Origin: Pedobacter sp.
GTDB lineage: Bacteria; Bacteroidota; Bacteroidia; Sphingobacteriales; Sphingobacteriaceae
Reading direction: 5' to 3'
Assembly (NCBI GenBank): GCA_014378705.1
Contig: JACMND010000050.1
Span: forward strand, 1-64,000
DNA length: 64,000 nt
Part shown: positions 1-64,000 of the stretch, in pieces
Layout of the letters: each line of letters opens with the position of its first letter
Numbering within the stretch: position 1 is the first letter of the stretch
Notes under the pieces: model-generated
Databases searched by the model: none
What the model saw: only the letters and a program-made list of their open reading frames with translations
What the model was told of the DNA's origin: nothing
Translations under genes and position numbers: made by a program

Positions 1-141
1 AGGGCCATTAACCCGATGATTAAGCTGATACTCTTTTTTTTCATCCTTTACAAAAATACATAACGGGATTTGTGGGGATATGTATTTAACATAATTTAAC
101 AAAGGGGGTATAATAATTTTCTCATTCCTTATTAATCTACC

Positions 142-1020
142 TCAAATAATTTCTAATACATGCTTCTCAATATTCTCCGCTATCTTTTGCATTGGTAAAT
201 CGTTGTCGTCCTTACCAAACGGATCTTCAATTTCTTCAGCAACCAGTTCCATGCTGGCGAGTACATAAAAAACAAACATTACGATAGGCGCAACATAATA
301 TCCAAGTGAAAAAACATAGCCAAAGGGCAAAGTCATCACATAAACAAAAATAAATTTTTTTATAAATGCACTGTAAGAATAAGGAATAGGTGTGTTTTTG
401 ATGCGTTCGCAGGCGCCGCATATATCCGTAAAAGAACTTAGTTCGGGATTTAAAAACAACAGTTGCTCCCCGCTTATTTTTTGCTGACGGTAAAGGTTAT
501 GGATGCGTTGTATCATCAGTTTGGCTATCTGATTGGGAACATGTTTTTGGGTGTCAATATCCAAAAGCTCGGGGTGAGCTTTCTCGTCAAGCATAAATCG
601 GGTGCCTTCAGATTGCAGGTGCTCCTTTAAGGCTGTAGCATATAACGGGATGGATTTTTGAAAAAAAGCTCGGTTATCTTCATCATCAAGCTCAAGCACA
701 GCATTTAACTTAATGGCCAGATTACGGCTGTTGTTTACCAAACCACCCCAAAGTTTTCGGCCCTCCCACCAGCGGTCATATGCCGTATTTGTCCGAAAAA
801 CCAATAAGATCGAAATAGCAAATCCCAATAAATTGTGCATCACGGGAATATTTTTTACCCAGCTCTGATCACTTAGATACAGATATTCTATTTCCCAATA
901 GGCTACGCCTAGTGAATATACCAACACAAGCATCATTAGCGGAAAGAGCTTGCGGAGTGTATCTGATTTATGGACCCGGAACAGGAAATGCAGCCAGTCC
1001 TTTGGGTTGTAAATAAGCAT
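142..1020 (-). CDS. Bestrophin-family (UPF0187) membrane channel protein
   Basis: 292-aa ORF with multiple TM segments; bestrophin-like stretches 'FRTNTAYDRWWEGRKLWGGLVNNSRNLA' and 'EEIEDPFGKDDNDLP'. Confidence 0.92.
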   Translation of the reverse strand: MLIYNPKDWLHFLFRVHKSDTLRKLFPLMMLVLVYSLGVAYWEIEYLYLSDQSWVKNIPVMHNLLGFAISILLVFRTNTAYDRWWEGRKLWGGLVNNSRNLAIKLNAVLELDDEDNRAFFQKSIPLYATALKEHLQSEGTRFMLDEKAHPELLDIDTQKHVPNQIAKLMIQRIHNLYRQQKISGEQLLFLNPELSSFTDICGACERIKNTPIPYSYSAFIKKFIFVYVMTLPFGYVFSLGYYVAPIVMFVFYVLASMELVAEEIEDPFGKDDNDLPMQKIAENIEKHVLEII

Positions 1021-1145
1021 AAGCCAAGATTAGGTTCGCTCAAATCTAACCTTTTCTGGCTTTTGGTCTCAGGTCAACTTTTACATCTTTTAACAAAGCT
1101 TTAACAGATTACACCTTAATTCTAAAGTAGCCTTACTTAAACTAA

Positions 1146-1549
1146 ATGGTTGTTAAAAAGAACCTACACATTAGGTTTGCATTATTGGCCACGCCGATTG
1201 CCTTGTTGGGATTTATCGTTGAAGCTTAAAACAAAGTTTATACAACACTTAATGTTAATAATGTAGATACCGTTGTTAATGGAAAAAAGTAGAAGAATGC
1301 ACCTCCAAAACAACCCAAAATTCTATTAAATGAACTTCAAGAATTGCAGGGCGATTTACTTAATAGCCCAAAACAGAAAAATAATAAGGATATTATTGTT
1401 CAAAAAAAATTAAAAAATCCTAAAGTGGTGTGTCAGCCAATAACAATGGCAGAAATTTTAAACAGGCCAACTTGTTAAAAAACGGGGTTTATTACGTTGT
1501 TGTAAGTCAGTTAAAAAAGACATTCTCTTACAAAGTAATTCAAGAATAA
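1146..1549 (+). pseudogene. Decayed secreted protein gene with T9SS type A-like C-terminal sorting domain
   Basis: Frame 0 encodes a signal-peptide-like start MVVKKNLHIRFALLATPIALLGFIVEA, then in-frame TAA (1227) and TAG; a shifted frame (1424-1549) encodes ...NFKQANLLKNGVYYVVVSQLKKTFSYKVIQE*, which resembles a T9SS CTD. Confidence 0.55.
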
Positions 1550-1564
1550 GTTTGTTGTAAAAAC

Positions 1565-1602
1565 AAAAAGCCCTGTAAATTTGAACTCTACAGGGCTTTT
1601 TT
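1565..1602. terminator. Bidirectional intrinsic terminator
   Basis: AAAAAGCCCTGTAaatttgaacTCTACAGGGCTTTTTT, between the pseudogene and the DUF3127 gene. Confidence 0.85.
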
Positions 1603-1614
1603 GGGATAAAAACT

Positions 1615-1986
1615 TTAAAAAGGCAAGTCGTCATCTTCCGCGGAAGCGGTAATGTCAACTGGCTTGGCGTATTCTGGGCTTGATGCAGCTGAACCCGAAG
1701 TATCAGAACCTAACACATTTATTTTCCAAACTACCATGTTATTAAAGTAGGAAGTAATCCCTTCTTTATTTGTCCAGGGCCTGCCCCGAAGATTAAAAAA
1801 AACCTCTACCTGATCACCAATTTTACAACTGTCGAGCATGGACACTTTATCCTGTTGCGCTTCAAACTTTACATATTCAGGGTACTGTGGATTTTCAGCA
1901 AATTCAACTATTAATTCTCTTTTTTTGAATTTTTCATTCACCTCAATAACCGATGAAATTTCATGTACTTTACCTTTGATGTCCAT
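1615..1986 (-). CDS. DUF3127 domain-containing protein (OB-fold, SSB-like)
   Basis: MDIKGKVHEISSVIEVNEKFKKRELIVEF...; acidic C-terminus 'EDDDLPF' resembles an SSB tip. Confidence 0.85.
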   Translation of the reverse strand: MDIKGKVHEISSVIEVNEKFKKRELIVEFAENPQYPEYVKFEAQQDKVSMLDSCKIGDQVEVFFNLRGRPWTNKEGITSYFNNMVVWKINVLGSDTSGSAASSPEYAKPVDITASAEDDDLPF

Positions 1987-2110
1987 GGTTTTAAATTTTA
2001 ATATAAGTTTACTCTTTTAATTATTTAAGTTAAATATCCTTCATCCCGAAAGGGAAAAAAATATAAAAGGAGTATGTAAAAGTAAAAAATTCACGCAGGT
2101 TTTAATTCAT

Positions 2111-2118
2111 TAACTTTG
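2111..2118 (+). promoter_or_regulatory. Candidate Bacteroidota -7 element TAACTTTG (TAnnTTTG)
   Basis: TAnnTTTG match 9 nt upstream of the ATG at 2128; no clear -33 element. Confidence 0.4.
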
Positions 2119-2127
2119 TGAATTATT

Positions 2128-3306
2128 ATGCAAGTTTTCCACACCAAAAGTAGGATTGTTATAACCTGTAACAAACGATTATCAGCTTATTTACAACAAG
2201 AAGTTGAGGCCCTCGGTTACCACATTACCAGAAGTTTTAGTACCGGCCTTGAACTTGAAGGGACTCTGAACGATTGTATCCCACTCAACTTAAACCTTCG
2301 CTGTGCCAGTCAGGTGTTGTATCATTTAAAAAGTTTCGAGGCTGAAAATCCTGCAAGGCTGTATAAAGAACTGCTGGAAATTGAATGGGAGAAACTGATC
2401 GACTTTACCGGCTATTTCTCAGTGACCAGCAATGTAGATAACGAAACCATCACCACCCCTTTATTCGCGAATTTAAAGGTTAAGGATGCGATTGTTGACC
2501 GGATAAAGGAGCAAAAAGGCATTCGGCCGAACAGTGGTTCTGATGGGAATAAAGCCGTGATCCACTTGTACTGGAAAGATACTAATGCGGATATTTTTAT
2601 TGACACATCCGGCGAAACATTGGCAAAACATGGTTATCGGAAAATTCCAGGAAAAGCGCCCATGCTGGAAGCTTTGGCTTGCGGGGTAATTTTGGCTACA
2701 GGATGGGATAGAAAAAGCCCTTTTATTGTACCGATGTGCGGTTCAGGAACGCTGGCAATTGAAGCAGCGTTACTAGCCACAGACCGTGCACCCGGCTTAT
2801 TCAGAATGAATTACAGTTTCATGCACATTATGGGTTATGATGAAGAAGTGTTTTTTACTGAGCGCAGAAAGCTAAAAGAGCAATCGCAAAAAGAAACGAA
2901 TGCAAAAATTACAGCAACGGATATATCTCAAGATTCTGTTGACATTTCTGTAAGAAATGCCAAAACAGCCGGAGTTGATCACCTGATCAATTTTTCGGTT
3001 TGTGATTTTGCCGAAACACCTGTTTCTGAAGAACCAGGAATTATACTTTTTAATCCTGAGTATGGCGAGCGTTTGGGAGTACATTCTAAGCTGGAAGCGA
3101 CTTATAAACGCATTGGTGATTTTATGAAATCAAAATGCATGGGCTATCGGGGTTATATTTTTACAGGCAATCCGGACCTTGCCAAAAAAATAGGGTTAAA
3201 AGCATCCAGAAGACTAGAATTTTATAACGGTAAACTTGATTGTAGGATGCTGGAATATGAACTTTATCAGGGGAGTAAAAGAGAACCAAAAGAAGTACAA
3301 TTATGA
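2128..3306 (+). CDS. THUMP-domain class I SAM RNA methyltransferase (RlmL/YpsC-type)
   Basis: N-terminal THUMP-like region; 'PMCGSGTLAIEAAL' and 'LFNPEYGERLG' (NPPY-like) motifs. Confidence 0.9.
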   Translation: MQVFHTKSRIVITCNKRLSAYLQQEVEALGYHITRSFSTGLELEGTLNDCIPLNLNLRCASQVLYHLKSFEAENPARLYKELLEIEWEKLIDFTGYFSVTSNVDNETITTPLFANLKVKDAIVDRIKEQKGIRPNSGSDGNKAVIHLYWKDTNADIFIDTSGETLAKHGYRKIPGKAPMLEALACGVILATGWDRKSPFIVPMCGSGTLAIEAALLATDRAPGLFRMNYSFMHIMGYDEEVFFTERRKLKEQSQKETNAKITATDISQDSVDISVRNAKTAGVDHLINFSVCDFAETPVSEEPGIILFNPEYGERLGVHSKLEATYKRIGDFMKSKCMGYRGYIFTGNPDLAKKIGLKASRRLEFYNGKLDCRMLEYELYQGSKREPKEVQL

Positions 3307-3752
3307 AATCTGAAAACGAAAATACTTTTCATTATTTCGCTTATGCCAGCAACCTGAATACTTCTCTTTTGGAGCAACGGAGTGGTGGCCTGATTTACAA
3401 TCAAATTCAGGGTCGGCTGATAGATTACGGTTTTCGTTTTAACAAAAAAAATACCGATGGCAGTGCAAGGGCAAATATCATCGTTTCTGAATCTGAGGAT
3501 GTTTTTGGAGTACTTTACCTTCTGGATGAAAAATGCCGGGATTCACTTTTAAAATCGGAGTCTAATTATCGTATCATTGAGGTTTCCATTGAAACGAATC
3601 AGGGCAATCAACAGGCGTTTACGTTTATTTCTGATGAAGACGCGGAAGGTATTTATCCTTTACCCGGGTATTTAAAAACAATTGTGGAGGGTGCGAAGGA
3701 ACATAATTTGCCGGCGGAATACATGGATTTTATTAAATCAATGGCTAAGTAA
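3303..3752 (+). CDS. Gamma-glutamylcyclotransferase (AIG2-like) family protein
   Basis: 'FHYFAYASNLN' N-terminus; ATGA overlap with the upstream gene. Confidence 0.8.
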   Translation: MKSENENTFHYFAYASNLNTSLLEQRSGGLIYNQIQGRLIDYGFRFNKKNTDGSARANIIVSESEDVFGVLYLLDEKCRDSLLKSESNYRIIEVSIETNQGNQQAFTFISDEDAEGIYPLPGYLKTIVEGAKEHNLPAEYMDFIKSMAK

Positions 3753-4628
3753 ATTTAGCATCCCGAAATAAAGCAGCATCATAAAGCCACTCAAAAAAGT
3801 CATTCTTGACATATTTTTAAAGTTAGCTTCCTTTTCATCCCGCCATACTTTTACCGCCCAGTTTAAAAAAAGTGCTAAAACCGGTATTACAAAAAATAAA
3901 AAATACCAAAAATACAACGGCATTTCCAGGTTAATCCAGTACATATAAAGCAATAGGGTAGCTAAAACGAATAATAATCCCGAAAAAATGAAAGATCCGC
4001 GTATGCCTAAAAATAAGCTTAATGTTTTATCTCCTCTTTCTGCATCCTCTTTCTGCTGGTAAACTTGTGTTAACGGATAGGTGGCTCCGATAAGGCAGGA
4101 ACAAATCAAGCCTGCAAGAAAAAAATTGATGTTCCAACCTTGTGATATACTTAAGCCTGAAATAGCGGCATAACTACTCCAATATACACAGGCACCCTGA
4201 AAAATAAAAATAATTAGAAAGCTAATTACAGGATATTTTTTCAGCCGGGTAAGCGGATGACTATATAGCTTGGAAAATAACCCATATAAAACAACAGCAA
4301 TAAGCAATTCAACACTTACTACAAGAGCCAATATGATGGCTACCAAATCCAGTAATAAAGAAAAAACGTATAGACTTTTGTCAACCTGCGGCGGATTTTC
4401 AACCAGGGCAATACTGCCTTTATCCTTATCAAAGTAACTATTGTAACCATTGCTTGCCGGATAAACAAAAATATGCCAGATGAAAAAGGTTAGAATCGCG
4501 TTAAGTGTGATAATTTGTGGAGCCTGGCTTAAAGCAAACAAGAATATTGGCAGGAGAAAAACGGAAAAAAAAAAACGCATATGCACCAGTGCAGACCGCG
4601 AAGGGATTAGCGTTTTATATATGTTCAT
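3738..4628 (-). CDS. UbiA-type prenyltransferase family membrane protein
   Basis: Multi-TM; two Asp-rich motifs 'NGYNSYFDKDKGS' and 'KEDAERGDKTLS'. Confidence 0.85.
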   Translation of the reverse strand: MNIYKTLIPSRSALVHMRFFFSVFLLPIFLFALSQAPQIITLNAILTFFIWHIFVYPASNGYNSYFDKDKGSIALVENPPQVDKSLYVFSLLLDLVAIILALVVSVELLIAVVLYGLFSKLYSHPLTRLKKYPVISFLIIFIFQGACVYWSSYAAISGLSISQGWNINFFLAGLICSCLIGATYPLTQVYQQKEDAERGDKTLSLFLGIRGSFIFSGLLFVLATLLLYMYWINLEMPLYFWYFLFFVIPVLALFLNWAVKVWRDEKEANFKNMSRMTFLSGFMMLLYFGMLNLLSH

Positions 4629-4735
4629 GTAATAAAATTAACAATTAATGACTATAATGTTATTTGAAATCAAAACTCATTTCCATAAGCAGCGTTTAAA
4701 CAATTACTTCCCAAAAAACATTACATTAAAAATTT

Positions 4736-5848
4736 ATGAGCAGTTGCATCAGTGCTATTGGTACCGCAAATCCGGAGTATAAAATCAAACAAGAGTTGAT
4801 TTTAAATTTTATGGTTAAAGCTTTTAATCTGGATGAGAACAACGCACTTCGCTTAAAAAAAATATACGATCATTCCGGTATTGAACATCGCTATTCCGTA
4901 GTTCCAGATTTTGGAAATGACGATTTTGGAAATGATATTTTTTTTTCCAAGAATGATGGTTTTGATCCTTTTCCTTCTACTGTTCAACGGTTGCGCTTAT
5001 ACCAGGAAAAAGCCATTAATGTAGCGGTTAATGCGGTTCGTGATTGTTTCAACGAGATGCCGGATGATGCCCTAGCAAAAATTACTCATTTAATTACAGT
5101 TAGTTGCACCGGTATGTATGCTCCCGGAATAGACATTGATCTTGTAGAAAGGCTTGGTTTAAATCGCAGCGTTGAACGTACCTGCATAAATTTTATGGGC
5201 TGTTATGGATCTATTAATGGCCTTAAAGCTGCCGATTATATTTGCAGGGCCAATGAAAACGCCAAAGTTTTGGTGGTTTCTGTTGAACTGTGTACGCTTC
5301 ATTTCCAAAAAGAAAACACACTTGATAATTGGGTCGCGAATTCTTTATTCTCAGATGGTGCGGCGGCAGTTTTTGTTGAAAATCTAAAAAACAGATCCAA
5401 TGTCAATAGCTCCTTGATTCTTAAAAATTTCTATTCAGAATTTGTTCACGAAGCACATGACGAAATGGGGTGGTACGTTGGCGATAACGGGTTTGAAATG
5501 AAGCTCACTTCTAAAGTTTCTAAATTGATTAAGAAACACATCAAACCCATTACTGAACGGTTATTAAACAAAGCAGGGTTTTCTTTTGAGGATATTAACA
5601 CGTTCGCCATTCATCCAGGAGGTAAAAAAATTCTGGAAGCTACAGAAATTGCACTAGAAATTACCGAAAAAGCGAACCGTTTCGCTTACGAAACCCTTCG
5701 TGATTATGGGAATATGTCTTCCGCGACAGTTCTTTATGTTTTGAAAAAGATCTTACAAAGCAATCCGTTAGTTGAACGTGAAAAAATCCTGGCTTTTGCA
5801 TTTGGCCCGGGTTTAACTGTAGAATCAATGATATTAGAACGAGCTTAA
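4736..5848 (+). CDS. Type III polyketide synthase (chalcone/stilbene synthase family)
   Basis: Catalytic triad contexts present: Cys in 'VVSVELCTLHF', His in 'FAIHPGGKKILEA', Asn in 'DYGNMSSATVLYVL'. Confidence 0.95.
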   Translation: MSSCISAIGTANPEYKIKQELILNFMVKAFNLDENNALRLKKIYDHSGIEHRYSVVPDFGNDDFGNDIFFSKNDGFDPFPSTVQRLRLYQEKAINVAVNAVRDCFNEMPDDALAKITHLITVSCTGMYAPGIDIDLVERLGLNRSVERTCINFMGCYGSINGLKAADYICRANENAKVLVVSVELCTLHFQKENTLDNWVANSLFSDGAAAVFVENLKNRSNVNSSLILKNFYSEFVHEAHDEMGWYVGDNGFEMKLTSKVSKLIKKHIKPITERLLNKAGFSFEDINTFAIHPGGKKILEATEIALEITEKANRFAYETLRDYGNMSSATVLYVLKKILQSNPLVEREKILAFAFGPGLTVESMILERA

Positions 5849-5849
5849 G

Positions 5850-6566
5850 ATGCCAAACTTTAATATCCGCAGCAGCGAGCCGGAAATGATGGATGATTTT
5901 AGTCTTGGTCATCAGGTTATAGATCCGATTATGGACGAACTTGAAGTAGTAAATAAACTTTTGGGAGGCTACCGTGTATTTTTTAATGCATTTAATAAGC
6001 TTAAAATTGTTAACGGAACGACCATCAGCGATTGGGGCTGCGGTGGCGGTGATTCGCTAAGGGAAATTGCAAGATGGGCCAGAAAAAATAAGTTAAAAAT
6101 TAATCTCGTTGGGGTTGATGCTACACCTTCCGCAGTTGATTACGCCAGGTTAAAATCAAGGGATTATCCGGAGATAAGCTATCTTCTAGCAGATGTTATG
6201 AGCCTGGAACTCAAAAAAAATCAATTTGATATTGTAATTTCAAGTTTATTTACGCACCATTTTCCTGAACAAGAATGGATAAAGCTGATTCAAAAAATGG
6301 CATTTTGTAGCAAGCATTATGTAATTATAAATGACCTGCACAGGCATTGGTTTGCCTATTATTCTATTGGGATTTTAACCCGGCTGTTTTCACGATCTGA
6401 AATGGTTAAACATGATTCTAAGTTATCCGTATTAAGAAGTTTTAAAAAAACAGACCTGGTAAGGATGATTCAAAAAGCCGGGATTGTAGCTTATGAAATA
6501 AAATGGATGTGGGCTTTCAGGTGGCAGGTATGCCTAATTTTGAACAACAGATCTAAGTCTCTGTGA
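5850..6566 (+). CDS. Class I SAM-dependent methyltransferase
   Basis: 'ISDWGCGGGDSLREIARWA' motif I; starts 2 nt after the T3PKS stop. Confidence 0.9.
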   Translation: MPNFNIRSSEPEMMDDFSLGHQVIDPIMDELEVVNKLLGGYRVFFNAFNKLKIVNGTTISDWGCGGGDSLREIARWARKNKLKINLVGVDATPSAVDYARLKSRDYPEISYLLADVMSLELKKNQFDIVISSLFTHHFPEQEWIKLIQKMAFCSKHYVIINDLHRHWFAYYSIGILTRLFSRSEMVKHDSKLSVLRSFKKTDLVRMIQKAGIVAYEIKWMWAFRWQVCLILNNRSKSL

Positions 6567-7705
6567 ATATGAAGGTAGCTGTAAATTTACCATTACCCGT
6601 CTGCATTATCGGTGGGGGGCTGGCGGGGTTAACCTGTGCTATTTTGTTAAGTAAAAACGGTTTTGCGGTTACTGTTGTAGAAAAAAAGCAAATCCCTTTT
6701 CAGCGGGTATGTGGAGAATATATATCAAACGAGGTTTTAAGTTTTTTAAAATCAATTCATATAAATCTGGAAAACACAAATTCTTCAGAACTCTCAAGGT
6801 TATCTATTAGTTCTGTAACCGGAAAATCCTTAACTCTTCCTTTAAAAATGGGCGGCTTTGGCTTAAGCCGGGATGTATTTGACAATCTTTTGTATCAACA
6901 GGCTAAAGCTAATGGAGTTACTTTTATATTTTCCAAAGCAAATAATATCGCTTTCGCGGACGAACAGTTTACGGTGGACTTGTCAACAGGTGAAGTTTTA
7001 CAGAGCAAAATTGTAATCGCCACTTATGGCAAACGATCTAATATGGATCAAAAGCTTAATAGGGCTTTTTTTTATCAGAGGAGCCCATATCTGGGGGTAA
7101 AATACCACATCAAAACAGATATGGCCAAAGACCTTATCCGGCTTGATATTTTTAAAGGCGGTTATTGTGGTACCTGCAAAATTCAGGATGATCTTTTTAA
7201 TCTGTGTTATCTGTCAGAGACAAAAAATTTAAAGGATTACAGCAGTATCCCGGAAATGGAACAAGGATTACTTTATAAAAATCCGCATCTTAAATATCTT
7301 TTTAATAATTCTGAGTTTGTTTTTGAGAAGCCAGAAGTAATTAACGAAATAAGTTTTAATCGTAAATCTCTTATCGAAGACCACATTCTTTTTTGTGGCG
7401 ATGCTGCCGGGATGATCACTCCGCTTTGTGGAAACGGCATGGCTATGGCAATTCGCTCCGGAAAGATACTTGCTGAAATCATTATTGAAAACGGTCAGGA
7501 AATTTCGCCTTCAAAGCGTTTATTGGTAGAAAGAAACTATAGCTTGAAATGGAAAAATGAGTTTGCACTGCGTTTAAGGACCGGACGATTCATCCAGAAA
7601 TTATTTTTAAACCCGCATTTTAACCGTTTGGGGATTGATATTTTAAAAAAGTCAAAATTTATATCCCGGATGGTAATTAGCAGAACACATGGTAAATCCT
7701 TTTAA
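6563..7705 (+). CDS. FAD-dependent oxidoreductase (geranylgeranyl reductase/monooxygenase-like)
   Basis: 'CIIGGGLAGLTCAILLSKNGFAVTVVEKK' Rossmann; 'LFCGDAAGMITPLCGNGMAMA' GD motif; ATGA overlap with the methyltransferase. Confidence 0.92.
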   Translation: MNMKVAVNLPLPVCIIGGGLAGLTCAILLSKNGFAVTVVEKKQIPFQRVCGEYISNEVLSFLKSIHINLENTNSSELSRLSISSVTGKSLTLPLKMGGFGLSRDVFDNLLYQQAKANGVTFIFSKANNIAFADEQFTVDLSTGEVLQSKIVIATYGKRSNMDQKLNRAFFYQRSPYLGVKYHIKTDMAKDLIRLDIFKGGYCGTCKIQDDLFNLCYLSETKNLKDYSSIPEMEQGLLYKNPHLKYLFNNSEFVFEKPEVINEISFNRKSLIEDHILFCGDAAGMITPLCGNGMAMAIRSGKILAEIIIENGQEISPSKRLLVERNYSLKWKNEFALRLRTGRFIQKLFLNPHFNRLGIDILKKSKFISRMVISRTHGKSF

Positions 7706-7719
7706 TTTATCTTGCGGAA

Positions 7720-8751
7720 ATGAAACTGCGTGTATTAGTTTTTCTTAACGCCCTGGCTGTAGCCATTACCTTGTCAATTGTTAACTATTATTTTCAGCAA
7801 AAGCTGCTTGATATGGTTTTAACATTTTGTATTTCTCTGCTGGTAAGTTTTGTGGTATTTTATTATTTAATTGAACGATTTGTTTACAGTAAAATCAAAC
7901 TGATTCATAAGCTCATACATAGCCTAAAATTAGGCCAGGACTTGAAGGATGCTTTAGGCGAATATGTAAGCCCGGATCCGATTAACGATGTTGAACAGGA
8001 AGTTAAAGAATGGGCCAGGGAAAAAAAGAATGAAATTGATAGTTTAAAAAATCAAGAGAAGTTTAGGCGTGAGTTTTTATCAAATATCTCGCATGAATTT
8101 AAAACGCCGCTATTTGCTATACAAGGATATATTGAAGCCATACAAGATGGTGATACAGATGAAGTTACTACCAAAAAATTTTTGGAGAAAGCCGCCAGAA
8201 ATGTTGACAGGTTAAGTTTTCTCATCAAAGACCTTGACGCAATTTCTAAATTGGAAAGCGGCGAAATCCCCATTAATTACACCAAATTTGATCTTTCTCA
8301 GCTAATTCAGGAAGTGATTGAATCTTTGGAATTAAAAGCAAAAGAATATCAAATCAAGCTACTATTTAAAGATAAATATAGTTCGTCTGCGCTTGTTTGG
8401 GCAGACAGGGAGAAAATCAGACAGGTGTTGGTTAATCTCACAGATAACTCATTTAAGTACGGCAAACTTAATGGAAAAACTTCTTTTAAAATTTTTAGTT
8501 TACACGATCAGGTTTTGGTTGAGATTACGGATGATGGAACTGGAATTGAAGAAAAATATCTTCCCAGGTTGTTTGAGCGGTTTTACCGGACTGATAAAAG
8601 CCGCTCAAGGCAGATTGGTGGTTCCGGTTTGGGACTTGCTATTGTTAAACATATTCTTGAAGCACATCAACAAACAGTAACCGTACGAAGTACTGAAGGA
8701 ATCGGCTCAAGTTTTGCTTTTACACTTGCTAAAGCAGGCGTAAACAGATGA
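7720..8751 (+). CDS. Membrane sensor histidine kinase (PhoR-like)
   Basis: Two N-terminal TM helices; H-box 'FLSNISHEFKTPLFAIQGY'; N/G boxes; 'GGSGLGLAIVKHI'. Confidence 0.92.
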   Translation: MKLRVLVFLNALAVAITLSIVNYYFQQKLLDMVLTFCISLLVSFVVFYYLIERFVYSKIKLIHKLIHSLKLGQDLKDALGEYVSPDPINDVEQEVKEWAREKKNEIDSLKNQEKFRREFLSNISHEFKTPLFAIQGYIEAIQDGDTDEVTTKKFLEKAARNVDRLSFLIKDLDAISKLESGEIPINYTKFDLSQLIQEVIESLELKAKEYQIKLLFKDKYSSSALVWADREKIRQVLVNLTDNSFKYGKLNGKTSFKIFSLHDQVLVEITDDGTGIEEKYLPRLFERFYRTDKSRSRQIGGSGLGLAIVKHILEAHQQTVTVRSTEGIGSSFAFTLAKAGVNR

Positions 8752-8812
8752 TGTTTATTTTAAAATAGAATTAACATTGATATATTAGCTTTACACCTGA
8801 AAAGATGCATTC

Positions 8813-9460
8813 ATGTCAATAAATAATATTTTTCAGTACTTCATTCCTAAAGACAAAAAGTTTTTTCCCCTTTTTGAGCAGGATAGTGCCAACCTGATCA
8901 AGCTTGGCCAAAAGCTGGTAGAAGCCGTCAATACAGAAGATATTAATACCCGAAAAAAAATCTTTAAAGAAATTGAAGACCTGGAGCATATTGGTGATGA
9001 AATTACCCATCAGATACACCTGGAGCTGGGTAAAAATTTTATCACACCATTTGATAGGGAGGATATTCATCGCCTGGCATCAGCCCTTGATGATATAGCT
9101 GACTACATACATGGCTCCGCCTCAAGGATGAACCTTTATAATGTTGACCAAATAACACCGCCGATAATTGAACTTTCAGCCTTAATTTTACAGGCTGTTC
9201 AGGAACTTGATAAAGCAATTAATGAGTTGCGTAATTTAAAAAACATCCGCCTGATTGCGGATGCCTGTGTACGTATAAACAGCATTGAAAACCAGGCGGA
9301 TTACGTTTTTGATACTGCGGTTGGTCAGCTTTTTAGCTATGAAAAAGATGCCGTTAACCTGATAAAATATAAAGAAGTTTTTTCAGCTTTAGAAACTGCA
9401 ACGGATATGTGCGAAGATGCGGCAAACGTACTGGAATCAATTTTGGTTAAACACGCCTAA
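8813..9460 (+). CDS. DUF47 / PhoU-like phosphate transport regulator
   Basis: 'IEDLEHIGDEITHQIHLELGKNFITPFDREDIHRLASALDDIADYI', followed by a PiT transporter. Confidence 0.93.
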   Translation: MSINNIFQYFIPKDKKFFPLFEQDSANLIKLGQKLVEAVNTEDINTRKKIFKEIEDLEHIGDEITHQIHLELGKNFITPFDREDIHRLASALDDIADYIHGSASRMNLYNVDQITPPIIELSALILQAVQELDKAINELRNLKNIRLIADACVRINSIENQADYVFDTAVGQLFSYEKDAVNLIKYKEVFSALETATDMCEDAANVLESILVKHA

Positions 9461-9483
9461 CTGCATTTAGCTTACATCGTTTT

Positions 9484-10539
9484 ATGAGTTTTACTTTATT
9501 AATTGTTATAATCATACTGGCCCTGGTATTTGATTATATCAATGGTTTTCATGATGCCGCCAATTCAATCGCAACCGTTGTTTCTACCAAAGTTTTAACA
9601 CCTTTTCAGGCGGTGCTATGGGCCGCGTTCTTCAACTTTCTGGCTTATTGGATTTTCAACTTAAACGTAGCCGATACCGTAGCCAAAACAGCGGATACCA
9701 TGAATATAAATCTTACAGTGATTCTGGCAGGTGTAATAGCTGCCATTTGCTGGAATTTATTAACATGGTGGTTTGGCGTTCCATCCAGCTCATCACATAC
9801 TTTAATTGGTGGTTTTGCCGGAGCGGCACTTGCTCATGGTGGTTTCGATGTGATTAATTTGGGGATTATTGGTAAAGTGGCTGCCTTTATAGTAATTGCT
9901 CCGATTGTGGGAATGATTATAGCCTACAGCATTACTGTTCTCATTGTTAACATTTGTCGTTACTCAAACCCAAGCCGTGCAGAATGGTGGTTTCGCAAAT
10001 TGCAGCTTGTTTCTTCGGCCCTTTTTAGTTTAGGGCATGGTGGTAACGACGCTCAAAAAGTAATGGGAATAATTGCTGCGGCAGTAATTGTATACTTAAA
10101 AGATGCCAACTTAAACATGGCTGATATCCCAAACTGGCTGCATGTTACCTACACCGTAATCAATGGCAAGGTTAGTATAACCGATATCCCGGAGTGGATA
10201 CCGATTGCCTGTTATACCTCTATCGCTGCCGGAACCATGAGCGGTGGCTGGAAAATCGTAAAAACTATGGGCACTAAGATTACAAAAGTTACTCCGCTGG
10301 AAGGCGTTGCCGCCGAAACATCCGGAGCCATTACCTTATTTATGACTGAATATTTTAAAATACCTGTATCAACAACGCACACCATAACCGGTTCTATTAT
10401 TGGGGTTGGATTAGCCAAAAGGGTTTCAGCGGTACGTTGGGGAGTCACTGTTAGCTTGCTTTGGGCTTGGATATTGACTATTCCAGTTTCCGCGGCTTTG
10501 GCTGCCATATTATATTTTATCCTAAGTATTTTTTTGTAA
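9484..10539 (+). CDS. Inorganic phosphate transporter, PiT family
   Basis: 'DYINGFHDAANSIATVVSTKVLTPFQAVLWAAFFNF', 'GVPSSSSHTLIGG', 'VSTTHTITGSIIGVG'. Confidence 0.96.
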   Translation: MSFTLLIVIIILALVFDYINGFHDAANSIATVVSTKVLTPFQAVLWAAFFNFLAYWIFNLNVADTVAKTADTMNINLTVILAGVIAAICWNLLTWWFGVPSSSSHTLIGGFAGAALAHGGFDVINLGIIGKVAAFIVIAPIVGMIIAYSITVLIVNICRYSNPSRAEWWFRKLQLVSSALFSLGHGGNDAQKVMGIIAAAVIVYLKDANLNMADIPNWLHVTYTVINGKVSITDIPEWIPIACYTSIAAGTMSGGWKIVKTMGTKITKVTPLEGVAAETSGAITLFMTEYFKIPVSTTHTITGSIIGVGLAKRVSAVRWGVTVSLLWAWILTIPVSAALAAILYFILSIFL

Positions 10540-10563
10540 ACGGATTTTATTGGAAAAACACCA

Positions 10564-11283
10564 CTAATTTATTACAATATCACTGATCTCAATTCTTGAT
10601 AATTCTCTAAGCTTTCCCGCCTGGTATAAACTATCGTAACTGCTGATAGGAGTAATAGAATCTCCGGTTGGAGATTGGTAGTTGATGTAATCCTGCAGCT
10701 TCACTCCATCAACATCATGAATTTTTAAAACGGCCCGAAATCGGTTTCCACCGGTGCTATATGACAGAAAATCCATACTATAATCTTCCTTATCAAAATA
10801 ATAGTAGTACACATCATCGTAATCTTTACCACCACCCTTCTGTTTAAACGAAATTTCAACTTTATAGTAAAGTTTATCGTTAAGAGATTTTTCACCCAAA
10901 TATTTTTTAATTACAGAAGGGTCATTGAGTTTTAATGGAAGATATGTGAAATAAAATAACGCATTTAAAGATTCTGTATATGCGGCGGTTTTTTTAGCAT
11001 CTAGTTGTAAGACCTTCTCATTTACTACCCTTGTAAAACCATCATTATTTAAAATGTCATGCACTTTTCCTGTAGAATCTGTAAACATTCGTTCATAAGT
11101 GAATCGACCATCGCTTTGGGTGGCTTTTAATTTAAAATTTCGAAAATTAAATTTGAGCGTTGCGTTGTTAAGCTTTTCCATCCCATGAAAATGAATACTT
11201 TTTGTACTGATCTTTTCTGCTGTAGGCCTGGAGCAGGCAAACAAAAAGAGGCAGCAGAAAATGAGGATTTGGTATAATTTCAT
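10564..11283 (-). CDS. Lipoprotein, DUF6503-like
   Basis: Lipobox 'LFLFACSR'; overall similarity to Bacteroidota DUF6503 proteins from memory. Confidence 0.6.
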   Translation of the reverse strand: MKLYQILIFCCLFLFACSRPTAEKISTKSIHFHGMEKLNNATLKFNFRNFKLKATQSDGRFTYERMFTDSTGKVHDILNNDGFTRVVNEKVLQLDAKKTAAYTESLNALFYFTYLPLKLNDPSVIKKYLGEKSLNDKLYYKVEISFKQKGGGKDYDDVYYYYFDKEDYSMDFLSYSTGGNRFRAVLKIHDVDGVKLQDYINYQSPTGDSITPISSYDSLYQAGKLRELSRIEISDIVIN

Positions 11284-11383
11284 TCAATAAATTTTTGAGA
11301 ATATGCTGCGTTAGAATTAATTAACATTCCTCTGTAATTAACATTTTATTTAGCTAACGTGGGATTACGAAGGATGTTTGCTT

Positions 11384-12394
11384 TTAAAAGGTAACATCAA
11401 TCTGCTGATCTGATATTTGTTTTGTAACTGATGCTTTCCAGGCAGGGCCAGATCGAACAATTTTCAAAGCCAATGAATCAGCTTTGGCAGAGAGGCTTTT
11501 AAGGATTTTTAAATTGCTCAGCTTTCCTTGATCGTCCACCTTAAAGCCTACAATCACGTTTCCTTTTTCATTTAAAGATGCCGTCGAATTTGCAACTTCA
11601 TCCTGAATATATTTTTTGTATAAATCCCAGCCATTAACCGGCTGGGCTGATATTAAAGCATTTAGCTTTAGGTTAGAAGAATTTGCCGAAAACCTGCTGA
11701 TATTTTCTGTTGAAGTATTCTTCAGACCAGATGCTTCCGGTGCAACCTGAGCGGAATCTAAAACTTTTGAATTAGGCAATGATAATCGGGAATTATCCTG
11801 ATTAATATTGATATTCAAAGATAAATCGTTGGCAACCGCCGAATTTTCTACTTGAGAGGTTATGGTTGCTGCATCATCCCGTTTGGAGTTTTCTGTTGTA
11901 GTTTTTAGTTCTGGTTTTGCGGCAACATTGGAAGAATCTACAGTAGCTAAAGAAGGAACTGATTTAGCTTCTAAAGATGTTTGGGCGATATTAACTGTTG
12001 TCCGGTCAGCCGCTAAAGTATCCGCCTTGCTTAAAACTACTTCTGTTTGTTTGTTATTGTAAGCCAGTTTTTTTACAGGAACCTGATTGTTCATCCAAAA
12101 CAAAACACCTGCACTTATAAACATTACCGCTGCGGCGGCAGCTACACTTAACCGTTGCCAACTCAGATCAAATACTTTCTTATTCTCCTGCTGGAGCATG
12201 ATACGCCGGTGTAATTGTAGTTGTAAAATACTTAAACCATGGTCAGGCTCAGTTATTAAACAGTAACCGTCCAGTGCGTCTGATAAAAAAGGCTCATCCA
12301 AAGCCTGCTTTTCAAGCTCATGCATCCCTTCTTTATCCATTGCTCCCTGCAGGTATTGTTGGATGGTAATATTGTCTGGCAATTTATTTTTCAC
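11384..12394 (-). CDS. Anti-sigma-factor-like single-pass protein with TonB C-terminal-like domain
   Basis: Cytoplasmic N-terminus, TM 'LSVAAAAAVMFISAGVLFWM', C-terminal 'NEKGNVIVGFKVDDQGKLSNLKILKSL'; 11-nt overlap with the sigma factor gene. Confidence 0.75.
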   Translation of the reverse strand: MKNKLPDNITIQQYLQGAMDKEGMHELEKQALDEPFLSDALDGYCLITEPDHGLSILQLQLHRRIMLQQENKKVFDLSWQRLSVAAAAAVMFISAGVLFWMNNQVPVKKLAYNNKQTEVVLSKADTLAADRTTVNIAQTSLEAKSVPSLATVDSSNVAAKPELKTTTENSKRDDAATITSQVENSAVANDLSLNININQDNSRLSLPNSKVLDSAQVAPEASGLKNTSTENISRFSANSSNLKLNALISAQPVNGWDLYKKYIQDEVANSTASLNEKGNVIVGFKVDDQGKLSNLKILKSLSAKADSLALKIVRSGPAWKASVTKQISDQQIDVTF

Positions 12395-12962
12395 TGTTTT
12401 TATCTATACAAATTTTTAAATTCCGTTTACCGTTCTGAATATAGCTTTTAACCTTGTTTAGATCATACCCGGTAATATCGGCCACTTCCTTATAACATTT
12501 CTGTTCAAGATAAAATAAGCTGATCGTTGTTTTTTGTTCATGAGCTAATTGATCTAAACACTTTTCCATAATATTTAGATCATCCTCCTGTGTATCATCA
12601 ATATCCAGATGCGCAAAAGCATCTTTTTCCATAATATGATCTTCCATAGGCACAAACTCATGCTTCCCCGAAGAACGGATTTCCATAAGGCAGTGATTGC
12701 GTGCCAGCGTGTAAAGCCAATTTTTAAAGTTACTGATGTTATGGATTTTTAGTTTAGTAATTAATTGCTCGAAAATCTGCATTACAGCATCTTTGCTTTT
12801 TTCCTCGTCTTTTAAATATTTTAAACACAAACCGTAAACCAGATACATGTAACGCCCGTAAAGCTTTCCAAGAACTTCAAGATTACCGGATCGTTTATAA
12901 TCCAGAACTAACACCAGGTCTTCAGGCTCGTTTACACCGGAAGGATTATTGATAAATTTCAA
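12384..12962 (-). CDS. RNA polymerase sigma factor, ECF sigma-70 family
   Basis: Region 2 'LYGRYMYLVYGLCLKYLKDEEKSKDAVMQIFEQL'; region 4 'TISLFYLEQKCYKEVADITGYDLNKVKSYIQNGKRNLK'. Confidence 0.93.
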   Translation of the reverse strand: MKFINNPSGVNEPEDLVLVLDYKRSGNLEVLGKLYGRYMYLVYGLCLKYLKDEEKSKDAVMQIFEQLITKLKIHNISNFKNWLYTLARNHCLMEIRSSGKHEFVPMEDHIMEKDAFAHLDIDDTQEDDLNIMEKCLDQLAHEQKTTISLFYLEQKCYKEVADITGYDLNKVKSYIQNGKRNLKICIDKNSEK

Positions 12963-13017
12963 ATTAGGAAAGGCTTTTAACGGTCTTTTATAAAACTCAG
13001 TGAATATGGAATGTATA

Positions 13018-13719
13018 CTATTGCAGCACCGAAAAATAGTCTTCCAGTTCTTCCAAAGTATTTTTATTAGTTTCCATATCTTTAATAATCAATCCTTTTT
13101 CCATCAGCAGGATCCGCTCACAAACATCCGTTAAATGATTTAAATCATGACTGGAAATTATGGTTGTAATGTGCTTTTCGCGATTTATTTCCCTGATCAT
13201 ATTTTTAAGCCTGATCTGTGTACTGGGATCTATGTTGGCAAAAGGCTCATCAAGCATAAGCACCTCGGGTTTTTGAATTAAACAGGCGGCAACCCCTACT
13301 TTACTTTGGTTCCCTTTGGAAAGATCACGAATGTATTTTTTTTTGTTTAAAATTTCTGCGTTAAAAAAATCGTTAAACTTTTCAAGCTGTAAGTCAATCT
13401 CTGGTTTATTAAGGTTATGCAAGCTGCCGATGTAATAAAAGTACTCTTCCGGGGTTAAATAATCTATTAAAAATCCTTCATCCAGGTAAGCTGCGGTGTA
13501 ATTTTTCCAACTGTCATTTTTAGAAACGTCAGCTTCTTTGGATATTATTTGGCCTGAAGTGCAACGTATCAAATCCAGCATCATTCTAAAAAGTGTGGTT
13601 TTACCTGCACCGTTGTTCCCAACCAAACCAATGGTTTCGCCTTTTCTAATACTTAATTTTGGAATATTAACAACAACTACACCGCTGTATACCTTTTTTA
13701 AGTTTTGTATCTCAATCAT
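13018..13719 (-). CDS. ABC transporter ATP-binding protein
   Basis: Walker A 'GNNGAGKTT', signature 'LSKGNQSKV', Walker B 'VLMLDEPFANIDP'. Confidence 0.95.
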   Translation of the reverse strand: MIEIQNLKKVYSGVVVVNIPKLSIRKGETIGLVGNNGAGKTTLFRMMLDLIRCTSGQIISKEADVSKNDSWKNYTAAYLDEGFLIDYLTPEEYFYYIGSLHNLNKPEIDLQLEKFNDFFNAEILNKKKYIRDLSKGNQSKVGVAACLIQKPEVLMLDEPFANIDPSTQIRLKNMIREINREKHITTIISSHDLNHLTDVCERILLMEKGLIIKDMETNKNTLEELEDYFSVLQ

Positions 13720-13720
13720 T

Positions 13721-15199
13721 TTAATCGTTTCTAAAGCCTTCGGCTATGGCGTATCGCTTTGCATTAAATTCGCTTACAAGCTTGCTTATCCAAAATGGTC
13801 TTGTTACAATAAATGCAATACCGGTTACGGCAATAATGGCCAGCCCTGCTTCGGGGTAACCCAAAAAATCTAACGGGTAAAAAATTACAAAAGGTGTAAC
13901 CAGTAATGGGATTGATAATATCCACTGGCTTGCGCCAACACCCTCCCAATTAAACGACGCACTTTTTGACAGGTCTATCCGTCTATAATTCCTATTAGCA
14001 AAGTATAGCACCAGCAGCGTGTTAACCCCCATATTCCAGAGGTACATAATGAAGTGAACCAGAATGATGTTCCATCCGAAATAAACATAAGGGATGGTTA
14101 AGATCAAATTGATGGTCGAAAAAATGGTAAACAACAAGAACTTCGACTTGAAAAAATCTTCGATACCAATTTTATTGACCAACAATCCATCAAAGTGGCT
14201 GCTCTGCCAGCTAAACATAAACTGGCCGTAATTAATGATGAAAATACCTGTCATAAACATTCCACAAAATATTGAAGCACCGTAGCCAACTCCCATTTTA
14301 GGATTACCGTAAAAAAGTAAGCCATAAAAAAGGAAAAAGAAGCTCATCATAATTGCTGATTTAGGCCTTTTGTTTCTTATAATTAGTTTTAGTTCATTCG
14401 CTACCAAATCTCCCTGTTTGCCAAAACGGTTTAGAAAAGGAATTTCGGTACTTGACTTAGAAGAAGCTGAAGAAGAGCGCATCTCATCCAGATACAGATT
14501 ACTATTCAGAAAGCTGAAGTTGATCCGATACATCATTAGAGCAGCCAGGATTGTAAATAACGCTAAAACCGGCTGTTGAACAAAGCTTTTAAAAATAACG
14601 GAGGAGAAGGAATTTATAGAAAGGAGATGCAGTTTTAAATCCAGCAATCCGAAAAGTCCGATTGAGACCACAAATGCAAGCATCCACCAGGCGTTTAAGT
14701 TAACCTTGCGCTTAAACCATAAGCTAAAAAAATGATTAAAAAATGTTAAGCCGGCTATTGACACAAGAAATCCTAAGAACACAGGAAGCCCTTGCTGGGG
14801 TAAAATAACTTTGATTAGAAAAGGAAGTGTTAAAACGAAAGGCGCCAGGTTAAAACCCGAAGCGAGAGATACTAAGGAAAGGTAATTAATAATTTGCTTA
14901 CGCTTAATGTTTTGAATCAGGTAAGGCTTTACACTTAGCGTTGGAAGTTCCTGGAGTTGAAACCTAAGCAATACATCTGATAAGAAATAATATAGCAAAC
15001 AGGCAGAAAATGCCGATATAAGGTTCAAATCCGGAAAAACGCTTTCTAAAATTTTATCTAAATAGAAAGAAAGCAGAATCAGATTTGAGAATAAATAAAG
15101 TATCAATACCGCCATTATAATCCGTATGGTTAAACTCTTTCCAGAATTTTTAGCCCTCCAGAACGACCGCCATTGATGCCGGATTAAAGTTATAGTCAT
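13721..15199 (-). CDS. DUF5687 family membrane protein (ABC permease)
   Basis: 492-aa multi-TM protein directly upstream of the ABC ATPase; 'LRHQWRSFWRAKNSGKS'-type start as in DUF5687. Confidence 0.82.
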   Translation of the reverse strand: MTITLIRHQWRSFWRAKNSGKSLTIRIIMAVLILYLFSNLILLSFYLDKILESVFPDLNLISAFSACLLYYFLSDVLLRFQLQELPTLSVKPYLIQNIKRKQIINYLSLVSLASGFNLAPFVLTLPFLIKVILPQQGLPVFLGFLVSIAGLTFFNHFFSLWFKRKVNLNAWWMLAFVVSIGLFGLLDLKLHLLSINSFSSVIFKSFVQQPVLALFTILAALMMYRINFSFLNSNLYLDEMRSSSASSKSSTEIPFLNRFGKQGDLVANELKLIIRNKRPKSAIMMSFFFLFYGLLFYGNPKMGVGYGASIFCGMFMTGIFIINYGQFMFSWQSSHFDGLLVNKIGIEDFFKSKFLLFTIFSTINLILTIPYVYFGWNIILVHFIMYLWNMGVNTLLVLYFANRNYRRIDLSKSASFNWEGVGASQWILSIPLLVTPFVIFYPLDFLGYPEAGLAIIAVTGIAFIVTRPFWISKLVSEFNAKRYAIAEGFRND

Positions 15200-15271
15200 G
15201 TTTTGAAATTAGGAAATTTCATAATCAAAGATTTAATTTATTTCATTAGCTAAAAATTGAATCAGGGAAAT

Positions 15272-16552
15272 TTAATATTTATACTTCCCTTTCCACCACG
15301 CTTTCAACCGCTCTCTTAATTTTTGTTCTGCCGGATTTTTACCGGGTTCATACAAAACCGTTCCGCTCAATTTCTCAGGAAAATATTCCTGATCTGAAAA
15401 ATTGCCTTCATAACTATGAGCGTACTGATACTCCTTACCATAGCCAATATTCTTCATCAGTTTTGTTGGCGCATTACGCAAATGAAGTGGTACAGATTGA
15501 TCGCCGGTGCGGCTTACAAGTTCCTGCGCTTTACTGATGGCTTCATAACTGGCGTTGCTTTTAGCTGATGAAGCCAGGTAAGTTACCGTTTGGGATAAAA
15601 TGATTCTTGATTCGGGCCAACCAATCACGTTAACAGCATGGAAGCAGTTGTTTGCCAATAATAAGGCATTCGGGTTGGCATTCCCAATATCTTCGGATGC
15701 AAGGATGAGCAGCCTCCTGGCAATGAATGAGGGATCTTCGCCACCCGCAATCATTCTTGCCAACCAATAAACTGCCGCGTTGGGGTCGCTGCCACGAATG
15801 GATTTTATAAAAGCGGAAATAATATCATAATGCTGTTCTCCGGCCTTATCATATAAAGCCATATTTTGCTGTACATGTTTCAGGACCAGATCATTAGTAA
15901 GCGTAACTTCAGTTTGGTTAACCGCGTTTATAACCAGTTCTAAAACGTTCAAAAGTTTTCTGGCATCTCCGCCGGAAAGCCTTAACAAAGCTTCATGCTC
16001 TTTTATAGTTACTTTTTTTTCCCTTAAAATTTCATCTGTCTTTAAGGCTCTTGTAAGAAGCGACAGCAGGTCATTCTCCAGAAGATTTCTTAGGATGTAA
16101 ACCTGGCATCGCGATAGTAACGCGGAGATCACTTCGAACGAAGGATTTTCTGTGGTTGCACCGATTAATGTTACCAATCCTCTTTCTACTGCTCCCAGTA
16201 ATGAATCTTGTTGTGATTTTGAAAAGCGATGTATCTCATCAATGAATAAGATCGGCAAGTTTTCGTTTTTATTTTTGAGAACTGCAGCCTTTTCAATCAC
16301 TTCGCGAATATCTTTAACGCCAGAGTTAATCGCACTTAAACTAAAAAAAGGACGATCTAGTTGAGCAGCAATAATGTAAGCCAGGGTGGTTTTGCCAACT
16401 CCGGGTGGGCCCCATAAAATAATAGATGGCAGGTTCCCGCTTTCAATCGCCTTTCGTAAGATAGCGTCTTTGCCTACCAGATGCTCTTGCCCGACGTACG
16501 CATCCAAATTTTTTGGTCGCATTCGTTCTGCTAATGGAGGTAGGGTAGCCAT
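15272..16552 (-). CDS. rarA: Replication-associated recombination protein A (RarA/MgsA AAA ATPase)
   Basis: 'PLAERMRPKNLDAYVGQEHLVG', 'ILWGPPGVGKTTLA', 'IGATTENPSFEV'. Confidence 0.96.
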   Translation of the reverse strand: MATLPPLAERMRPKNLDAYVGQEHLVGKDAILRKAIESGNLPSIILWGPPGVGKTTLAYIIAAQLDRPFFSLSAINSGVKDIREVIEKAAVLKNKNENLPILFIDEIHRFSKSQQDSLLGAVERGLVTLIGATTENPSFEVISALLSRCQVYILRNLLENDLLSLLTRALKTDEILREKKVTIKEHEALLRLSGGDARKLLNVLELVINAVNQTEVTLTNDLVLKHVQQNMALYDKAGEQHYDIISAFIKSIRGSDPNAAVYWLARMIAGGEDPSFIARRLLILASEDIGNANPNALLLANNCFHAVNVIGWPESRIILSQTVTYLASSAKSNASYEAISKAQELVSRTGDQSVPLHLRNAPTKLMKNIGYGKEYQYAHSYEGNFSDQEYFPEKLSGTVLYEPGKNPAEQKLRERLKAWWKGKYKY

Positions 16553-16625
16553 TTATTTAAATGTTAACATCGGTTTTTAAGTTGATAAATGCTGATCTGA
16601 AAACTGAAAAACGGATTCCTGACAA

Positions 16626-19241
16626 CTATATTCCCGCTTCAACGTCCTGATATGCCTGAACAGATTCCAAAGCGTTTGTTACAGAGTCGCCGATAATAGT
16701 GATGAATGACCCTGAAATTACGTGATTAATAGCATGTTTTAACGCCTTTTCACCATCGGGAATAAGCTTAACTGGCATTTCGGGTTTTATTTCTCTGATT
16801 CCTTTTTGCAATAAACCAACGATATCTTCATACGTACGCCCCCGGAGATACTTCTCCTGGCAAATAATAATATCATCAAACATTCTGGCAGAAATACGGC
16901 CTATCTCAATGAGATCTTCATCTCTTCTATCTCCGGTACCGGAAATTAACCCGGTATGATGTTTGGCATCAAGCGTGGCAAGGAAATCTTTGATACCATT
17001 TAACCCGTTCGGATTATGGGCAAAATCTACCATAATTTTAAAATCCTTAAATTCAAAAATATTCATCCGCCCGGGAGTTTGAGCTGCCGACGGTATAAAT
17101 GTTTCTAATGAAAGACGGATATCTTCTATTTTAAATCCCCAAACAAACGTGGCTAAACTGGCCGCTAAAACATTTTGGGTCATAAAACTTACAGTTCCAT
17201 TAAAGGTGATGGGAATATGCGTAACTTTTTCAATCCTGATCTTCCAATCTCCTTTTTTAATTGTAATAAAGCCGTTTTCGTATATAGCGGCGATCCCGCC
17301 TTTACGGCAATGTTCTGATACGACTTTGTTATTCTCATCCAGCGTAAAAAAACCAACATTACATCTTACATCACGTGCCATGCGCACACAGTGTTTATCA
17401 TCGGCGTTTAATATTGCCCAGCCGTCTCGTTTTACAGATCCCACTACAACCTGTTTAACTTTTGCAAGGTCCTCAAGGGTATGAATATCTGAAATGCCCA
17501 AATGATCTTCCTGGATATTGGTTATTACCGCGATATCGCAATTGCTGAACCCGAGGCCGGAACGTAAAATGCCGCCACGGGCAGTTTCCAGTACCGCAAA
17601 TTCCACAGTTGGATCTTTCATTACAAACTCTGCACTTATTGGACCGGTTGTATCACCTTTAAGCAACATGGAGTTTTGTATGTAAACCCCGTCAGAAGTG
17701 GTAAATCCAACTCTGAAACCGTTATTTTTAACAATATGGGCAATTAACCGTGTGGTTGTAGTTTTACCGTTGGTACCTGTAATAGCGATTATTGGAATAC
17801 TGGCAGATTTACCTGCTGGGTAAAGCATATCAATAACCGGTGCAGCAACGTTTCTTGGTAATCCCACACTTGGTGCAAGGTGCATTCTAAAACCTGGAGC
17901 CGCATTAACTTCTAAAACAACTCCCCCATTTTCAGTTAAAGGCTCTGTTAAATTATTAGCCATAATATCAATCCCACAAATGTCCAGCCCAACTATCCGA
18001 GCTATTCTTTCACATATAAAAACGTTTTGGGGATGAACCATATCTGTTACATCAATGGATGTCCCGCCAGTACTAAGGTTGGCTGTAGATTTTAAGCAAA
18101 CCACTTCGTTTTTTAATGGGATTGTATCTAACGTATACCCTTTCTTCTGAAGCAAATCTGTTGTATCACGGTCTACAGTAATATCTGTTAAAACGTTTTC
18201 ATGACCGTATCCTCGTCGGGGGTCTTTGTTTTCAATATCAATAAGCTCCTGGATAGTATGTTTCCCATCAGCAACGACATTTGCCGGCACACGCTGGGCA
18301 GCAGCTACCATGCGGTTATCGATAACCAGAACCCGGAAATCATGGCCGCTGATAAAACTTTCTACAATAACTTTATGAGAATATTTTTGAGCGTATAAAA
18401 AAGCTTCAATAGCTTCTTCCTCTGTTTTAACGTTAATAGTAGCTCCTTTACCGTGATTGCCGTTTAACGGTTTAAATACCAAAGGAAAACCAATGTGATT
18501 GATGGCGTCTTTTAGTGTATCCTGGCTTGAGATTGTTAACCCTTTTGCAACGGGAATGGCCTGTTCTTTTAAAATTTTCTTGGTTTCTTCTTTATTTCCG
18601 GCAATATCAACCGCTATACTGCTGGTTTTATCTGTCATGGTGGCCCGAAAGCGGACCTGGTTTTTGCCGTATCCTAACTGAACCAGCGAACTGCTGTTTA
18701 ATCGGATGTAAGGTATCTTCCGAGCTACGGCTTCATCAATTATCGAAGCCGTACTAGGACCGAACCGTTCTTTTTCACGCATTTTCTTCATGGTTAAAAG
18801 ATCATCTTCAAGATCATATGCTTTATTTTCAATTAGGGCCAGAGCGATATTTACTGCCGCTTCCGCAGCATAGGCACCAACGGATTCTTCGATATAACTG
18901 AAAACCACATTATATATCCCGCTTTGCTTTGTTTCCCGGGTACGGCCAAATCCGGTTTCCATCCCAGCAAGAGATTGGATCTCCAGAGCAATGTGCTCGA
19001 TCACGTGCCCCATCCAGGTTCCTTTTTCAATGCGCTGAAACAATCCTCCGGGAACACCCGGTGAACAACGATGGGTAATTAAGCTGGGTATGAGTTCTTC
19101 TATGCGATCTCTGAATCCCGGAATCAGATTTGTAGGCGATTGTTCGAGATCCTCCAAATCGAGGCGCATTTGAATCAGTTTTTTCCGGCGGATTGACCAA
19201 ATGTTGGGGCCTTTAAGAACCTGTATACCAAGTATTTTCAT
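16626..19241 (-). CDS. cphA: Cyanophycin synthetase (CphA1-size)
   Basis: 871 aa; N-terminal 'GPNIWSIRRKKLIQMRLDLEDLE', ATP-grasp domain, Mur-ligase domain 'ITGTNGKTTTTRLIAHI'. Confidence 0.96.
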   Translation of the reverse strand: MKILGIQVLKGPNIWSIRRKKLIQMRLDLEDLEQSPTNLIPGFRDRIEELIPSLITHRCSPGVPGGLFQRIEKGTWMGHVIEHIALEIQSLAGMETGFGRTRETKQSGIYNVVFSYIEESVGAYAAEAAVNIALALIENKAYDLEDDLLTMKKMREKERFGPSTASIIDEAVARKIPYIRLNSSSLVQLGYGKNQVRFRATMTDKTSSIAVDIAGNKEETKKILKEQAIPVAKGLTISSQDTLKDAINHIGFPLVFKPLNGNHGKGATINVKTEEEAIEAFLYAQKYSHKVIVESFISGHDFRVLVIDNRMVAAAQRVPANVVADGKHTIQELIDIENKDPRRGYGHENVLTDITVDRDTTDLLQKKGYTLDTIPLKNEVVCLKSTANLSTGGTSIDVTDMVHPQNVFICERIARIVGLDICGIDIMANNLTEPLTENGGVVLEVNAAPGFRMHLAPSVGLPRNVAAPVIDMLYPAGKSASIPIIAITGTNGKTTTTRLIAHIVKNNGFRVGFTTSDGVYIQNSMLLKGDTTGPISAEFVMKDPTVEFAVLETARGGILRSGLGFSNCDIAVITNIQEDHLGISDIHTLEDLAKVKQVVVGSVKRDGWAILNADDKHCVRMARDVRCNVGFFTLDENNKVVSEHCRKGGIAAIYENGFITIKKGDWKIRIEKVTHIPITFNGTVSFMTQNVLAASLATFVWGFKIEDIRLSLETFIPSAAQTPGRMNIFEFKDFKIMVDFAHNPNGLNGIKDFLATLDAKHHTGLISGTGDRRDEDLIEIGRISARMFDDIIICQEKYLRGRTYEDIVGLLQKGIREIKPEMPVKLIPDGEKALKHAINHVISGSFITIIGDSVTNALESVQAYQDVEAGI

Positions 19242-19422
19242 TAGATAAATATGTTTTAGTTGGTGATGACGTTTAAAAGTTTTTTATAAAGTCTGCTTAA
19301 TGAAATAAAGCAAAATTTAAACTTTTCATCAAAACAATCATGTCAGACAAGTGCTAAAGCTAAAATTAAAAGCTATTAAAATAATATCAGTTCATAAACC
19401 GTGTTGAATATATAAAGTTTTG

Positions 19423-19446
19423 TGCATAAGTTTTATAACTTATGTA
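19423..19446. promoter_or_regulatory. Dyad CATAAGTT-TTAT-AACTTATG in the cphA/cphB divergent region
   Basis: 8-bp perfect arms (19425-19432 / 19437-19444), flanking positions extend it imperfectly. Confidence 0.45.
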
Positions 19447-19467
19447 TTAACTTTTAAGACTGAGTTC

Positions 19468-19475
19468 TATATTTG
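19468..19475 (+). promoter_or_regulatory. Candidate -7 element TATATTTG for cphB
   Basis: TAnnTTTG match 25 nt upstream of the ATG; no good -33 found. Confidence 0.35.
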
Positions 19476-19500
19476 ATTTTGTTGTACAAATTTCAAAATT

Positions 19501-20403
19501 ATGGTTCCAAAAGGTAAGCTCGTTATTATTGGCGGTGCGGTAGATCTGGGAAGTTCGCTAAATTTTAATGAGAATATAAACCATCCTCATTACATCAAGT
19601 TTTTTGAGAAAGGTATTTTGAAACGCGTGATCATGGAATCAGCAAAAGCCGAAAATTCTGTTGTAGAAGTAATTACAACGGCTTCCCAAATTCCGGATAT
19701 CGTTGGTGTAGAATACATTAAATCATTTAATCAGCTACAAGTTTACAATGTAAACGTACTTCATATTAAAAGCCGCGAAGACGCCAATAATCAAGAATAC
19801 ATTGAACGCCTTGAAAGAGCGGATGTTTTAATGTTTAGTGGAGGTGACCAGCTCCGTTTAAGCTCCATATTTGGTGGAACCCCTTTTCTTCAGCTTGTAA
19901 AAAAAAAATATGAACATGATCAGTTTTTAATTGCAGGTACTTCTGCAGGCGCTGCGGCGGCTTCTACCAATATGATTTATCGCGGCAGCAGCAGTGAGGC
20001 TTTAGTTAAAGGCGAAGTTCAGATTACAGCAGGCCTGGGTTTTATAGATTCTGTAATTATTGATACCCATTTTGTGCAACGCGGCCGGATTGGACGTCTA
20101 TTTTACGCCGTAGCCAGTAATCCCGGGATGCTGGGAATTGGGTTGGGAGAAGATGCCGGCCTATTAATCACTAACGGAAACACGATGGAGGCCATCGGCT
20201 CAGGTCTAACTATTTTGGTTGATGGACGGTACATTAGTGAAACAAGTATATATGATGTAGATATGGGTTCACCGGTTTCAATTGATAATTTAAGAGTACA
20301 TGTGATGTCAATTTTTGATAAATACGATCTTCATAAACACGAGCTTAAAATAAATAAAGCTATTAAGGTAGAAGATGGAGTTTTTATCAGGGATAAACAA
20401 TAA
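19501..20403 (+). CDS. cphB: Cyanophycinase
   Basis: 'FSGGDQLRLSSIFGGTP', nucleophile elbow 'AGTSAGAAAAS', 'DTHFVQRGRIGRL'; divergent to cphA. Confidence 0.96.
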   Translation: MVPKGKLVIIGGAVDLGSSLNFNENINHPHYIKFFEKGILKRVIMESAKAENSVVEVITTASQIPDIVGVEYIKSFNQLQVYNVNVLHIKSREDANNQEYIERLERADVLMFSGGDQLRLSSIFGGTPFLQLVKKKYEHDQFLIAGTSAGAAAASTNMIYRGSSSEALVKGEVQITAGLGFIDSVIIDTHFVQRGRIGRLFYAVASNPGMLGIGLGEDAGLLITNGNTMEAIGSGLTILVDGRYISETSIYDVDMGSPVSIDNLRVHVMSIFDKYDLHKHELKINKAIKVEDGVFIRDKQ

Positions 20404-20408
20404 TTAAG

Positions 20409-21254
20409 ATGGCTAAACTTATTATTCACGGCGGATTTTTCAGTGAATCTGGCACCAATAACGATATCAAAAAGGCGAAGCAAAATGCCCTTTCTCAAAT
20501 TGTAATTGAATCTTACCAGTATTTAAAAAACCATACTGCTGTTCAAACGGTGGTTTTTGCGGTTTCGTTGCTTGAGGATAACGAGCTTTTTAACGCCGGA
20601 TTTGGGTCGCAAATACAAAGCGATGGTAAGATTAGGTTAAGTGCTTCAATAATGGATGGCAAAACAAAAAAATTTGCCGGGGTGATCAACATTCAGGATG
20701 TAAAAAATCCGGTACAAATTGCTGAAAAACTATTAGCGGCGCAAGACAGCGTTTTAAGTGGGGAAGGAGCTTTAGCTTTCGCCAGAAAGAACGGGTTCGT
20801 TAATTTTAATCCTGAAACCAAAGAGAGAAGGCAGGGTTACCAGGATAAACTTGAACAACTCTCCCGTAAAGGAACGGTGGGTTGTGTTGCACTTGATGCA
20901 AGTGGTTACCTCGCCGCTGCCACCTCTACAGGGGGGAAAGGTTTTGAAATGCCCTGTAGAGTAAGCGATTCGGCAACTGTAGCGGGTAATTACGCCACGC
21001 AAGATGCGGCCATATCCTGCACCGGTGTTGGCGAAGATATTGTAAGTGCCGCTCTGGCAGCTAAAATAGTTACGCGTGTAGCAGACGGATTTTCTTTGAA
21101 AGATGCTTCTGACAAATCATTTATGGAATTAGAAACATATGATGGGTTTGCCGGAATCATCGGGATTACCGCCCAAGGTGAAATACATCATTGCGATTCG
21201 CATCCATATATGGTATGGGCATCTTTTGATTCTAAATTAGAAGTGTTTGATTAA
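20409..21254 (+). CDS. Isoaspartyl peptidase/L-asparaginase (Ntn-hydrolase)
   Basis: 'LIIHGG', 'FNAGFGSQIQSDGKIRLSASIMDG', candidate nucleophile Thr in 'RKGTVGCVALDASGYLAAATSTGG'; 5 nt after cphB. Confidence 0.93.
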   Translation: MAKLIIHGGFFSESGTNNDIKKAKQNALSQIVIESYQYLKNHTAVQTVVFAVSLLEDNELFNAGFGSQIQSDGKIRLSASIMDGKTKKFAGVINIQDVKNPVQIAEKLLAAQDSVLSGEGALAFARKNGFVNFNPETKERRQGYQDKLEQLSRKGTVGCVALDASGYLAAATSTGGKGFEMPCRVSDSATVAGNYATQDAAISCTGVGEDIVSAALAAKIVTRVADGFSLKDASDKSFMELETYDGFAGIIGITAQGEIHHCDSHPYMVWASFDSKLEVFD

Positions 21255-21281
21255 GAATACAAAAGCTAATTTTTATAAATT

Positions 21282-23594
21282 TTATTTGAGATTTAGTGGC
21301 ATAAACAACCCGACAGAAACATTGCGCCCTTGGTTGTAATAGCCCTCGTTGGGGTTGCCTTCGTCTAAACGCCCTGGCTTAAACCGGCTTAGATGATCGT
21401 AATATGCTTTATTAAAAAGATTGTTTGCCGATATATTAAGTCTCAAAGGCTGTTTGTTAAGCATTAAGGTAGTGCCCATAGATGCATTTACCAATGTATA
21501 ACCAGGGGTTGGGGTTTCAAACCGGTCGACCCTGTTTTGTCGGAAAACATTATCAAGCCGTACTGCCAGATAAGATTTTCTTGAAAAGCCGCCAATCTTT
21601 GGCTCTAGCTTAATTTCATTTCGTAAAGCGGCAGCCGGTATAAAAGGCAATGCGGTATTTGTTTCTTTATTTTGGGCATGGGTAAAAGAGAAACTGTTTT
21701 CAAAATGGAAGCTTTCTACCGGATGAATAGTTAAAGCAGCTTCGGCCCCGTATAAATTAGCATTGGCCTGAACGAATCGAAACACAGGATAATTTTTACC
21801 ATCCACATCAATAATCTCAGAATTACGTTGGCTGCTGAAAATATAATTTGCTATATAATTATTAAATACACCAAGGCTTGCCTGAATTTTACCGCTGCTT
21901 AATTCCAATGCAGCATCACCATAAAAACTATTTTCAGGCTTCAGGTTATTATTTCCTATTTCGTACCTGAATGTTCCTTCATGAATACCATCAGCACTTA
22001 ACTCAGCAATATTCGGTGAACGGAAGGCACTGCCCAGGTTACTTTTAAAATTAAGGAATTCATTAAATTCATAGGTAAAGCCTGCTGCTCCGGAAAGGTT
22101 AGAAAAGCGGTTATTAAAATTGTTAAACTTTGGCTGGCCATCTTGCAACATTTCAATTCCTGTAATATTTCTATAGTCATAGCGGGCACCGAAGTTAAAT
22201 GTGCTTTTTAACCATGTCCTTTTCAAATAAGTAAAAATCCCAATGTCATTCGCTTTGTAATCTGGGATCAATAATTCTGCGGCCCGGTTCTTATTTTCCT
22301 GGAACGAACCGGCAAGACCAATTACAGGTTCCCATCCTTTTGCTTCTTTTAAAAAGTATTTTAAATCATAAGAGAAAGTTTTTAGATCAAAAAATAGAGA
22401 TGGGTCATTGCCGGCTACTGCAATTTCCCGGCGCTGATTGTTTTGAAAAGCAAGGGTAGTATGCAGGTGGTTATCCCCGAAAAGAAGATTACTGTTTAAT
22501 GCTATTTTGTAATGCCTGATGTTTTGAAAAGGAAGAAACAAGTTACGGTCCTTAAGAGCTTCATTGCTGATTATCCCACCTTGCGCATCTTCAAACTGAC
22601 CGTATACATTGCGTGAAAAGTTAGGAAGACCGATATTATTCTTAAAACTTGACAAATTTAGGTGGGCAAACCCCCAACGCTTATTCAGACCAAGCTGACT
22701 GCTTAAACTAGTTTCGTTATAACCTGTATTCGCAATTCTCCCGCCTGGTGCATTGTAACTATACGCGTTTTTGTAAGAGCCTCTCCCTTGCCAAATAAAA
22801 CCATTGGAATTTCCCTGAAGCATAACCGAATTGCCAGTTAAACCATTATTACCAGAATAGTTGCTCAGTAATTCTGCTCTTATCTTTCCTTCGGGTGCGG
22901 GCAGTGGTTCTAAAATGTTGATCACCCCGCCAAGCGCATCAGATCCGTAAAGTAAACTGGCCGCACCCCGCAAAACTTCCACCCTGCCGGCATTAAACTG
23001 GTCAGCCTCAAGCCCATGTTCATCTCCCCATTGCTGGCCTTCTTGTTTGGCACCATCAATTAATGTCAGAACCCGGTTATAACTTAAACCTCTGATAACG
23101 GGTTTTGATATACCGCCGCCGGTTGTTATTTGAGATACACCGGGCACTTTAGCAATGGCATCAATTAAACTTCCTGAAGGGTTATTTATCAATTGATCTC
23201 TGGAAACAGCGGTAACAGCAGTGCTGTTTTTTCGGTTATCAGTACTAAAAGCAGTACCGGTTATCACAACTTCCCTGGCTTCAATTACGCTGGGATAAAG
23301 ACCGATTTCCAACACGTTTCCAATAGATAAATCAATGTTCCGGGTAAGTGTTTTATAGCCTAAGTAAGTTACCTCAATCAAAAATTTTCCTTTGGCTGGT
23401 ACATTTCTAAACGTAAATTCACCGTTCATGTCGGCTATTGAGGAGATCCGAAGATCAGGTATCGAAATGGTTGCCCCTGCAAGTGCTTCTTTGGTATTCG
23501 CATCAATCACCTTGCCTGATACGGTTCTTAAAGATGAAAAAGCAGAAGTATTGTAAAATATAAAAAACGCAACTAAAATGATTCTTAAATTCAT
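21282..23594 (-). CDS. TonB-dependent receptor with CarboxypepD_reg-like N-terminal domain
   Basis: 'TVSGKVIDANTKEALAGATISIPD', plug 'VPGVSQITTGGGISKPVIRGLSYNRVLTLIDGAKQEGQQWGDEHGLEADQF', C-terminal beta-barrel. Confidence 0.95.
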   Translation of the reverse strand: MNLRIILVAFFIFYNTSAFSSLRTVSGKVIDANTKEALAGATISIPDLRISSIADMNGEFTFRNVPAKGKFLIEVTYLGYKTLTRNIDLSIGNVLEIGLYPSVIEAREVVITGTAFSTDNRKNSTAVTAVSRDQLINNPSGSLIDAIAKVPGVSQITTGGGISKPVIRGLSYNRVLTLIDGAKQEGQQWGDEHGLEADQFNAGRVEVLRGAASLLYGSDALGGVINILEPLPAPEGKIRAELLSNYSGNNGLTGNSVMLQGNSNGFIWQGRGSYKNAYSYNAPGGRIANTGYNETSLSSQLGLNKRWGFAHLNLSSFKNNIGLPNFSRNVYGQFEDAQGGIISNEALKDRNLFLPFQNIRHYKIALNSNLLFGDNHLHTTLAFQNNQRREIAVAGNDPSLFFDLKTFSYDLKYFLKEAKGWEPVIGLAGSFQENKNRAAELLIPDYKANDIGIFTYLKRTWLKSTFNFGARYDYRNITGIEMLQDGQPKFNNFNNRFSNLSGAAGFTYEFNEFLNFKSNLGSAFRSPNIAELSADGIHEGTFRYEIGNNNLKPENSFYGDAALELSSGKIQASLGVFNNYIANYIFSSQRNSEIIDVDGKNYPVFRFVQANANLYGAEAALTIHPVESFHFENSFSFTHAQNKETNTALPFIPAAALRNEIKLEPKIGGFSRKSYLAVRLDNVFRQNRVDRFETPTPGYTLVNASMGTTLMLNKQPLRLNISANNLFNKAYYDHLSRFKPGRLDEGNPNEGYYNQGRNVSVGLFMPLNLK

Positions 23595-23623
23595 GGGAAT
23601 AAAAACTAGTTAGTAAATGATTA

Positions 23624-23637
23624 TTCGCCTTGGCGAA
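23624..23637. repeat. Short inverted repeat TTCGCC-TT-GGCGAA
   Basis: Between the small His/Cys protein gene and the TBDR start. Confidence 0.35.
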
Positions 23638-23648
23638 AATTAACAGAA

Positions 23649-23996
23649 CTAATCAGCTTGTGGAGGACCCCGAAGTGTTGGAAGAAGGCATTTTAAGAAA
23701 TAGCCAGTGACTTCATTTTCGGCGAAAATACGAACAACAGGAAGGTCATTTATTTTTTCATAAACTTCCGTGGTAGTAAAATGAGTATCAAAATGAATGG
23801 CGCATATCCAACAAAAACTTTTAGTTGTTGAAAGATGAAAAGAATGATGGCAGGGCTTATTAGTCTGGGCTTCCTTACAAACGCGTTGTTCTGAGGCGTG
23901 ATTATGTAAAAAATCTAGGGGCAGTACCGTAACTGAAAAGAACAGTAACAGACCAATTGAAATGCTTATGCCAAACGGTTTTTTAATACCTTTCAT
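23649..23996 (-). CDS. Small membrane-anchored His/Cys-rich protein (putative metal-associated)
   Basis: N-terminal TM; 'LDFLHNHASEQ', 'CHHSFHLSTTKSFCWICAIHFDTHF', C-terminal 'LRGPPQAD'; directly upstream of the TBDR gene. Confidence 0.7.
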   Translation of the reverse strand: MKGIKKPFGISISIGLLLFFSVTVLPLDFLHNHASEQRVCKEAQTNKPCHHSFHLSTTKSFCWICAIHFDTHFTTTEVYEKINDLPVVRIFAENEVTGYFLKCLLPTLRGPPQAD

Positions 23997-24005
23997 TTAC
24001 TTACC

Positions 24006-24023
24006 GATGCAAATATATACATC
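24006..24023 (-). promoter_or_regulatory. 18-bp imperfect palindrome containing a minus-strand TATATTTG (-7-like) element
   Basis: GATGCAAATATATACATC; 14/18 positions palindromic; TATATTTG at 24010-24017 on the minus strand. Confidence 0.4.
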
Positions 24024-24081
24024 ATATCATTCATTTTGTTTAATAGTTTATTTTTGAATAAGTAACAAAACCAGTACTTCC

Positions 24082-25758
24082 ATGATCTACACCCAGGCAA
24101 CACTAAATTTATCCCAAAGAAATACGCCAACCGGAACGAAATTGAACTGCAAAGGCTGGGTCCAGGAAGCAGCTTTGCGCATGCTGTTAAACAACCTGGA
24201 TCCTGACGTTGCAGAAAGGCCACAGGAATTAATTGTGTATGGGGGCAGGGGCAAAGCAGCCCGTAATCCAGAAGCATTGGAATTAATTATTAAAGCTTTA
24301 AAAGATTTGGAAGAAGACGAAACCTTGCTGATACAATCCGGGAAAGCGGTCGGCATTTTACCAACTCATAAAAATGCGCCTCGGATACTAATCAGTAATT
24401 CGCAACTGGTTCCATTTTGGGCCACGCAAAAGCATTTCGATGAGCTGGAGGATAAAGGGTTAATGATGTATGGCCAAATGACAGCCGGATCCTGGATTTA
24501 TATCGGTTCGCAAGGCATCATCCAGGGAACTTATGAAACCTATGCTGAACTTTCACGGCAATATTTTAAGGGATCGTTAAAAGGGACTTTATCTGTTACG
24601 GCTGGTTTAGGCGGGATGGGTGGTGCACAACCATTGGCTATAACCATGAATGAAGGTGTTTGCCTTGCAGCGGAAGTAGAAGAATGGCGAATAAGAAAAC
24701 GGCTTGAAACCAAGTACATTGATGAAATTGAACTTGATATTGACACAGCTATTGACCGGGCTTTGAAATACAAAGCAGAAGGCAAAGCAATTTCTATTGG
24801 TGTAGTTTGTAATGCGGTTGAATTATTGCAGCGGCTTATCAACCGGAATATTACACCAGATACGCTCACTGATCAAACCTCGGCACATGACCCGTTAATT
24901 GGCTATTTCCCGGAAGGTTTAGATGTTGAGCAGGCTAAAATTTTAAGAAAATTTAATCCGGATGAATACGTTAAACGCTCTTACGAAACGATGGCCAGGC
25001 ACGTTAATCAAATGCTGTTGCTAAAAAAACGTGGCGCTGTAACATTTGATTACGGAAATAATTTACGAGGACGTGCTTTAGAAGCAGGTGTGATGAATGC
25101 TTTTGATTACCCGGGATTTGTCCCGGCATATATTCGTCCGCTTTTTTGCGAAGGAAAAGGTCCTTTTCGCTGGGCTGCGTTGAGCGGTGATCCGCAGGAT
25201 ATTTATGAAACCGATAAATTGATCCTTGAACTTTTCCCCGAAAACGAAGGATTGAAACGCTGGATAACTTTGGCCCAAGAAAGGATTGCATTCCAGGGGT
25301 TACCTGCCAGAATTTGCTGGCTTGGGCAGGGGGAAAGGGAAAAAGTAGGACTGGCCTTTAATAAACTTGTTGCGGATGGAAAGGTAAAGGCGCCATTAGT
25401 TATCGGCCGGGATCATTTAGACACTGGTTCGGTTGCTTCTCCGTACCGCGAAACCGAAGCAATGAAAGATGGTTCTGATGCGGTGGCAGACTGGCCGGTT
25501 CTGAATGCGCTGATCAATACCGCAGGCGGTGCCAGTTGGGTTTCTTTACATCATGGCGGCGGTGTAGGTATCGGGTATTCCATTCACGCCGGTATGGTTA
25601 TCGTGGCCGATGGAACTGAGGATGCGGCACACAGAATTAAACGAGTTTTGCATAATGATCCCGCCATGGGGGTTATCCGTCATGCGGATGCAGGTTATGA
25701 TATTGCGATGGATACCGCCCGAATGCATAAACTAGATTTAAAGGAGAGGTTAGCATAA
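24082..25758 (+). CDS. hutU: Urocanate hydratase
   Basis: '[29 protein letters not shown]', '[12 protein letters not shown]', '[17 protein letters not shown]'. Confidence 0.97.
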
Positions 25759-25787
25759 ATAACGTGCCCTGCTCTAAAATTAAGCAA

Positions 25788-27302
25788 TTATCTCAATACA
25801 GAAACAGAGCCTTTTAAAACCGGGCTTCCTCTTTTCAGATCAATAATGTAAAAATACACACCCACAGGCAAAGGTTTGCCTCTAAAAGAGCCGTCCCATG
25901 GCTCTGCATAGCCGATGCTCTCAAAAATAATCTGGCCGTATCGGTTATAAACTTTGATAGTGGCATCAGCATAGGAATCTAAAGCGATTATGTTCCACAA
26001 ATCGTTTTTTAAATCACCGTTTGGAGTAAACGTATTTGGAATCACCGGGTTTTTAAGAACCTTTATAAATACCTCATCTGAGGAAGTCAGATTGCAGCCA
26101 TCATCTGAAATTACCGTTAATAAATAAGTTGTACTTTCTGGTGGATTTACAACCGGATTTAATATAGTTGTGTTACTTAAGTAGGATGAAGGTGTCCAGA
26201 TGAATCTTAAATTACTCCCTTCTGCTTTTCCGCTAATCGTTGTCGAGCCACCCTCTATAATGGTTATATCTAAACCGGCATCTGCAACCGGATCTTTGCT
26301 GATCTCCACGTTTAGAACGGATGAAAGTATACGGCAACTTGCCGAGTTTAAATTTAATTTTTCTGCAACTGCTAAACGAAACTGGTATCCCTCTTTATTG
26401 GCTGACACAAGGTTTAAAATGTAAGCAGGTTGGTTAGCTCCCGGAATATCGTTCCATCCTTGCCCATCATTATTGTTCATCTGCCATTGAAAAGCCGGAT
26501 CATTGTATCCTAAAGAAATTTCAGCGCTCAAATTAATGGTTCCGGGTTCGCCTTCGCATAGTTTATTGCTGGCCAGGTTTGTGGTATTGGTTGCCGTAAT
26601 AGCCGGGCCGCATGCCCGGAATGTGATGTCATCAAGGGCAAGATCATTTCCACATCCTCCAACAGCGTTATTTGTCATTCTAATTACAAGCTCTGTAACC
26701 CCGTTAGGTGCAGTAAAAAAAAAGCCATATTGTTTCCAATTTGGTTCTGTGCCAGCAGCGATGTTTCCAGTGTTGTATGAACTGATTACAGCCCCTGAAG
26801 TACTTTCAATTGTGAAAGTAATGTCGGGTTGTATACCCTGAGAAAAACAAGAGCTTGATTTCAAAATATTTAATATCCAAGAGGAGAACTCATAAGTTGT
26901 GCCTCCGCAAAGTCCACTTACTTTTTGTGTGTAAAAATCACCTGCCTGAAATGAGGCGTTTATGACCATCATTCTTCCTTCTTTATCATTGGGCGTGTGA
27001 TCTGAGTTAACCGTATGCCAGGTATCACCAAAACAACTGATGCTCCGGGAAGATATATTGTAAAATCCATCATTCGGGCAAACATCACCAGAATAAGAAT
27101 ATGTTGTACTGCCTGTTGGCAGCGGAACAGCGTTAACACCTCCGGACCCAAAAGTTATATTTACTACCGGATCACCTAAACTTCCGCTGCAAGTTTGGGA
27201 ATAACCAAACTGGAAATTTATGGATATAAGCGATAAACCTAATATCAATATTTTAAAAAATTGGAATGGGAGGATATTATTATTATCTCCGGATACTTTC
27301 AA
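25788..27302 (-). CDS. Secreted protein with gliding-motility-associated C-terminal (CHU_C / T9SS type B) domain
   Basis: C-terminal 'PNTFTPNGDLKNDLWNIIALDSYADATIKVYNRYGQIIFESIGYAEPWDGSFRGKPLPVGVYFYIIDLKRG'; TTG start, N-terminal signal peptide. Confidence 0.9.
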   Translation of the reverse strand: MKVSGDNNNILPFQFFKILILGLSLISINFQFGYSQTCSGSLGDPVVNITFGSGGVNAVPLPTGSTTYSYSGDVCPNDGFYNISSRSISCFGDTWHTVNSDHTPNDKEGRMMVINASFQAGDFYTQKVSGLCGGTTYEFSSWILNILKSSSCFSQGIQPDITFTIESTSGAVISSYNTGNIAAGTEPNWKQYGFFFTAPNGVTELVIRMTNNAVGGCGNDLALDDITFRACGPAITATNTTNLASNKLCEGEPGTINLSAEISLGYNDPAFQWQMNNNDGQGWNDIPGANQPAYILNLVSANKEGYQFRLAVAEKLNLNSASCRILSSVLNVEISKDPVADAGLDITIIEGGSTTISGKAEGSNLRFIWTPSSYLSNTTILNPVVNPPESTTYLLTVISDDGCNLTSSDEVFIKVLKNPVIPNTFTPNGDLKNDLWNIIALDSYADATIKVYNRYGQIIFESIGYAEPWDGSFRGKPLPVGVYFYIIDLKRGSPVLKGSVSVLR

Positions 27303-28803
27303 GAGGGGTTAATTTAAGAGAATTGATTAAAAAATTATCTGGTGATTGAATTCGAATTGAATTAAGGGGCTGGGCTGAAAAGAATATTTCTGTCATAACA
27401 GAAAGCCCGTTGTCCGCAAATAGTTCAATGGATGAGTTATCCAGAACCATTGTTAATTGCAAGTTGGCATTTTTAGAAATTCTGGCCGCTGTATGCTTTG
27501 CGGCAAATCTTTTCTCAAAATCAACTTTACCGGCTACAGTTCGATCGATGTAATAGTTATTGGTAACCTTATCATAGCCTAAGATCAGTTTATCACCTAA
27601 TAAATTATAAAAAGTGATTTTAAAATTTTCAATTTGACTTGCTGACATTTCTAGTTTAACCGGCCCGGAAAGCTTACCTATTTTAGAAGTTAGATCATAA
27701 TCTGATGCGGGTATGTTTTTCTGCCCGGTTGCGGTTTTGCTTATGGTTTGTAATTCAGGAACGAGATGTGACGTTACAAAGTATTTTTCCTCTATTTTTT
27801 CAATAGCCAGATCACGTGGCAGTGTCATGGCGCTTCTCCATTTTTCTGTGGGCACAACATTGGCATAACTCCAGTTGCTCATCCAACCTAAAAATATTTT
27901 TCGTTCTCCGCTGTTTGACCAAGTAACGCCTGCGTAATTATCCGGACCATAATCTATCCAGCGGGTATCGGTTTGATAGGGAACAAAATTTTTACCGTCA
28001 AACTGCCCGGTAAAATACTGTGTAGCAGAGCCGCCATTTGGCCCGCCCGGATTTATGCTCACCAGCAAAACCCATATATTTTCATTGTTATGCTTTAAAT
28101 AAAAAAGATCCGGACATTCCCAAACTCCTCCATGTGCGCCGAAATTCTGGCCGAATTCACTTTCTTTTTCCCATGATTTAAGATCTTTAGAAGAGTAAAA
28201 AGTTATTCTATCTAAGGTAGCCAGCGTCATAATCCATTTCTTACCGGCTTCAAACCACATAACTTTCGGGTCTCTGAAATCCTTGATACCGGGATTTTTT
28301 AGAACGGGATTGCCTGCATATTTTGTCCAGGTAGTACCTTCATCAAGACTGTAAGCCAAACTTTGATTTTGGTAATCATTTGTACCGGCTTTTTCGCCTT
28401 TCGGGTCATGATGTGTAAAGATTGCGATCAGAGGTACTTTATCGTCTTTCCCAAAACCCGAAGTATTGTTTTTATCAACAACGGCACTACCTGAGAAGAT
28501 ATATCCCAAACTATCAGGGTATAAAGCAATTTTTTGATTTTGCCAGTGTATCAGATCTTTGCTAATTGCATGGCCCCAGTGCATCGGGCCCCAAACGGTG
28601 CTGTCCGGGTAGTACTGATAAAATAAATGATACTTGTTATTTAGATAAACCATTCCGTTGGGGTCGTTCATCCAATTTTCAGGAGGTGAAAAATGAACCT
28701 GCGGCCTGTATAATTCATCAAAACTCGAATCTGTATATTTTTTTTTAACAATTATACAGGAGCTCAATAAAAGCAGCAACGATAAAAAGTTCAATATACG
28801 CAT
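27283..28803 (-). CDS. Glycoside hydrolase family 32 (levanase/inulinase/invertase-type)
   Basis: 'NWMNDPNG', 'FRDPKVMW', 'WECPDLFY'; lipobox 'LLSSC'. Confidence 0.95.
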   Translation of the reverse strand: MRILNFLSLLLLLSSCIIVKKKYTDSSFDELYRPQVHFSPPENWMNDPNGMVYLNNKYHLFYQYYPDSTVWGPMHWGHAISKDLIHWQNQKIALYPDSLGYIFSGSAVVDKNNTSGFGKDDKVPLIAIFTHHDPKGEKAGTNDYQNQSLAYSLDEGTTWTKYAGNPVLKNPGIKDFRDPKVMWFEAGKKWIMTLATLDRITFYSSKDLKSWEKESEFGQNFGAHGGVWECPDLFYLKHNNENIWVLLVSINPGGPNGGSATQYFTGQFDGKNFVPYQTDTRWIDYGPDNYAGVTWSNSGERKIFLGWMSNWSYANVVPTEKWRSAMTLPRDLAIEKIEEKYFVTSHLVPELQTISKTATGQKNIPASDYDLTSKIGKLSGPVKLEMSASQIENFKITFYNLLGDKLILGYDKVTNNYYIDRTVAGKVDFEKRFAAKHTAARISKNANLQLTMVLDNSSIELFADNGLSVMTEIFFSAQPLNSIRIQSPDNFLINSLKLTPLESIRR

Positions 28804-28959
28804 GGAGGGGATTTATATATTGTGATTTAAAATACGGACCGTTAATATAGCACTTATAGTTTACTTACAAAATGGAGAATAAATGCATCTGTACCTGTGC
28901 AATATTAAATTGAAATGGTGAAAACCTATTTCCATTCAATAAAAAATGATGGGTCTTTA

Positions 28960-29988
28960 TCAGTCAAACTCGGGTGTTTTTTCCAGTAATTCCAACTGCC
29001 ATATAATTTCTTCCTCTTTAACAGGAAACTCTTTTTCGTTTCTTGTGGTTTGATACACGGCTTCAAAAAAATCAATATACCTGCCTTCGCGGGATGCGAT
29101 AAGTTTCTGGCTTTTTAGTCCACCTTCATCCATAACAGTTAGTAATCCTTCGTTTCCAGAGGGTTCTTTGCCAAAATCTTCATCATCCGGTAACATACCT
29201 GCCTGTAACTGTTCTTCCTGAGTATCGCAAAAAGATTTAATAAAAGATCCTTTTGTTCCATGAATCACAATCCCTGGTTGCGGATCTGCGGCAAGCATGC
29301 TCATGGTAATGAAAACATTCATTTTATTGGTGTATTGCAAATGAAGATGGGCGTAATCGTCAACTTCAGATCCTTTACGGAATTTGCCTAAAGTTTTGTG
29401 AAAGTGAGCCGGATTTCCGAAAAGGCATAAAGATTGATCCAGCAAATGCGAGCCAAGGTCATATAATATTCCACTTCCGGGCAAAGAAGTTTCCTTAAAT
29501 TCTTTTGGTCCGATAAAATTTCGATAGCGGTCAAAACGTAAATGCATTTCAATAATTTCACCTAACGAGCCACTGTCTAAAATATTTTTGGTTGCCAGAT
29601 AATCACTTGCATAGCGACGATTCTGGTATACCATTACTTTTTTATTTCGGCTCCTCCCAAGATCAAACAACTCCTTAATTTCTGCGGATGTTGTAGTTGC
29701 GGGCTTTTCTATCAGCACATGTTTGTTGGAAAGCAAGGCTTTTTTTGCCAGCTCATAATGCGTATAATTAGGTGTATTGATTATTAAAAGTTCAATTTCC
29801 TGGTCATTAAACAAATCATCAGCGGATTTTACACTGGTTATTTCCGGGTAATCTTTTTGAGCCGATTGTTGTGTCCGTTCAAGTACAGCATGAAATTTAA
29901 ACCCTGGATGAGTTTTTAAAAACGGAGCATGAAAGATTTTGCCTGACATGCCGTAAGCCATCAAGCCTGTAACAATTGGTTTTTGCAT
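28960..29988 (-). CDS. Gfo/Idh/MocA family oxidoreductase (start revised to MQKPIVTGL)
   Basis: 'VTGLMAYGMSGKIFHAPFL', 'NTPNYTHYELAKKALLSNKHVLIEKPATTT'; the track's upstream 13 residues overlap a promoter-like TATATTTG. Confidence 0.92.
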   Translation of the reverse strand: MQKPIVTGLMAYGMSGKIFHAPFLKTHPGFKFHAVLERTQQSAQKDYPEITSVKSADDLFNDQEIELLIINTPNYTHYELAKKALLSNKHVLIEKPATTTSAEIKELFDLGRSRNKKVMVYQNRRYASDYLATKNILDSGSLGEIIEMHLRFDRYRNFIGPKEFKETSLPGSGILYDLGSHLLDQSLCLFGNPAHFHKTLGKFRKGSEVDDYAHLHLQYTNKMNVFITMSMLAADPQPGIVIHGTKGSFIKSFCDTQEEQLQAGMLPDDEDFGKEPSGNEGLLTVMDEGGLKSQKLIASREGRYIDFFEAVYQTTRNEKEFPVKEEEIIWQLELLEKTPEFD

Positions 29989-29991
29989 GTA

Positions 29992-29999
29992 CAAATATA
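29992..29999 (-). promoter_or_regulatory. Candidate -7 element TATATTTG 3 nt before the ATG (possible leaderless mRNA)
   Basis: Plus-strand CAAATATA at 29992-29999; ATG complement at 29986-29988. Confidence 0.45.
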
Positions 30000-30147
30000 A
30001 AATCCTGTACAGATTATTCAGACTCAATATTTATTTTATGTGTATCTCAAAAAAAACCATGCAAACACTTGCTTTATTTTTTTTTAAAATTGGTCTGAGG
30101 CTTATTATCTAAACCATACTGGAATATTCCTGAATTTTATTTTGTTT

Positions 30148-30155
30148 TACATTTG
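30148..30155 (+). promoter_or_regulatory. Candidate -7 element TACATTTG 4 nt before the ATG (possible leaderless mRNA)
   Basis: TACATTTG-CGGG-ATG(30160). Confidence 0.45.
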
Positions 30156-30159
30156 CGGG

Positions 30160-30498
30160 ATGACACCAGCAGAGATTAATAAAAAGTTTAAAGAATTGCA
30201 GGAGCGTATCGCATTTGATTTCGATAATGAAAAACCAGATCTGAAAGTGCTGCTGTTTCTAATTGGTGTTCAGGAACTCGGCCAGGGACCCAGAAAATTC
30301 AGCAAAAGGCAAAAAGAAGAACTGATGCATATAGCCAATTGCCGCTTGTTTAGTGAGCTTGGCTTTTACGAATTGGAAGGCTTGGACCAGGACGGATGGC
30401 CACATTGGAAACTACTTAAACCAATTCCGGCTTACACTTTAATGGAGCAAGAAATGGTTTTAAAATCATTGATGGTTACTTATTTTGATAATCTATAA
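30160..30498 (+). CDS. Conserved-looking hypothetical protein, 112 aa
   Basis: MTPAEINKKFKELQERIAFDFDNEKPDLKVLLFLIGVQELG...; the track start at 30142 is a TTG inside a promoter-like sequence. Confidence 0.65.
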   Translation: MTPAEINKKFKELQERIAFDFDNEKPDLKVLLFLIGVQELGQGPRKFSKRQKEELMHIANCRLFSELGFYELEGLDQDGWPHWKLLKPIPAYTLMEQEMVLKSLMVTYFDNL

Positions 30499-30539
30499 TT
30501 TTGATTTAATCTTTTATTTTGCTTAAATTTTTTACTTAC

Positions 30540-31244
30540 ATGAAACTGATCTTAACTACTTTCATATTTTTTATAACCTCTTTAACCTTTGCCGCCCGGC
30601 CAAAACATGATTACATTCGTATCAAAACCAACAAAGGGGAGTGCACTATCATGCTCTATAATCAAACGCCAAAACATCACGATAATTTCCTGAAACTTGC
30701 CAAAGAAGGTTTTTATAACGGAACTTTATTTCACAGGGTAATTAAAGAATTCATGATCCAGGGTGGCGATCCGGATTCTAAAACCGCAAAGCCAGGTCAG
30801 GCATTAGGCGAAGGTGATCTAGCTTATAAAGTTGATGCTGAGTTTAGGGATAGCTTGTTTCATAAAAAAGGAGTTCTTGCCGCAGCCCGTGACGATAATC
30901 CTGAAAAAGGATCAAGCGCTACCCAGTTTTACATTGTACAGGGAAAGTTGTGGACCGATCAAACTCTTGATAACATCCAACAAACAAGAATGAATGGGCG
31001 CCAGATACCAGCATGGCAACGCGAAATTTATAAAACTATTGGAGGAACACCGCATCTGGATCAGAGTTATACCGTTTACGGCGAAGTAGTAAAGGGTTTG
31101 GAGATGGTTGACGCCATTTCCGCTGTAAAAACCGCCTCAGGAGATCGTCCGATTGAAGATGTTAAGATGGAAGTAAGCGTTTTAAAAAAACGGGAAGCCC
31201 GCAAGTTGGAAAAAAAGCTTGGGCTTAGAAATAACATTTTTTAA
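30540..31244 (+). CDS. Peptidyl-prolyl cis-trans isomerase, cyclophilin type (exported)
   Basis: 'YNGTLFHRVIKEFMIQGGDP', 'SSATQFYIVQG'; signal peptide MKLILTTFIFFITSLTFAA; track start 30519 is TTG. Confidence 0.94.
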   Translation: MKLILTTFIFFITSLTFAARPKHDYIRIKTNKGECTIMLYNQTPKHHDNFLKLAKEGFYNGTLFHRVIKEFMIQGGDPDSKTAKPGQALGEGDLAYKVDAEFRDSLFHKKGVLAAARDDNPEKGSSATQFYIVQGKLWTDQTLDNIQQTRMNGRQIPAWQREIYKTIGGTPHLDQSYTVYGEVVKGLEMVDAISAVKTASGDRPIEDVKMEVSVLKKREARKLEKKLGLRNNIF

Positions 31245-31293
31245 ACTAATTGTTTTTACCCAACTGCTGATTCCTCATACCTGATACTTCTTT

Positions 31294-32061
31294 ATGAAAA
31301 TCATTACGTACAATGTAAATGGCATTCGTTCTGCTATAAATAAGAATTGGCTGGCCTGGCTGCAAGCTACAGATGCGGATGTGGTGTGTTTGCAGGAAAT
31401 TAAATGTACCCCCGATCAATTAACCGATATTATTTTGCTGGAGCAGATGGGCTATCAGCATTACTGGAACCCAGCCGAAAAAAAAGGATATAGCGGAACG
31501 GCGATTTTCACAAAACATACACCAAAGCATATTGAGTACGGCTGCGGAATGGATGACTATGACCGGGAAGGCCGTATAATCCGGGCCGACTTTGAGAATT
31601 TTTCGGTGCTGAGCACATATTTTCCGTCAGGATCAAGCGGAGACGAACGACAACTATTTAAGTACCGATTTTTAGATGATTTTCAGGTGTACATCGATAA
31701 GCTGAAACTTGAATTTCCAAAATTGGTGGTATCCGGCGATTATAATATTTGTCACCGGCCAATTGATATCCATAACCCAAAATCCAACGCCAATTCTTCG
31801 GGCTTTCAGCCTGCCGAAAGGGAGTGGATGGAAAATTATTTAAAAAGCGGGTTTATTGATTCTTTCCGATACTTTAATCAGCAGCCGCACAATTATACCT
31901 GGTGGAGTTACAGATCCGGAGCCAGGAACAGGAATTTGGGTTGGCGAATTGATTATAATATGGTTAGTGAGGGCTTACGGGAAAACTTAAAGCGGGCCGC
32001 TATCTTGCCTGAAGCGAGGCATTCAGACCATTGTCCGGTTTTACTTGAACTAACTTTTTAA
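31294..32061 (+). CDS. xth: Exodeoxyribonuclease III
   Basis: 'MKIITYNVNGIRSAINKNWLAWLQATDADVVCLQEIK', 'VSGDYNICH', 'RIDYNMVS', 'HSDHCPV'. Confidence 0.95.
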   Translation: MKIITYNVNGIRSAINKNWLAWLQATDADVVCLQEIKCTPDQLTDIILLEQMGYQHYWNPAEKKGYSGTAIFTKHTPKHIEYGCGMDDYDREGRIIRADFENFSVLSTYFPSGSSGDERQLFKYRFLDDFQVYIDKLKLEFPKLVVSGDYNICHRPIDIHNPKSNANSSGFQPAEREWMENYLKSGFIDSFRYFNQQPHNYTWWSYRSGARNRNLGWRIDYNMVSEGLRENLKRAAILPEARHSDHCPVLLELTF

Positions 32062-32099
32062 TACGCAGACGATGTTCTAAATTCCTGTATCTTCGGTCA

Positions 32100-33344
32100 A
32101 TGTCATCTTTACTCGTCACCGATATCAAAGGTTTAACAGGCACACATTCTCCGAATGTACTTGTCCTTCGAGGCACCGACTTGAGTGATTTACCTACTGT
32201 AAGTGATGCCTGGTTGTTGATTGAACATGGTTTAATCAAAGATTTTGGTAGGATGACCGATCTCGCAACTCACAACTTAAAACTCACAACTCAAATTTCT
32301 GTAAAAGGTAAATACATTCTTCCTGCATGGTGCGATTCGCATACTCATTTAGTTTTTCCCGCCAGCAGGGAAGAAGAATTTGTGATGAGGATAAAAGGCC
32401 GCTCTTATGAAGAAATTGCCAAAGCTGACGGTGGCATTTTAAACTCAGCAAGAAAATTGCAATCCGCAACTGAAGACGAATTATTTGAAAATGCTTTTTA
32501 TCGATTAGATCAAGTAATAAAACTGGGAACCGGGGCGATTGAAGTGAAAAGCGGCTATGGTCTGGATTATGAAAGTGAACTAAAAATGCTGCGTGTTATC
32601 CGTCGGCTAAAAGAAACTGTGCCAATCCCAATTAAAGCAACTTTTTTAGGAGCTCATGCTTATCCTGAGAGATTTAAAAGCGATCATGAATCATATTTAA
32701 AAATCCTAATAAATGAAATATTACCTCAGATAGCAGATGAAAAATTAGCCGATTACATCGATGTGTTTTGCGAAAGGGGTTTTTTCTCTTTGGATGAAAC
32801 TTCACGCATTTTAGAGGCCGGGGCTAAATACGGTTTAAAAGGGAAAGTTCATGCCAATCAACTTTCAGCGACGGGAGCAGTTGAAATGGCGGTAAAGCAT
32901 CACGCTTTATCTGTAGATCACCTGGAAATGATGAACAACGATGCTTTGCAAAGTCTAAAAAACCACGATACAATCGCAACTTTACTACCTGCTTGTTCTT
33001 TATTTTTAGATATTTCTTTTGCCAACGCAAGGTCTTTAATTGATCATAACATCGCGGTAGCCATCGCATCAGATTTTAATCCTGGTTCTGCGCCTTCTGG
33101 AAATATGAATCTGGTTGTTTCATTAGCCTGTATGCGGTTGAAAATGCTGCCCGAAGAAGCTATAAACGCAGCTACCATTAACGGGGCGGCAGCAATGGAA
33201 TTGAGCCAGAATTATGGCAGTATCAGCCGGGGAAAAGCAGCTAATTTTATTGTCACTAAAGAAATCTCTTCATTAGCCTATCTTCCGTATAGTTTTGGTT
33301 CAAATTTGATTGAAAGTGTTTTTATCAATGGAAAAATATATTAG
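32100..33344 (+). CDS. hutI: Imidazolonepropionase
   Basis: 'LPAWCDSHTHLVFPASREEEF', 'EVKSGYGLDYESELKMLRVI', 'ASDFNPGSAPSGNM'. Confidence 0.96.
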   Translation: MSSLLVTDIKGLTGTHSPNVLVLRGTDLSDLPTVSDAWLLIEHGLIKDFGRMTDLATHNLKLTTQISVKGKYILPAWCDSHTHLVFPASREEEFVMRIKGRSYEEIAKADGGILNSARKLQSATEDELFENAFYRLDQVIKLGTGAIEVKSGYGLDYESELKMLRVIRRLKETVPIPIKATFLGAHAYPERFKSDHESYLKILINEILPQIADEKLADYIDVFCERGFFSLDETSRILEAGAKYGLKGKVHANQLSATGAVEMAVKHHALSVDHLEMMNNDALQSLKNHDTIATLLPACSLFLDISFANARSLIDHNIAVAIASDFNPGSAPSGNMNLVVSLACMRLKMLPEEAINAATINGAAAMELSQNYGSISRGKAANFIVTKEISSLAYLPYSFGSNLIESVFINGKIY

Positions 33345-34352
33345 ATGAAAGATTTAATTCTGTATACCAAAGAATATCTTCTTTCTTTAACTAAACTACG
33401 ATCTGCCGAAATTAAATTAGGGGAACGTGTGCAAACAATTCTAAACATTGAATCTCTTGCTTTAACCAGTTGCAAGTTTGTTTTGATCGGTTTGCCGGAA
33501 GATGTAGGTGTTAAAGCCAACCTTGGTAAAACTGGTTCTCGCACTGCTTGGTTTGCTGCTTTAAATGCCATATTAAATATCCAGAGTACGTCAAAATTTC
33601 GGGGAGATGAATTAGCGATTCTGGGTCATATTGATTTTGAAAAGGAGCTTAAAGAAGCAGGGAAGTTAAATCCGGAGAAGGAAACAGACCTTAAAAAACT
33701 TCGGGACTTGGTTAATAAAATTGATGAAAAAGTAGCGCCGGTTATCGGGATGATTTTTGCGTCGGGCAAAATTCCAATTATTATTGGCGGTGGACACAAT
33801 AATTGTTATCCTATCTTAAAAGCCTATTCAGGTTTGTTTAATAAACCGGTTAACGTTATTAATTTAGACGCACATGCGGATTTCAGGCCTTTGGAAGGGA
33901 GACACAGTGGAAACGGCTTTAATTATGCCTTTCAAAATGGGTATATGGATAAATATGCAGTTATCGGTCTTCATGAGAACTACAATTCACAATTGGTAGT
34001 AAACAAATTGAAATCCAAGCCAGAGCATTTCCAAGTTACATTTTACGAAGATTTTATTAGCGAAAGCACCAGTCATAGTCGGGCTTTTCAGGAAGCATTA
34101 AATTTTACAAACGGTCTTTGCGGTTTAGAAATTGACCTCGATTGTACACAATGCATTTTATCAAGTGCTGTTTCATCCTGCGGTTTCAGCCTTTTGCAGA
34201 TAAGGGATATGATTGCCCAGACAAAGGTCCAGCAACTATTTTATTTGCATATTTCGGAAGGAGCCGCCAAAATAGATGACGGAAGGGAAACTGATCAGAC
34301 AGGAAAAATAATCGCTTACCTGATTAGTGATTTTATAAAAGCACAAATGTAA
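33345..34352 (+). CDS. hutG: Formimidoylglutamase / arginase-family (ureohydrolase)
   Basis: Metal motifs 'IIGGGHNN', 'NLDAHADFRP', 'EIDLDCT'; immediately follows hutI. Confidence 0.9.
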   Translation: MKDLILYTKEYLLSLTKLRSAEIKLGERVQTILNIESLALTSCKFVLIGLPEDVGVKANLGKTGSRTAWFAALNAILNIQSTSKFRGDELAILGHIDFEKELKEAGKLNPEKETDLKKLRDLVNKIDEKVAPVIGMIFASGKIPIIIGGGHNNCYPILKAYSGLFNKPVNVINLDAHADFRPLEGRHSGNGFNYAFQNGYMDKYAVIGLHENYNSQLVVNKLKSKPEHFQVTFYEDFISESTSHSRAFQEALNFTNGLCGLEIDLDCTQCILSSAVSSCGFSLLQIRDMIAQTKVQQLFYLHISEGAAKIDDGRETDQTGKIIAYLISDFIKAQM

Positions 34353-34418
34353 TTTTAATGAGCACAGAATAAGAGTTGAGTATCAAGTATAAGCTTCTTT
34401 GCGCTTTAATCCTTTCCA

Positions 34419-34994
34419 CTAATCAAATTCCCAGATTTTTTCAGGTGTTATACAGGCATTCATTCGATGATCGAATTCATTTATATCCAATATATTTTCT
34501 ACAGGCTCAAAAAAAGATAGTCCTAATTTTTTAACATCCTTACGACAGCCGGAAAGAAAACGGTCATAAAAACCTTTTCCATAACCAACGCGGTTTCCGT
34601 TTAAATCAAATCCTAAGAGAGGCATAATAACTGCATCAATTTGCTCGGAAGATACGACCTGCCCATGTATTGGTTCAGGAATCCCGTACTTGTTGCGACC
34701 AAGTATGGTGTATTCCGGATCAAAAAGAATATTCTGCATCTCTAGTTTTTTGAAATCTGTTTTTGGTATAACCACCTTCAATTGAGGTTCATGCTCTTTA
34801 AAATATTCAAGCACAGAAAAAGTATCTACTTCTTTGTTTTCGGTAATCGGCATAAACAGATGTACCGTTTTAAACTGGTTCCAGTTTATATGGGCTATTT
34901 GCTCAACAATTTTTTCATTTAAGATCCAGTACTGTGACCGGCTTAAGTTTTTGCGTCTTTCGAGATATGTTTTGCGGATATTTTCTTTATTCAC
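34419..34994 (-). CDS. 5-formyltetrahydrofolate cyclo-ligase
   Basis: 'RVGYGKGFYDRFL', 'IMPLLGFDLNGNRVG'. Confidence 0.94.
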   Translation of the reverse strand: MNKENIRKTYLERRKNLSRSQYWILNEKIVEQIAHINWNQFKTVHLFMPITENKEVDTFSVLEYFKEHEPQLKVVIPKTDFKKLEMQNILFDPEYTILGRNKYGIPEPIHGQVVSSEQIDAVIMPLLGFDLNGNRVGYGKGFYDRFLSGCRKDVKKLGLSFFEPVENILDINEFDHRMNACITPEKIWEFD

Positions 34995-35062
34995 ACACCA
35001 AAGGTATCGAGTGTACGAGGTACATCAAGTTAAGATCGCATAAATAATTTTAAAATGCAGGG

Positions 35063-35623
35063 TTATTTTACGCGTTCAACGTAATCACCGGTTCGGGTAT
35101 CAATCTTAACCTTGTCGCCCTGATTAACAAACATAGGAACCTTAATTTCTACATTTGCCCCTACAGTTGCACTTTTTAACGCATTTGTAGATGTATCACC
35201 TTTAACAGCAGGTTCGGTATACGTAACTTCTAATTCCACAAATGAAGGTGCCTGAGCCATAATTGGTTCTTCACTTTCCATAGAAACAATTACATCCATT
35301 CCTTCTTTAAGAAAGCGGGCAGCCTGGCCAAATAAGGATTTTTGAATGTTAAATTGCTCAAAAGTTGTATTGTCCATTACCACATAATAATCACCTTCTT
35401 CATATAAATACTGATAATCATTAGTCTCTACCCTGCAAATTTCAACCTGTTCATCCGTAGCTAGACGGGCTTCCACGGTTTTACCGGTTTTTATATTTCT
35501 AAATTTACCTAAATAAAATGCGCCACCTTTTCCGGGAGTGCGGTGAATAATTTCTTCAACCGTTACCAATTCACCATTAAACCGCAGAATGTTTCCATTT
35601 TTAATCTCAGAAGCTTTTGCCAT
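35063..35623 (-). CDS. efp: Translation elongation factor P
   Basis: 'MAKASEIKNGNILRFNGELVTVEEIIHRTPGKGGAF', 'VKIDTRTGDYVERVK'. Confidence 0.98.
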   Translation of the reverse strand: MAKASEIKNGNILRFNGELVTVEEIIHRTPGKGGAFYLGKFRNIKTGKTVEARLATDEQVEICRVETNDYQYLYEEGDYYVVMDNTTFEQFNIQKSLFGQAARFLKEGMDVIVSMESEEPIMAQAPSFVELEVTYTEPAVKGDTSTNALKSATVGANVEIKVPMFVNQGDKVKIDTRTGDYVERVK

Positions 35624-35675
35624 AAAATATTATTATCCGTACTTAAAAAGTTGTGTTAGAACCGCGAAGATAGAG

Positions 35676-35711
35676 ATATAATAATTATCATATACGGGGT
35701 AATTATTATAT
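35676..35711. repeat. AT-rich 12-bp perfect inverted repeat upstream of efp
   Basis: ATATAATAATTA-N12-TAATTATTATAT. Confidence 0.6.
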
Positions 35712-35874
35712 TTCACACCATAAACCAATACTTATTTTGCCCGCAAATTCAGCCGGAACCAAGCTAGAACTTGATAAAGAAATTGGATGCATATATTTAT
35801 TTGTTATACAAATGTATCTTCTAAATTAGGGGAGTGAGTATTATTCAGCTATAAACTTTTAAAGACAATAGAAA

Positions 35875-36930
35875 ATGAGGATTACCATACTAGCCCGGGT
35901 CATTGCACGAAAAATTATAATAATTGGTTTAAGCATTGTTTGGACAGGAAGCTCTGCTCAATTTTTTACAAACCCTTTACTTCCTTCCGGCCCGGATCCA
36001 TGGAGCACCTATAAAGACGGGTACTACTATTACACGCACACTTTGCAGGATAGCTTAGTTATCTGGAAAATTAAAAACTTAGCGGATTTGAAAACAGCTG
36101 AAAGGAAAACTATATTTATTCCTCCCCCAAATACAAACTGGTCTAAAGAGCTTTGGGCACCAGAGATTCATTTTTTGGATAACAAATGGTACGTTTATTT
36201 CGCTGCTGATGATGGCAATAACAATAACCATAGGATGTTTGTATTGGAGAATAAATCTTTAGATCCATTTCTGGGAACGTGGAATTTAAAAGGCAAAGTA
36301 GCTGACCGTTCAAATAAATGGGCGATTGACGGTTCTGTTTTCTACCATAGAAATAAATTGTATATGGTTTGGGCAGGGTGGGAAGGCGATATAAATAAAA
36401 AACAAGATATCTACATTGCCAAAATGAGGAATCCATGGTCTATTAAAGGTAAAAGAGTAAAAATTTCAAGTCCGCAGTATGATTGGGAAAAACATGGAGA
36501 CATTAATGACTCTGCTAATCCTCCGCATGTAGATGTTAATGAAGGTCCGCAAATACTAAAACATAATAAAAATTTATTTTTAATCTATTCGGCTAGTGGT
36601 TGCTGGACGGATTATTATGCTCTTGGAATGCTGCGCTTAACAGGAAGAAAGCTTAAAAGTGCACTTTCATGGACAAAAAGTATGCAACCTGTTTTCAAGG
36701 AGGCTCCCGAAAACGGTGTATTTGCGCCAGGCCACAATTCATTTTTTAAATCCCCAGATGGTACTGAGGATTGGATTTTATATCATGCCAATGCAGAACG
36801 TGGTCAGGGTTGTGGCGACTACCGTTCGCCGCGTACCCAAAAGTTCTCTTGGAATGAAGATGGAACACCAAACTTCGGTAAGCCAGTTAAAGCTGGTGAA
36901 ATACTAAACATTCCGTCCCAAAACAAATAA
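35875..36930 (+). CDS. Glycoside hydrolase family 43-like, secreted
   Basis: 'GPDPWSTYKDGYYYYTHT', 'LWAPEIHFLDNKWYVYFAADDG', 'AIDGSVFYHRNKLYMVWAGWEG', 'NEGPQILKHNKNLFLIYSASG'. Confidence 0.92.
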   Translation: MRITILARVIARKIIIIGLSIVWTGSSAQFFTNPLLPSGPDPWSTYKDGYYYYTHTLQDSLVIWKIKNLADLKTAERKTIFIPPPNTNWSKELWAPEIHFLDNKWYVYFAADDGNNNNHRMFVLENKSLDPFLGTWNLKGKVADRSNKWAIDGSVFYHRNKLYMVWAGWEGDINKKQDIYIAKMRNPWSIKGKRVKISSPQYDWEKHGDINDSANPPHVDVNEGPQILKHNKNLFLIYSASGCWTDYYALGMLRLTGRKLKSALSWTKSMQPVFKEAPENGVFAPGHNSFFKSPDGTEDWILYHANAERGQGCGDYRSPRTQKFSWNEDGTPNFGKPVKAGEILNIPSQNK

Positions 36931-37015
36931 ATTATATTTAACGCAAATTTGATTCTTAATAATAAGCTCAACAGATAACTACAACTAATTTTTACTTAAA
37001 TTTTACCCTCAACTA

Positions 37016-38113
37016 ATGCTAATCATAATGCTAAAAAACTTTAGAATTCATCTGGTTGTACTATTCAGTTTACTGTTAACTTCCGTCGCATTATCTCAAA
37101 ATATTAATACAAATGCGCCTGGCAAAGTATGGACAGCAGAAAAAGCAAACGAATGGTATAAACAACATGAATGGATTAATGGTGCTGACTTTTTACCCAG
37201 TACAGCGATTAACCAGTTAGAGATGTGGCAAAAAGCTTCATTTGATCCCATTACGATTGATAAAGAATTAGGCTGGGCTCAAAATATAGGTTTTAACACG
37301 ATGCGGGTATATTTACATAGTATTGCATGGAAAGAGGATCAGCAGGGGTTTAAAGATAGGATTAATGAATATTTAAATATCGCAGACAAGCATCAGATTA
37401 AAACAATATTTGTATTTTTTGATGATTGCTGGAATAAAAAAGGTTCGCCAGGAAAGCAGCCAGAACCAAAACCCGGCATTCATAACTCCGGTTGGGTACA
37501 GGATCCCGGTGACCCTGAATCCAATACCCCTTCTAAATTCCCCGAACTGGAAAAATATGTAAAGGACGTGATGAGCCGGTTTAAAAATGATAAACGTATC
37601 CTTTTATGGGACCTTTACAACGAACCCGGTAATTCGGGTAAACTTACAAGCTCTTTGCCATTATTAAAAAGCATTTTTGGCTGGGCCAGGGAAGTAAACC
37701 CCGTTCAACCCATAAGTGTAGGTTTATGGGCTTGGGATTTTTATGAATTAAATGCCTTTCAGGCAGAAAACTCTGATATTATTACGTATCATAACTATGA
37801 AGAACCTGCCTGGCACCAGAGAGTAATTGATATGCTTAAATCTCATGGACGCCCAATGATTTGTACAGAATACATGGCCAGAACACGTAACAGCCGTTTC
37901 TCTAACATTATGCCTTTATTAAAAAAGCAAAACATTGGGGCCATTAACTGGGGCTTTGTGGCCGGAAAGTCGAATACAATTTATGCATGGGATACGCCTT
38001 TACCCAACGGTGAACAGCCTGTGGAATGGTTTCATGATATATTTAAAAAGGACGGAACGCCTTACAGAAGTGACGAAACAGACTTAATAAAAAAATTAAA
38101 CGGAAAGAAGTAA
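37016..38113 (+). CDS. GH5-like cellulase-family glycosyl hydrolase, secreted
   Basis: 'RILLWDLYNEPGNSG' candidate acid/base Glu; 'PMICTEYMAR' candidate nucleophile Glu; signal peptide. Confidence 0.88.
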   Translation: MLIIMLKNFRIHLVVLFSLLLTSVALSQNINTNAPGKVWTAEKANEWYKQHEWINGADFLPSTAINQLEMWQKASFDPITIDKELGWAQNIGFNTMRVYLHSIAWKEDQQGFKDRINEYLNIADKHQIKTIFVFFDDCWNKKGSPGKQPEPKPGIHNSGWVQDPGDPESNTPSKFPELEKYVKDVMSRFKNDKRILLWDLYNEPGNSGKLTSSLPLLKSIFGWAREVNPVQPISVGLWAWDFYELNAFQAENSDIITYHNYEEPAWHQRVIDMLKSHGRPMICTEYMARTRNSRFSNIMPLLKKQNIGAINWGFVAGKSNTIYAWDTPLPNGEQPVEWFHDIFKKDGTPYRSDETDLIKKLNGKK

Positions 38114-38120
38114 GTTTTAT

Positions 38121-39281
38121 ATGAAACAATATTTAAGAAAAACGTTTATTTTTTTGGCGATAACAATGGCGTTTGCTTGCAACAGGCCTAAATCATCCAC
38201 AGGAAATGCAGATAAAAACAGTAATCGGTTATCTATTTTAACTGCCAAATTTGATACCCTTATTAATCATAAAGAAGTGAAATTATATACCCTGAAAAAT
38301 AAAAATAATCTGGAAGTGTTAATCACAAATTACGGAGGACGAATTGTAAGCCTCATGGTGCCAGACAGCAGCGGTAAAATGGTAGACGTGGTGGTAGGCT
38401 TCAACGACGTAAAACAATATATAACTTCAACGGAACCGTATTTTGGAGCAACAATAGGGCGTTACGGAAATCGCCTGGCAAATGGAAAATTTACTTTAGA
38501 CGGTCAAACTTATCAGTCATCCACTAATAATGGACCCAACATGCTGCACGGCGGGAAGATGGGCTTTCAATCTAAAATTTGGGATGCCGAACAGCCCAAT
38601 AACCAGACGCTGATACTTACTTACCTATCAAAAGATATGGAAGAGGGCTTTCCGGGTAACCTACAAGTTAAGGTGACGTACTCGTTTACAGAAGATAATG
38701 AATTGAAAATAGGGTATGAGGCAACTACTGATAAAACCACTGTAATTAACCTTACCAATCATGCTTTTTTTAATCTGAATGGCGAAGGAAGCGGAGATAT
38801 TTTAGGTCATGTTCTTCAGATTAATGCCGATAAGTATACCCCGGTTGACTCTACGTTAATACCAACGGGAGAAATAGTAGATGTAAAGGGTACTCCGTTT
38901 GATTTCCGAACCGCAATGCCGATAGGCAATCAAATAAATGAAAAAAACGAACAGCTAAAAAATGGAAAAGGATACGATCATAATTATGTGCTGAACGAAA
39001 CTCAGGCCGGTAAAATGAATAAAGCAGCTAAAGTAACTGGCAACAAATCCGGTATTGTGATGGAGGTTTTTACGGAGGAACCCGGCCTGCAGTTTTACAG
39101 CGGAAACTTTATGCAGAGTAAAAATACTTTCAAAAGCGGTGTCAAAGACGATTTCCGTACAGCATTCTGCCTGGAAACTCAGCATTTCCCCGATTCGCCC
39201 AACCAGCCTAGCTTTCCTTCAACGGTTTTAAAGCCAGGGAATACGTACAAAACCAATTCAATTTATAAGTTCAGCAACTAA
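38121..39281 (+). CDS. Aldose 1-epimerase (galactose mutarotase), lipoprotein-like
   Basis: 'YFGATIGRYGNRLANGKFTLDG', 'LTNHAFFNLNGEG'; lipobox 'MAFACNR'. Confidence 0.95.
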   Translation: MKQYLRKTFIFLAITMAFACNRPKSSTGNADKNSNRLSILTAKFDTLINHKEVKLYTLKNKNNLEVLITNYGGRIVSLMVPDSSGKMVDVVVGFNDVKQYITSTEPYFGATIGRYGNRLANGKFTLDGQTYQSSTNNGPNMLHGGKMGFQSKIWDAEQPNNQTLILTYLSKDMEEGFPGNLQVKVTYSFTEDNELKIGYEATTDKTTVINLTNHAFFNLNGEGSGDILGHVLQINADKYTPVDSTLIPTGEIVDVKGTPFDFRTAMPIGNQINEKNEQLKNGKGYDHNYVLNETQAGKMNKAAKVTGNKSGIVMEVFTEEPGLQFYSGNFMQSKNTFKSGVKDDFRTAFCLETQHFPDSPNQPSFPSTVLKPGNTYKTNSIYKFSN

Positions 39282-39913
39282 CGGTTGTTAAGGGAAACTT
39301 TATAATTAGAAATGTTAAGTTTTTCTGTACAAAAGCTATATTCATTTTCCTGATTAGAGCAAATTATAAGTAGCCGGTTGGCAGAATATTTCTCTATGAG
39401 AGATAAATACCAGCTTATTCCCTGCAGGTCAAGATTCGCTGTTGGTTCATCAAGCAGCAAAACTGGAGTGCCGGCACAAAACGCCAAAGCTAATTTAACA
39501 CGTTGTTTCATCCCGGATGAGAAGTATTTTAAGGCCTTATATTTTATATTTTGTAATTCCAGGAGATCATAAAATGCTTCTAAATCCATTCCATCCCTGT
39601 AGGATTTAAAACTAAAATTGAAACTGGCAATTTCAGGCACGGTAAATTCTTCAATAAGATCAAGGTATGGTGCTGCAAAACTTAGATAAGAATAGACTTT
39701 TTCTATATCAATCGCCTTCTTATTGTCAGAATAAGAAATCGTACCTGCAGAAGCAGTTAAATTTCCGGCTATGATTTGTAAGAGTGTTGATTTACCTGTA
39801 CCGTTAGCACCCAGAATAGCGTATGAATTGCCGGCTTCAAAAACATAAGACAAGTCCTGAAAAACCCAGTCGCGGTTAAAACGGCGGCCAATGTTATCTA
39901 ACGTGATCTTCAT
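39278..39913 (-). CDS. ABC transporter ATP-binding protein with no adjacent permease
   Basis: 'ILGANGTGKSTLLQIIAGN', 'FSSGMKQRVKLALAF', 'VLLLDEPTANLD'; 24 nt downstream of lpxA. Confidence 0.92.
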   Translation of the reverse strand: MKITLDNIGRRFNRDWVFQDLSYVFEAGNSYAILGANGTGKSTLLQIIAGNLTASAGTISYSDNKKAIDIEKVYSYLSFAAPYLDLIEEFTVPEIASFNFSFKSYRDGMDLEAFYDLLELQNIKYKALKYFSSGMKQRVKLALAFCAGTPVLLLDEPTANLDLQGISWYLSLIEKYSANRLLIICSNQENEYSFCTEKLNISNYKVSLNNR

Positions 39914-39937
39914 TTATTTGGGATCAACACAAGTGCA

Positions 39938-40723
39938 TTAACTATTGCCAAAACCTTTCATCACACCCCGGTTAGAGTTACGGATAAAATCAATGATCTC
40001 ATCTCTGATTTCGGTAGGCTGCCGCTCGGTTTCAATAATGTCAAGGGCCTTACTGATATTCAGTTTTTTTAGAAAGATGGTGCGATAAATATCCTGTATC
40101 TCATTAATTTGTTCCGAAGAAAATCCCCTTCGGCGCAAGCCAACAGAATTAATACCAACATAAGATAATGGTTCACGACCTGCTTTGGTGTAAGGAGGAA
40201 CGTCTTTTCTTACCAATGAGCCACCCGAAATAATGGAATGGGCGCCAATGGAAACAAATTGATGAACTGCGGACGCCCCACCGATAAAAGCAAAATCCTG
40301 AACTTCTATATGACCTGCTAACTGTACTGAATTGGCTATAATCACGTTATTGCCGATCACACAATCGTGAGCAATATGAACGTAGGCCATCAAAAGGCAG
40401 TTTTGCCCTATCGTTGTTGTATTTTTATCAAGGGCAGTACCCCGGTTTAAGGTTACACATTCCCTAACAATGGTATTATCGCCAATAGTTACGGTGGTGG
40501 CTTCACCTTTATACTTCATATCTTGTGGTGGTGCGGAAATTACAGCCCCCGGAAAAATTCTGCAATTTTTGCCGATGCGGGCACCTTCCATAATCGTCAC
40601 GTTTGAACCTATCCAACTCCCCTGACCAATTACAACATCCTTATGTATGGTTACAAAAGGTTCTATAACCACATTATCAGCAATTATGGCTTGGGGATGT
40701 ATGTATGCTAAAGGCTGGATCAT
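39938..40723 (-). CDS. lpxA: Acyl-ACP--UDP-N-acetylglucosamine O-acyltransferase
   Basis: Left-handed beta-helix hexapeptide repeats; 'IHPQAIIADNVVIEPFVTIHKDVVIGQGSWIGSNVTIM'; in an lpx operon. Confidence 0.96.
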   Translation of the reverse strand: MIQPLAYIHPQAIIADNVVIEPFVTIHKDVVIGQGSWIGSNVTIMEGARIGKNCRIFPGAVISAPPQDMKYKGEATTVTIGDNTIVRECVTLNRGTALDKNTTTIGQNCLLMAYVHIAHDCVIGNNVIIANSVQLAGHIEVQDFAFIGGASAVHQFVSIGAHSIISGGSLVRKDVPPYTKAGREPLSYVGINSVGLRRRGFSSEQINEIQDIYRTIFLKKLNISKALDIIETERQPTEIRDEIIDFIRNSNRGVMKGFGNS

Positions 40724-42126
40724 GCTTCTTTATTTTCAACCCTTGATATAAGGGCCATCAATTCAGCTTCTACTACAATTTTATCGCCAACCATACCAAT
40801 GCCTTTCATTTGAGCTATTCCACGTCTTATTGGGGCTATCAGATCACATCGGAAAACAATGGTATCTCCCGGAAGGACTTTTCCTTTAAACCTGGCGTTC
40901 TCAATTTTTAAAAGATAGGTAAGGTAATTTTCCGGATCCTTAACTGTATTCAGAACCAAAATTCCACCTGTTTGTGCCATTGCTTCAATTTGTAAAACTC
41001 CCGGCATTACGGGTGCTTCCGGAAAGTGGCCTACGAAAAAAGGCTCGTTCATGGTTACGTTTTTTACACCTACCACATGACTTTTACTAAGCTCGATAAC
41101 TTTATCGATCATTAGCATGGGTGGCCTGTGCGGCAAAATGGCCATAACTTGTACCGTATCGTAAACTGGTGTTGAATTAGGATTGTATTGTTGAACGTGC
41201 TTTTTGCTTTTCTCTTTTCTTATTTGTGCTTTTATCCTTTTCGCGAAAGCTATATTGGCCGCATGACCAGGCCGGGCAGCCATAATATGACCTCTCAAAG
41301 GAACCCCAACGAGGGCAAGATCACCAATCATATCCAGTAATTTGTGCCTTGCAGGTTCATTTTGATGTCTGAGTTGAATATTGTTTAGAATGCCTTCTTT
41401 GGCAACGTCAATATCATCGCGGTTAAATAATACAGCCAGGTGCTTTAATTCTTCCGGGCTCACTTGCTTATCTACTACAACTATCGCATTGTTAAGATCT
41501 CCACCCTTTATCAGGTTGTTTTCAAGTAACATTTCCAGTTCATGCAGAAAGCAAAATGTGCGGCAGGAAGCGATCTCCTTTTTAAATTCTGAAATAGTCG
41601 TTATTGCTGCATGCTGGCTTCCCAAAACCGGCGAATTGTAATCTATCATACAAGTAAAACGGTAATCATCCAAAGGCATGGCTACCATTTCTACTTTTCT
41701 GTCTGGTTCAGAGTAATGGATATTGCAGGGTATATCGTAATAATCCCGGTCTTCTTCCTGTTCTTTAAAACCAATGAATTCTAAAGCTTCGATAAACATT
41801 ATGGCGCTGCCATCCATGATAGGAACTTCAGGCCCATTTAACTCCATTAATATATTATCCACTTCCAAACCAACTAACCCGGCCAAAACATGCTCCACGG
41901 TACTTACACTTGCACCGTTTTGAGTAATCGTTGTTCCGCGAGAGGTGTCTGTAACATTATCTACATCGGCCTCAATAACCGGTTGACCGTTGAGATCAAT
42001 ACGTTTAAACTTGTAGCCATGATTAACAGCAGCAGGCTTAAATGTCATGGTTACCGGCTGCCCGGTATGCAATCCAACGCCTGATAACGATACTTCTGAT
42101 TTTATTGTTCTTTGTTTTACATTCAT
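40720..42126 (-). CDS. lpxC/fabZ: Bifunctional LpxC deacetylase / FabZ 3-hydroxyacyl-ACP dehydratase fusion
   Basis: LpxC half 'QRTIKSEVSLSGVGLHTGQPV' and 'MDGSAIMFIEAL'; FabZ half 'LPHRPPMLMIDKVIEL' and 'GHFPEAPVMPGVLQIEAMAQTGG'. Confidence 0.97.
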   Translation of the reverse strand: MNVKQRTIKSEVSLSGVGLHTGQPVTMTFKPAAVNHGYKFKRIDLNGQPVIEADVDNVTDTSRGTTITQNGASVSTVEHVLAGLVGLEVDNILMELNGPEVPIMDGSAIMFIEALEFIGFKEQEEDRDYYDIPCNIHYSEPDRKVEMVAMPLDDYRFTCMIDYNSPVLGSQHAAITTISEFKKEIASCRTFCFLHELEMLLENNLIKGGDLNNAIVVVDKQVSPEELKHLAVLFNRDDIDVAKEGILNNIQLRHQNEPARHKLLDMIGDLALVGVPLRGHIMAARPGHAANIAFAKRIKAQIRKEKSKKHVQQYNPNSTPVYDTVQVMAILPHRPPMLMIDKVIELSKSHVVGVKNVTMNEPFFVGHFPEAPVMPGVLQIEAMAQTGGILVLNTVKDPENYLTYLLKIENARFKGKVLPGDTIVFRCDLIAPIRRGIAQMKGIGMVGDKIVVEAELMALISRVENKEA

Positions 42127-42153
42127 GATAGGCGCTCAGTTACTAAAAAGCAA

Positions 42154-43200
42154 TTACTGATTTTGGTTGTTAGTTAACTGATTAATCTTAACTTTTAATT
42201 CTTCGATGGTTTTTTCAAGCTCTGGTAAACGTTGAAATACAACCTGAGCCCTCATGTTATTTCCGAAACTAATAGCAGGGGCTCCTGCCCACTTTTTACC
42301 TTCCTCTTCAATGGTTCTGCCAATCCCGCTTTTCGCCTGTATTTGCGATCCGTTTGCGATAGAAATGTGACCTACAATACCAACCTGACCGCCAATTATA
42401 CAATTTTCACCAATTTTTGCACTTCCGGAAATTCCGGTTTGAGAAGCAATGACAGTATTTTTTCCAATTTCAACGTTATGGGCCAGTTGAATCAAATTAT
42501 CCAGCTTAACACCTTTATGGATAATCGTAGAACCCATCGTTGCACGATCTATTGATGTATTAGAACCAATTTCAACGTCGTCTTCAATAATTACATTTCC
42601 TATCTGGCTAATTTTACTGAACGATCCGTCTGGTTGTGGTGCGAAACCAAATCCATCACTGCCAATAACTGTACTTGAGTGAATAATTATGCGATCATGA
42701 AGGACACAATCAGCATAGATTTTAACCCCTGTAAAAAGAGTGCAATCATTTCCTATCTGAACATTATCACCAATGTAGGTTTGAGGATAAATTTTTGTAT
42801 TGTTTCCTATCACCGTATTTAAACCAATATAAGCGAACGCACCTACATAAACATTGCTTCCAATTTTTGCGCTGGGATGAATAAAAGACGGATCTTCAAT
42901 CCCGGTTTTGTCTGATTTTGCGGTGTTAAATTTTTCCAATAAAACAGAAAATGCGCTGTATGCATCCTGTACCCGAATTATAGTGCAGCTTAAAGGACGA
43001 TTTACAACAAAGGTTTCATTCAGAATGACAATAGAAGCATTGGTCTGATACAGAAACTGTTCATACCTGGGATTAGCAAGGAACGATAAGGACCCCTGTT
43101 CTGCATCCTCAATTTTTGCCAGTTGATTAACTGACACATCCGGATTTCCTTCAACAGTACCTTTTAACAAAAGCGCAATCTGATGTGCAGTTAGTTGCAT
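42154..43200 (-). CDS. lpxD: UDP-3-O-(3-hydroxymyristoyl)glucosamine N-acyltransferase
   Basis: 'GSDGFGFAPQPDGSFSKISQIGNVIIEDDVEIGSNTSIDRATMGSTII'. Confidence 0.97.
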   Translation of the reverse strand: MQLTAHQIALLLKGTVEGNPDVSVNQLAKIEDAEQGSLSFLANPRYEQFLYQTNASIVILNETFVVNRPLSCTIIRVQDAYSAFSVLLEKFNTAKSDKTGIEDPSFIHPSAKIGSNVYVGAFAYIGLNTVIGNNTKIYPQTYIGDNVQIGNDCTLFTGVKIYADCVLHDRIIIHSSTVIGSDGFGFAPQPDGSFSKISQIGNVIIEDDVEIGSNTSIDRATMGSTIIHKGVKLDNLIQLAHNVEIGKNTVIASQTGISGSAKIGENCIIGGQVGIVGHISIANGSQIQAKSGIGRTIEEEGKKWAGAPAISFGNNMRAQVVFQRLPELEKTIEELKVKINQLTNNQNQ

Positions 43201-43259
43201 GCGGTAAATTTAAGTGTTATAATGTAAGGAACAAATTTTGTGCTTACTACCTGACGGTT

Positions 43260-44507
43260 TCATTGTAAATCAATATGTTTCAGCTCTTTTAAATAACAGA
43301 GAATATATTTTTTAATTGTTTTAGCCAAAGCAACTAGGTTTGAATCATCTGATGCAAGAGTAATGTCACGGATGCTGCCATCTTTCATTAATAAATTAAT
43401 ATTACCGTCTACAATACTGTAAGCCATATTTTTTATGGTGTCTGTAAAAACGAAATACGAGGCGTCATCTTCCTCTATATTGTAAATTGACATGCTCTCC
43501 TTAACCAGGTCATTTAATTTATAAGCTTCCGGAGGATCATTACTAATTTCTACCTGATATAGGTTGCGTGCAATTAGATGCTTGCAAAGAGTTGAAAGTA
43601 TTACATCACTATGATCTGCCCAGACTTTAATCGAAGTTAAAATATCATGGTCGTCCAGTTGAGAAAACTTATATAGATTTTGAGGGTCTGTTTTGAATTC
43701 TTCTGCGGTTACAGAGTTATTTAAAAAATAAGACAGGCATGGTGTTGCAAACAAGGTAGCTCCGTTTCCGGCAAGTTCTTTTGCACGTTCCAAAATTTTA
43801 ACCAGCATCTGCTCTGCCGCTATTACTGTTTTATGAAGGTAAACCTGCCAGTACATCAATCTGCGAGCAATTAGAAACTTTTCTAACGAGTAGATTCCTT
43901 TTTCTTCAACCACTAACTGCCCGCTGGCAACATCAAGCATTTTAATAATGCGGTCAAAACCTATAACACCTTCAGAAACCCCGGTGAAAAAGCTGTCACG
44001 GTTAAGGTAATCTAAACGGTCAATATCAAGCTGGCCGGATATCAGTTGATGTAAAAAATGTTTTGGATAACGCTTATTGAATATTTCAAGTGCCATATCA
44101 AGTTTCCCACCAAATTGCAGGTTTAGGCTGTTCATCATCAAGGTTGAAATATGTTCATGCGAAATCCCTTCTACCAGTGTATGTTCAAGGGCGTGCGAAA
44201 ACGGGCCATGTCCGATATCGTGAAGCAAAATAGCTATAGTAACAGCTTCTTCTTCGTCTTTGCTGATTATATGTCCTTTGCTTCGGATGGCCTCAACTGC
44301 CATACCCATCAAATGCATGGCACCCAATGCATGGTGGAAGCGGGTATGCAATGCTCCGGGATAAACCAGGTGGGTTAATCCGAGTTGCTTAATATTTCTC
44401 ATTCTTTGCATATAAGGATGCTGAATCAGATCAAAGATCAACTCGGATGGAATGGTTATAAAACCATAAACCGGATCATTTATAATTTTTTTCTTATTCA
44501 ATGCCAA
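43260..44507 (-). CDS. HD-domain phosphohydrolase (dNTPase-like)
   Basis: 'HTRFHHALGAMHLM', 'ILLHDIGHGPFSHALEHTL'; the 44507 start codon is TTG. Confidence 0.94.
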   Translation of the reverse strand: MALNKKKIINDPVYGFITIPSELIFDLIQHPYMQRMRNIKQLGLTHLVYPGALHTRFHHALGAMHLMGMAVEAIRSKGHIISKDEEEAVTIAILLHDIGHGPFSHALEHTLVEGISHEHISTLMMNSLNLQFGGKLDMALEIFNKRYPKHFLHQLISGQLDIDRLDYLNRDSFFTGVSEGVIGFDRIIKMLDVASGQLVVEEKGIYSLEKFLIARRLMYWQVYLHKTVIAAEQMLVKILERAKELAGNGATLFATPCLSYFLNNSVTAEEFKTDPQNLYKFSQLDDHDILTSIKVWADHSDVILSTLCKHLIARNLYQVEISNDPPEAYKLNDLVKESMSIYNIEEDDASYFVFTDTIKNMAYSIVDGNINLLMKDGSIRDITLASDDSNLVALAKTIKKYILCYLKELKHIDLQ

Positions 44508-44665
44508 AGGCTAAGGCACAAAAATTGTTAATTTTAACGAGATTAAGATATTTTAAACTCGGAGTGATCAAATTTGGATTTAAATTAAGGTCTTTCAAAA
44601 ACGTATTTAATATTACTGAAAGAAGAACCATTAAACTTTTTGAAATAAAAATATTCGTAGTAGAA

Positions 44666-44750
44666 AGCCCCCTCTAGCCTACAAGGGAATGCAAGGATTA
44701 GAACGAATAGCGGGATTGTACTAACCGAAATAGGCGGTAATTGCTTTTCT
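44666..44750. repeat. Candidate remnant of a dispersed Bacteroidota intergenic repeat
   Basis: GGATTAGAACGAATAGCGGGATTG core; GCCTA...TAGGC arms; non-coding 424-nt gap. Confidence 0.35.
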
Positions 44751-44931
44751 GATAAAAAATATTTTTGAAAACCAATGTTTAAAATTTTAATTAATGGTAA
44801 GCATTGTTATTCGACTTTGCCCTGCAAGAAAAAAAGTCATTGCTTCAAAAGGTTTAGTAAGAAAAGATAAGCGATAATAACAGATCTCATTAAAATGGGA
44901 AATAAATTTAAACTTTAAAATCCCTTAAACT

Positions 44932-46494
44932 ATGAACAGCACACAGGAAACGAACATATTATGGGCCGATGATGAAATTGACTTGTTAAAGCCTCATATT
45001 TTATTTTTAAATGAAAAAGGGTACAAAATAAAAACCGTAACAAACGGCAGTGACGCGTTAGAGTTATTCAAATCTGATCATTTTGATTTGGTGTTTTTAG
45101 ATGAAAATATGCCCGGACTGACCGGTCTGGAAACTTTGGGCCAGATAAAAAGTATCAACCCTGATGTTCCCATTGTACTTATTACCAAAAATGAAGAGGA
45201 ATACCTGATGGAAGATGCTATCGGTTTTAAAATAGACGATTACCTCATTAAACCGGTAAATCCAAAACAAATATTATTAACCATCAAAAAATTAATTGAC
45301 AATAAACGACTTGTAAGCGAAAAAACGTCTATGGCCTATCAGCAGGATTTCCGGACGATGGGAATGACGCTGAATGAAAACCTGAGTTATACCGAATGGG
45401 TTGATATTTATAAAAAGCTGATTTTCTGGGAGCTTTCTTTACAGAAGCTTGAGGATGCCAATATGCACGAAATATTGACCATGCAAAAGTCGGAAGCGAA
45501 TGTTCAATTTTCTAAATTTATTGAAAAGAATTATTTAGGGTGGCTTAAAGATCCGGATACCGGGCCTGTAACTTCAAATCAATTGATGAAAAAGAAAGTC
45601 TTTCCAGGTATGGAAAGTAACAAGCCTACTTTTTTTATATTGATAGATAATTTAAGATACGACCAGTGGAAGATTATTAACTCTATTTTAAGTGAGTATT
45701 ACCGTGTTGATGAAGAGGACTATTATTACAGCATTTTACCTACAGCTACTCAATATGCGAGGAATGCAATATTTGCAGGCCTAATGCCACTTGAGATGGA
45801 AAAAAGATTTCCGGGCAAATGGCAGAACGATGAAGACGAGGGCGGAAAAAACCTTCACGAAGAAGATTTTCTCGCCGATCAAATTCAAAGGTTGGTAAGA
45901 AAAGATTGTAAATATTCATACCATAAGGTATTAACGTATGATCAGGGTAAAGATATTAACGAAAATATTAATAACCTGATGGGTAATGATTTAAATGTGA
46001 TTGTTTATAATTTCGTTGATATGTTATCGCACGCCCGGACGGAAATGGCCATGATCCGCGAGTTGGCTAATGATGAAGCAGCTTACCGGTCTTTAACTTT
46101 ATCATGGTTTGAACATTCTCCTTTGTTGGAGGTGCTCAAAAAGCTATCGCAAAAAAACATTAAATTAATTGTTACTACAGATCACGGGACCATAAGTGTA
46201 AAGCATCCGAGTAAAGTTATTGGTGACAGAAACACCAATACCAACTTAAGATATAAGCAAGGAAAGAACCTCAATTTTAATCCAAAAGACGTTTTTCATG
46301 TTAAAAATCCGCATGATGCGATGTTACCCAAACTGCATATCAGCTCCAGTTTCATCTTTGCCAAAGAGGATAATTATTTTGTTTACCCTAATAATTACAA
46401 CCAATTTGTAAATTATTTCAATTCCACTTTTCAGCATGGCGGAATCTCACTGGAAGAAATCATCGTTCCGTTTGTGATGTATAGCCCTAAATAA
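44932..46494 (+). CDS. porX: PorX-type response regulator with PglZ/alkaline phosphatase-like domain (T9SS regulator)
   Basis: REC 'ILWADDEIDLLKPHILFLNEKGY', 'LVFLDENMPGLTG'; PglZ 'FFILIDNLRYDQWK', 'IVTTDHGT'. Confidence 0.95.
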   Translation: MNSTQETNILWADDEIDLLKPHILFLNEKGYKIKTVTNGSDALELFKSDHFDLVFLDENMPGLTGLETLGQIKSINPDVPIVLITKNEEEYLMEDAIGFKIDDYLIKPVNPKQILLTIKKLIDNKRLVSEKTSMAYQQDFRTMGMTLNENLSYTEWVDIYKKLIFWELSLQKLEDANMHEILTMQKSEANVQFSKFIEKNYLGWLKDPDTGPVTSNQLMKKKVFPGMESNKPTFFILIDNLRYDQWKIINSILSEYYRVDEEDYYYSILPTATQYARNAIFAGLMPLEMEKRFPGKWQNDEDEGGKNLHEEDFLADQIQRLVRKDCKYSYHKVLTYDQGKDINENINNLMGNDLNVIVYNFVDMLSHARTEMAMIRELANDEAAYRSLTLSWFEHSPLLEVLKKLSQKNIKLIVTTDHGTISVKHPSKVIGDRNTNTNLRYKQGKNLNFNPKDVFHVKNPHDAMLPKLHISSSFIFAKEDNYFVYPNNYNQFVNYFNSTFQHGGISLEEIIVPFVMYSPK

Positions 46495-46518
46495 ACCGTC
46501 GCATGCATATTTACCCCA

Positions 46519-46935
46519 ATGGATATTAATATAAAAACTCTGTCAGATTTGCCAGGTACAGCGGCAGCCATTTTACAAAAATTTCCAAAAGACAGGGTGT
46601 TTATGTTTTTTGCTGAAATGAGTGCAGGTAAAACCACATTTATTAAGGCCATTTGTGCTGAGCTTGGAGTAATGGATCTGGTTTCAAGCCCTACTTATTC
46701 TATTGTAAACGAGTATAATTCAGCTAAAGAAATTATTTATCATTTTGATTTTTACCGTATAAAATCTGAATCTGAAGCTTTTGATATTGGGTTTGAAGAA
46801 TACATTTTTTCAGGAAATTATTGTCTGATTGAATGGCCTGAAAAAATAAAGAATTTATGGCCACCTCATTATTTAAAAATAGAAATTCAGATTGTTTCCG
46901 AAGCCGAAAGATTGATTACCGTTACACCTGAATAA
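46519..46935 (+). CDS. tsaE: tRNA threonylcarbamoyladenosine biosynthesis ATPase TsaE
   Basis: 'FFAEMSAGKTTFIKAICAELGV', 'VSSPTYSIVNEY', 'HFDFYRI', 'LIEWPEKI'. Confidence 0.95.
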   Translation: MDINIKTLSDLPGTAAAILQKFPKDRVFMFFAEMSAGKTTFIKAICAELGVMDLVSSPTYSIVNEYNSAKEIIYHFDFYRIKSESEAFDIGFEEYIFSGNYCLIEWPEKIKNLWPPHYLKIEIQIVSEAERLITVTPE

Positions 46936-46986
46936 TTGGGTTAAGCGTTTTTAATTTAAGTAATTTTAAAAAATACATATTTCCTT

Positions 46987-48201
46987 ATGATGAGTGAACT
47001 ATCTGACATTGCAAAACAGGCTCTTATGCAGCCTCAGGAATCGATGCTGGAAACAATAGTAAAAAAAAATAACCTGTTTATTGGTATTCCAAAAGAAACT
47101 TCTTTTCAGGAAAACAGAATTATTCTAACACCTCTTTCGGTAGCTTTGCTCGTTAACAACGGCCATGAAGTTTTAATAGAAAGCGGTGCCGGGCAGGCCG
47201 CAAATTTTAGTGATAGAGAATACAGTGATCAGGGCGCAAAGATTATTTATGATGTTAAGGAAGTTTTCAAGGCCGATATTATTATTAAAGTAGCACCGCC
47301 AACATTGGATGAAATTGCCTTGATGAAAACAGGGCAGGTGCTGTTTTCAGCCTTGCAAATGTCAAGTATGAAAGTTGAATTTCTTAAGGCACTCATGAAG
47401 AAAAAGGTTACCGCTTTATCTTTTGAATACCTGCGTGACGAAGGCAACGTGCTCAGCGTAGTTAGGGCAATGAGCGAAATTGTTGGGGCCACTTCTGTAC
47501 TTATTGCAGCGGAATATTTGAGCAATGTTTTTGAAGGAAAAGGACTAATGCTTGGAGGCATTACCGGTGTTCCGCCAACCGAAATTGTAATTTTAGGTGC
47601 AGGAACCGTTGGCGAGTATGCGGCACGCACGTCGATTGCACTTGGTGCAGAAGTTAAGGTTTTTGACAGTTCTGTATATAAGCTTCGCCGTCTGCAAAAC
47701 AACATCGGTTCAAGGGTATTTACGTCTGTTATCCAACCTATTGTATTGCAAAAGGCATTGAGAAGCTGTGATGTAGCAATTGGTGCGATCAGAGCGCAGC
47801 ACGGTTTTAGCCCCTGCATTGTTTCAGAAACTACAGTTAGCAAAATGAAGCCTAATTCAGTTGTTATTGATGTTAGCATTGATCAGGGAGGATGTTTTGA
47901 AACCTCGCATGTTACCAACCACACCACACCTACATTTAGAAAATACGACGTTATTCACTATTGTGTACCCAATATTGCTTCAAGAGTTGCACGTACGGCA
48001 ACTTATGCGTTAACAAATATTTTTACCCCCATACTATTGGACATAGGCGAAAAAGGAGGGATAATGAATGTAATCTGGGAAAATCCAGGCGTTCGGTGTG
48101 CAATTTACCTGTATCAGGGGCAGTTAACCAACACTGATTTGGCAGACCGGTTTAATATCCCACATAAAGACCTTGATCTCTTGATTGTTTCTAATAGATA
48201 A
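46987..48201 (+). CDS. ald: Alanine dehydrogenase
   Basis: 'IGIPKETSFQENRIILTPLSVALLVNNGHEVLIESGAGQ', 'VILGAGTVGEYAARTSIALGAEVKVFD', 'DVSIDQGGCFETS'. Confidence 0.96.
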   Translation: MMSELSDIAKQALMQPQESMLETIVKKNNLFIGIPKETSFQENRIILTPLSVALLVNNGHEVLIESGAGQAANFSDREYSDQGAKIIYDVKEVFKADIIIKVAPPTLDEIALMKTGQVLFSALQMSSMKVEFLKALMKKKVTALSFEYLRDEGNVLSVVRAMSEIVGATSVLIAAEYLSNVFEGKGLMLGGITGVPPTEIVILGAGTVGEYAARTSIALGAEVKVFDSSVYKLRRLQNNIGSRVFTSVIQPIVLQKALRSCDVAIGAIRAQHGFSPCIVSETTVSKMKPNSVVIDVSIDQGGCFETSHVTNHTTPTFRKYDVIHYCVPNIASRVARTATYALTNIFTPILLDIGEKGGIMNVIWENPGVRCAIYLYQGQLTNTDLADRFNIPHKDLDLLIVSNR

Positions 48202-48210
48202 TTTACAAAA

Positions 48211-48906
48211 TTGAACTGTATCATTTACAAGCGAATTACAGCTATTTCGATATTACTTGTTCTATGTTATTGCAGCTATGCGCAGATAGCAAATCCTTAT
48301 GGACTTAAAATAATTAACGATAGATCTGAATATCTTAAAAGCATTTACTCAGATAGCAATAACAGGTTAGTAGAAATTGTAAAATATGAGCCGGACATAA
48401 AGCTCGACATCCGGTATGCTACAACAAATAACTTTACAGGCATTTCAGTATACGAGGAGGCAAGGGCATTTGTCAGGTTGCCAGTTGCTTTGGCTTTAAA
48501 GGCCGTACAAAAAGAGCTTAACAAAAAAGGCTTGGGATTAAAGATTTACGATGCTTACAGACCGTATGCCGTTACAATAAAATTTTTTGAGATTTCAAAA
48601 GACAAAAACTTTGTTGCCAGCCCCAAAACCGGTTCCAGGCATAACAGGGGATGCGCCGTTGATTTGACACTGGTTAACATCAGAAACGGTAAAGAATTAA
48701 AAATGCCCACACCTTTTGATAGTTTTAAACCAGAGGCCCACCCGGATTTTACAAAACTCCCCCAAAAAATAATAGCAAACCGAGCCATTTTAACACGAGT
48801 GATGAAAGATAATGGATTTGAAGTCTTGTATAACGAATGGTGGCATTTTGATTTCAAAGATTGGAAAAACTACGACTTAATGGATATTTCTTTTAAACAA
48901 CTATAA
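48211..48906 (+). CDS. M15 family D-Ala-D-Ala dipeptidase (VanX/DdpX-like), exported
   Basis: 'KIYDAYRPYAVT', 'GSRHNRGCAVDLTLV', 'YNEWWHFDFK'; TTG start, signal peptide. Confidence 0.92.
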   Translation: MNCIIYKRITAISILLVLCYCSYAQIANPYGLKIINDRSEYLKSIYSDSNNRLVEIVKYEPDIKLDIRYATTNNFTGISVYEEARAFVRLPVALALKAVQKELNKKGLGLKIYDAYRPYAVTIKFFEISKDKNFVASPKTGSRHNRGCAVDLTLVNIRNGKELKMPTPFDSFKPEAHPDFTKLPQKIIANRAILTRVMKDNGFEVLYNEWWHFDFKDWKNYDLMDISFKQL

Positions 48907-48909
48907 CAC

Positions 48910-49389
48910 ATGGAATTGCCGGAAGCCACAAAAATTCGTTTAAAAACACAGCATTGTATTCTTACTGATTTGATTTTAAATTTAACAGATGATGAATTAA
49001 ATTTTGCTGTAATTCCAGGTAAATGGTCGATTAAGCAACAGATTGCTCATTTGTTAAGGTACGAAGAAATGTTCTTTGATCGCCTGCAAATAATTATGTC
49101 AACTTTTAACGCGGTGTTCTTTCCTTACGTTTCAGATGAGGATGATAAATTCCAGGAAGTTTGCGACTTGCCTTTAAAACAACTTTTATTGGATTTTGAA
49201 AGAAAGCGGGAAACAATAACTTCGTTCTATTTTAATCTGAATTCTGGTGAACTAAGCAGGAAAGGCAGGCATACTCAATTAGGGTATTTTTCCATAGCTC
49301 TATGGGCAGAATTTTTTCTGCTACATGAGGCAAATCATCTTTACTCCATATTTAGAATGAGCAATCATTTAAAAAAGGGCAAATTATAA
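48910..49389 (+). CDS. DinB-family protein
   Basis: 'PGKWSIKQQIAHLLRYEEMF'; C-terminal 'HEANHLYSIFRM'. Confidence 0.85.
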   Translation: MELPEATKIRLKTQHCILTDLILNLTDDELNFAVIPGKWSIKQQIAHLLRYEEMFFDRLQIIMSTFNAVFFPYVSDEDDKFQEVCDLPLKQLLLDFERKRETITSFYFNLNSGELSRKGRHTQLGYFSIALWAEFFLLHEANHLYSIFRMSNHLKKGKL

Positions 49390-49458
49390 ACTCTCAATGG
49401 ATTGAAATTAACATGCTAATGTTTACCTTTCCTAAAAATGCTTCTCGCAATAATTTAA

Positions 49459-50775
49459 GTGATTATGATGAAAATAACATATATCTGGGGATTGTTACTA
49501 CTTCCCATATGTGCAACGGCCCAAAATGAAAATCTAAAATTAAAGACTAATCAGTCCGCAGATAAAATTGAAAATAAAGTAATTGAATGGCGTCGTGATT
49601 TTCATGAGCATCCTGAACTTGGCAATAACGAGGTGCGAACAGCAGGAATCATCGCAAAACATCTTCAATCTTTAGGTATTGATGTTAAAACCAATGTTGC
49701 CAAAACCGGTGTTGTAGGAATTCTAAAAGGCGCTAAGCCTGGTCCGGTAGTAGCTCTACGAGCTGACATGGATGGTTTACCCGTGAAGGAACGGGTAGAT
49801 ATACCGTTTGCTTCTAAAGTTTTAGCAAAGTTTAATGGCCAGGAAGTAAGTGTGATGCATGCTTGCGGACACGACTCCCATATGGCAATTTTAATGGGCG
49901 TAGCCGAAGTTCTGGCATCCCATAAAAATGAACTGAATGGTACTGTAAAATTTATTTTCCAGCCGGCAGAAGAAGGGCCACCATTTGGTGAAAAAGGCGG
50001 AGCCGAGCTTATGGTTAAAGAAGGGGTTTTGTCAAATCCAAAGGTTGATGTCATTTTTGGTCTTCATATTGATGCTCAAACTGAAGTAGGAAAGATAACT
50101 TATCGCCCGGGCGGAACCATGGCAAGCGTTAACGACATGCAAATTATTGTAAAAGGACAGCAGGCGCACGGAGCGTCACCGTGGTCATCAATAGACCCAA
50201 TTGTTGTAGCCGCTCAAATTATTAACAACCTTCAGACCATTGTTAGCCGAAATTTAAATATAACCGAAAACGCTGGAATCGTTACTGTTGGTTCAATCCA
50301 TGGCGGCAACCGTTCTAATATTATTCCGGAACAGGTAGAGATGATGGGAACCTTAAGAGCTTTAAGTACAGATGATGAGAAGATGATTATAGAAAGGGTA
50401 AAACAAGTTGCTACAAAGACTGCTGAAAGTGCAGGTGCAACAGCAGAAGTGAAAATTCCATTTAGTGTGCATTATCCGGTAACTTTTAATGATGTAGCTT
50501 TAACTTCCCGAATGCTTCCCTCCCTTCAAAAAACTGCCGGTTCAACAAATGTAGTTTTAGTGCCTGCTGATACAGGTGCTGAAGATTTTTCATTTTACCA
50601 GGAAAAAGTTCCGGGTTTATTTATCTTTTTGGGAGGAATGCCAAAGGGAAAAGACCCGAAAAAAACAGCATCACACCATACCCCTGATTTTTTTATAGAT
50701 GAGAGCGGATTTAAACTTGGGGTAAAAGCTTTAACAAATCTAACCCTTGATTATATGGAAATGAATAAAAAGTAA
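49459..50775 (+). CDS. M20-family amidohydrolase/carboxypeptidase, exported
   Basis: 'WRRDFHEHPELGNNEVRTAGII', 'ALRADMDGLPV', 'MHACGHDSHMAILMG', 'GAEDFSFYQEKVPG'. Confidence 0.95.
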   Translation: MIMMKITYIWGLLLLPICATAQNENLKLKTNQSADKIENKVIEWRRDFHEHPELGNNEVRTAGIIAKHLQSLGIDVKTNVAKTGVVGILKGAKPGPVVALRADMDGLPVKERVDIPFASKVLAKFNGQEVSVMHACGHDSHMAILMGVAEVLASHKNELNGTVKFIFQPAEEGPPFGEKGGAELMVKEGVLSNPKVDVIFGLHIDAQTEVGKITYRPGGTMASVNDMQIIVKGQQAHGASPWSSIDPIVVAAQIINNLQTIVSRNLNITENAGIVTVGSIHGGNRSNIIPEQVEMMGTLRALSTDDEKMIIERVKQVATKTAESAGATAEVKIPFSVHYPVTFNDVALTSRMLPSLQKTAGSTNVVLVPADTGAEDFSFYQEKVPGLFIFLGGMPKGKDPKKTASHHTPDFFIDESGFKLGVKALTNLTLDYMEMNKK

Positions 50776-50824
50776 CTGTTTCAGCTAACGATATTAAAAG
50801 GGAGTATCGTTAGCTGAAACAGTT
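50774..50824. terminator. 20-bp perfect inverted repeat overlapping the ssb 3' coding end (probable ssb terminator)
   Basis: AACTGTTTCAGCTAACGATA-N11-TATCGTTAGCTGAAACAGTT; on the minus strand followed by ACTTTTTATTC. Confidence 0.8.
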
Positions 50825-51228
50825 GCGTCATATGTCATAGGTTGTTCTTCCTGCTTATTTGTACCGTGATTATTTAGTCCTTGTCCGTTCTCAAAATCAC
50901 TTTTACGCCCTAACATTGTAAAATTTTCTGCGACAATTTCTGTAGTGTATTTTTTATTACCTTCCTTATCTTCAAAACAACGGGTTCGCAACTTGCCTTC
51001 AATATAGACTAACTTACCTTTTTGCAGGTATTTTGAAGCCACATCTGCCAGACCACGCCACATAACAATATTGTGCCACTCGGTTTGTTCTATTTTACGC
51101 CCATCTTTGTTGTACGTTTCGGATGTTGCTAATGGGAAACTGGCAACGCTGACACCACCCTCCAGATGTCTAACTTCTGGATCCTTGCCCAGATGCCCTA
51201 CTAAAATTACTTTGTTAATTCCTGACAT
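50794..51228 (-). CDS. ssb: Single-stranded DNA-binding protein
   Basis: 'MSGINKVILVGHLGKDPEVRHLEGGVSVASFPLATSE', C-terminal tip 'SANDTPF'. Confidence 0.96.
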   Translation of the reverse strand: MSGINKVILVGHLGKDPEVRHLEGGVSVASFPLATSETYNKDGRKIEQTEWHNIVMWRGLADVASKYLQKGKLVYIEGKLRTRCFEDKEGNKKYTTEIVAENFTMLGRKSDFENGQGLNNHGTNKQEEQPMTYDATVSANDTPF

Positions 51229-51254
51229 GTTTAAATAAATAAGATGACTTCAAT

Positions 51255-52301
51255 TTAAAAAAACTTTTTGAGGAACTCAAATATTAGTTTCGGTTTAGCA
51301 AGTTTTTGAAAATCTGTGCTATTGGCGTAAAAAAATCCTTGTGATAAAGCGTTTATATCTGAAAAGTTCTTTATTGAGATAAAACGTGCGAAAAGTGTTT
51401 GGTGGCTTAGCAAATGTTTTATTGTTGCAGAAACATTGATTATCCTAGAATCAGCTCCAAACAGATCTATAAAATCAGGATTTTGCAAAAGTTTTTCCGG
51501 GTCGATCGGGTTTTCAGTTTCAACTAAAGGCAATTGATATAAGTTATGCCAGATATCTTTATTTTGCCGTTTTTGCATTAAAAGTTCTTCGTTTTTAACC
51601 GCTACCACAAAGTTAAAATACCGCTTGCTTATCTTTTTTATTTTAATTTTAACAGGGAGTCTATCAACATCATTCTTTAATAAAGCAGCGCAAAAAAGGT
51701 TTAATGGGCAAATACTACATAATGGTTTAATTGGTTTACATTGTAATGAGCCGAACTCCATAATCGCCTGGTTGTAAATCCCGGCGTGCCTTTTATCCAT
51801 TACAGTATTGGCCAGCGCTGTAAAAATCTTTTTACCTTCAGCAGAATTTATTGGGGTATCAATTCCATAAAATCTGCTTAATAACCTAAAAACGTTTCCA
51901 TCAAGAACGGCTTTTGCTTCGTTGGCTGAAAAGGAAGATATTGCAGCGGCGGTATATTCGCCAATTCCTTTTAATTTTAAAAGCTCATCGTAATTTTTTG
52001 GAAAGTACCCACCATGCTCTTCTAAAACCATTCTGGCTGTATGCAGCATATTACGCCCCCGGGAATAGTATCCTAATCCTTGCCAAAGATGCAGAATCTC
52101 ATCTTCAGATGCGGCGGCAAAGTCTGCAACGGTAGGGTATTTTTCAGCAAACCGGTTAAAGTAAGGCGTACCCTGATCAACCCGCGTTTGTTGCATGATT
52201 ATTTCAGAAAGCCATATTATGTACGGATCTTTTGTTTCTCTCCAGGGTAAGCTGCGTTTGTTAATATTGTACCAGGCAATTATTTCATTCGCAAAATCCA
52301 T
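51255..52301 (-). CDS. mutY: A/G-specific adenine glycosylase
   Basis: 'LPWRETKDPYIIWLSEIIMQQTRVDQ', HhH-GPD region, 4Fe-4S motif CKPIKPLCSICPLNLFC (C-x6-C-x2-C-x5-C). Confidence 0.96.
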   Translation of the reverse strand: MDFANEIIAWYNINKRSLPWRETKDPYIIWLSEIIMQQTRVDQGTPYFNRFAEKYPTVADFAAASEDEILHLWQGLGYYSRGRNMLHTARMVLEEHGGYFPKNYDELLKLKGIGEYTAAAISSFSANEAKAVLDGNVFRLLSRFYGIDTPINSAEGKKIFTALANTVMDKRHAGIYNQAIMEFGSLQCKPIKPLCSICPLNLFCAALLKNDVDRLPVKIKIKKISKRYFNFVVAVKNEELLMQKRQNKDIWHNLYQLPLVETENPIDPEKLLQNPDFIDLFGADSRIINVSATIKHLLSHQTLFARFISIKNFSDINALSQGFFYANSTDFQKLAKPKLIFEFLKKFF

Positions 52302-52407
52302 TTTATTTATAGTCCAAACAAGGTTTTCAAAAGTACAGACTCTTTGTTTTATTTACCGGGTCATTAAAAAAATCCCTAATTTATTTTCCTAATCCAATTT
52401 ATTCCAA

Positions 52408-52415
52408 TACTTTTG
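52408..52415 (+). promoter_or_regulatory. Candidate -7 element TACTTTTG for the HU gene
   Basis: TAnnTTTG match 50 nt upstream of the HU ATG. Confidence 0.35.
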
Positions 52416-52465
52416 CAACCCCAAAACAGTTAAGTATTTACGATAAATTATAGAATAAAACAGAC

Positions 52466-52753
52466 ATGACGAAAGCAGAAATTATTGCGGAAATCTCTAC
52501 AAAAACAGGTATTGAGAAAGTAGATGTTCAGGAGGCGGTGGAAGCTTTTTTTAAGGTGGTTAAAAATTCAATGGTAAGCGGTGAGAATGTATATGTTAGA
52601 GGATTTGGAAGTTTTGTAGTAAAGAAAAGAGCAAAGAAAACAGCACGTAACATTTCTAAGAATACGGCAATCATTATACCTGAGCATTTTGTACCCAGCT
52701 TTAAACCAGCCAAGGTTTTTGTTGAAAAAGTTAAATCAGGTAATAAAGCATAA
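52466..52753 (+). CDS. HU/IHF-family DNA-binding protein
   Basis: 'MTKAEIIAEISTKTGIEKVDVQEAVEAFFKVVKNSMVSGENVYVRGFGSFVVKKRAKKTARN'. Confidence 0.95.
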   Translation: MTKAEIIAEISTKTGIEKVDVQEAVEAFFKVVKNSMVSGENVYVRGFGSFVVKKRAKKTARNISKNTAIIIPEHFVPSFKPAKVFVEKVKSGNKA

Positions 52754-52771
52754 TTTATACCATAAAGCATA

Positions 52772-53617
52772 ATGTTAAAAAAGCAGCAATTTTTAGTTAT
52801 AAGTATAGTAGCAATACTGATGGCCATTTTGCTTTCTTTAAATATTAAAGGTTTAGTTAAGCCAAGCGAAGAAAAAGGAGCTATAAATGAGCAGCCTGAC
52901 GTTGCTAAAACTGCAACATATTCAATTGAACAGGCTTCTGTAGATGGTAAAATTGACTTAAATGCCAATCTCACTCAACAGATTAAAGATCTTGAAATTT
53001 CTTTACAGCAAGCATCTGGCACTGAAAAGCTTGCCGTCCAAAAACAACTAGCGCAAAGTTGGGATGATGTTAATAAACCTGCACCTGCTTCTTTTTATTA
53101 TGAAATAATCGCTCAAAAAGAAAACAATTTTAATAACTGGCTAAAAACTGCCGATCGCTTTTCAGAAGCGTATCATAATACGCAGGATTCAGTAGTGAAA
53201 CCTTTTTTAGTACAAAAAGCCGGTGCAGCTTACCAAAAAGCTATTGAATTTAATAAAAACAGTTTGGACGCAAGGACAGGCCTCGGAGTTGCTTATGTGA
53301 ATGGTTCAGGTAGCCCGATGCAAGGAATACAACTTTTGCTTGGCGTAGTAAAAGAAGATCCTGAAAATATTAATGCGAATTTAAATTTGGGCTTATTTTC
53401 TATGAAATCCGGCCAGTATGATAAGGCTATAGCCCGATTTAGAACGGTAGTTGCCCAAAATAACGATCCGGAAGCTTGGTTTTATCTCGCATCCAGTTAT
53501 GAAAACCTGGGCAAGATTGATGATGCCATCGCCTCGTACATAAAAACAAAAGAGCTAGCGGCCGATCCAAGTTTAGGTCAGTTTGTAGACCGTAAAATCA
53601 AAGAATTGAAGAAGTAA
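52772..53617 (+). CDS. Tetratricopeptide-repeat protein
   Basis: N-terminal TM; TPR-like 'NINANLNLGLFSMKSGQYDKAIARFRTVVAQNNDPEAWFYLASSYENLGKIDDAIASYIK'. Confidence 0.88.
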   Translation: MLKKQQFLVISIVAILMAILLSLNIKGLVKPSEEKGAINEQPDVAKTATYSIEQASVDGKIDLNANLTQQIKDLEISLQQASGTEKLAVQKQLAQSWDDVNKPAPASFYYEIIAQKENNFNNWLKTADRFSEAYHNTQDSVVKPFLVQKAGAAYQKAIEFNKNSLDARTGLGVAYVNGSGSPMQGIQLLLGVVKEDPENINANLNLGLFSMKSGQYDKAIARFRTVVAQNNDPEAWFYLASSYENLGKIDDAIASYIKTKELAADPSLGQFVDRKIKELKK

Positions 53618-53646
53618 TATTATATAAAATCTAAAAATTTAAAATT

Positions 53647-53736
53647 ATGCCAAGCGGTAAAAAAAGAAAGAGACATAAAATGGCTACTCATAAACGTAAA
53701 AAGCGGTTAAGAAAAAATAGGCATAAGAAAAAATAA
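53647..53736 (+). CDS. 29-aa very basic protein, COX24/AURKAIP1 (mS38/bS22-like) micro-ORF
   Basis: MPSGKKRKRHKMATHKRKKRLRKNRHKKK*; not in the ORF track (<60 aa); resembles COX24_C-type sequences. Confidence 0.8.
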   Translation: MPSGKKRKRHKMATHKRKKRLRKNRHKKK

Positions 53737-53753
53737 CTGTGCTTTGCTTAATA

Positions 53754-53773
53754 GTATAAGTAAGTACTTATAC
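53754..53773. repeat. Hairpin GTATAAGT-AAGT-ACTTATAC
   Basis: 8-bp perfect arms just after the micro-ORF. Confidence 0.45.
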
Positions 53774-53795
53774 CTAGCGAACTTTAAGTTTTGTT

Positions 53796-53835
53796 AAACC
53801 TCCCGTATAACGCGATGGAGGTTTACTTCTTTTTT
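53796..53835 (+). terminator. Intrinsic terminator after HU-TPR-micro-ORF
   Basis: AAACCTCC-N13-GGAGGTTT followed by acttcTTTTTT. Confidence 0.8.
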
Positions 53836-53900
53836 ATGAAGTATCTTATTCACAATTTTTTAACATATGACAGCCTAGCTGTCATTATAAACAGTAGCTA

Positions 53901-55451
53901 TTGGTTAAAGAACTAATAATCAATTCTAGCCCTAACGGGGTTACTATTGCTTTACTGCAAGACAAGCAACTCGTAGAATTAAACAAAGAGCAGATCAACA
54001 ACAATTATGCAGTTGGGGACATATATCTGGGCAAAATTAAAAAGATTATGCCCGGCCTTAATGCCGCATTTGTGGATGTTGGTTACGAAAAAGATGCTTT
54101 TCTTCATTACCTGGATCTGGGTCCACAGGTGCAGTCTTTATTAAAACTGACCAAGATTATAAAGAATGGCCATTATAAAGATAAGCTCCTAACTAGTTTT
54201 AAGCAGGAAGTAGATATCAATAAATCAGGTAAGATTTCAGAGATCCTTACCCGCAACATGGTTTTACCTGTACAAATTGCAAAGGAACCTATTTCAACTA
54301 AAGGGCCACGATTAAGTTCAGATATATCTATTGCTGGCCGTTTTGTTGTGCTCGTTCCTTTTTCCGAGGTTATTTCAATCTCTAAAAAGATAAAAAGTAA
54401 TACTGAGCGCAGCCGCCTAAAGAAAATTGTTGAAAGTATTAAACCTAAAAACTTCGGTGTCATTATCCGTACCGTGTCCGAAGGCAAGGGGGTAGCAGAA
54501 CTTCAAAAAGACTTATTGGATTTGGTTGATAAATGGGAAAGCTTTACCAGAAAGTTGCCATCAACAGAGCCATCAAAAAAAATTCTTGGCGAAATGGGCC
54601 GTGCCTCAACTATTCTCCGCGATATTTTGAGCACAGATTTTACGAATATTCATATTTCTGATCCGGCGATGTATGAAGAAGTTAGATCATACGTGCATGA
54701 AATTTCCCCGGAGATGGATAAAATTGTTAAACAGTACAAAAGCAGGGAGCCTATATTTGAATATTTTGGTGTTGAAAAACAGATTAAAGCGGCATTTGGG
54801 AAAACAGTTAATCTGCCCGGTGGAGCTTATCTGGTTATTGAGCATACAGAAGCACTACATGTTATTGATGTAAACAGTGGAAATCGCACTGCTAATCCAG
54901 AAAACCAGGAACAAAATGCATTGATGGTTAATATGGAAGCTGCCAAAGAAATTGCAAGGCAATTGAGATTACGCGATATGGGAGGCATTGTTGTCATCGA
55001 CTTTATTGACATGCACAAACCTCAAAACAGAAAAGAGCTATTTGACTATCTCAGAGATCAAATGCTTTTGGACCGTGCTAAACATACTATTTTACCTCCA
55101 AGTAAGTTTGGCTTGGTGCAAATAACCCGCCAGCGTGTGAGGCCTGAAATGAACATCGTTACCAATGAAAAATGCCCCGCTTGTGATGGCACCGGTGAAA
55201 TAAAGGCAAGTATTATTTTGATGGATGATATTGAGAATAATCTTAACTACATCCTAAACGAACAGAATGAAAAAGGCATTACCTTATATGTTCATCCATA
55301 CATTGAGGCTTACATTAAAAAAGGCCTTCTTTCTTGTCAGTGGAAATGGCTTTTTAAATATAATAAATGGGTTAAAGTAACCGCGGTAGCTTCTTATTAT
55401 TTAACGGAATTTCATTTTTTAAATTCTAAGGAAGAAGAGATAAAGCTTTAA
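53901..55451 (+). CDS. rng: Ribonuclease E/G family protein
   Basis: 'VGDIYLGKIKKIMPGLNAAFVDVGYEKDAFLHY', 'DMGGIVVIDFIDM', 'CPACDGTG'; TTG start. Confidence 0.95.
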   Translation: MVKELIINSSPNGVTIALLQDKQLVELNKEQINNNYAVGDIYLGKIKKIMPGLNAAFVDVGYEKDAFLHYLDLGPQVQSLLKLTKIIKNGHYKDKLLTSFKQEVDINKSGKISEILTRNMVLPVQIAKEPISTKGPRLSSDISIAGRFVVLVPFSEVISISKKIKSNTERSRLKKIVESIKPKNFGVIIRTVSEGKGVAELQKDLLDLVDKWESFTRKLPSTEPSKKILGEMGRASTILRDILSTDFTNIHISDPAMYEEVRSYVHEISPEMDKIVKQYKSREPIFEYFGVEKQIKAAFGKTVNLPGGAYLVIEHTEALHVIDVNSGNRTANPENQEQNALMVNMEAAKEIARQLRLRDMGGIVVIDFIDMHKPQNRKELFDYLRDQMLLDRAKHTILPPSKFGLVQITRQRVRPEMNIVTNEKCPACDGTGEIKASIILMDDIENNLNYILNEQNEKGITLYVHPYIEAYIKKGLLSCQWKWLFKYNKWVKVTAVASYYLTEFHFLNSKEEEIKL

Positions 55452-55475
55452 TATAATCATTCCCATATCCTTTCT

Positions 55476-56855
55476 ATGGCTAAAACCCGTTCCGCATATT
55501 TTTGTCAGAGTTGTGGTTTTGAATCCGCGAAATGGCTGGGCAAGTGTCCATCTTGCCAGCAATGGAATACGCTTGTTGAAGAAGTAATTGAAAAGGCAAA
55601 TATTGCTGTGCCTAACTGGAAAGCAACTTCATCAACTACCCAGAGATCAAATAAACCATCGGCAATCCGGGATATCCTTTTTACGCAAGAAAACAGGTTG
55701 ATAACTCCCGACAAAGAGTTTAACCGGGTTTTGGGCGGCGGTATTGTAGGTGGATCAATCATACTCATAGGCGGCGAACCCGGCATTGGTAAATCTACCT
55801 TAATGCTGCAACTGGCCTTAAACCTTCCTGGGTTAAAAGTGCTATACGTATCTGGCGAGGAAAGCGAGCAGCAGATAAAAATGCGTGCAGAAAGACTTGG
55901 TAACAATCCTGCCAGTGAATGTTTTATTCTTACAGAAACTTCAACCCAAAATATTTTTAAGCAGGTTGAAATTTTGCATCCTGATATTTTAGTTATTGAT
56001 TCTATTCAGACCCTTTACTCAGCACATATAGAATCAACTCCAGGTAGCGTTTCCCAAGTTAGAGAATGTACCGCGGAACTACTCCGCTTCGCAAAGGAAA
56101 GTGGCACACCCGTATTTTTAATTGGCCACATCACCAAAGATGGTATGATTGCAGGGCCTAAAATACTGGAGCACATGGTTGATACCGTTTTGCAATTTGA
56201 AGGGGATCGTCATCACGTTTACCGGATTTTAAGAGCCGTAAAGAACCGTTTCGGTTCTGCCTCAGAACTTGGCATTTACGAGATGCAGGGATGTGGCTTA
56301 CGCGAAGTCTCTAATCCCTCAGAAATTTTGCTTTCGCAAAGAGACGAACCCTTAAGCGGGATTACTATTTCGGCGATGTTGGAAGGATTAAGACCAATGT
56401 TGATTGAAATTCAAGCATTAGTAAGTGTTTCGGCTTACGGTACACCTCAGCGTTCGGCCACAGGATTTGATACCAAGCGTATGAATATGCTTCTGGCCGT
56501 GCTCGAAAAGCGGTGTGGTTTCCGGCTCAGCACGCAGGATGTATTTTTAAATATCGCAGGCGGTTTAAGGGTTGAAGATCCGGCAATTGATCTGGCCGTA
56601 ATTGTTTCCATTATTTCATCGCATGAAAATATGCCGGTTGGTTTAAAGGTTTGCTTTGCTGCCGAAGTCGGCTTATCAGGTGAGATAAGAGCTGTTAACC
56701 GGGTGGAACAACGAATTGCAGAAGCAGAAAAACTGGGCTTTGAGCAAATTTTTATTTCGCGGTACAATCAAAAAGGACTGGATTTATCCCGGTATAAAAT
56801 TGAAATTAAAACGGTGACAAAAGTTGAAGAGGTTTTTAATGCTTTATTTGGCTAA
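55476..56855 (+). CDS. radA: DNA repair protein RadA
   Basis: Zn finger 'CQSCGFESAKWLGKCPSC', 'GGEPGIGKSTLMLQ', 'KNRFGSASELGIYEM'. Confidence 0.97.
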   Translation: MAKTRSAYFCQSCGFESAKWLGKCPSCQQWNTLVEEVIEKANIAVPNWKATSSTTQRSNKPSAIRDILFTQENRLITPDKEFNRVLGGGIVGGSIILIGGEPGIGKSTLMLQLALNLPGLKVLYVSGEESEQQIKMRAERLGNNPASECFILTETSTQNIFKQVEILHPDILVIDSIQTLYSAHIESTPGSVSQVRECTAELLRFAKESGTPVFLIGHITKDGMIAGPKILEHMVDTVLQFEGDRHHVYRILRAVKNRFGSASELGIYEMQGCGLREVSNPSEILLSQRDEPLSGITISAMLEGLRPMLIEIQALVSVSAYGTPQRSATGFDTKRMNMLLAVLEKRCGFRLSTQDVFLNIAGGLRVEDPAIDLAVIVSIISSHENMPVGLKVCFAAEVGLSGEIRAVNRVEQRIAEAEKLGFEQIFISRYNQKGLDLSRYKIEIKTVTKVEEVFNALFG

Positions 56856-56929
56856 GCTCTGGTCTGACTTTATACAAGAACTTATAATTTTTAAAACACC
56901 CTAAATTTGGCCCTGTAGAGCTTGTCTGC

Positions 56930-57020
56930 GTTAAATAAACCGGATTGAAGCGTAAAGCTTTTCTGATCCTTTTATCTGGAAACTTGCAGCTTAAAGCCGG
57001 GCTCTCAACAAAACATTGCC
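56930..57020. repeat. Second candidate remnant of a dispersed Bacteroidota intergenic repeat
   Basis: GGATTGAAGCGTAAAGC core, 12/17 ungapped identities to GGATTAGAACGAATAGC at 44695. Confidence 0.3.
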
Positions 57021-57153
57021 ACAACCATTGCTTTAATAATAGGTGCAAATAACTTGCCGCGGGCTACTCAAAAATCAAGAAATTGGAGTTACAGGGTTTG
57101 TTCTATTTGTGTTAACAAAACACTTTGTAATTCTTTTTTTTGCAAGATATAAT

Positions 57154-57161
57154 TAGATTTG
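57154..57161 (+). promoter_or_regulatory. Candidate -7 element TAGATTTG for pdhA
   Basis: TAnnTTTG match 43 nt before the ATG; TTTG at 57124-57127 is 26 nt upstream, somewhat too far for a standard -33. Confidence 0.4.
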
Positions 57162-57204
57162 TCTCCCTGTCGCCTGCCGACAGATTTTACATACAGAGTA
57201 AACG

Positions 57205-58200
57205 ATGAGTTCAGTTGAAATAACGAAAGAAACTTTTCTTCAGTGGTATGAATCCATGCTGCTAATGCGCAAGTTTGAAGAGAAAGCCGGCCAATTATAC
57301 GGTCAGCAAAAGATTAGGGGGTTTTGCCATTTATATATCGGACAGGAGGCTGTTATGGCAGGTGCCATTTCTGTACTCCGCCATGAAGATTCAATGATTA
57401 CTGCTTACCGCGATCATGCTCATGCGCTTGCAAAAGGGATGAGCCCGAAAGAAGTAATGGCCGAATTATATGGAAAAGCTACGGGATGTTCAAAAGGGAA
57501 AGGTGGTTCTATGCACATGTTTAGCAAAGAACAAAATTTTTATGGTGGCCATGGCATAGTTGGTGGCCAAATCCCATTGGGAGCGGGAATTGCCTATGCT
57601 GAAAAATACAACGGTACAGATAACGTTTGCGTGTGTTACATGGGGGATGGTGCCGTTCGGCAGGGTGCTCTTAACGAAACCTTTAATATGGCTATGTTAT
57701 GGAAAATTCCGGTCGTATTTGTTTGTGAAAATAACGGCTACGCCATGGGTACTTCGGTAGCCCGGACTACCAACATGGTTGATATTTATAAAATAGGGTT
57801 GGGATTTGATATGCCTTGTGCTCCAGTTGATGGGATGGATCCCGTAGCGGTTCACAACGCAATGGATGAAGCTGTAAGTCGTGCAAGAAGAGGGGAAGGC
57901 CCTACATTTCTGGAAATGCGTACCTACCGGTTCAAAGGCCACTCAATGTCTGATCCTGCTAAATACCGTACAAAGGAAGAAGTAGAAGGATTCAAAGCCA
58001 AAGATCCGGTTGAAGAAGTAAAAAAAGCAATTCTCGAGAAACAGTACGCAGATGAAGCCTGGTTTGAAGAGATCAGCTTAAAAATAAAGACACTGGTTGA
58101 CGAATCTGTGCAGTTTGCAGAAGATTCGCCATGGCCGGATCCATCTGAATTATATAACGATGTTTATATTCAGGAAGATTACCCTTACATCCGCGATTAA
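57205..58200 (+). CDS. pdhA: Pyruvate dehydrogenase E1 component subunit alpha
   Basis: 'MLLMRKFEEKAGQLYGQQKIRGFCHLYIGQEAVMAGA', 'GKGGSMHMF', 'GDGAVRQGALNETFNMA'. Confidence 0.96.
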   Translation: MSSVEITKETFLQWYESMLLMRKFEEKAGQLYGQQKIRGFCHLYIGQEAVMAGAISVLRHEDSMITAYRDHAHALAKGMSPKEVMAELYGKATGCSKGKGGSMHMFSKEQNFYGGHGIVGGQIPLGAGIAYAEKYNGTDNVCVCYMGDGAVRQGALNETFNMAMLWKIPVVFVCENNGYAMGTSVARTTNMVDIYKIGLGFDMPCAPVDGMDPVAVHNAMDEAVSRARRGEGPTFLEMRTYRFKGHSMSDPAKYRTKEEVEGFKAKDPVEEVKKAILEKQYADEAWFEEISLKIKTLVDESVQFAEDSPWPDPSELYNDVYIQEDYPYIRD

Positions 58201-58232
58201 AAACCTTAATATCAAAGACTAATTTTAAAAAC

Positions 58233-59951
58233 ATGGCTGAAGTAGTGCGCATGCCCAAAATGAGTGATACCATGACAGATGGTGTTATCGCTAAATGGCA
58301 TAAAAAAGTTGGTGATAAAGTTAGTTCAGGTGAGCTGGTTGCTGAAATAGAAACAGACAAGGCTACTATGGATTTTGAGTCTTTTCAGGAAGGAACTTTG
58401 TTATATATTGGGGTTGAAGAAGGTAAAGCCGCGGCGGTTGACGCGGTTATCGCGATTATTGGCGCAGAGGGGGAAGACTATAAAACAGCTTTAAACGAAG
58501 CTGGAAATGTGGATAACAAGACTGAATCTTCTCCTACAGAAAACAGCAATGTTGTAAATGATAAAGCTGCAACTACCACAGTTGAAAAGCCAGAAACTGT
58601 TGTTCCGGCAGATCAGAAAGTGGAAAAGATTGAACAGGAAACTGTAGCAGTGGATCCGGAATCAATAGGTGCTACTGTAATCAGGATGCCTTTGTTAAGC
58701 GATACCATGACCGAAGGTGTGATCGCCGAATGGCATAAAAAAGTAGGCGATACAGTGAAAAGTGATGATGCTTTAGCGGATGTGGAAACTGACAAAGCGA
58801 CCATGGAAGTAACCGGGTATGCCGACGGCACTTTATTATATATCGGTGTTGAAAAAGGCCAGGCTGCAAAAGTTAACGATATTATAGCGATTGTAGGCAA
58901 AGAAGGAACCGATATTACGCCTTTATTAAAGCAAGAAAAACCTTCATCAGCGGACGCTAAACCTGCTGAACAAAAAGAAACAGTTAAAGATGTGCCCCCA
59001 CCAGTTGCAGAGGTTGCTGAACAAAAAGAGGAAGTTCAATCAGACACTGATTCAAGGGTGAAAGCCTCGCCTCTCGCAAGAAAGATTGCAAAGGATAAGG
59101 GAATAGATATTAGCCAGGTAAAAGGAAGCGCAGAGGGTGGCAGAATTGTTAAAAAAGATGTTGAAAGCTTTACACCTTCTTCTAAAATAATTGATAAACC
59201 TGCCGAAGTTCCGGTGTCTGCCGAAAAACCAGAAGTTACTTCTCAAACTATTCCGCAATTTATCGGTGAAGAAAAATTTACTGAAAAGGCAGTTTCGCAA
59301 ATGCGTAAAGTAATCGCCAAACGCTTATCAGAAAGTTTATTTACTGCGCCTCATTTTTATCTTACAATGGCCATTGATATGGATGGTGCGATGGAAGCTA
59401 GAGTAAAAATGAATGAGTTTGCAAAAGTTAAAATTTCATTTAATGATATTGTTTTAAAAGCCGTTGCCATCGCTTTGAAGCAACATCCCAATGTTAATTC
59501 CTCCTGGTTGGGTGATAAAATTCGCTATAATGAACATGTAAATATTGGTGTAGCAGTTGCGGTTGAAGATGGATTGCTGGTGCCTGTAATTCGATTTGCG
59601 GATGGAAAATCACTTTCTCATATCTCGGCCGAGGTAAAGGATTTTGCACAGAAAGCAAAAACTAAAAAGTTGCAGCCTTCGGATTGGGAAGGTTCAACAT
59701 TTACAATATCTAACCTGGGAATGTTTGGTATTGATGAGTTTACTGCAATAATTAACACACCTGATGCGTGCATTTTAGCTGTTGGTGGAATCCAGCAAGT
59801 GCCAGTTGTCAAAAACGGGGCTGTTGTTCCGGGTAACGTTATGAAAGTCACCTTAAGTTGTGACCACCGGGTTGTTGACGGAGCTACCGGATCAGCTTTT
59901 CTGCAAACATTAAAAATGTTATTGGAAGAGCCTGTTAGGTTACTTGTTTAA
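58233..59951 (+). CDS. Pyruvate dehydrogenase E2 (dihydrolipoamide acetyltransferase) with two lipoyl domains
   Basis: Two lipoyl motifs 'ETDKATMDFESF' and 'ETDKATMEVTGY'; PSBD 'ASPLARKIAKDKGIDISQVKGSAEGGRIVKKDV'; catalytic 'LSCDHRVVDGATG'. Confidence 0.97.
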   Translation: MAEVVRMPKMSDTMTDGVIAKWHKKVGDKVSSGELVAEIETDKATMDFESFQEGTLLYIGVEEGKAAAVDAVIAIIGAEGEDYKTALNEAGNVDNKTESSPTENSNVVNDKAATTTVEKPETVVPADQKVEKIEQETVAVDPESIGATVIRMPLLSDTMTEGVIAEWHKKVGDTVKSDDALADVETDKATMEVTGYADGTLLYIGVEKGQAAKVNDIIAIVGKEGTDITPLLKQEKPSSADAKPAEQKETVKDVPPPVAEVAEQKEEVQSDTDSRVKASPLARKIAKDKGIDISQVKGSAEGGRIVKKDVESFTPSSKIIDKPAEVPVSAEKPEVTSQTIPQFIGEEKFTEKAVSQMRKVIAKRLSESLFTAPHFYLTMAIDMDGAMEARVKMNEFAKVKISFNDIVLKAVAIALKQHPNVNSSWLGDKIRYNEHVNIGVAVAVEDGLLVPVIRFADGKSLSHISAEVKDFAQKAKTKKLQPSDWEGSTFTISNLGMFGIDEFTAIINTPDACILAVGGIQQVPVVKNGAVVPGNVMKVTLSCDHRVVDGATGSAFLQTLKMLLEEPVRLLV

Positions 59952-60011
59952 GGTTAACAAAATAATATCTTTTGCAAAGCTGGTAACTAAAATTATCTCT
60001 ATAGTAATCAC

Positions 60012-60044
60012 AAAAAAAACGCCGGATATTCCAGCGTTTTTTTT
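60012..60044. terminator. Bidirectional intrinsic terminator
   Basis: AAAAAAAACGCCGGAtatTCCAGCGTTTTTTTT between convergent genes. Confidence 0.85.
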
Positions 60045-60061
60045 GTTAAAAATTTTAACTA

Positions 60062-60541
60062 TTATTTTTTGGTCATATTGTAAACAATGTAACCTGTACC
60101 GCCATTATATTCAACAGGCGCTTTTAAAACAAGGTTTTCGCCATCGGCATTTCCAACCATTAATTTATAACCGGATTCTACAGCCTTGGGTTTTTCATTA
60201 TCCATCAGTTTTTTGAACGAAAATTCAGGCGTACCGGCATTGTCTGACATGGACCAAAAGATAGATTGAACGGTGCCATTGGTTAAGGCGTAAATACCCT
60301 TACCGCTATTGGTTAACGTCCAGGTGCTTCCCTGAAACACACTTGCAGGTCCCTGATCAAACACCGATTGCACCGCATTTTCAGGTATACCTTCGTAAGT
60401 AATGGAATTTACCAACCACGTTCCCGTAATCTTACCCCGGCCTAACTTATTGGTATCTGACGTTTTCCGGGTAGTTGAGCAAGCTGTTATTACGGCCATT
60501 GCTACAAATAAAAGAGCTATTGAATAAATTATTTTTTTCAT
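60062..60541 (-). CDS. Lipocalin-like lipoprotein
   Basis: Lipobox 'AVITACST'; 'ITGTWLVNSITYEG'. Confidence 0.6.
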   Translation of the reverse strand: MKKIIYSIALLFVAMAVITACSTTRKTSDTNKLGRGKITGTWLVNSITYEGIPENAVQSVFDQGPASVFQGSTWTLTNSGKGIYALTNGTVQSIFWSMSDNAGTPEFSFKKLMDNEKPKAVESGYKLMVGNADGENLVLKAPVEYNGGTGYIVYNMTKK

Positions 60542-60621
60542 GATCTTAGTTTATAATTTTCAATATTACATTAATCCTGCCAGATAGGATAAAATTATAA
60601 TCTCATCATCAAGTTGATCCG

Positions 60622-61197
60622 TTACAAATTATCCAGTTTAAAATATCCTAAATTAACTTTATCTACATCATTTGAAACATTGGGAGTTACACTTATTATA
60701 AAATTTTCTTTAATTTTTATGGGAAGAATGTCTTCAATTTGAAAAATATCATCTACATCTATTCCGTATTTATCATCAATGTGCGACTTGGCGCTGTTAA
60801 AACTTGTATGTTTAAAGAATGCAGAAAGTTTAGATTGTAAAATAGCCTCTGCTTTGTTATTCCCTGCCATTAGCATCTTATAATGGAATTCTTCAAATTC
60901 GTTTTCCTTATAACCACCAAGGTTTATAAAGAATAATTTTTGTTGAGAAATACCAGCAGTATTGATTTCTTTTTCCTTTAAGTAAACTTTCACCTTAAAG
61001 TTATTTACCTGAGTTACTTCACGCCATGCATCAATGTGAATGGTTCCATTCTCATTGGCTTCAGGCCAGAATTTAACAATCTCAGGTACAGTATCAGCAA
61101 TATCAGATGCGATAGTAAAATAAACATCGTGCTGTTCTGTATTTCTACCGGGTGGGTTACATCCTAGAAGCATCATTATTAATTTCAATTCAGCCAT
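60622..61197 (-). CDS. DUF1543 domain-containing protein
   Basis: 'LIMMLLGCNPPGRNTEQHDVYFTIASDIADTVPEI'. Confidence 0.8.
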   Translation of the reverse strand: MAELKLIMMLLGCNPPGRNTEQHDVYFTIASDIADTVPEIVKFWPEANENGTIHIDAWREVTQVNNFKVKVYLKEKEINTAGISQQKLFFINLGGYKENEFEEFHYKMLMAGNNKAEAILQSKLSAFFKHTSFNSAKSHIDDKYGIDVDDIFQIEDILPIKIKENFIISVTPNVSNDVDKVNLGYFKLDNL

Positions 61198-61222
61198 TTT
61201 AAAAATTTATAATAAAATTAAA

Positions 61223-62659
61223 TCACAAGGTATATGTACCAACCGCCCCGGGTTTTAAAACACTTTTATAAGTTTTATTTTTATAACGGATCAAAAAGTT
61301 TTGCGCTGCCTTACCCTCGTTTAAAACAATTATAATCGGTTTTTTATCCGTGCTTAAAAAAGCTACATTCGGCAAATTCAGGGGAATTGTGGAATGTATT
61401 CTAACGGAACCCGGACGCACAAATTTAGAAGCATGCGCAATAATGTAATAAGCCGGATTTTGGATAACCTGATTGCCATCAATAGTTACAGCACCCAGGC
61501 ATTGTGTACACCCGCCTTCCGTGTGGGGATTTTGTAATGGGTCGGATGCCAGGTTCCATTCCAGTACAGTCCGGCTCCAATTACGAGGTGCTCCAATAAT
61601 TAGGTTTTTAACATGCCAGGACAGATCTTCCGCAAAATTTCCCGGGGCGCTTATCCACTGTTCTGTAAAATATAGGTTTTTATCTGGATGCGCAAGATGA
61701 ACTCTGGTTAAACTATCAATATGACCGCCGTATAAATGAAAAGCTGAACCGTCTACATATTTTTTTGCTTCCGGGTCATTTAAAATACTAATTGCGTAAT
61801 CCGGTCTATCGGCATTATGATCGTAAAGGATAATCTTAGTTTTTAAATCAGCTTTCCGAAAAGCTGGACCCAGGCTTTGCTTTATAAACTGCGCCTGTTC
61901 TGCCGCCAGCATGAACAAGCTGGGATTATTACCCGGATGCAACGGCTCATTCTGTATCGTTATTGCGTCTATCCTGACTCCCTCTTTTTTCATCTCTTCG
62001 ATATACCTGATAAAATACTTTGCGTAAGCGCTATAATATTCCAATAACAAGCTACCACCTTTTGAATTTTTATTTGTTTTCATCCAAACCGGAGGCGACC
62101 AGGGTGAACTTAGAATTAGGATGTCAGGATTAATAGCCAATATCTCTTTAAGTAGCGGAATAAGATTCCGACGGTCCGGATCTAGACTAAATTTCAACAT
62201 AGCTGTATCAGTCTCACCTTCAGGGAGATCATTGTATGTAAAAACGTGGTCATCAAGATCAGACGAACCAATGCTTAACCTTAAGTAACTAATTCCTATG
62301 TTATTACTATTTGTACAAAATAAATTTTTTAATAATTTATTCCTGCTAAGACTATCCATGCGGTTTATAACCAGCGCACTACCACCGGTTAAAGTAAACC
62401 CGAAGCCATCTATAGTTTGAAAAGTTTCATCCGAATTTATAGTTATCGCAGGCAGTAGGTTATTGTATTTTACTGATTTAAAATCTTTAGTTTGCTTTTG
62501 AAATAAGAAAGATTGATCCGGGTTGGTCAACCAAAAATTTTTTTCAGCAGTTTTTTTAAACAGGTTACAACTGATAGTTGAACTGATCATTGTAAAATAC
62601 AGGAAGTGTTTAATGATTCTTTTAAGCGTCATAAAAATTAAATTGTGAAAGTTGTTCAA
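61223..62659 (-). CDS. Glycoside hydrolase family 30 (glucosylceramidase-like)
   Basis: 'QTIDGFGFTLTGGSALVIN', 'ITIQNEPLHPGNNPS', 'LYFTEQWIS'. Confidence 0.94.
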   Translation of the reverse strand: MNNFHNLIFMTLKRIIKHFLYFTMISSTISCNLFKKTAEKNFWLTNPDQSFLFQKQTKDFKSVKYNNLLPAITINSDETFQTIDGFGFTLTGGSALVINRMDSLSRNKLLKNLFCTNSNNIGISYLRLSIGSSDLDDHVFTYNDLPEGETDTAMLKFSLDPDRRNLIPLLKEILAINPDILILSSPWSPPVWMKTNKNSKGGSLLLEYYSAYAKYFIRYIEEMKKEGVRIDAITIQNEPLHPGNNPSLFMLAAEQAQFIKQSLGPAFRKADLKTKIILYDHNADRPDYAISILNDPEAKKYVDGSAFHLYGGHIDSLTRVHLAHPDKNLYFTEQWISAPGNFAEDLSWHVKNLIIGAPRNWSRTVLEWNLASDPLQNPHTEGGCTQCLGAVTIDGNQVIQNPAYYIIAHASKFVRPGSVRIHSTIPLNLPNVAFLSTDKKPIIIVLNEGKAAQNFLIRYKNKTYKSVLKPGAVGTYTL

Positions 62660-62700
62660 ACATTTATTGTCAAAAAGACTTTCTTTATAAAAAATTTAAA

Positions 62701-63249
62701 ATGATGAAATATTTATTGTTTGCAGTACTACCGATTATGATGTTTACTTCAGCAACATCTGTTGAAATTAAAACGATTTATGATTTTAAAATTAAATCAA
62801 TTGATGGAGAAATGATTAACTTTTCTAAGTTTAAGGGCAAAAAAATCCTGATTGTAAACACAGCGTCCAAATGCGGTTTTACTCCACAGTATAAAGCACT
62901 TGAAGAACTGCAATTAAAATTTAAGGATCAACTGATTGTTATAGGTTTTCCGTCTGATAATTTTGGAGGCCAGGAATTTAAATTGGATAGTGATATCAAG
63001 TCTTTCTGTCAAAAAAATTATGGTGTTACTTTTCCATTGACAACACGTGTTGATGTTAAAGGAGAAAACATTAACCCAGTTTTTAAATATCTTTGCAATA
63101 AAACCGAAAATGGAGTGTTAAATGCAAAAATAGGTTGGAATTTTAATAAGTTTCTTATTGATGAAAGCGGTAGATTGGTTGCTCATTTTGACAGTAAAAT
63201 CGAACCCGATAGTCCAGAAGTTTTAAAATATCTCACAATAAAACAATAG
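62701..63249 (+). CDS. Glutathione peroxidase family protein
   Basis: 'KKILIVNTASKCGFTPQYKALEEL', 'IGFPSDNFGGQEF', 'WNFNKFLID'. Confidence 0.95.
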   Translation: MMKYLLFAVLPIMMFTSATSVEIKTIYDFKIKSIDGEMINFSKFKGKKILIVNTASKCGFTPQYKALEELQLKFKDQLIVIGFPSDNFGGQEFKLDSDIKSFCQKNYGVTFPLTTRVDVKGENINPVFKYLCNKTENGVLNAKIGWNFNKFLIDESGRLVAHFDSKIEPDSPEVLKYLTIKQ

Positions 63250-63323
63250 CCATTTATTAATTTATTTTAAGTGCCATGCGGGCTTATACAACGTTCGTAC
63301 TTTTAGGACCAGAATTTTAAGTT

Positions 63324-63357
63324 ATAAAAAAAGCATCCGATCGGATGCTTTTTTTAT
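63324..63357. terminator. Perfectly palindromic bidirectional terminator
   Basis: ATAAAAAAAGCATCCGATCGGATGCTTTTTTTAT (34-nt perfect palindrome) between convergent genes. Confidence 0.9.
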
Positions 63358-63375
63358 GTGAAAATTTATCACAGT

Positions 63376-64000
63376 TTACCGTAGTGCAATTGCACCACGA
63401 CCCATAGTATATCCGTCTGCATATAATACTACTGTGTAAGTTCCTTTTTGGAAAGCCGCCGGATTTGTCCAATCAATTGAATAAACCTTTCCATCATTTG
63501 AAAATTCAACAGCCGTTTTGTATGTATATTGAAGTTCTTCATCATCAGCCATAAACATAGAACCATTATCAGCAATTAATAAATTTCCGTCGGGATCTAT
63601 AATTCTGATATAAATATCGTGCATGCCTTTTTCAGCAATTGAGTTGTTTACGATGGAAAAATTAACCCTAAGTTTTTTAGTCGTGCTTGCCTTGGTTACG
63701 TCAGTTTCTTTACCATTATTTCTTACGCGTAAAGGAATGATAGAAATGTTACCGGTTTTTATAGATGCTGCTGCTTTAACTTTGGTATTAAGCTCTTCAT
63801 TTACTTTTTCAAGATCATTTGCTTTTATTAATACTGAATCAACAGTTGACCGCAAGGTATTACGTTCTGTGGTTAACACCGCGTTTTGTTGTTTCAGTTC
63901 AGAAATATCCGCGGTATACTTTGTTACAAAATAACGCAACTGCTTTATATCTTCCTGTGCTTTTGCTAACTGTCCTTGATTTAAGGTACCTTTTTTAAGC
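63376..64000 (-). CDS. Coiled-coil hypothetical protein, truncated by the window edge
   Basis: The open frame continues past the track start (63939) to 64000: ...LKKGTLNQGQLAKAQEDIKQLRYFVTKYTADISELKQQ... Confidence 0.75.
   Translation of the reverse strand, partial: LKKGTLNQGQLAKAQEDIKQLRYFVTKYTADISELKQQNAVLTTERNTLRSTVDSVLIKANDLEKVNEELNTKVKAAASIKTGNISIIPLRVRNNGKETDVTKASTTKKLRVNFSIVNNSIAEKGMHDIYIRIIDPDGNLLIADNGSMFMADDEELQYTYKTAVEFSNDGKVYSIDWTNPAAFQKGTYTVVLYADGYTMGRGAIALR

Follow-up and report, generated by a model that had tools for sequence, protein, structure and literature searches.

The closest described precedent for the locus reported here is the agqABCD cluster of Actinoplanes missouriensis. 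According to excerpts of its published descriptions, agqABCD produces alkyl-O-dihydrogeranyl-methoxyhydroquinones, an alkylresorcinol being prenylated and hydroxylated on the way (PMC10896814; PMC7692728). In planctomycetes, type III polyketide synthases (T3PKSs) are encoded in operons of the order methyltransferase (MT), FAD oxidoreductase (FAD), T3PKS, and one report states that pentadecyl- and heptadecylresorcinols are formed when C. glutamicum is the host of these enzymes (PMC10896814). SrsA belongs to the PKS10/11 clade, while Pks18 belongs to another (PMC8086630). T3PKS genes have also been reported from all Mucilaginibacter species (PMC9843747) and from Fulvivirga (PMC12565237), with no product given in either case, and the literature that we found names no product of any Bacteroidota homolog. 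Such genes are present in 134 of the 297 Bacteroidota genomes sampled by us.

We analysed a stretch of 64,000 nucleotides of Pedobacter sp. DNA (contig JACMND010000050.1), referred to as the window. It holds genes for a T3PKS, an MT, a probable FAD hydroxylase and a UbiA-type protein together, which is the gene content of an agq-type cluster. We consider it reasonably likely that a single pathway, encoded by the four genes, leads from an alkylresorcinol to a UbiA-modified (prenylated) phenolic membrane lipid. The features are as follows:

3738–4628, minus strand: UbiA-superfamily integral membrane protein, 296 aa (PF01040, AlphaFold, Foldseek, motifs over 117 loci)
4629–4735, no strand: UbiA/T3PKS divergent intergenic region, 107 nt, presumed to contain both promoters (sequence; near-relative comparison)
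4736–5848, plus strand: T3PKS, 370 aa (Pfam, alignment with Pks18)
Key codons of the T3PKS: C156 at 5201–5203, H293 at 5612–5614, N326 at 5711–5713, W246 at 5471–5473
5850–6566, plus strand: class I SAM methyltransferase (MT), 238 aa (Pfam; PRK06202-like, below cut-off)
6563–7705, plus strand: FAD-dependent oxidoreductase, probable aromatic-ring monooxygenase (start GTG 6563 or ATG 6569)
7720–8751, plus strand: PhoR/PnpS-like sensor histidine kinase, beginning 14 nt past the FAD gene
8813–9460, plus strand: PhoU-related (DUF47/PhoU_div) protein, one of the linked phosphate genes
9484–10539, plus strand: Pit/PHO4 phosphate transporter, one of the linked phosphate genes

When the open reading frames were re-read, the UbiA gene was found to be divergent from T3PKS-MT-FAD by 107 nt, as a preliminary description of this DNA had it. 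T3PKS, MT and FAD lie in tandem, and 1 nt separates the T3PKS stop codon (5846–5848) from the MT start (5850). The MT/FAD overlap had been described as ATGA; the letters at 6563–6566 are in fact GTGA, and the FAD gene could equally well start from the GTG at 6563 or from an ATG in the same frame at 6569. A Pfam domain scan of the window proteins supports all four assignments. Scanning 4629–4735 for sigma-70-type promoters gave no excess over shuffled sequence. The short element TTTAGTAA precedes both divergent start codons in several near relatives and is less clear in the window; these elements are perhaps part of paired promoters.

Related loci, 80 in number, were taken from a scan of GTDB genomes, and their members were identified by gene calls and profile searches. 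All four genes are found in 62 of them and PKS, MT and FAD in 11 more, the remainder being partial sets, some on cut contigs. UbiA is thus kept beside the T3PKS in relatives, a point on which the preliminary description had made its proposal depend. Since the neighbourhood is kept over 80 loci and many genera, chance co-location is ruled out. In distant lineages (L144–L150, L152) the genes form a same-strand operon UbiA-PKS-MT-FAD in which neighbouring frames overlap in several cases, UbiA and PKS by 8 nt in L146 and L147; the order in L151 is PKS-MT-FAD-UbiA and in Mucilaginibacter T3PKS-FAD-MT. The order differs among lineages with the set intact, therefore the arrangement was reshuffled while the genes stayed together. 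The FAD frame of L148 scores weakly, so that another kind of flavoprotein may be encoded there. In 29 loci the T3PKS is preceded by a YceI-like gene, an arrangement seen in Mucilaginibacter; proteins of the YceI family are known to bind polyisoprenoids.

Co-occurrence, too, bears out UbiA as a pathway member. Among 60 relatives, UbiA orthologs are present in 27/27 genomes with a T3PKS ortholog (identity at least 40%) as compared to 1/33 of the others (Fisher p 3e-16, ignoring the kinship of the genomes tested), and four genomes of the same genus that have no T3PKS have no UbiA either. In the 297 Bacteroidota genomes, UbiA matches at E<=1e-50 occur in 21, each of which has this T3PKS as well, and UbiA is found in 21 of the 24 with a T3PKS at E<=5e-80 (p 2.5e-29, with a cut-off picked after the data were seen and genomes that are related and not independent). 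Hitch-hiking does not account for this, because both genes are present also where they are unlinked: 335 kb apart in G209, 720 kb apart in G229 and at separate sites in Arcticibacter and Hymenobacter. On the T3PKS tree, the presence of UbiA needs 3 changes versus 10.8 in shuffles, where the Psychrobacter T3PKS was counted as UbiA-less on the basis of the genes around it on the plasmid alone, and the rows of family f43, whose weak UbiA matches (25–31% identity) lie away from its T3PKS, were counted as having no UbiA ortholog. A single gain with two losses would be consistent with this, one loss in the Psychrobacter plasmid copy and one in a Mucilaginibacter subgroup.

The Psychrobacter copy is on a plasmid of the Antarctic Psychrobacter urativorans (L161:6001–8824). 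Its T3PKS is 45% identical to that of the window and nested among Bacteroidota enzymes, and its FAD and MT genes are on the strand opposite to the T3PKS; a transfer between phyla is probable from this placement. The 'hypothetical' gene adjoining the plasmid T3PKS was considered as a UbiA and is not one, and a plasmid search with UbiA gave no match. In the Mucilaginibacter subgroup (L034:3754–5238; also L029, L032, L036, L038) the order is YceI-PKS-FAD-MT with no UbiA ortholog, and L034 has an amine-oxidase/phytoene-desaturase-like gene at the usual place of UbiA.

The window UbiA is a clear family member by Pfam (PF01040, 2.4e-21, 76.6 bits against a cut-off of 34.2). Its AlphaFold model has a pLDDT of 94.8, and the top Foldseek matches are DGGGP synthase (6m31/7bpu), Archaeoglobus UbiA (4tq3) and UBIAD1 (8djk); a search of PDB sequences with the UbiA profile gave no match. 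The preliminary description had pointed to two Asp-rich motifs. The first one holds, as N60xxN63xxxD67xD69 (N63-x3-D67-x-D69), while the second reads TQxYQ191xxED195, i.e. Q191-x3-D195 and not DxxxD, in 117/117 loci. More specifically, the 117 ortholog loci, some of them sampled twice, all have N60, N63, D67, D69, Q144, Q188, Q191 and D195. In E. coli UbiA and MenA the residue corresponding to Q191 is Asp, the first one of their second motif; two pairwise alignments and MAFFT agree on this placement, although the hhalign scores are weak. Because of this invariant Gln, the UbiA proteins stand as a distinct clade by sequence, and with QxxxD as second motif their diphosphate chemistry may differ. 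Prenylation is the likeliest activity, a predicted one. A role as the menaquinone enzyme was rejected, as a different UbiA-family protein of this genome, MqnP-like and encoded next to ubiE, would fill that role. Further UbiA-family genes in the genome are EboC, a heme-O-synthase-like one (judged by eye) and a fifth UbiA-like one. The EboC-type homolog (L105, contig C132) lies beside dehydroquinate-synthase-like and TatD/amidohydrolase-like genes, which make up an ebo cluster. The fifth protein (L106, contig C178) is below the Pfam cut-off, has no close family and adjoins response-regulator and metallophosphoesterase-like genes.

The altered motif raises the question whether UbiA prenylates at all. 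The core product could be an alkylresorcinol or alkylquinone, methylated and hydroxylated as in srs or hid, that is used as such, with UbiA alongside as a non-prenylating protein, for example an altered enzyme acting on another lipid. Apart from the Gln that invariably replaces the leading Asp of the second motif, this would fit the five Mucilaginibacter genomes that keep PKS-MT-FAD and have no UbiA, so that UbiA is dispensable for the core, and also the Planctomycetota and cyanobacterial cores, which are described as usually having no UbiA (PMC10896814, PMC8086630). However, strict co-occurrence and the overlapping operons of distant lineages speak against a non-prenylating bystander, as do the N-x3-D of the first motif and D195, retained in all loci, and the YceI-like partner gene. 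We regard this alternative as unlikely.

A UbiA-prenylated polyketide quinone could also serve as a respiratory electron carrier, i.e. an auxiliary lipoquinone. Hydroxylase, methyltransferase and UbiA together follow the logic of ubiquinone synthesis. There is a parallel in M. tuberculosis, whose alkylquinones carry electrons in oxygen-poor niches, as stated in a later paper (PMC10896814 citing Anand 2015). Against this, menaquinone has its own UbiA/UbiE pair in the genome, no respiratory gene is linked to the cluster and several genomes of the same genus do not have the module, which makes a respiratory function quite improbable.

Regarding the tailoring enzymes, the MT matches Methyltransf_25 (Pfam, 8e-15) and is homologous over its full length to the MT of a Paludisphaera MT-FAD-T3PKS operon (24% identity). 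The FAD protein matches FAD_binding_3 (Pfam, 1.7e-11), is 23% identical to its counterpart in that operon and scores under the cut-off of every curated NCBIfam model listed. Its predicted model (pLDDT 88) has flavin halogenases, squalene epoxidase and 3-hydroxybenzoate 6-hydroxylase as nearest folds. A motif GGYCG occupies the place of halogenase WxWxIP and reductase YxWxFP, and for this reason a ring hydroxylase is likeliest; the protein is probably an aromatic-ring hydroxylase/monooxygenase. Two other functions were rejected. A geranylgeranyl/prenyl reductase does not agree with the TIGR02032 score (107.1 bits, cut-off 158.8) and with GGYCGxxKI at the YxWxFP-type motif in orthologs. A flavin-dependent halogenase, although among the nearest solved folds, would need WxWxIP, which is missing: CmlS WVWMIP aligned to GYCGVSKI.

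The T3PKS has both chalcone/stilbene synthase domains (PF00195, N-terminal, 6.9e-29; PF02797, C-terminal, 1.8e-23). Its catalytic triad is intact: C156, H293 and N326 align with C175, H313 and N346 of Pks18 and are invariant in 142 sequences. The contexts FAIHPGG (H293) and DYGNMSS (N326) had been recognized correctly, whereas ELCTLHF had been taken for that of the catalytic Cys, which in the Pks18 alignment is C156 in NFMGCYGS. The cysteine of ELCTLHF is C186; it is aligned with C205 of Pks18 (1ted), beside the starter pocket, and the 1tee chain has Phe at this position. W246 is invariant (142/142), and its column holds Trp in Pks11 and Steely1 and L266 in the pyrone synthase Pks18. The ArsB W281/ArsC G284 position acts as a switch between alkylresorcinol and alkylpyrone according to reviews and mutant work (PMC6274091; PMC5916927). 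W246 was equated with ArsB W281 through Pks11 and a W/M spacing of 9, and the W246–M255 spacing is the same as ArsC 284–293. T125, A129 and C186 are identical to the Pks18 tunnel residues T144, A148 and C205, while N208 and A209 are replaced by H189 and F190. From W246, the Pks18-like T125/A129/C186 and the products of the planctomycete enzymes, a long-chain alkylresorcinol is the expected product, H189/F190 being different. That the T3PKS makes alkylpyrones which are then methylated and oxidised is very improbable: Pks18 ranks with the top-scoring solved structures, and its T144/A148/C205 recur in the window enzyme, but it has Leu where all 142 sequences have Trp, and a FAD ring hydroxylase better matches a phenol. 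A T3PKS with Phe instead of Trp246 was seen in two Flavobacterial/other Bacteroidota clusters (L158:4703–10199 and L157:5220–10540), where FAD-MT-T3PKS is followed by genes for a FabA-like dehydratase, a ketosynthase, an ACP and a phosphopantetheinyl transferase.

A methylated, oxidised phenolic lipid, the class proposed in the preliminary description, is well supported, as is the place of UbiA in the pathway. The data show which genes belong together, the enzyme classes and the intact T3PKS triad. For the prenylated lipid that we prefer, the T3PKS would take a long fatty acyl thioester and extend it with three malonyl-CoA to a putative tetraketide. C2–C7 aldol ring closure by the same enzyme would give a 5-alkylresorcinol (or alkylresorcylic acid), which is the predicted ring type. 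Ring methylation by the MT and hydroxylation by the FAD monooxygenase, tentatively in this order, might then lead to a methoxy- or methyl-hydroquinone that could be oxidised to the quinone state. Membrane-bound UbiA would add a prenyl group from a presumed prenyl donor by C- or O-attachment, and the final product would be a two-tailed membrane meroterpenoid. What is conserved across Bacteroidota is one T3PKS clade tied to a fixed tailoring set, with a predicted ring type and a predicted UbiA step.

A PhoR-like kinase is found downstream in 54/79 loci, mostly 8–20 nt past the last cluster gene, be it FAD or MT. Nearly all of these loci have PhoU- and/or Pit-type genes behind the kinase. The kinase-PhoU-Pit arrangement (7720–10539 in the window) is common to most Sphingobacteriaceae loci. 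The best models for the window kinase are PnpS (240.7, cut-off 400) and phoR (222.1, cut-off 334); being under both cut-offs it can be called no more than PhoR-like, and its neighbours are of the PhoU and Pit types. The kinase was rejected as a part of the pathway since it persists in genomes that do not have the module: the kinase group stays beside RlmL in G003 and G004, and it stays in G013. The four-gene module therefore looks like a discrete insert with a link to phosphate genes. The kinase is probably co-transcribed with the FAD gene and stands outside the chemistry. Judging from the spacing, the core genes of most Sphingobacteriaceae appear to be co-transcribed with the PhoR-like kinase, usually together with a phosphate transporter, which makes phosphate-dependent expression of the cluster a plausible hypothesis. 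A link between phenolic lipid and phosphate supply would suggest what purpose such lipids may serve, as they have no established role in most bacteria. Carried further, T3PKS and the QxxxD UbiA clade might make a lineage-wide Bacteroidota membrane meroterpenoid, co-regulated with phosphate sensing, in which a phosphorus-free phenolic lipid replaces phospholipid at low phosphate; we consider this extended proposal doubtful.

The srsABC cluster of Streptomyces griseus, the model chosen in the preliminary description, shares the core enzyme set with the window, i.e. T3PKS, methyltransferase and flavoprotein hydroxylase leading to methylated phenolic lipids/quinones. It has three genes and, unlike the window, no UbiA, and it is not the closest precedent. 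hidABC (cyanobacterial hierridins) and the planctomycete operons likewise combine a T3PKS with an MT and an FAD oxidoreductase. The Paludisphaera operon has Trp246 in common with the window, its T3PKS being 38% identical as compared to 24% for MT and 23% for FAD. The order is MT-FAD-T3PKS in hid and planctomycetes, T3PKS-MT-FAD in the window and T3PKS-FAD-MT in Mucilaginibacter, and, unlike the window, the hid and planctomycete operons usually have no UbiA, with a prenyltransferase in one Raphidiopsis cluster. The loseolamycin locus of Micromonospora endolithica resembles the window in having a T3PKS with adjoining methyltransferase and UbiA-family genes, and differs in having an acyl-CoA dehydrogenase instead of the FAD monooxygenase (PMC7587189). 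agqABCD, likened here from excerpts of published descriptions, has a T3PKS and three tailoring genes, as does the window; it is actinobacterial, and those excerpts do not mention phosphate genes. AgqD is presumably UbiA-type. With agqABCD as precedent, a T3PKS that acts together with prenylation and hydroxylation, the gene set is not unprecedented, and by analogy the cluster of the window probably operates in the same way as agq.
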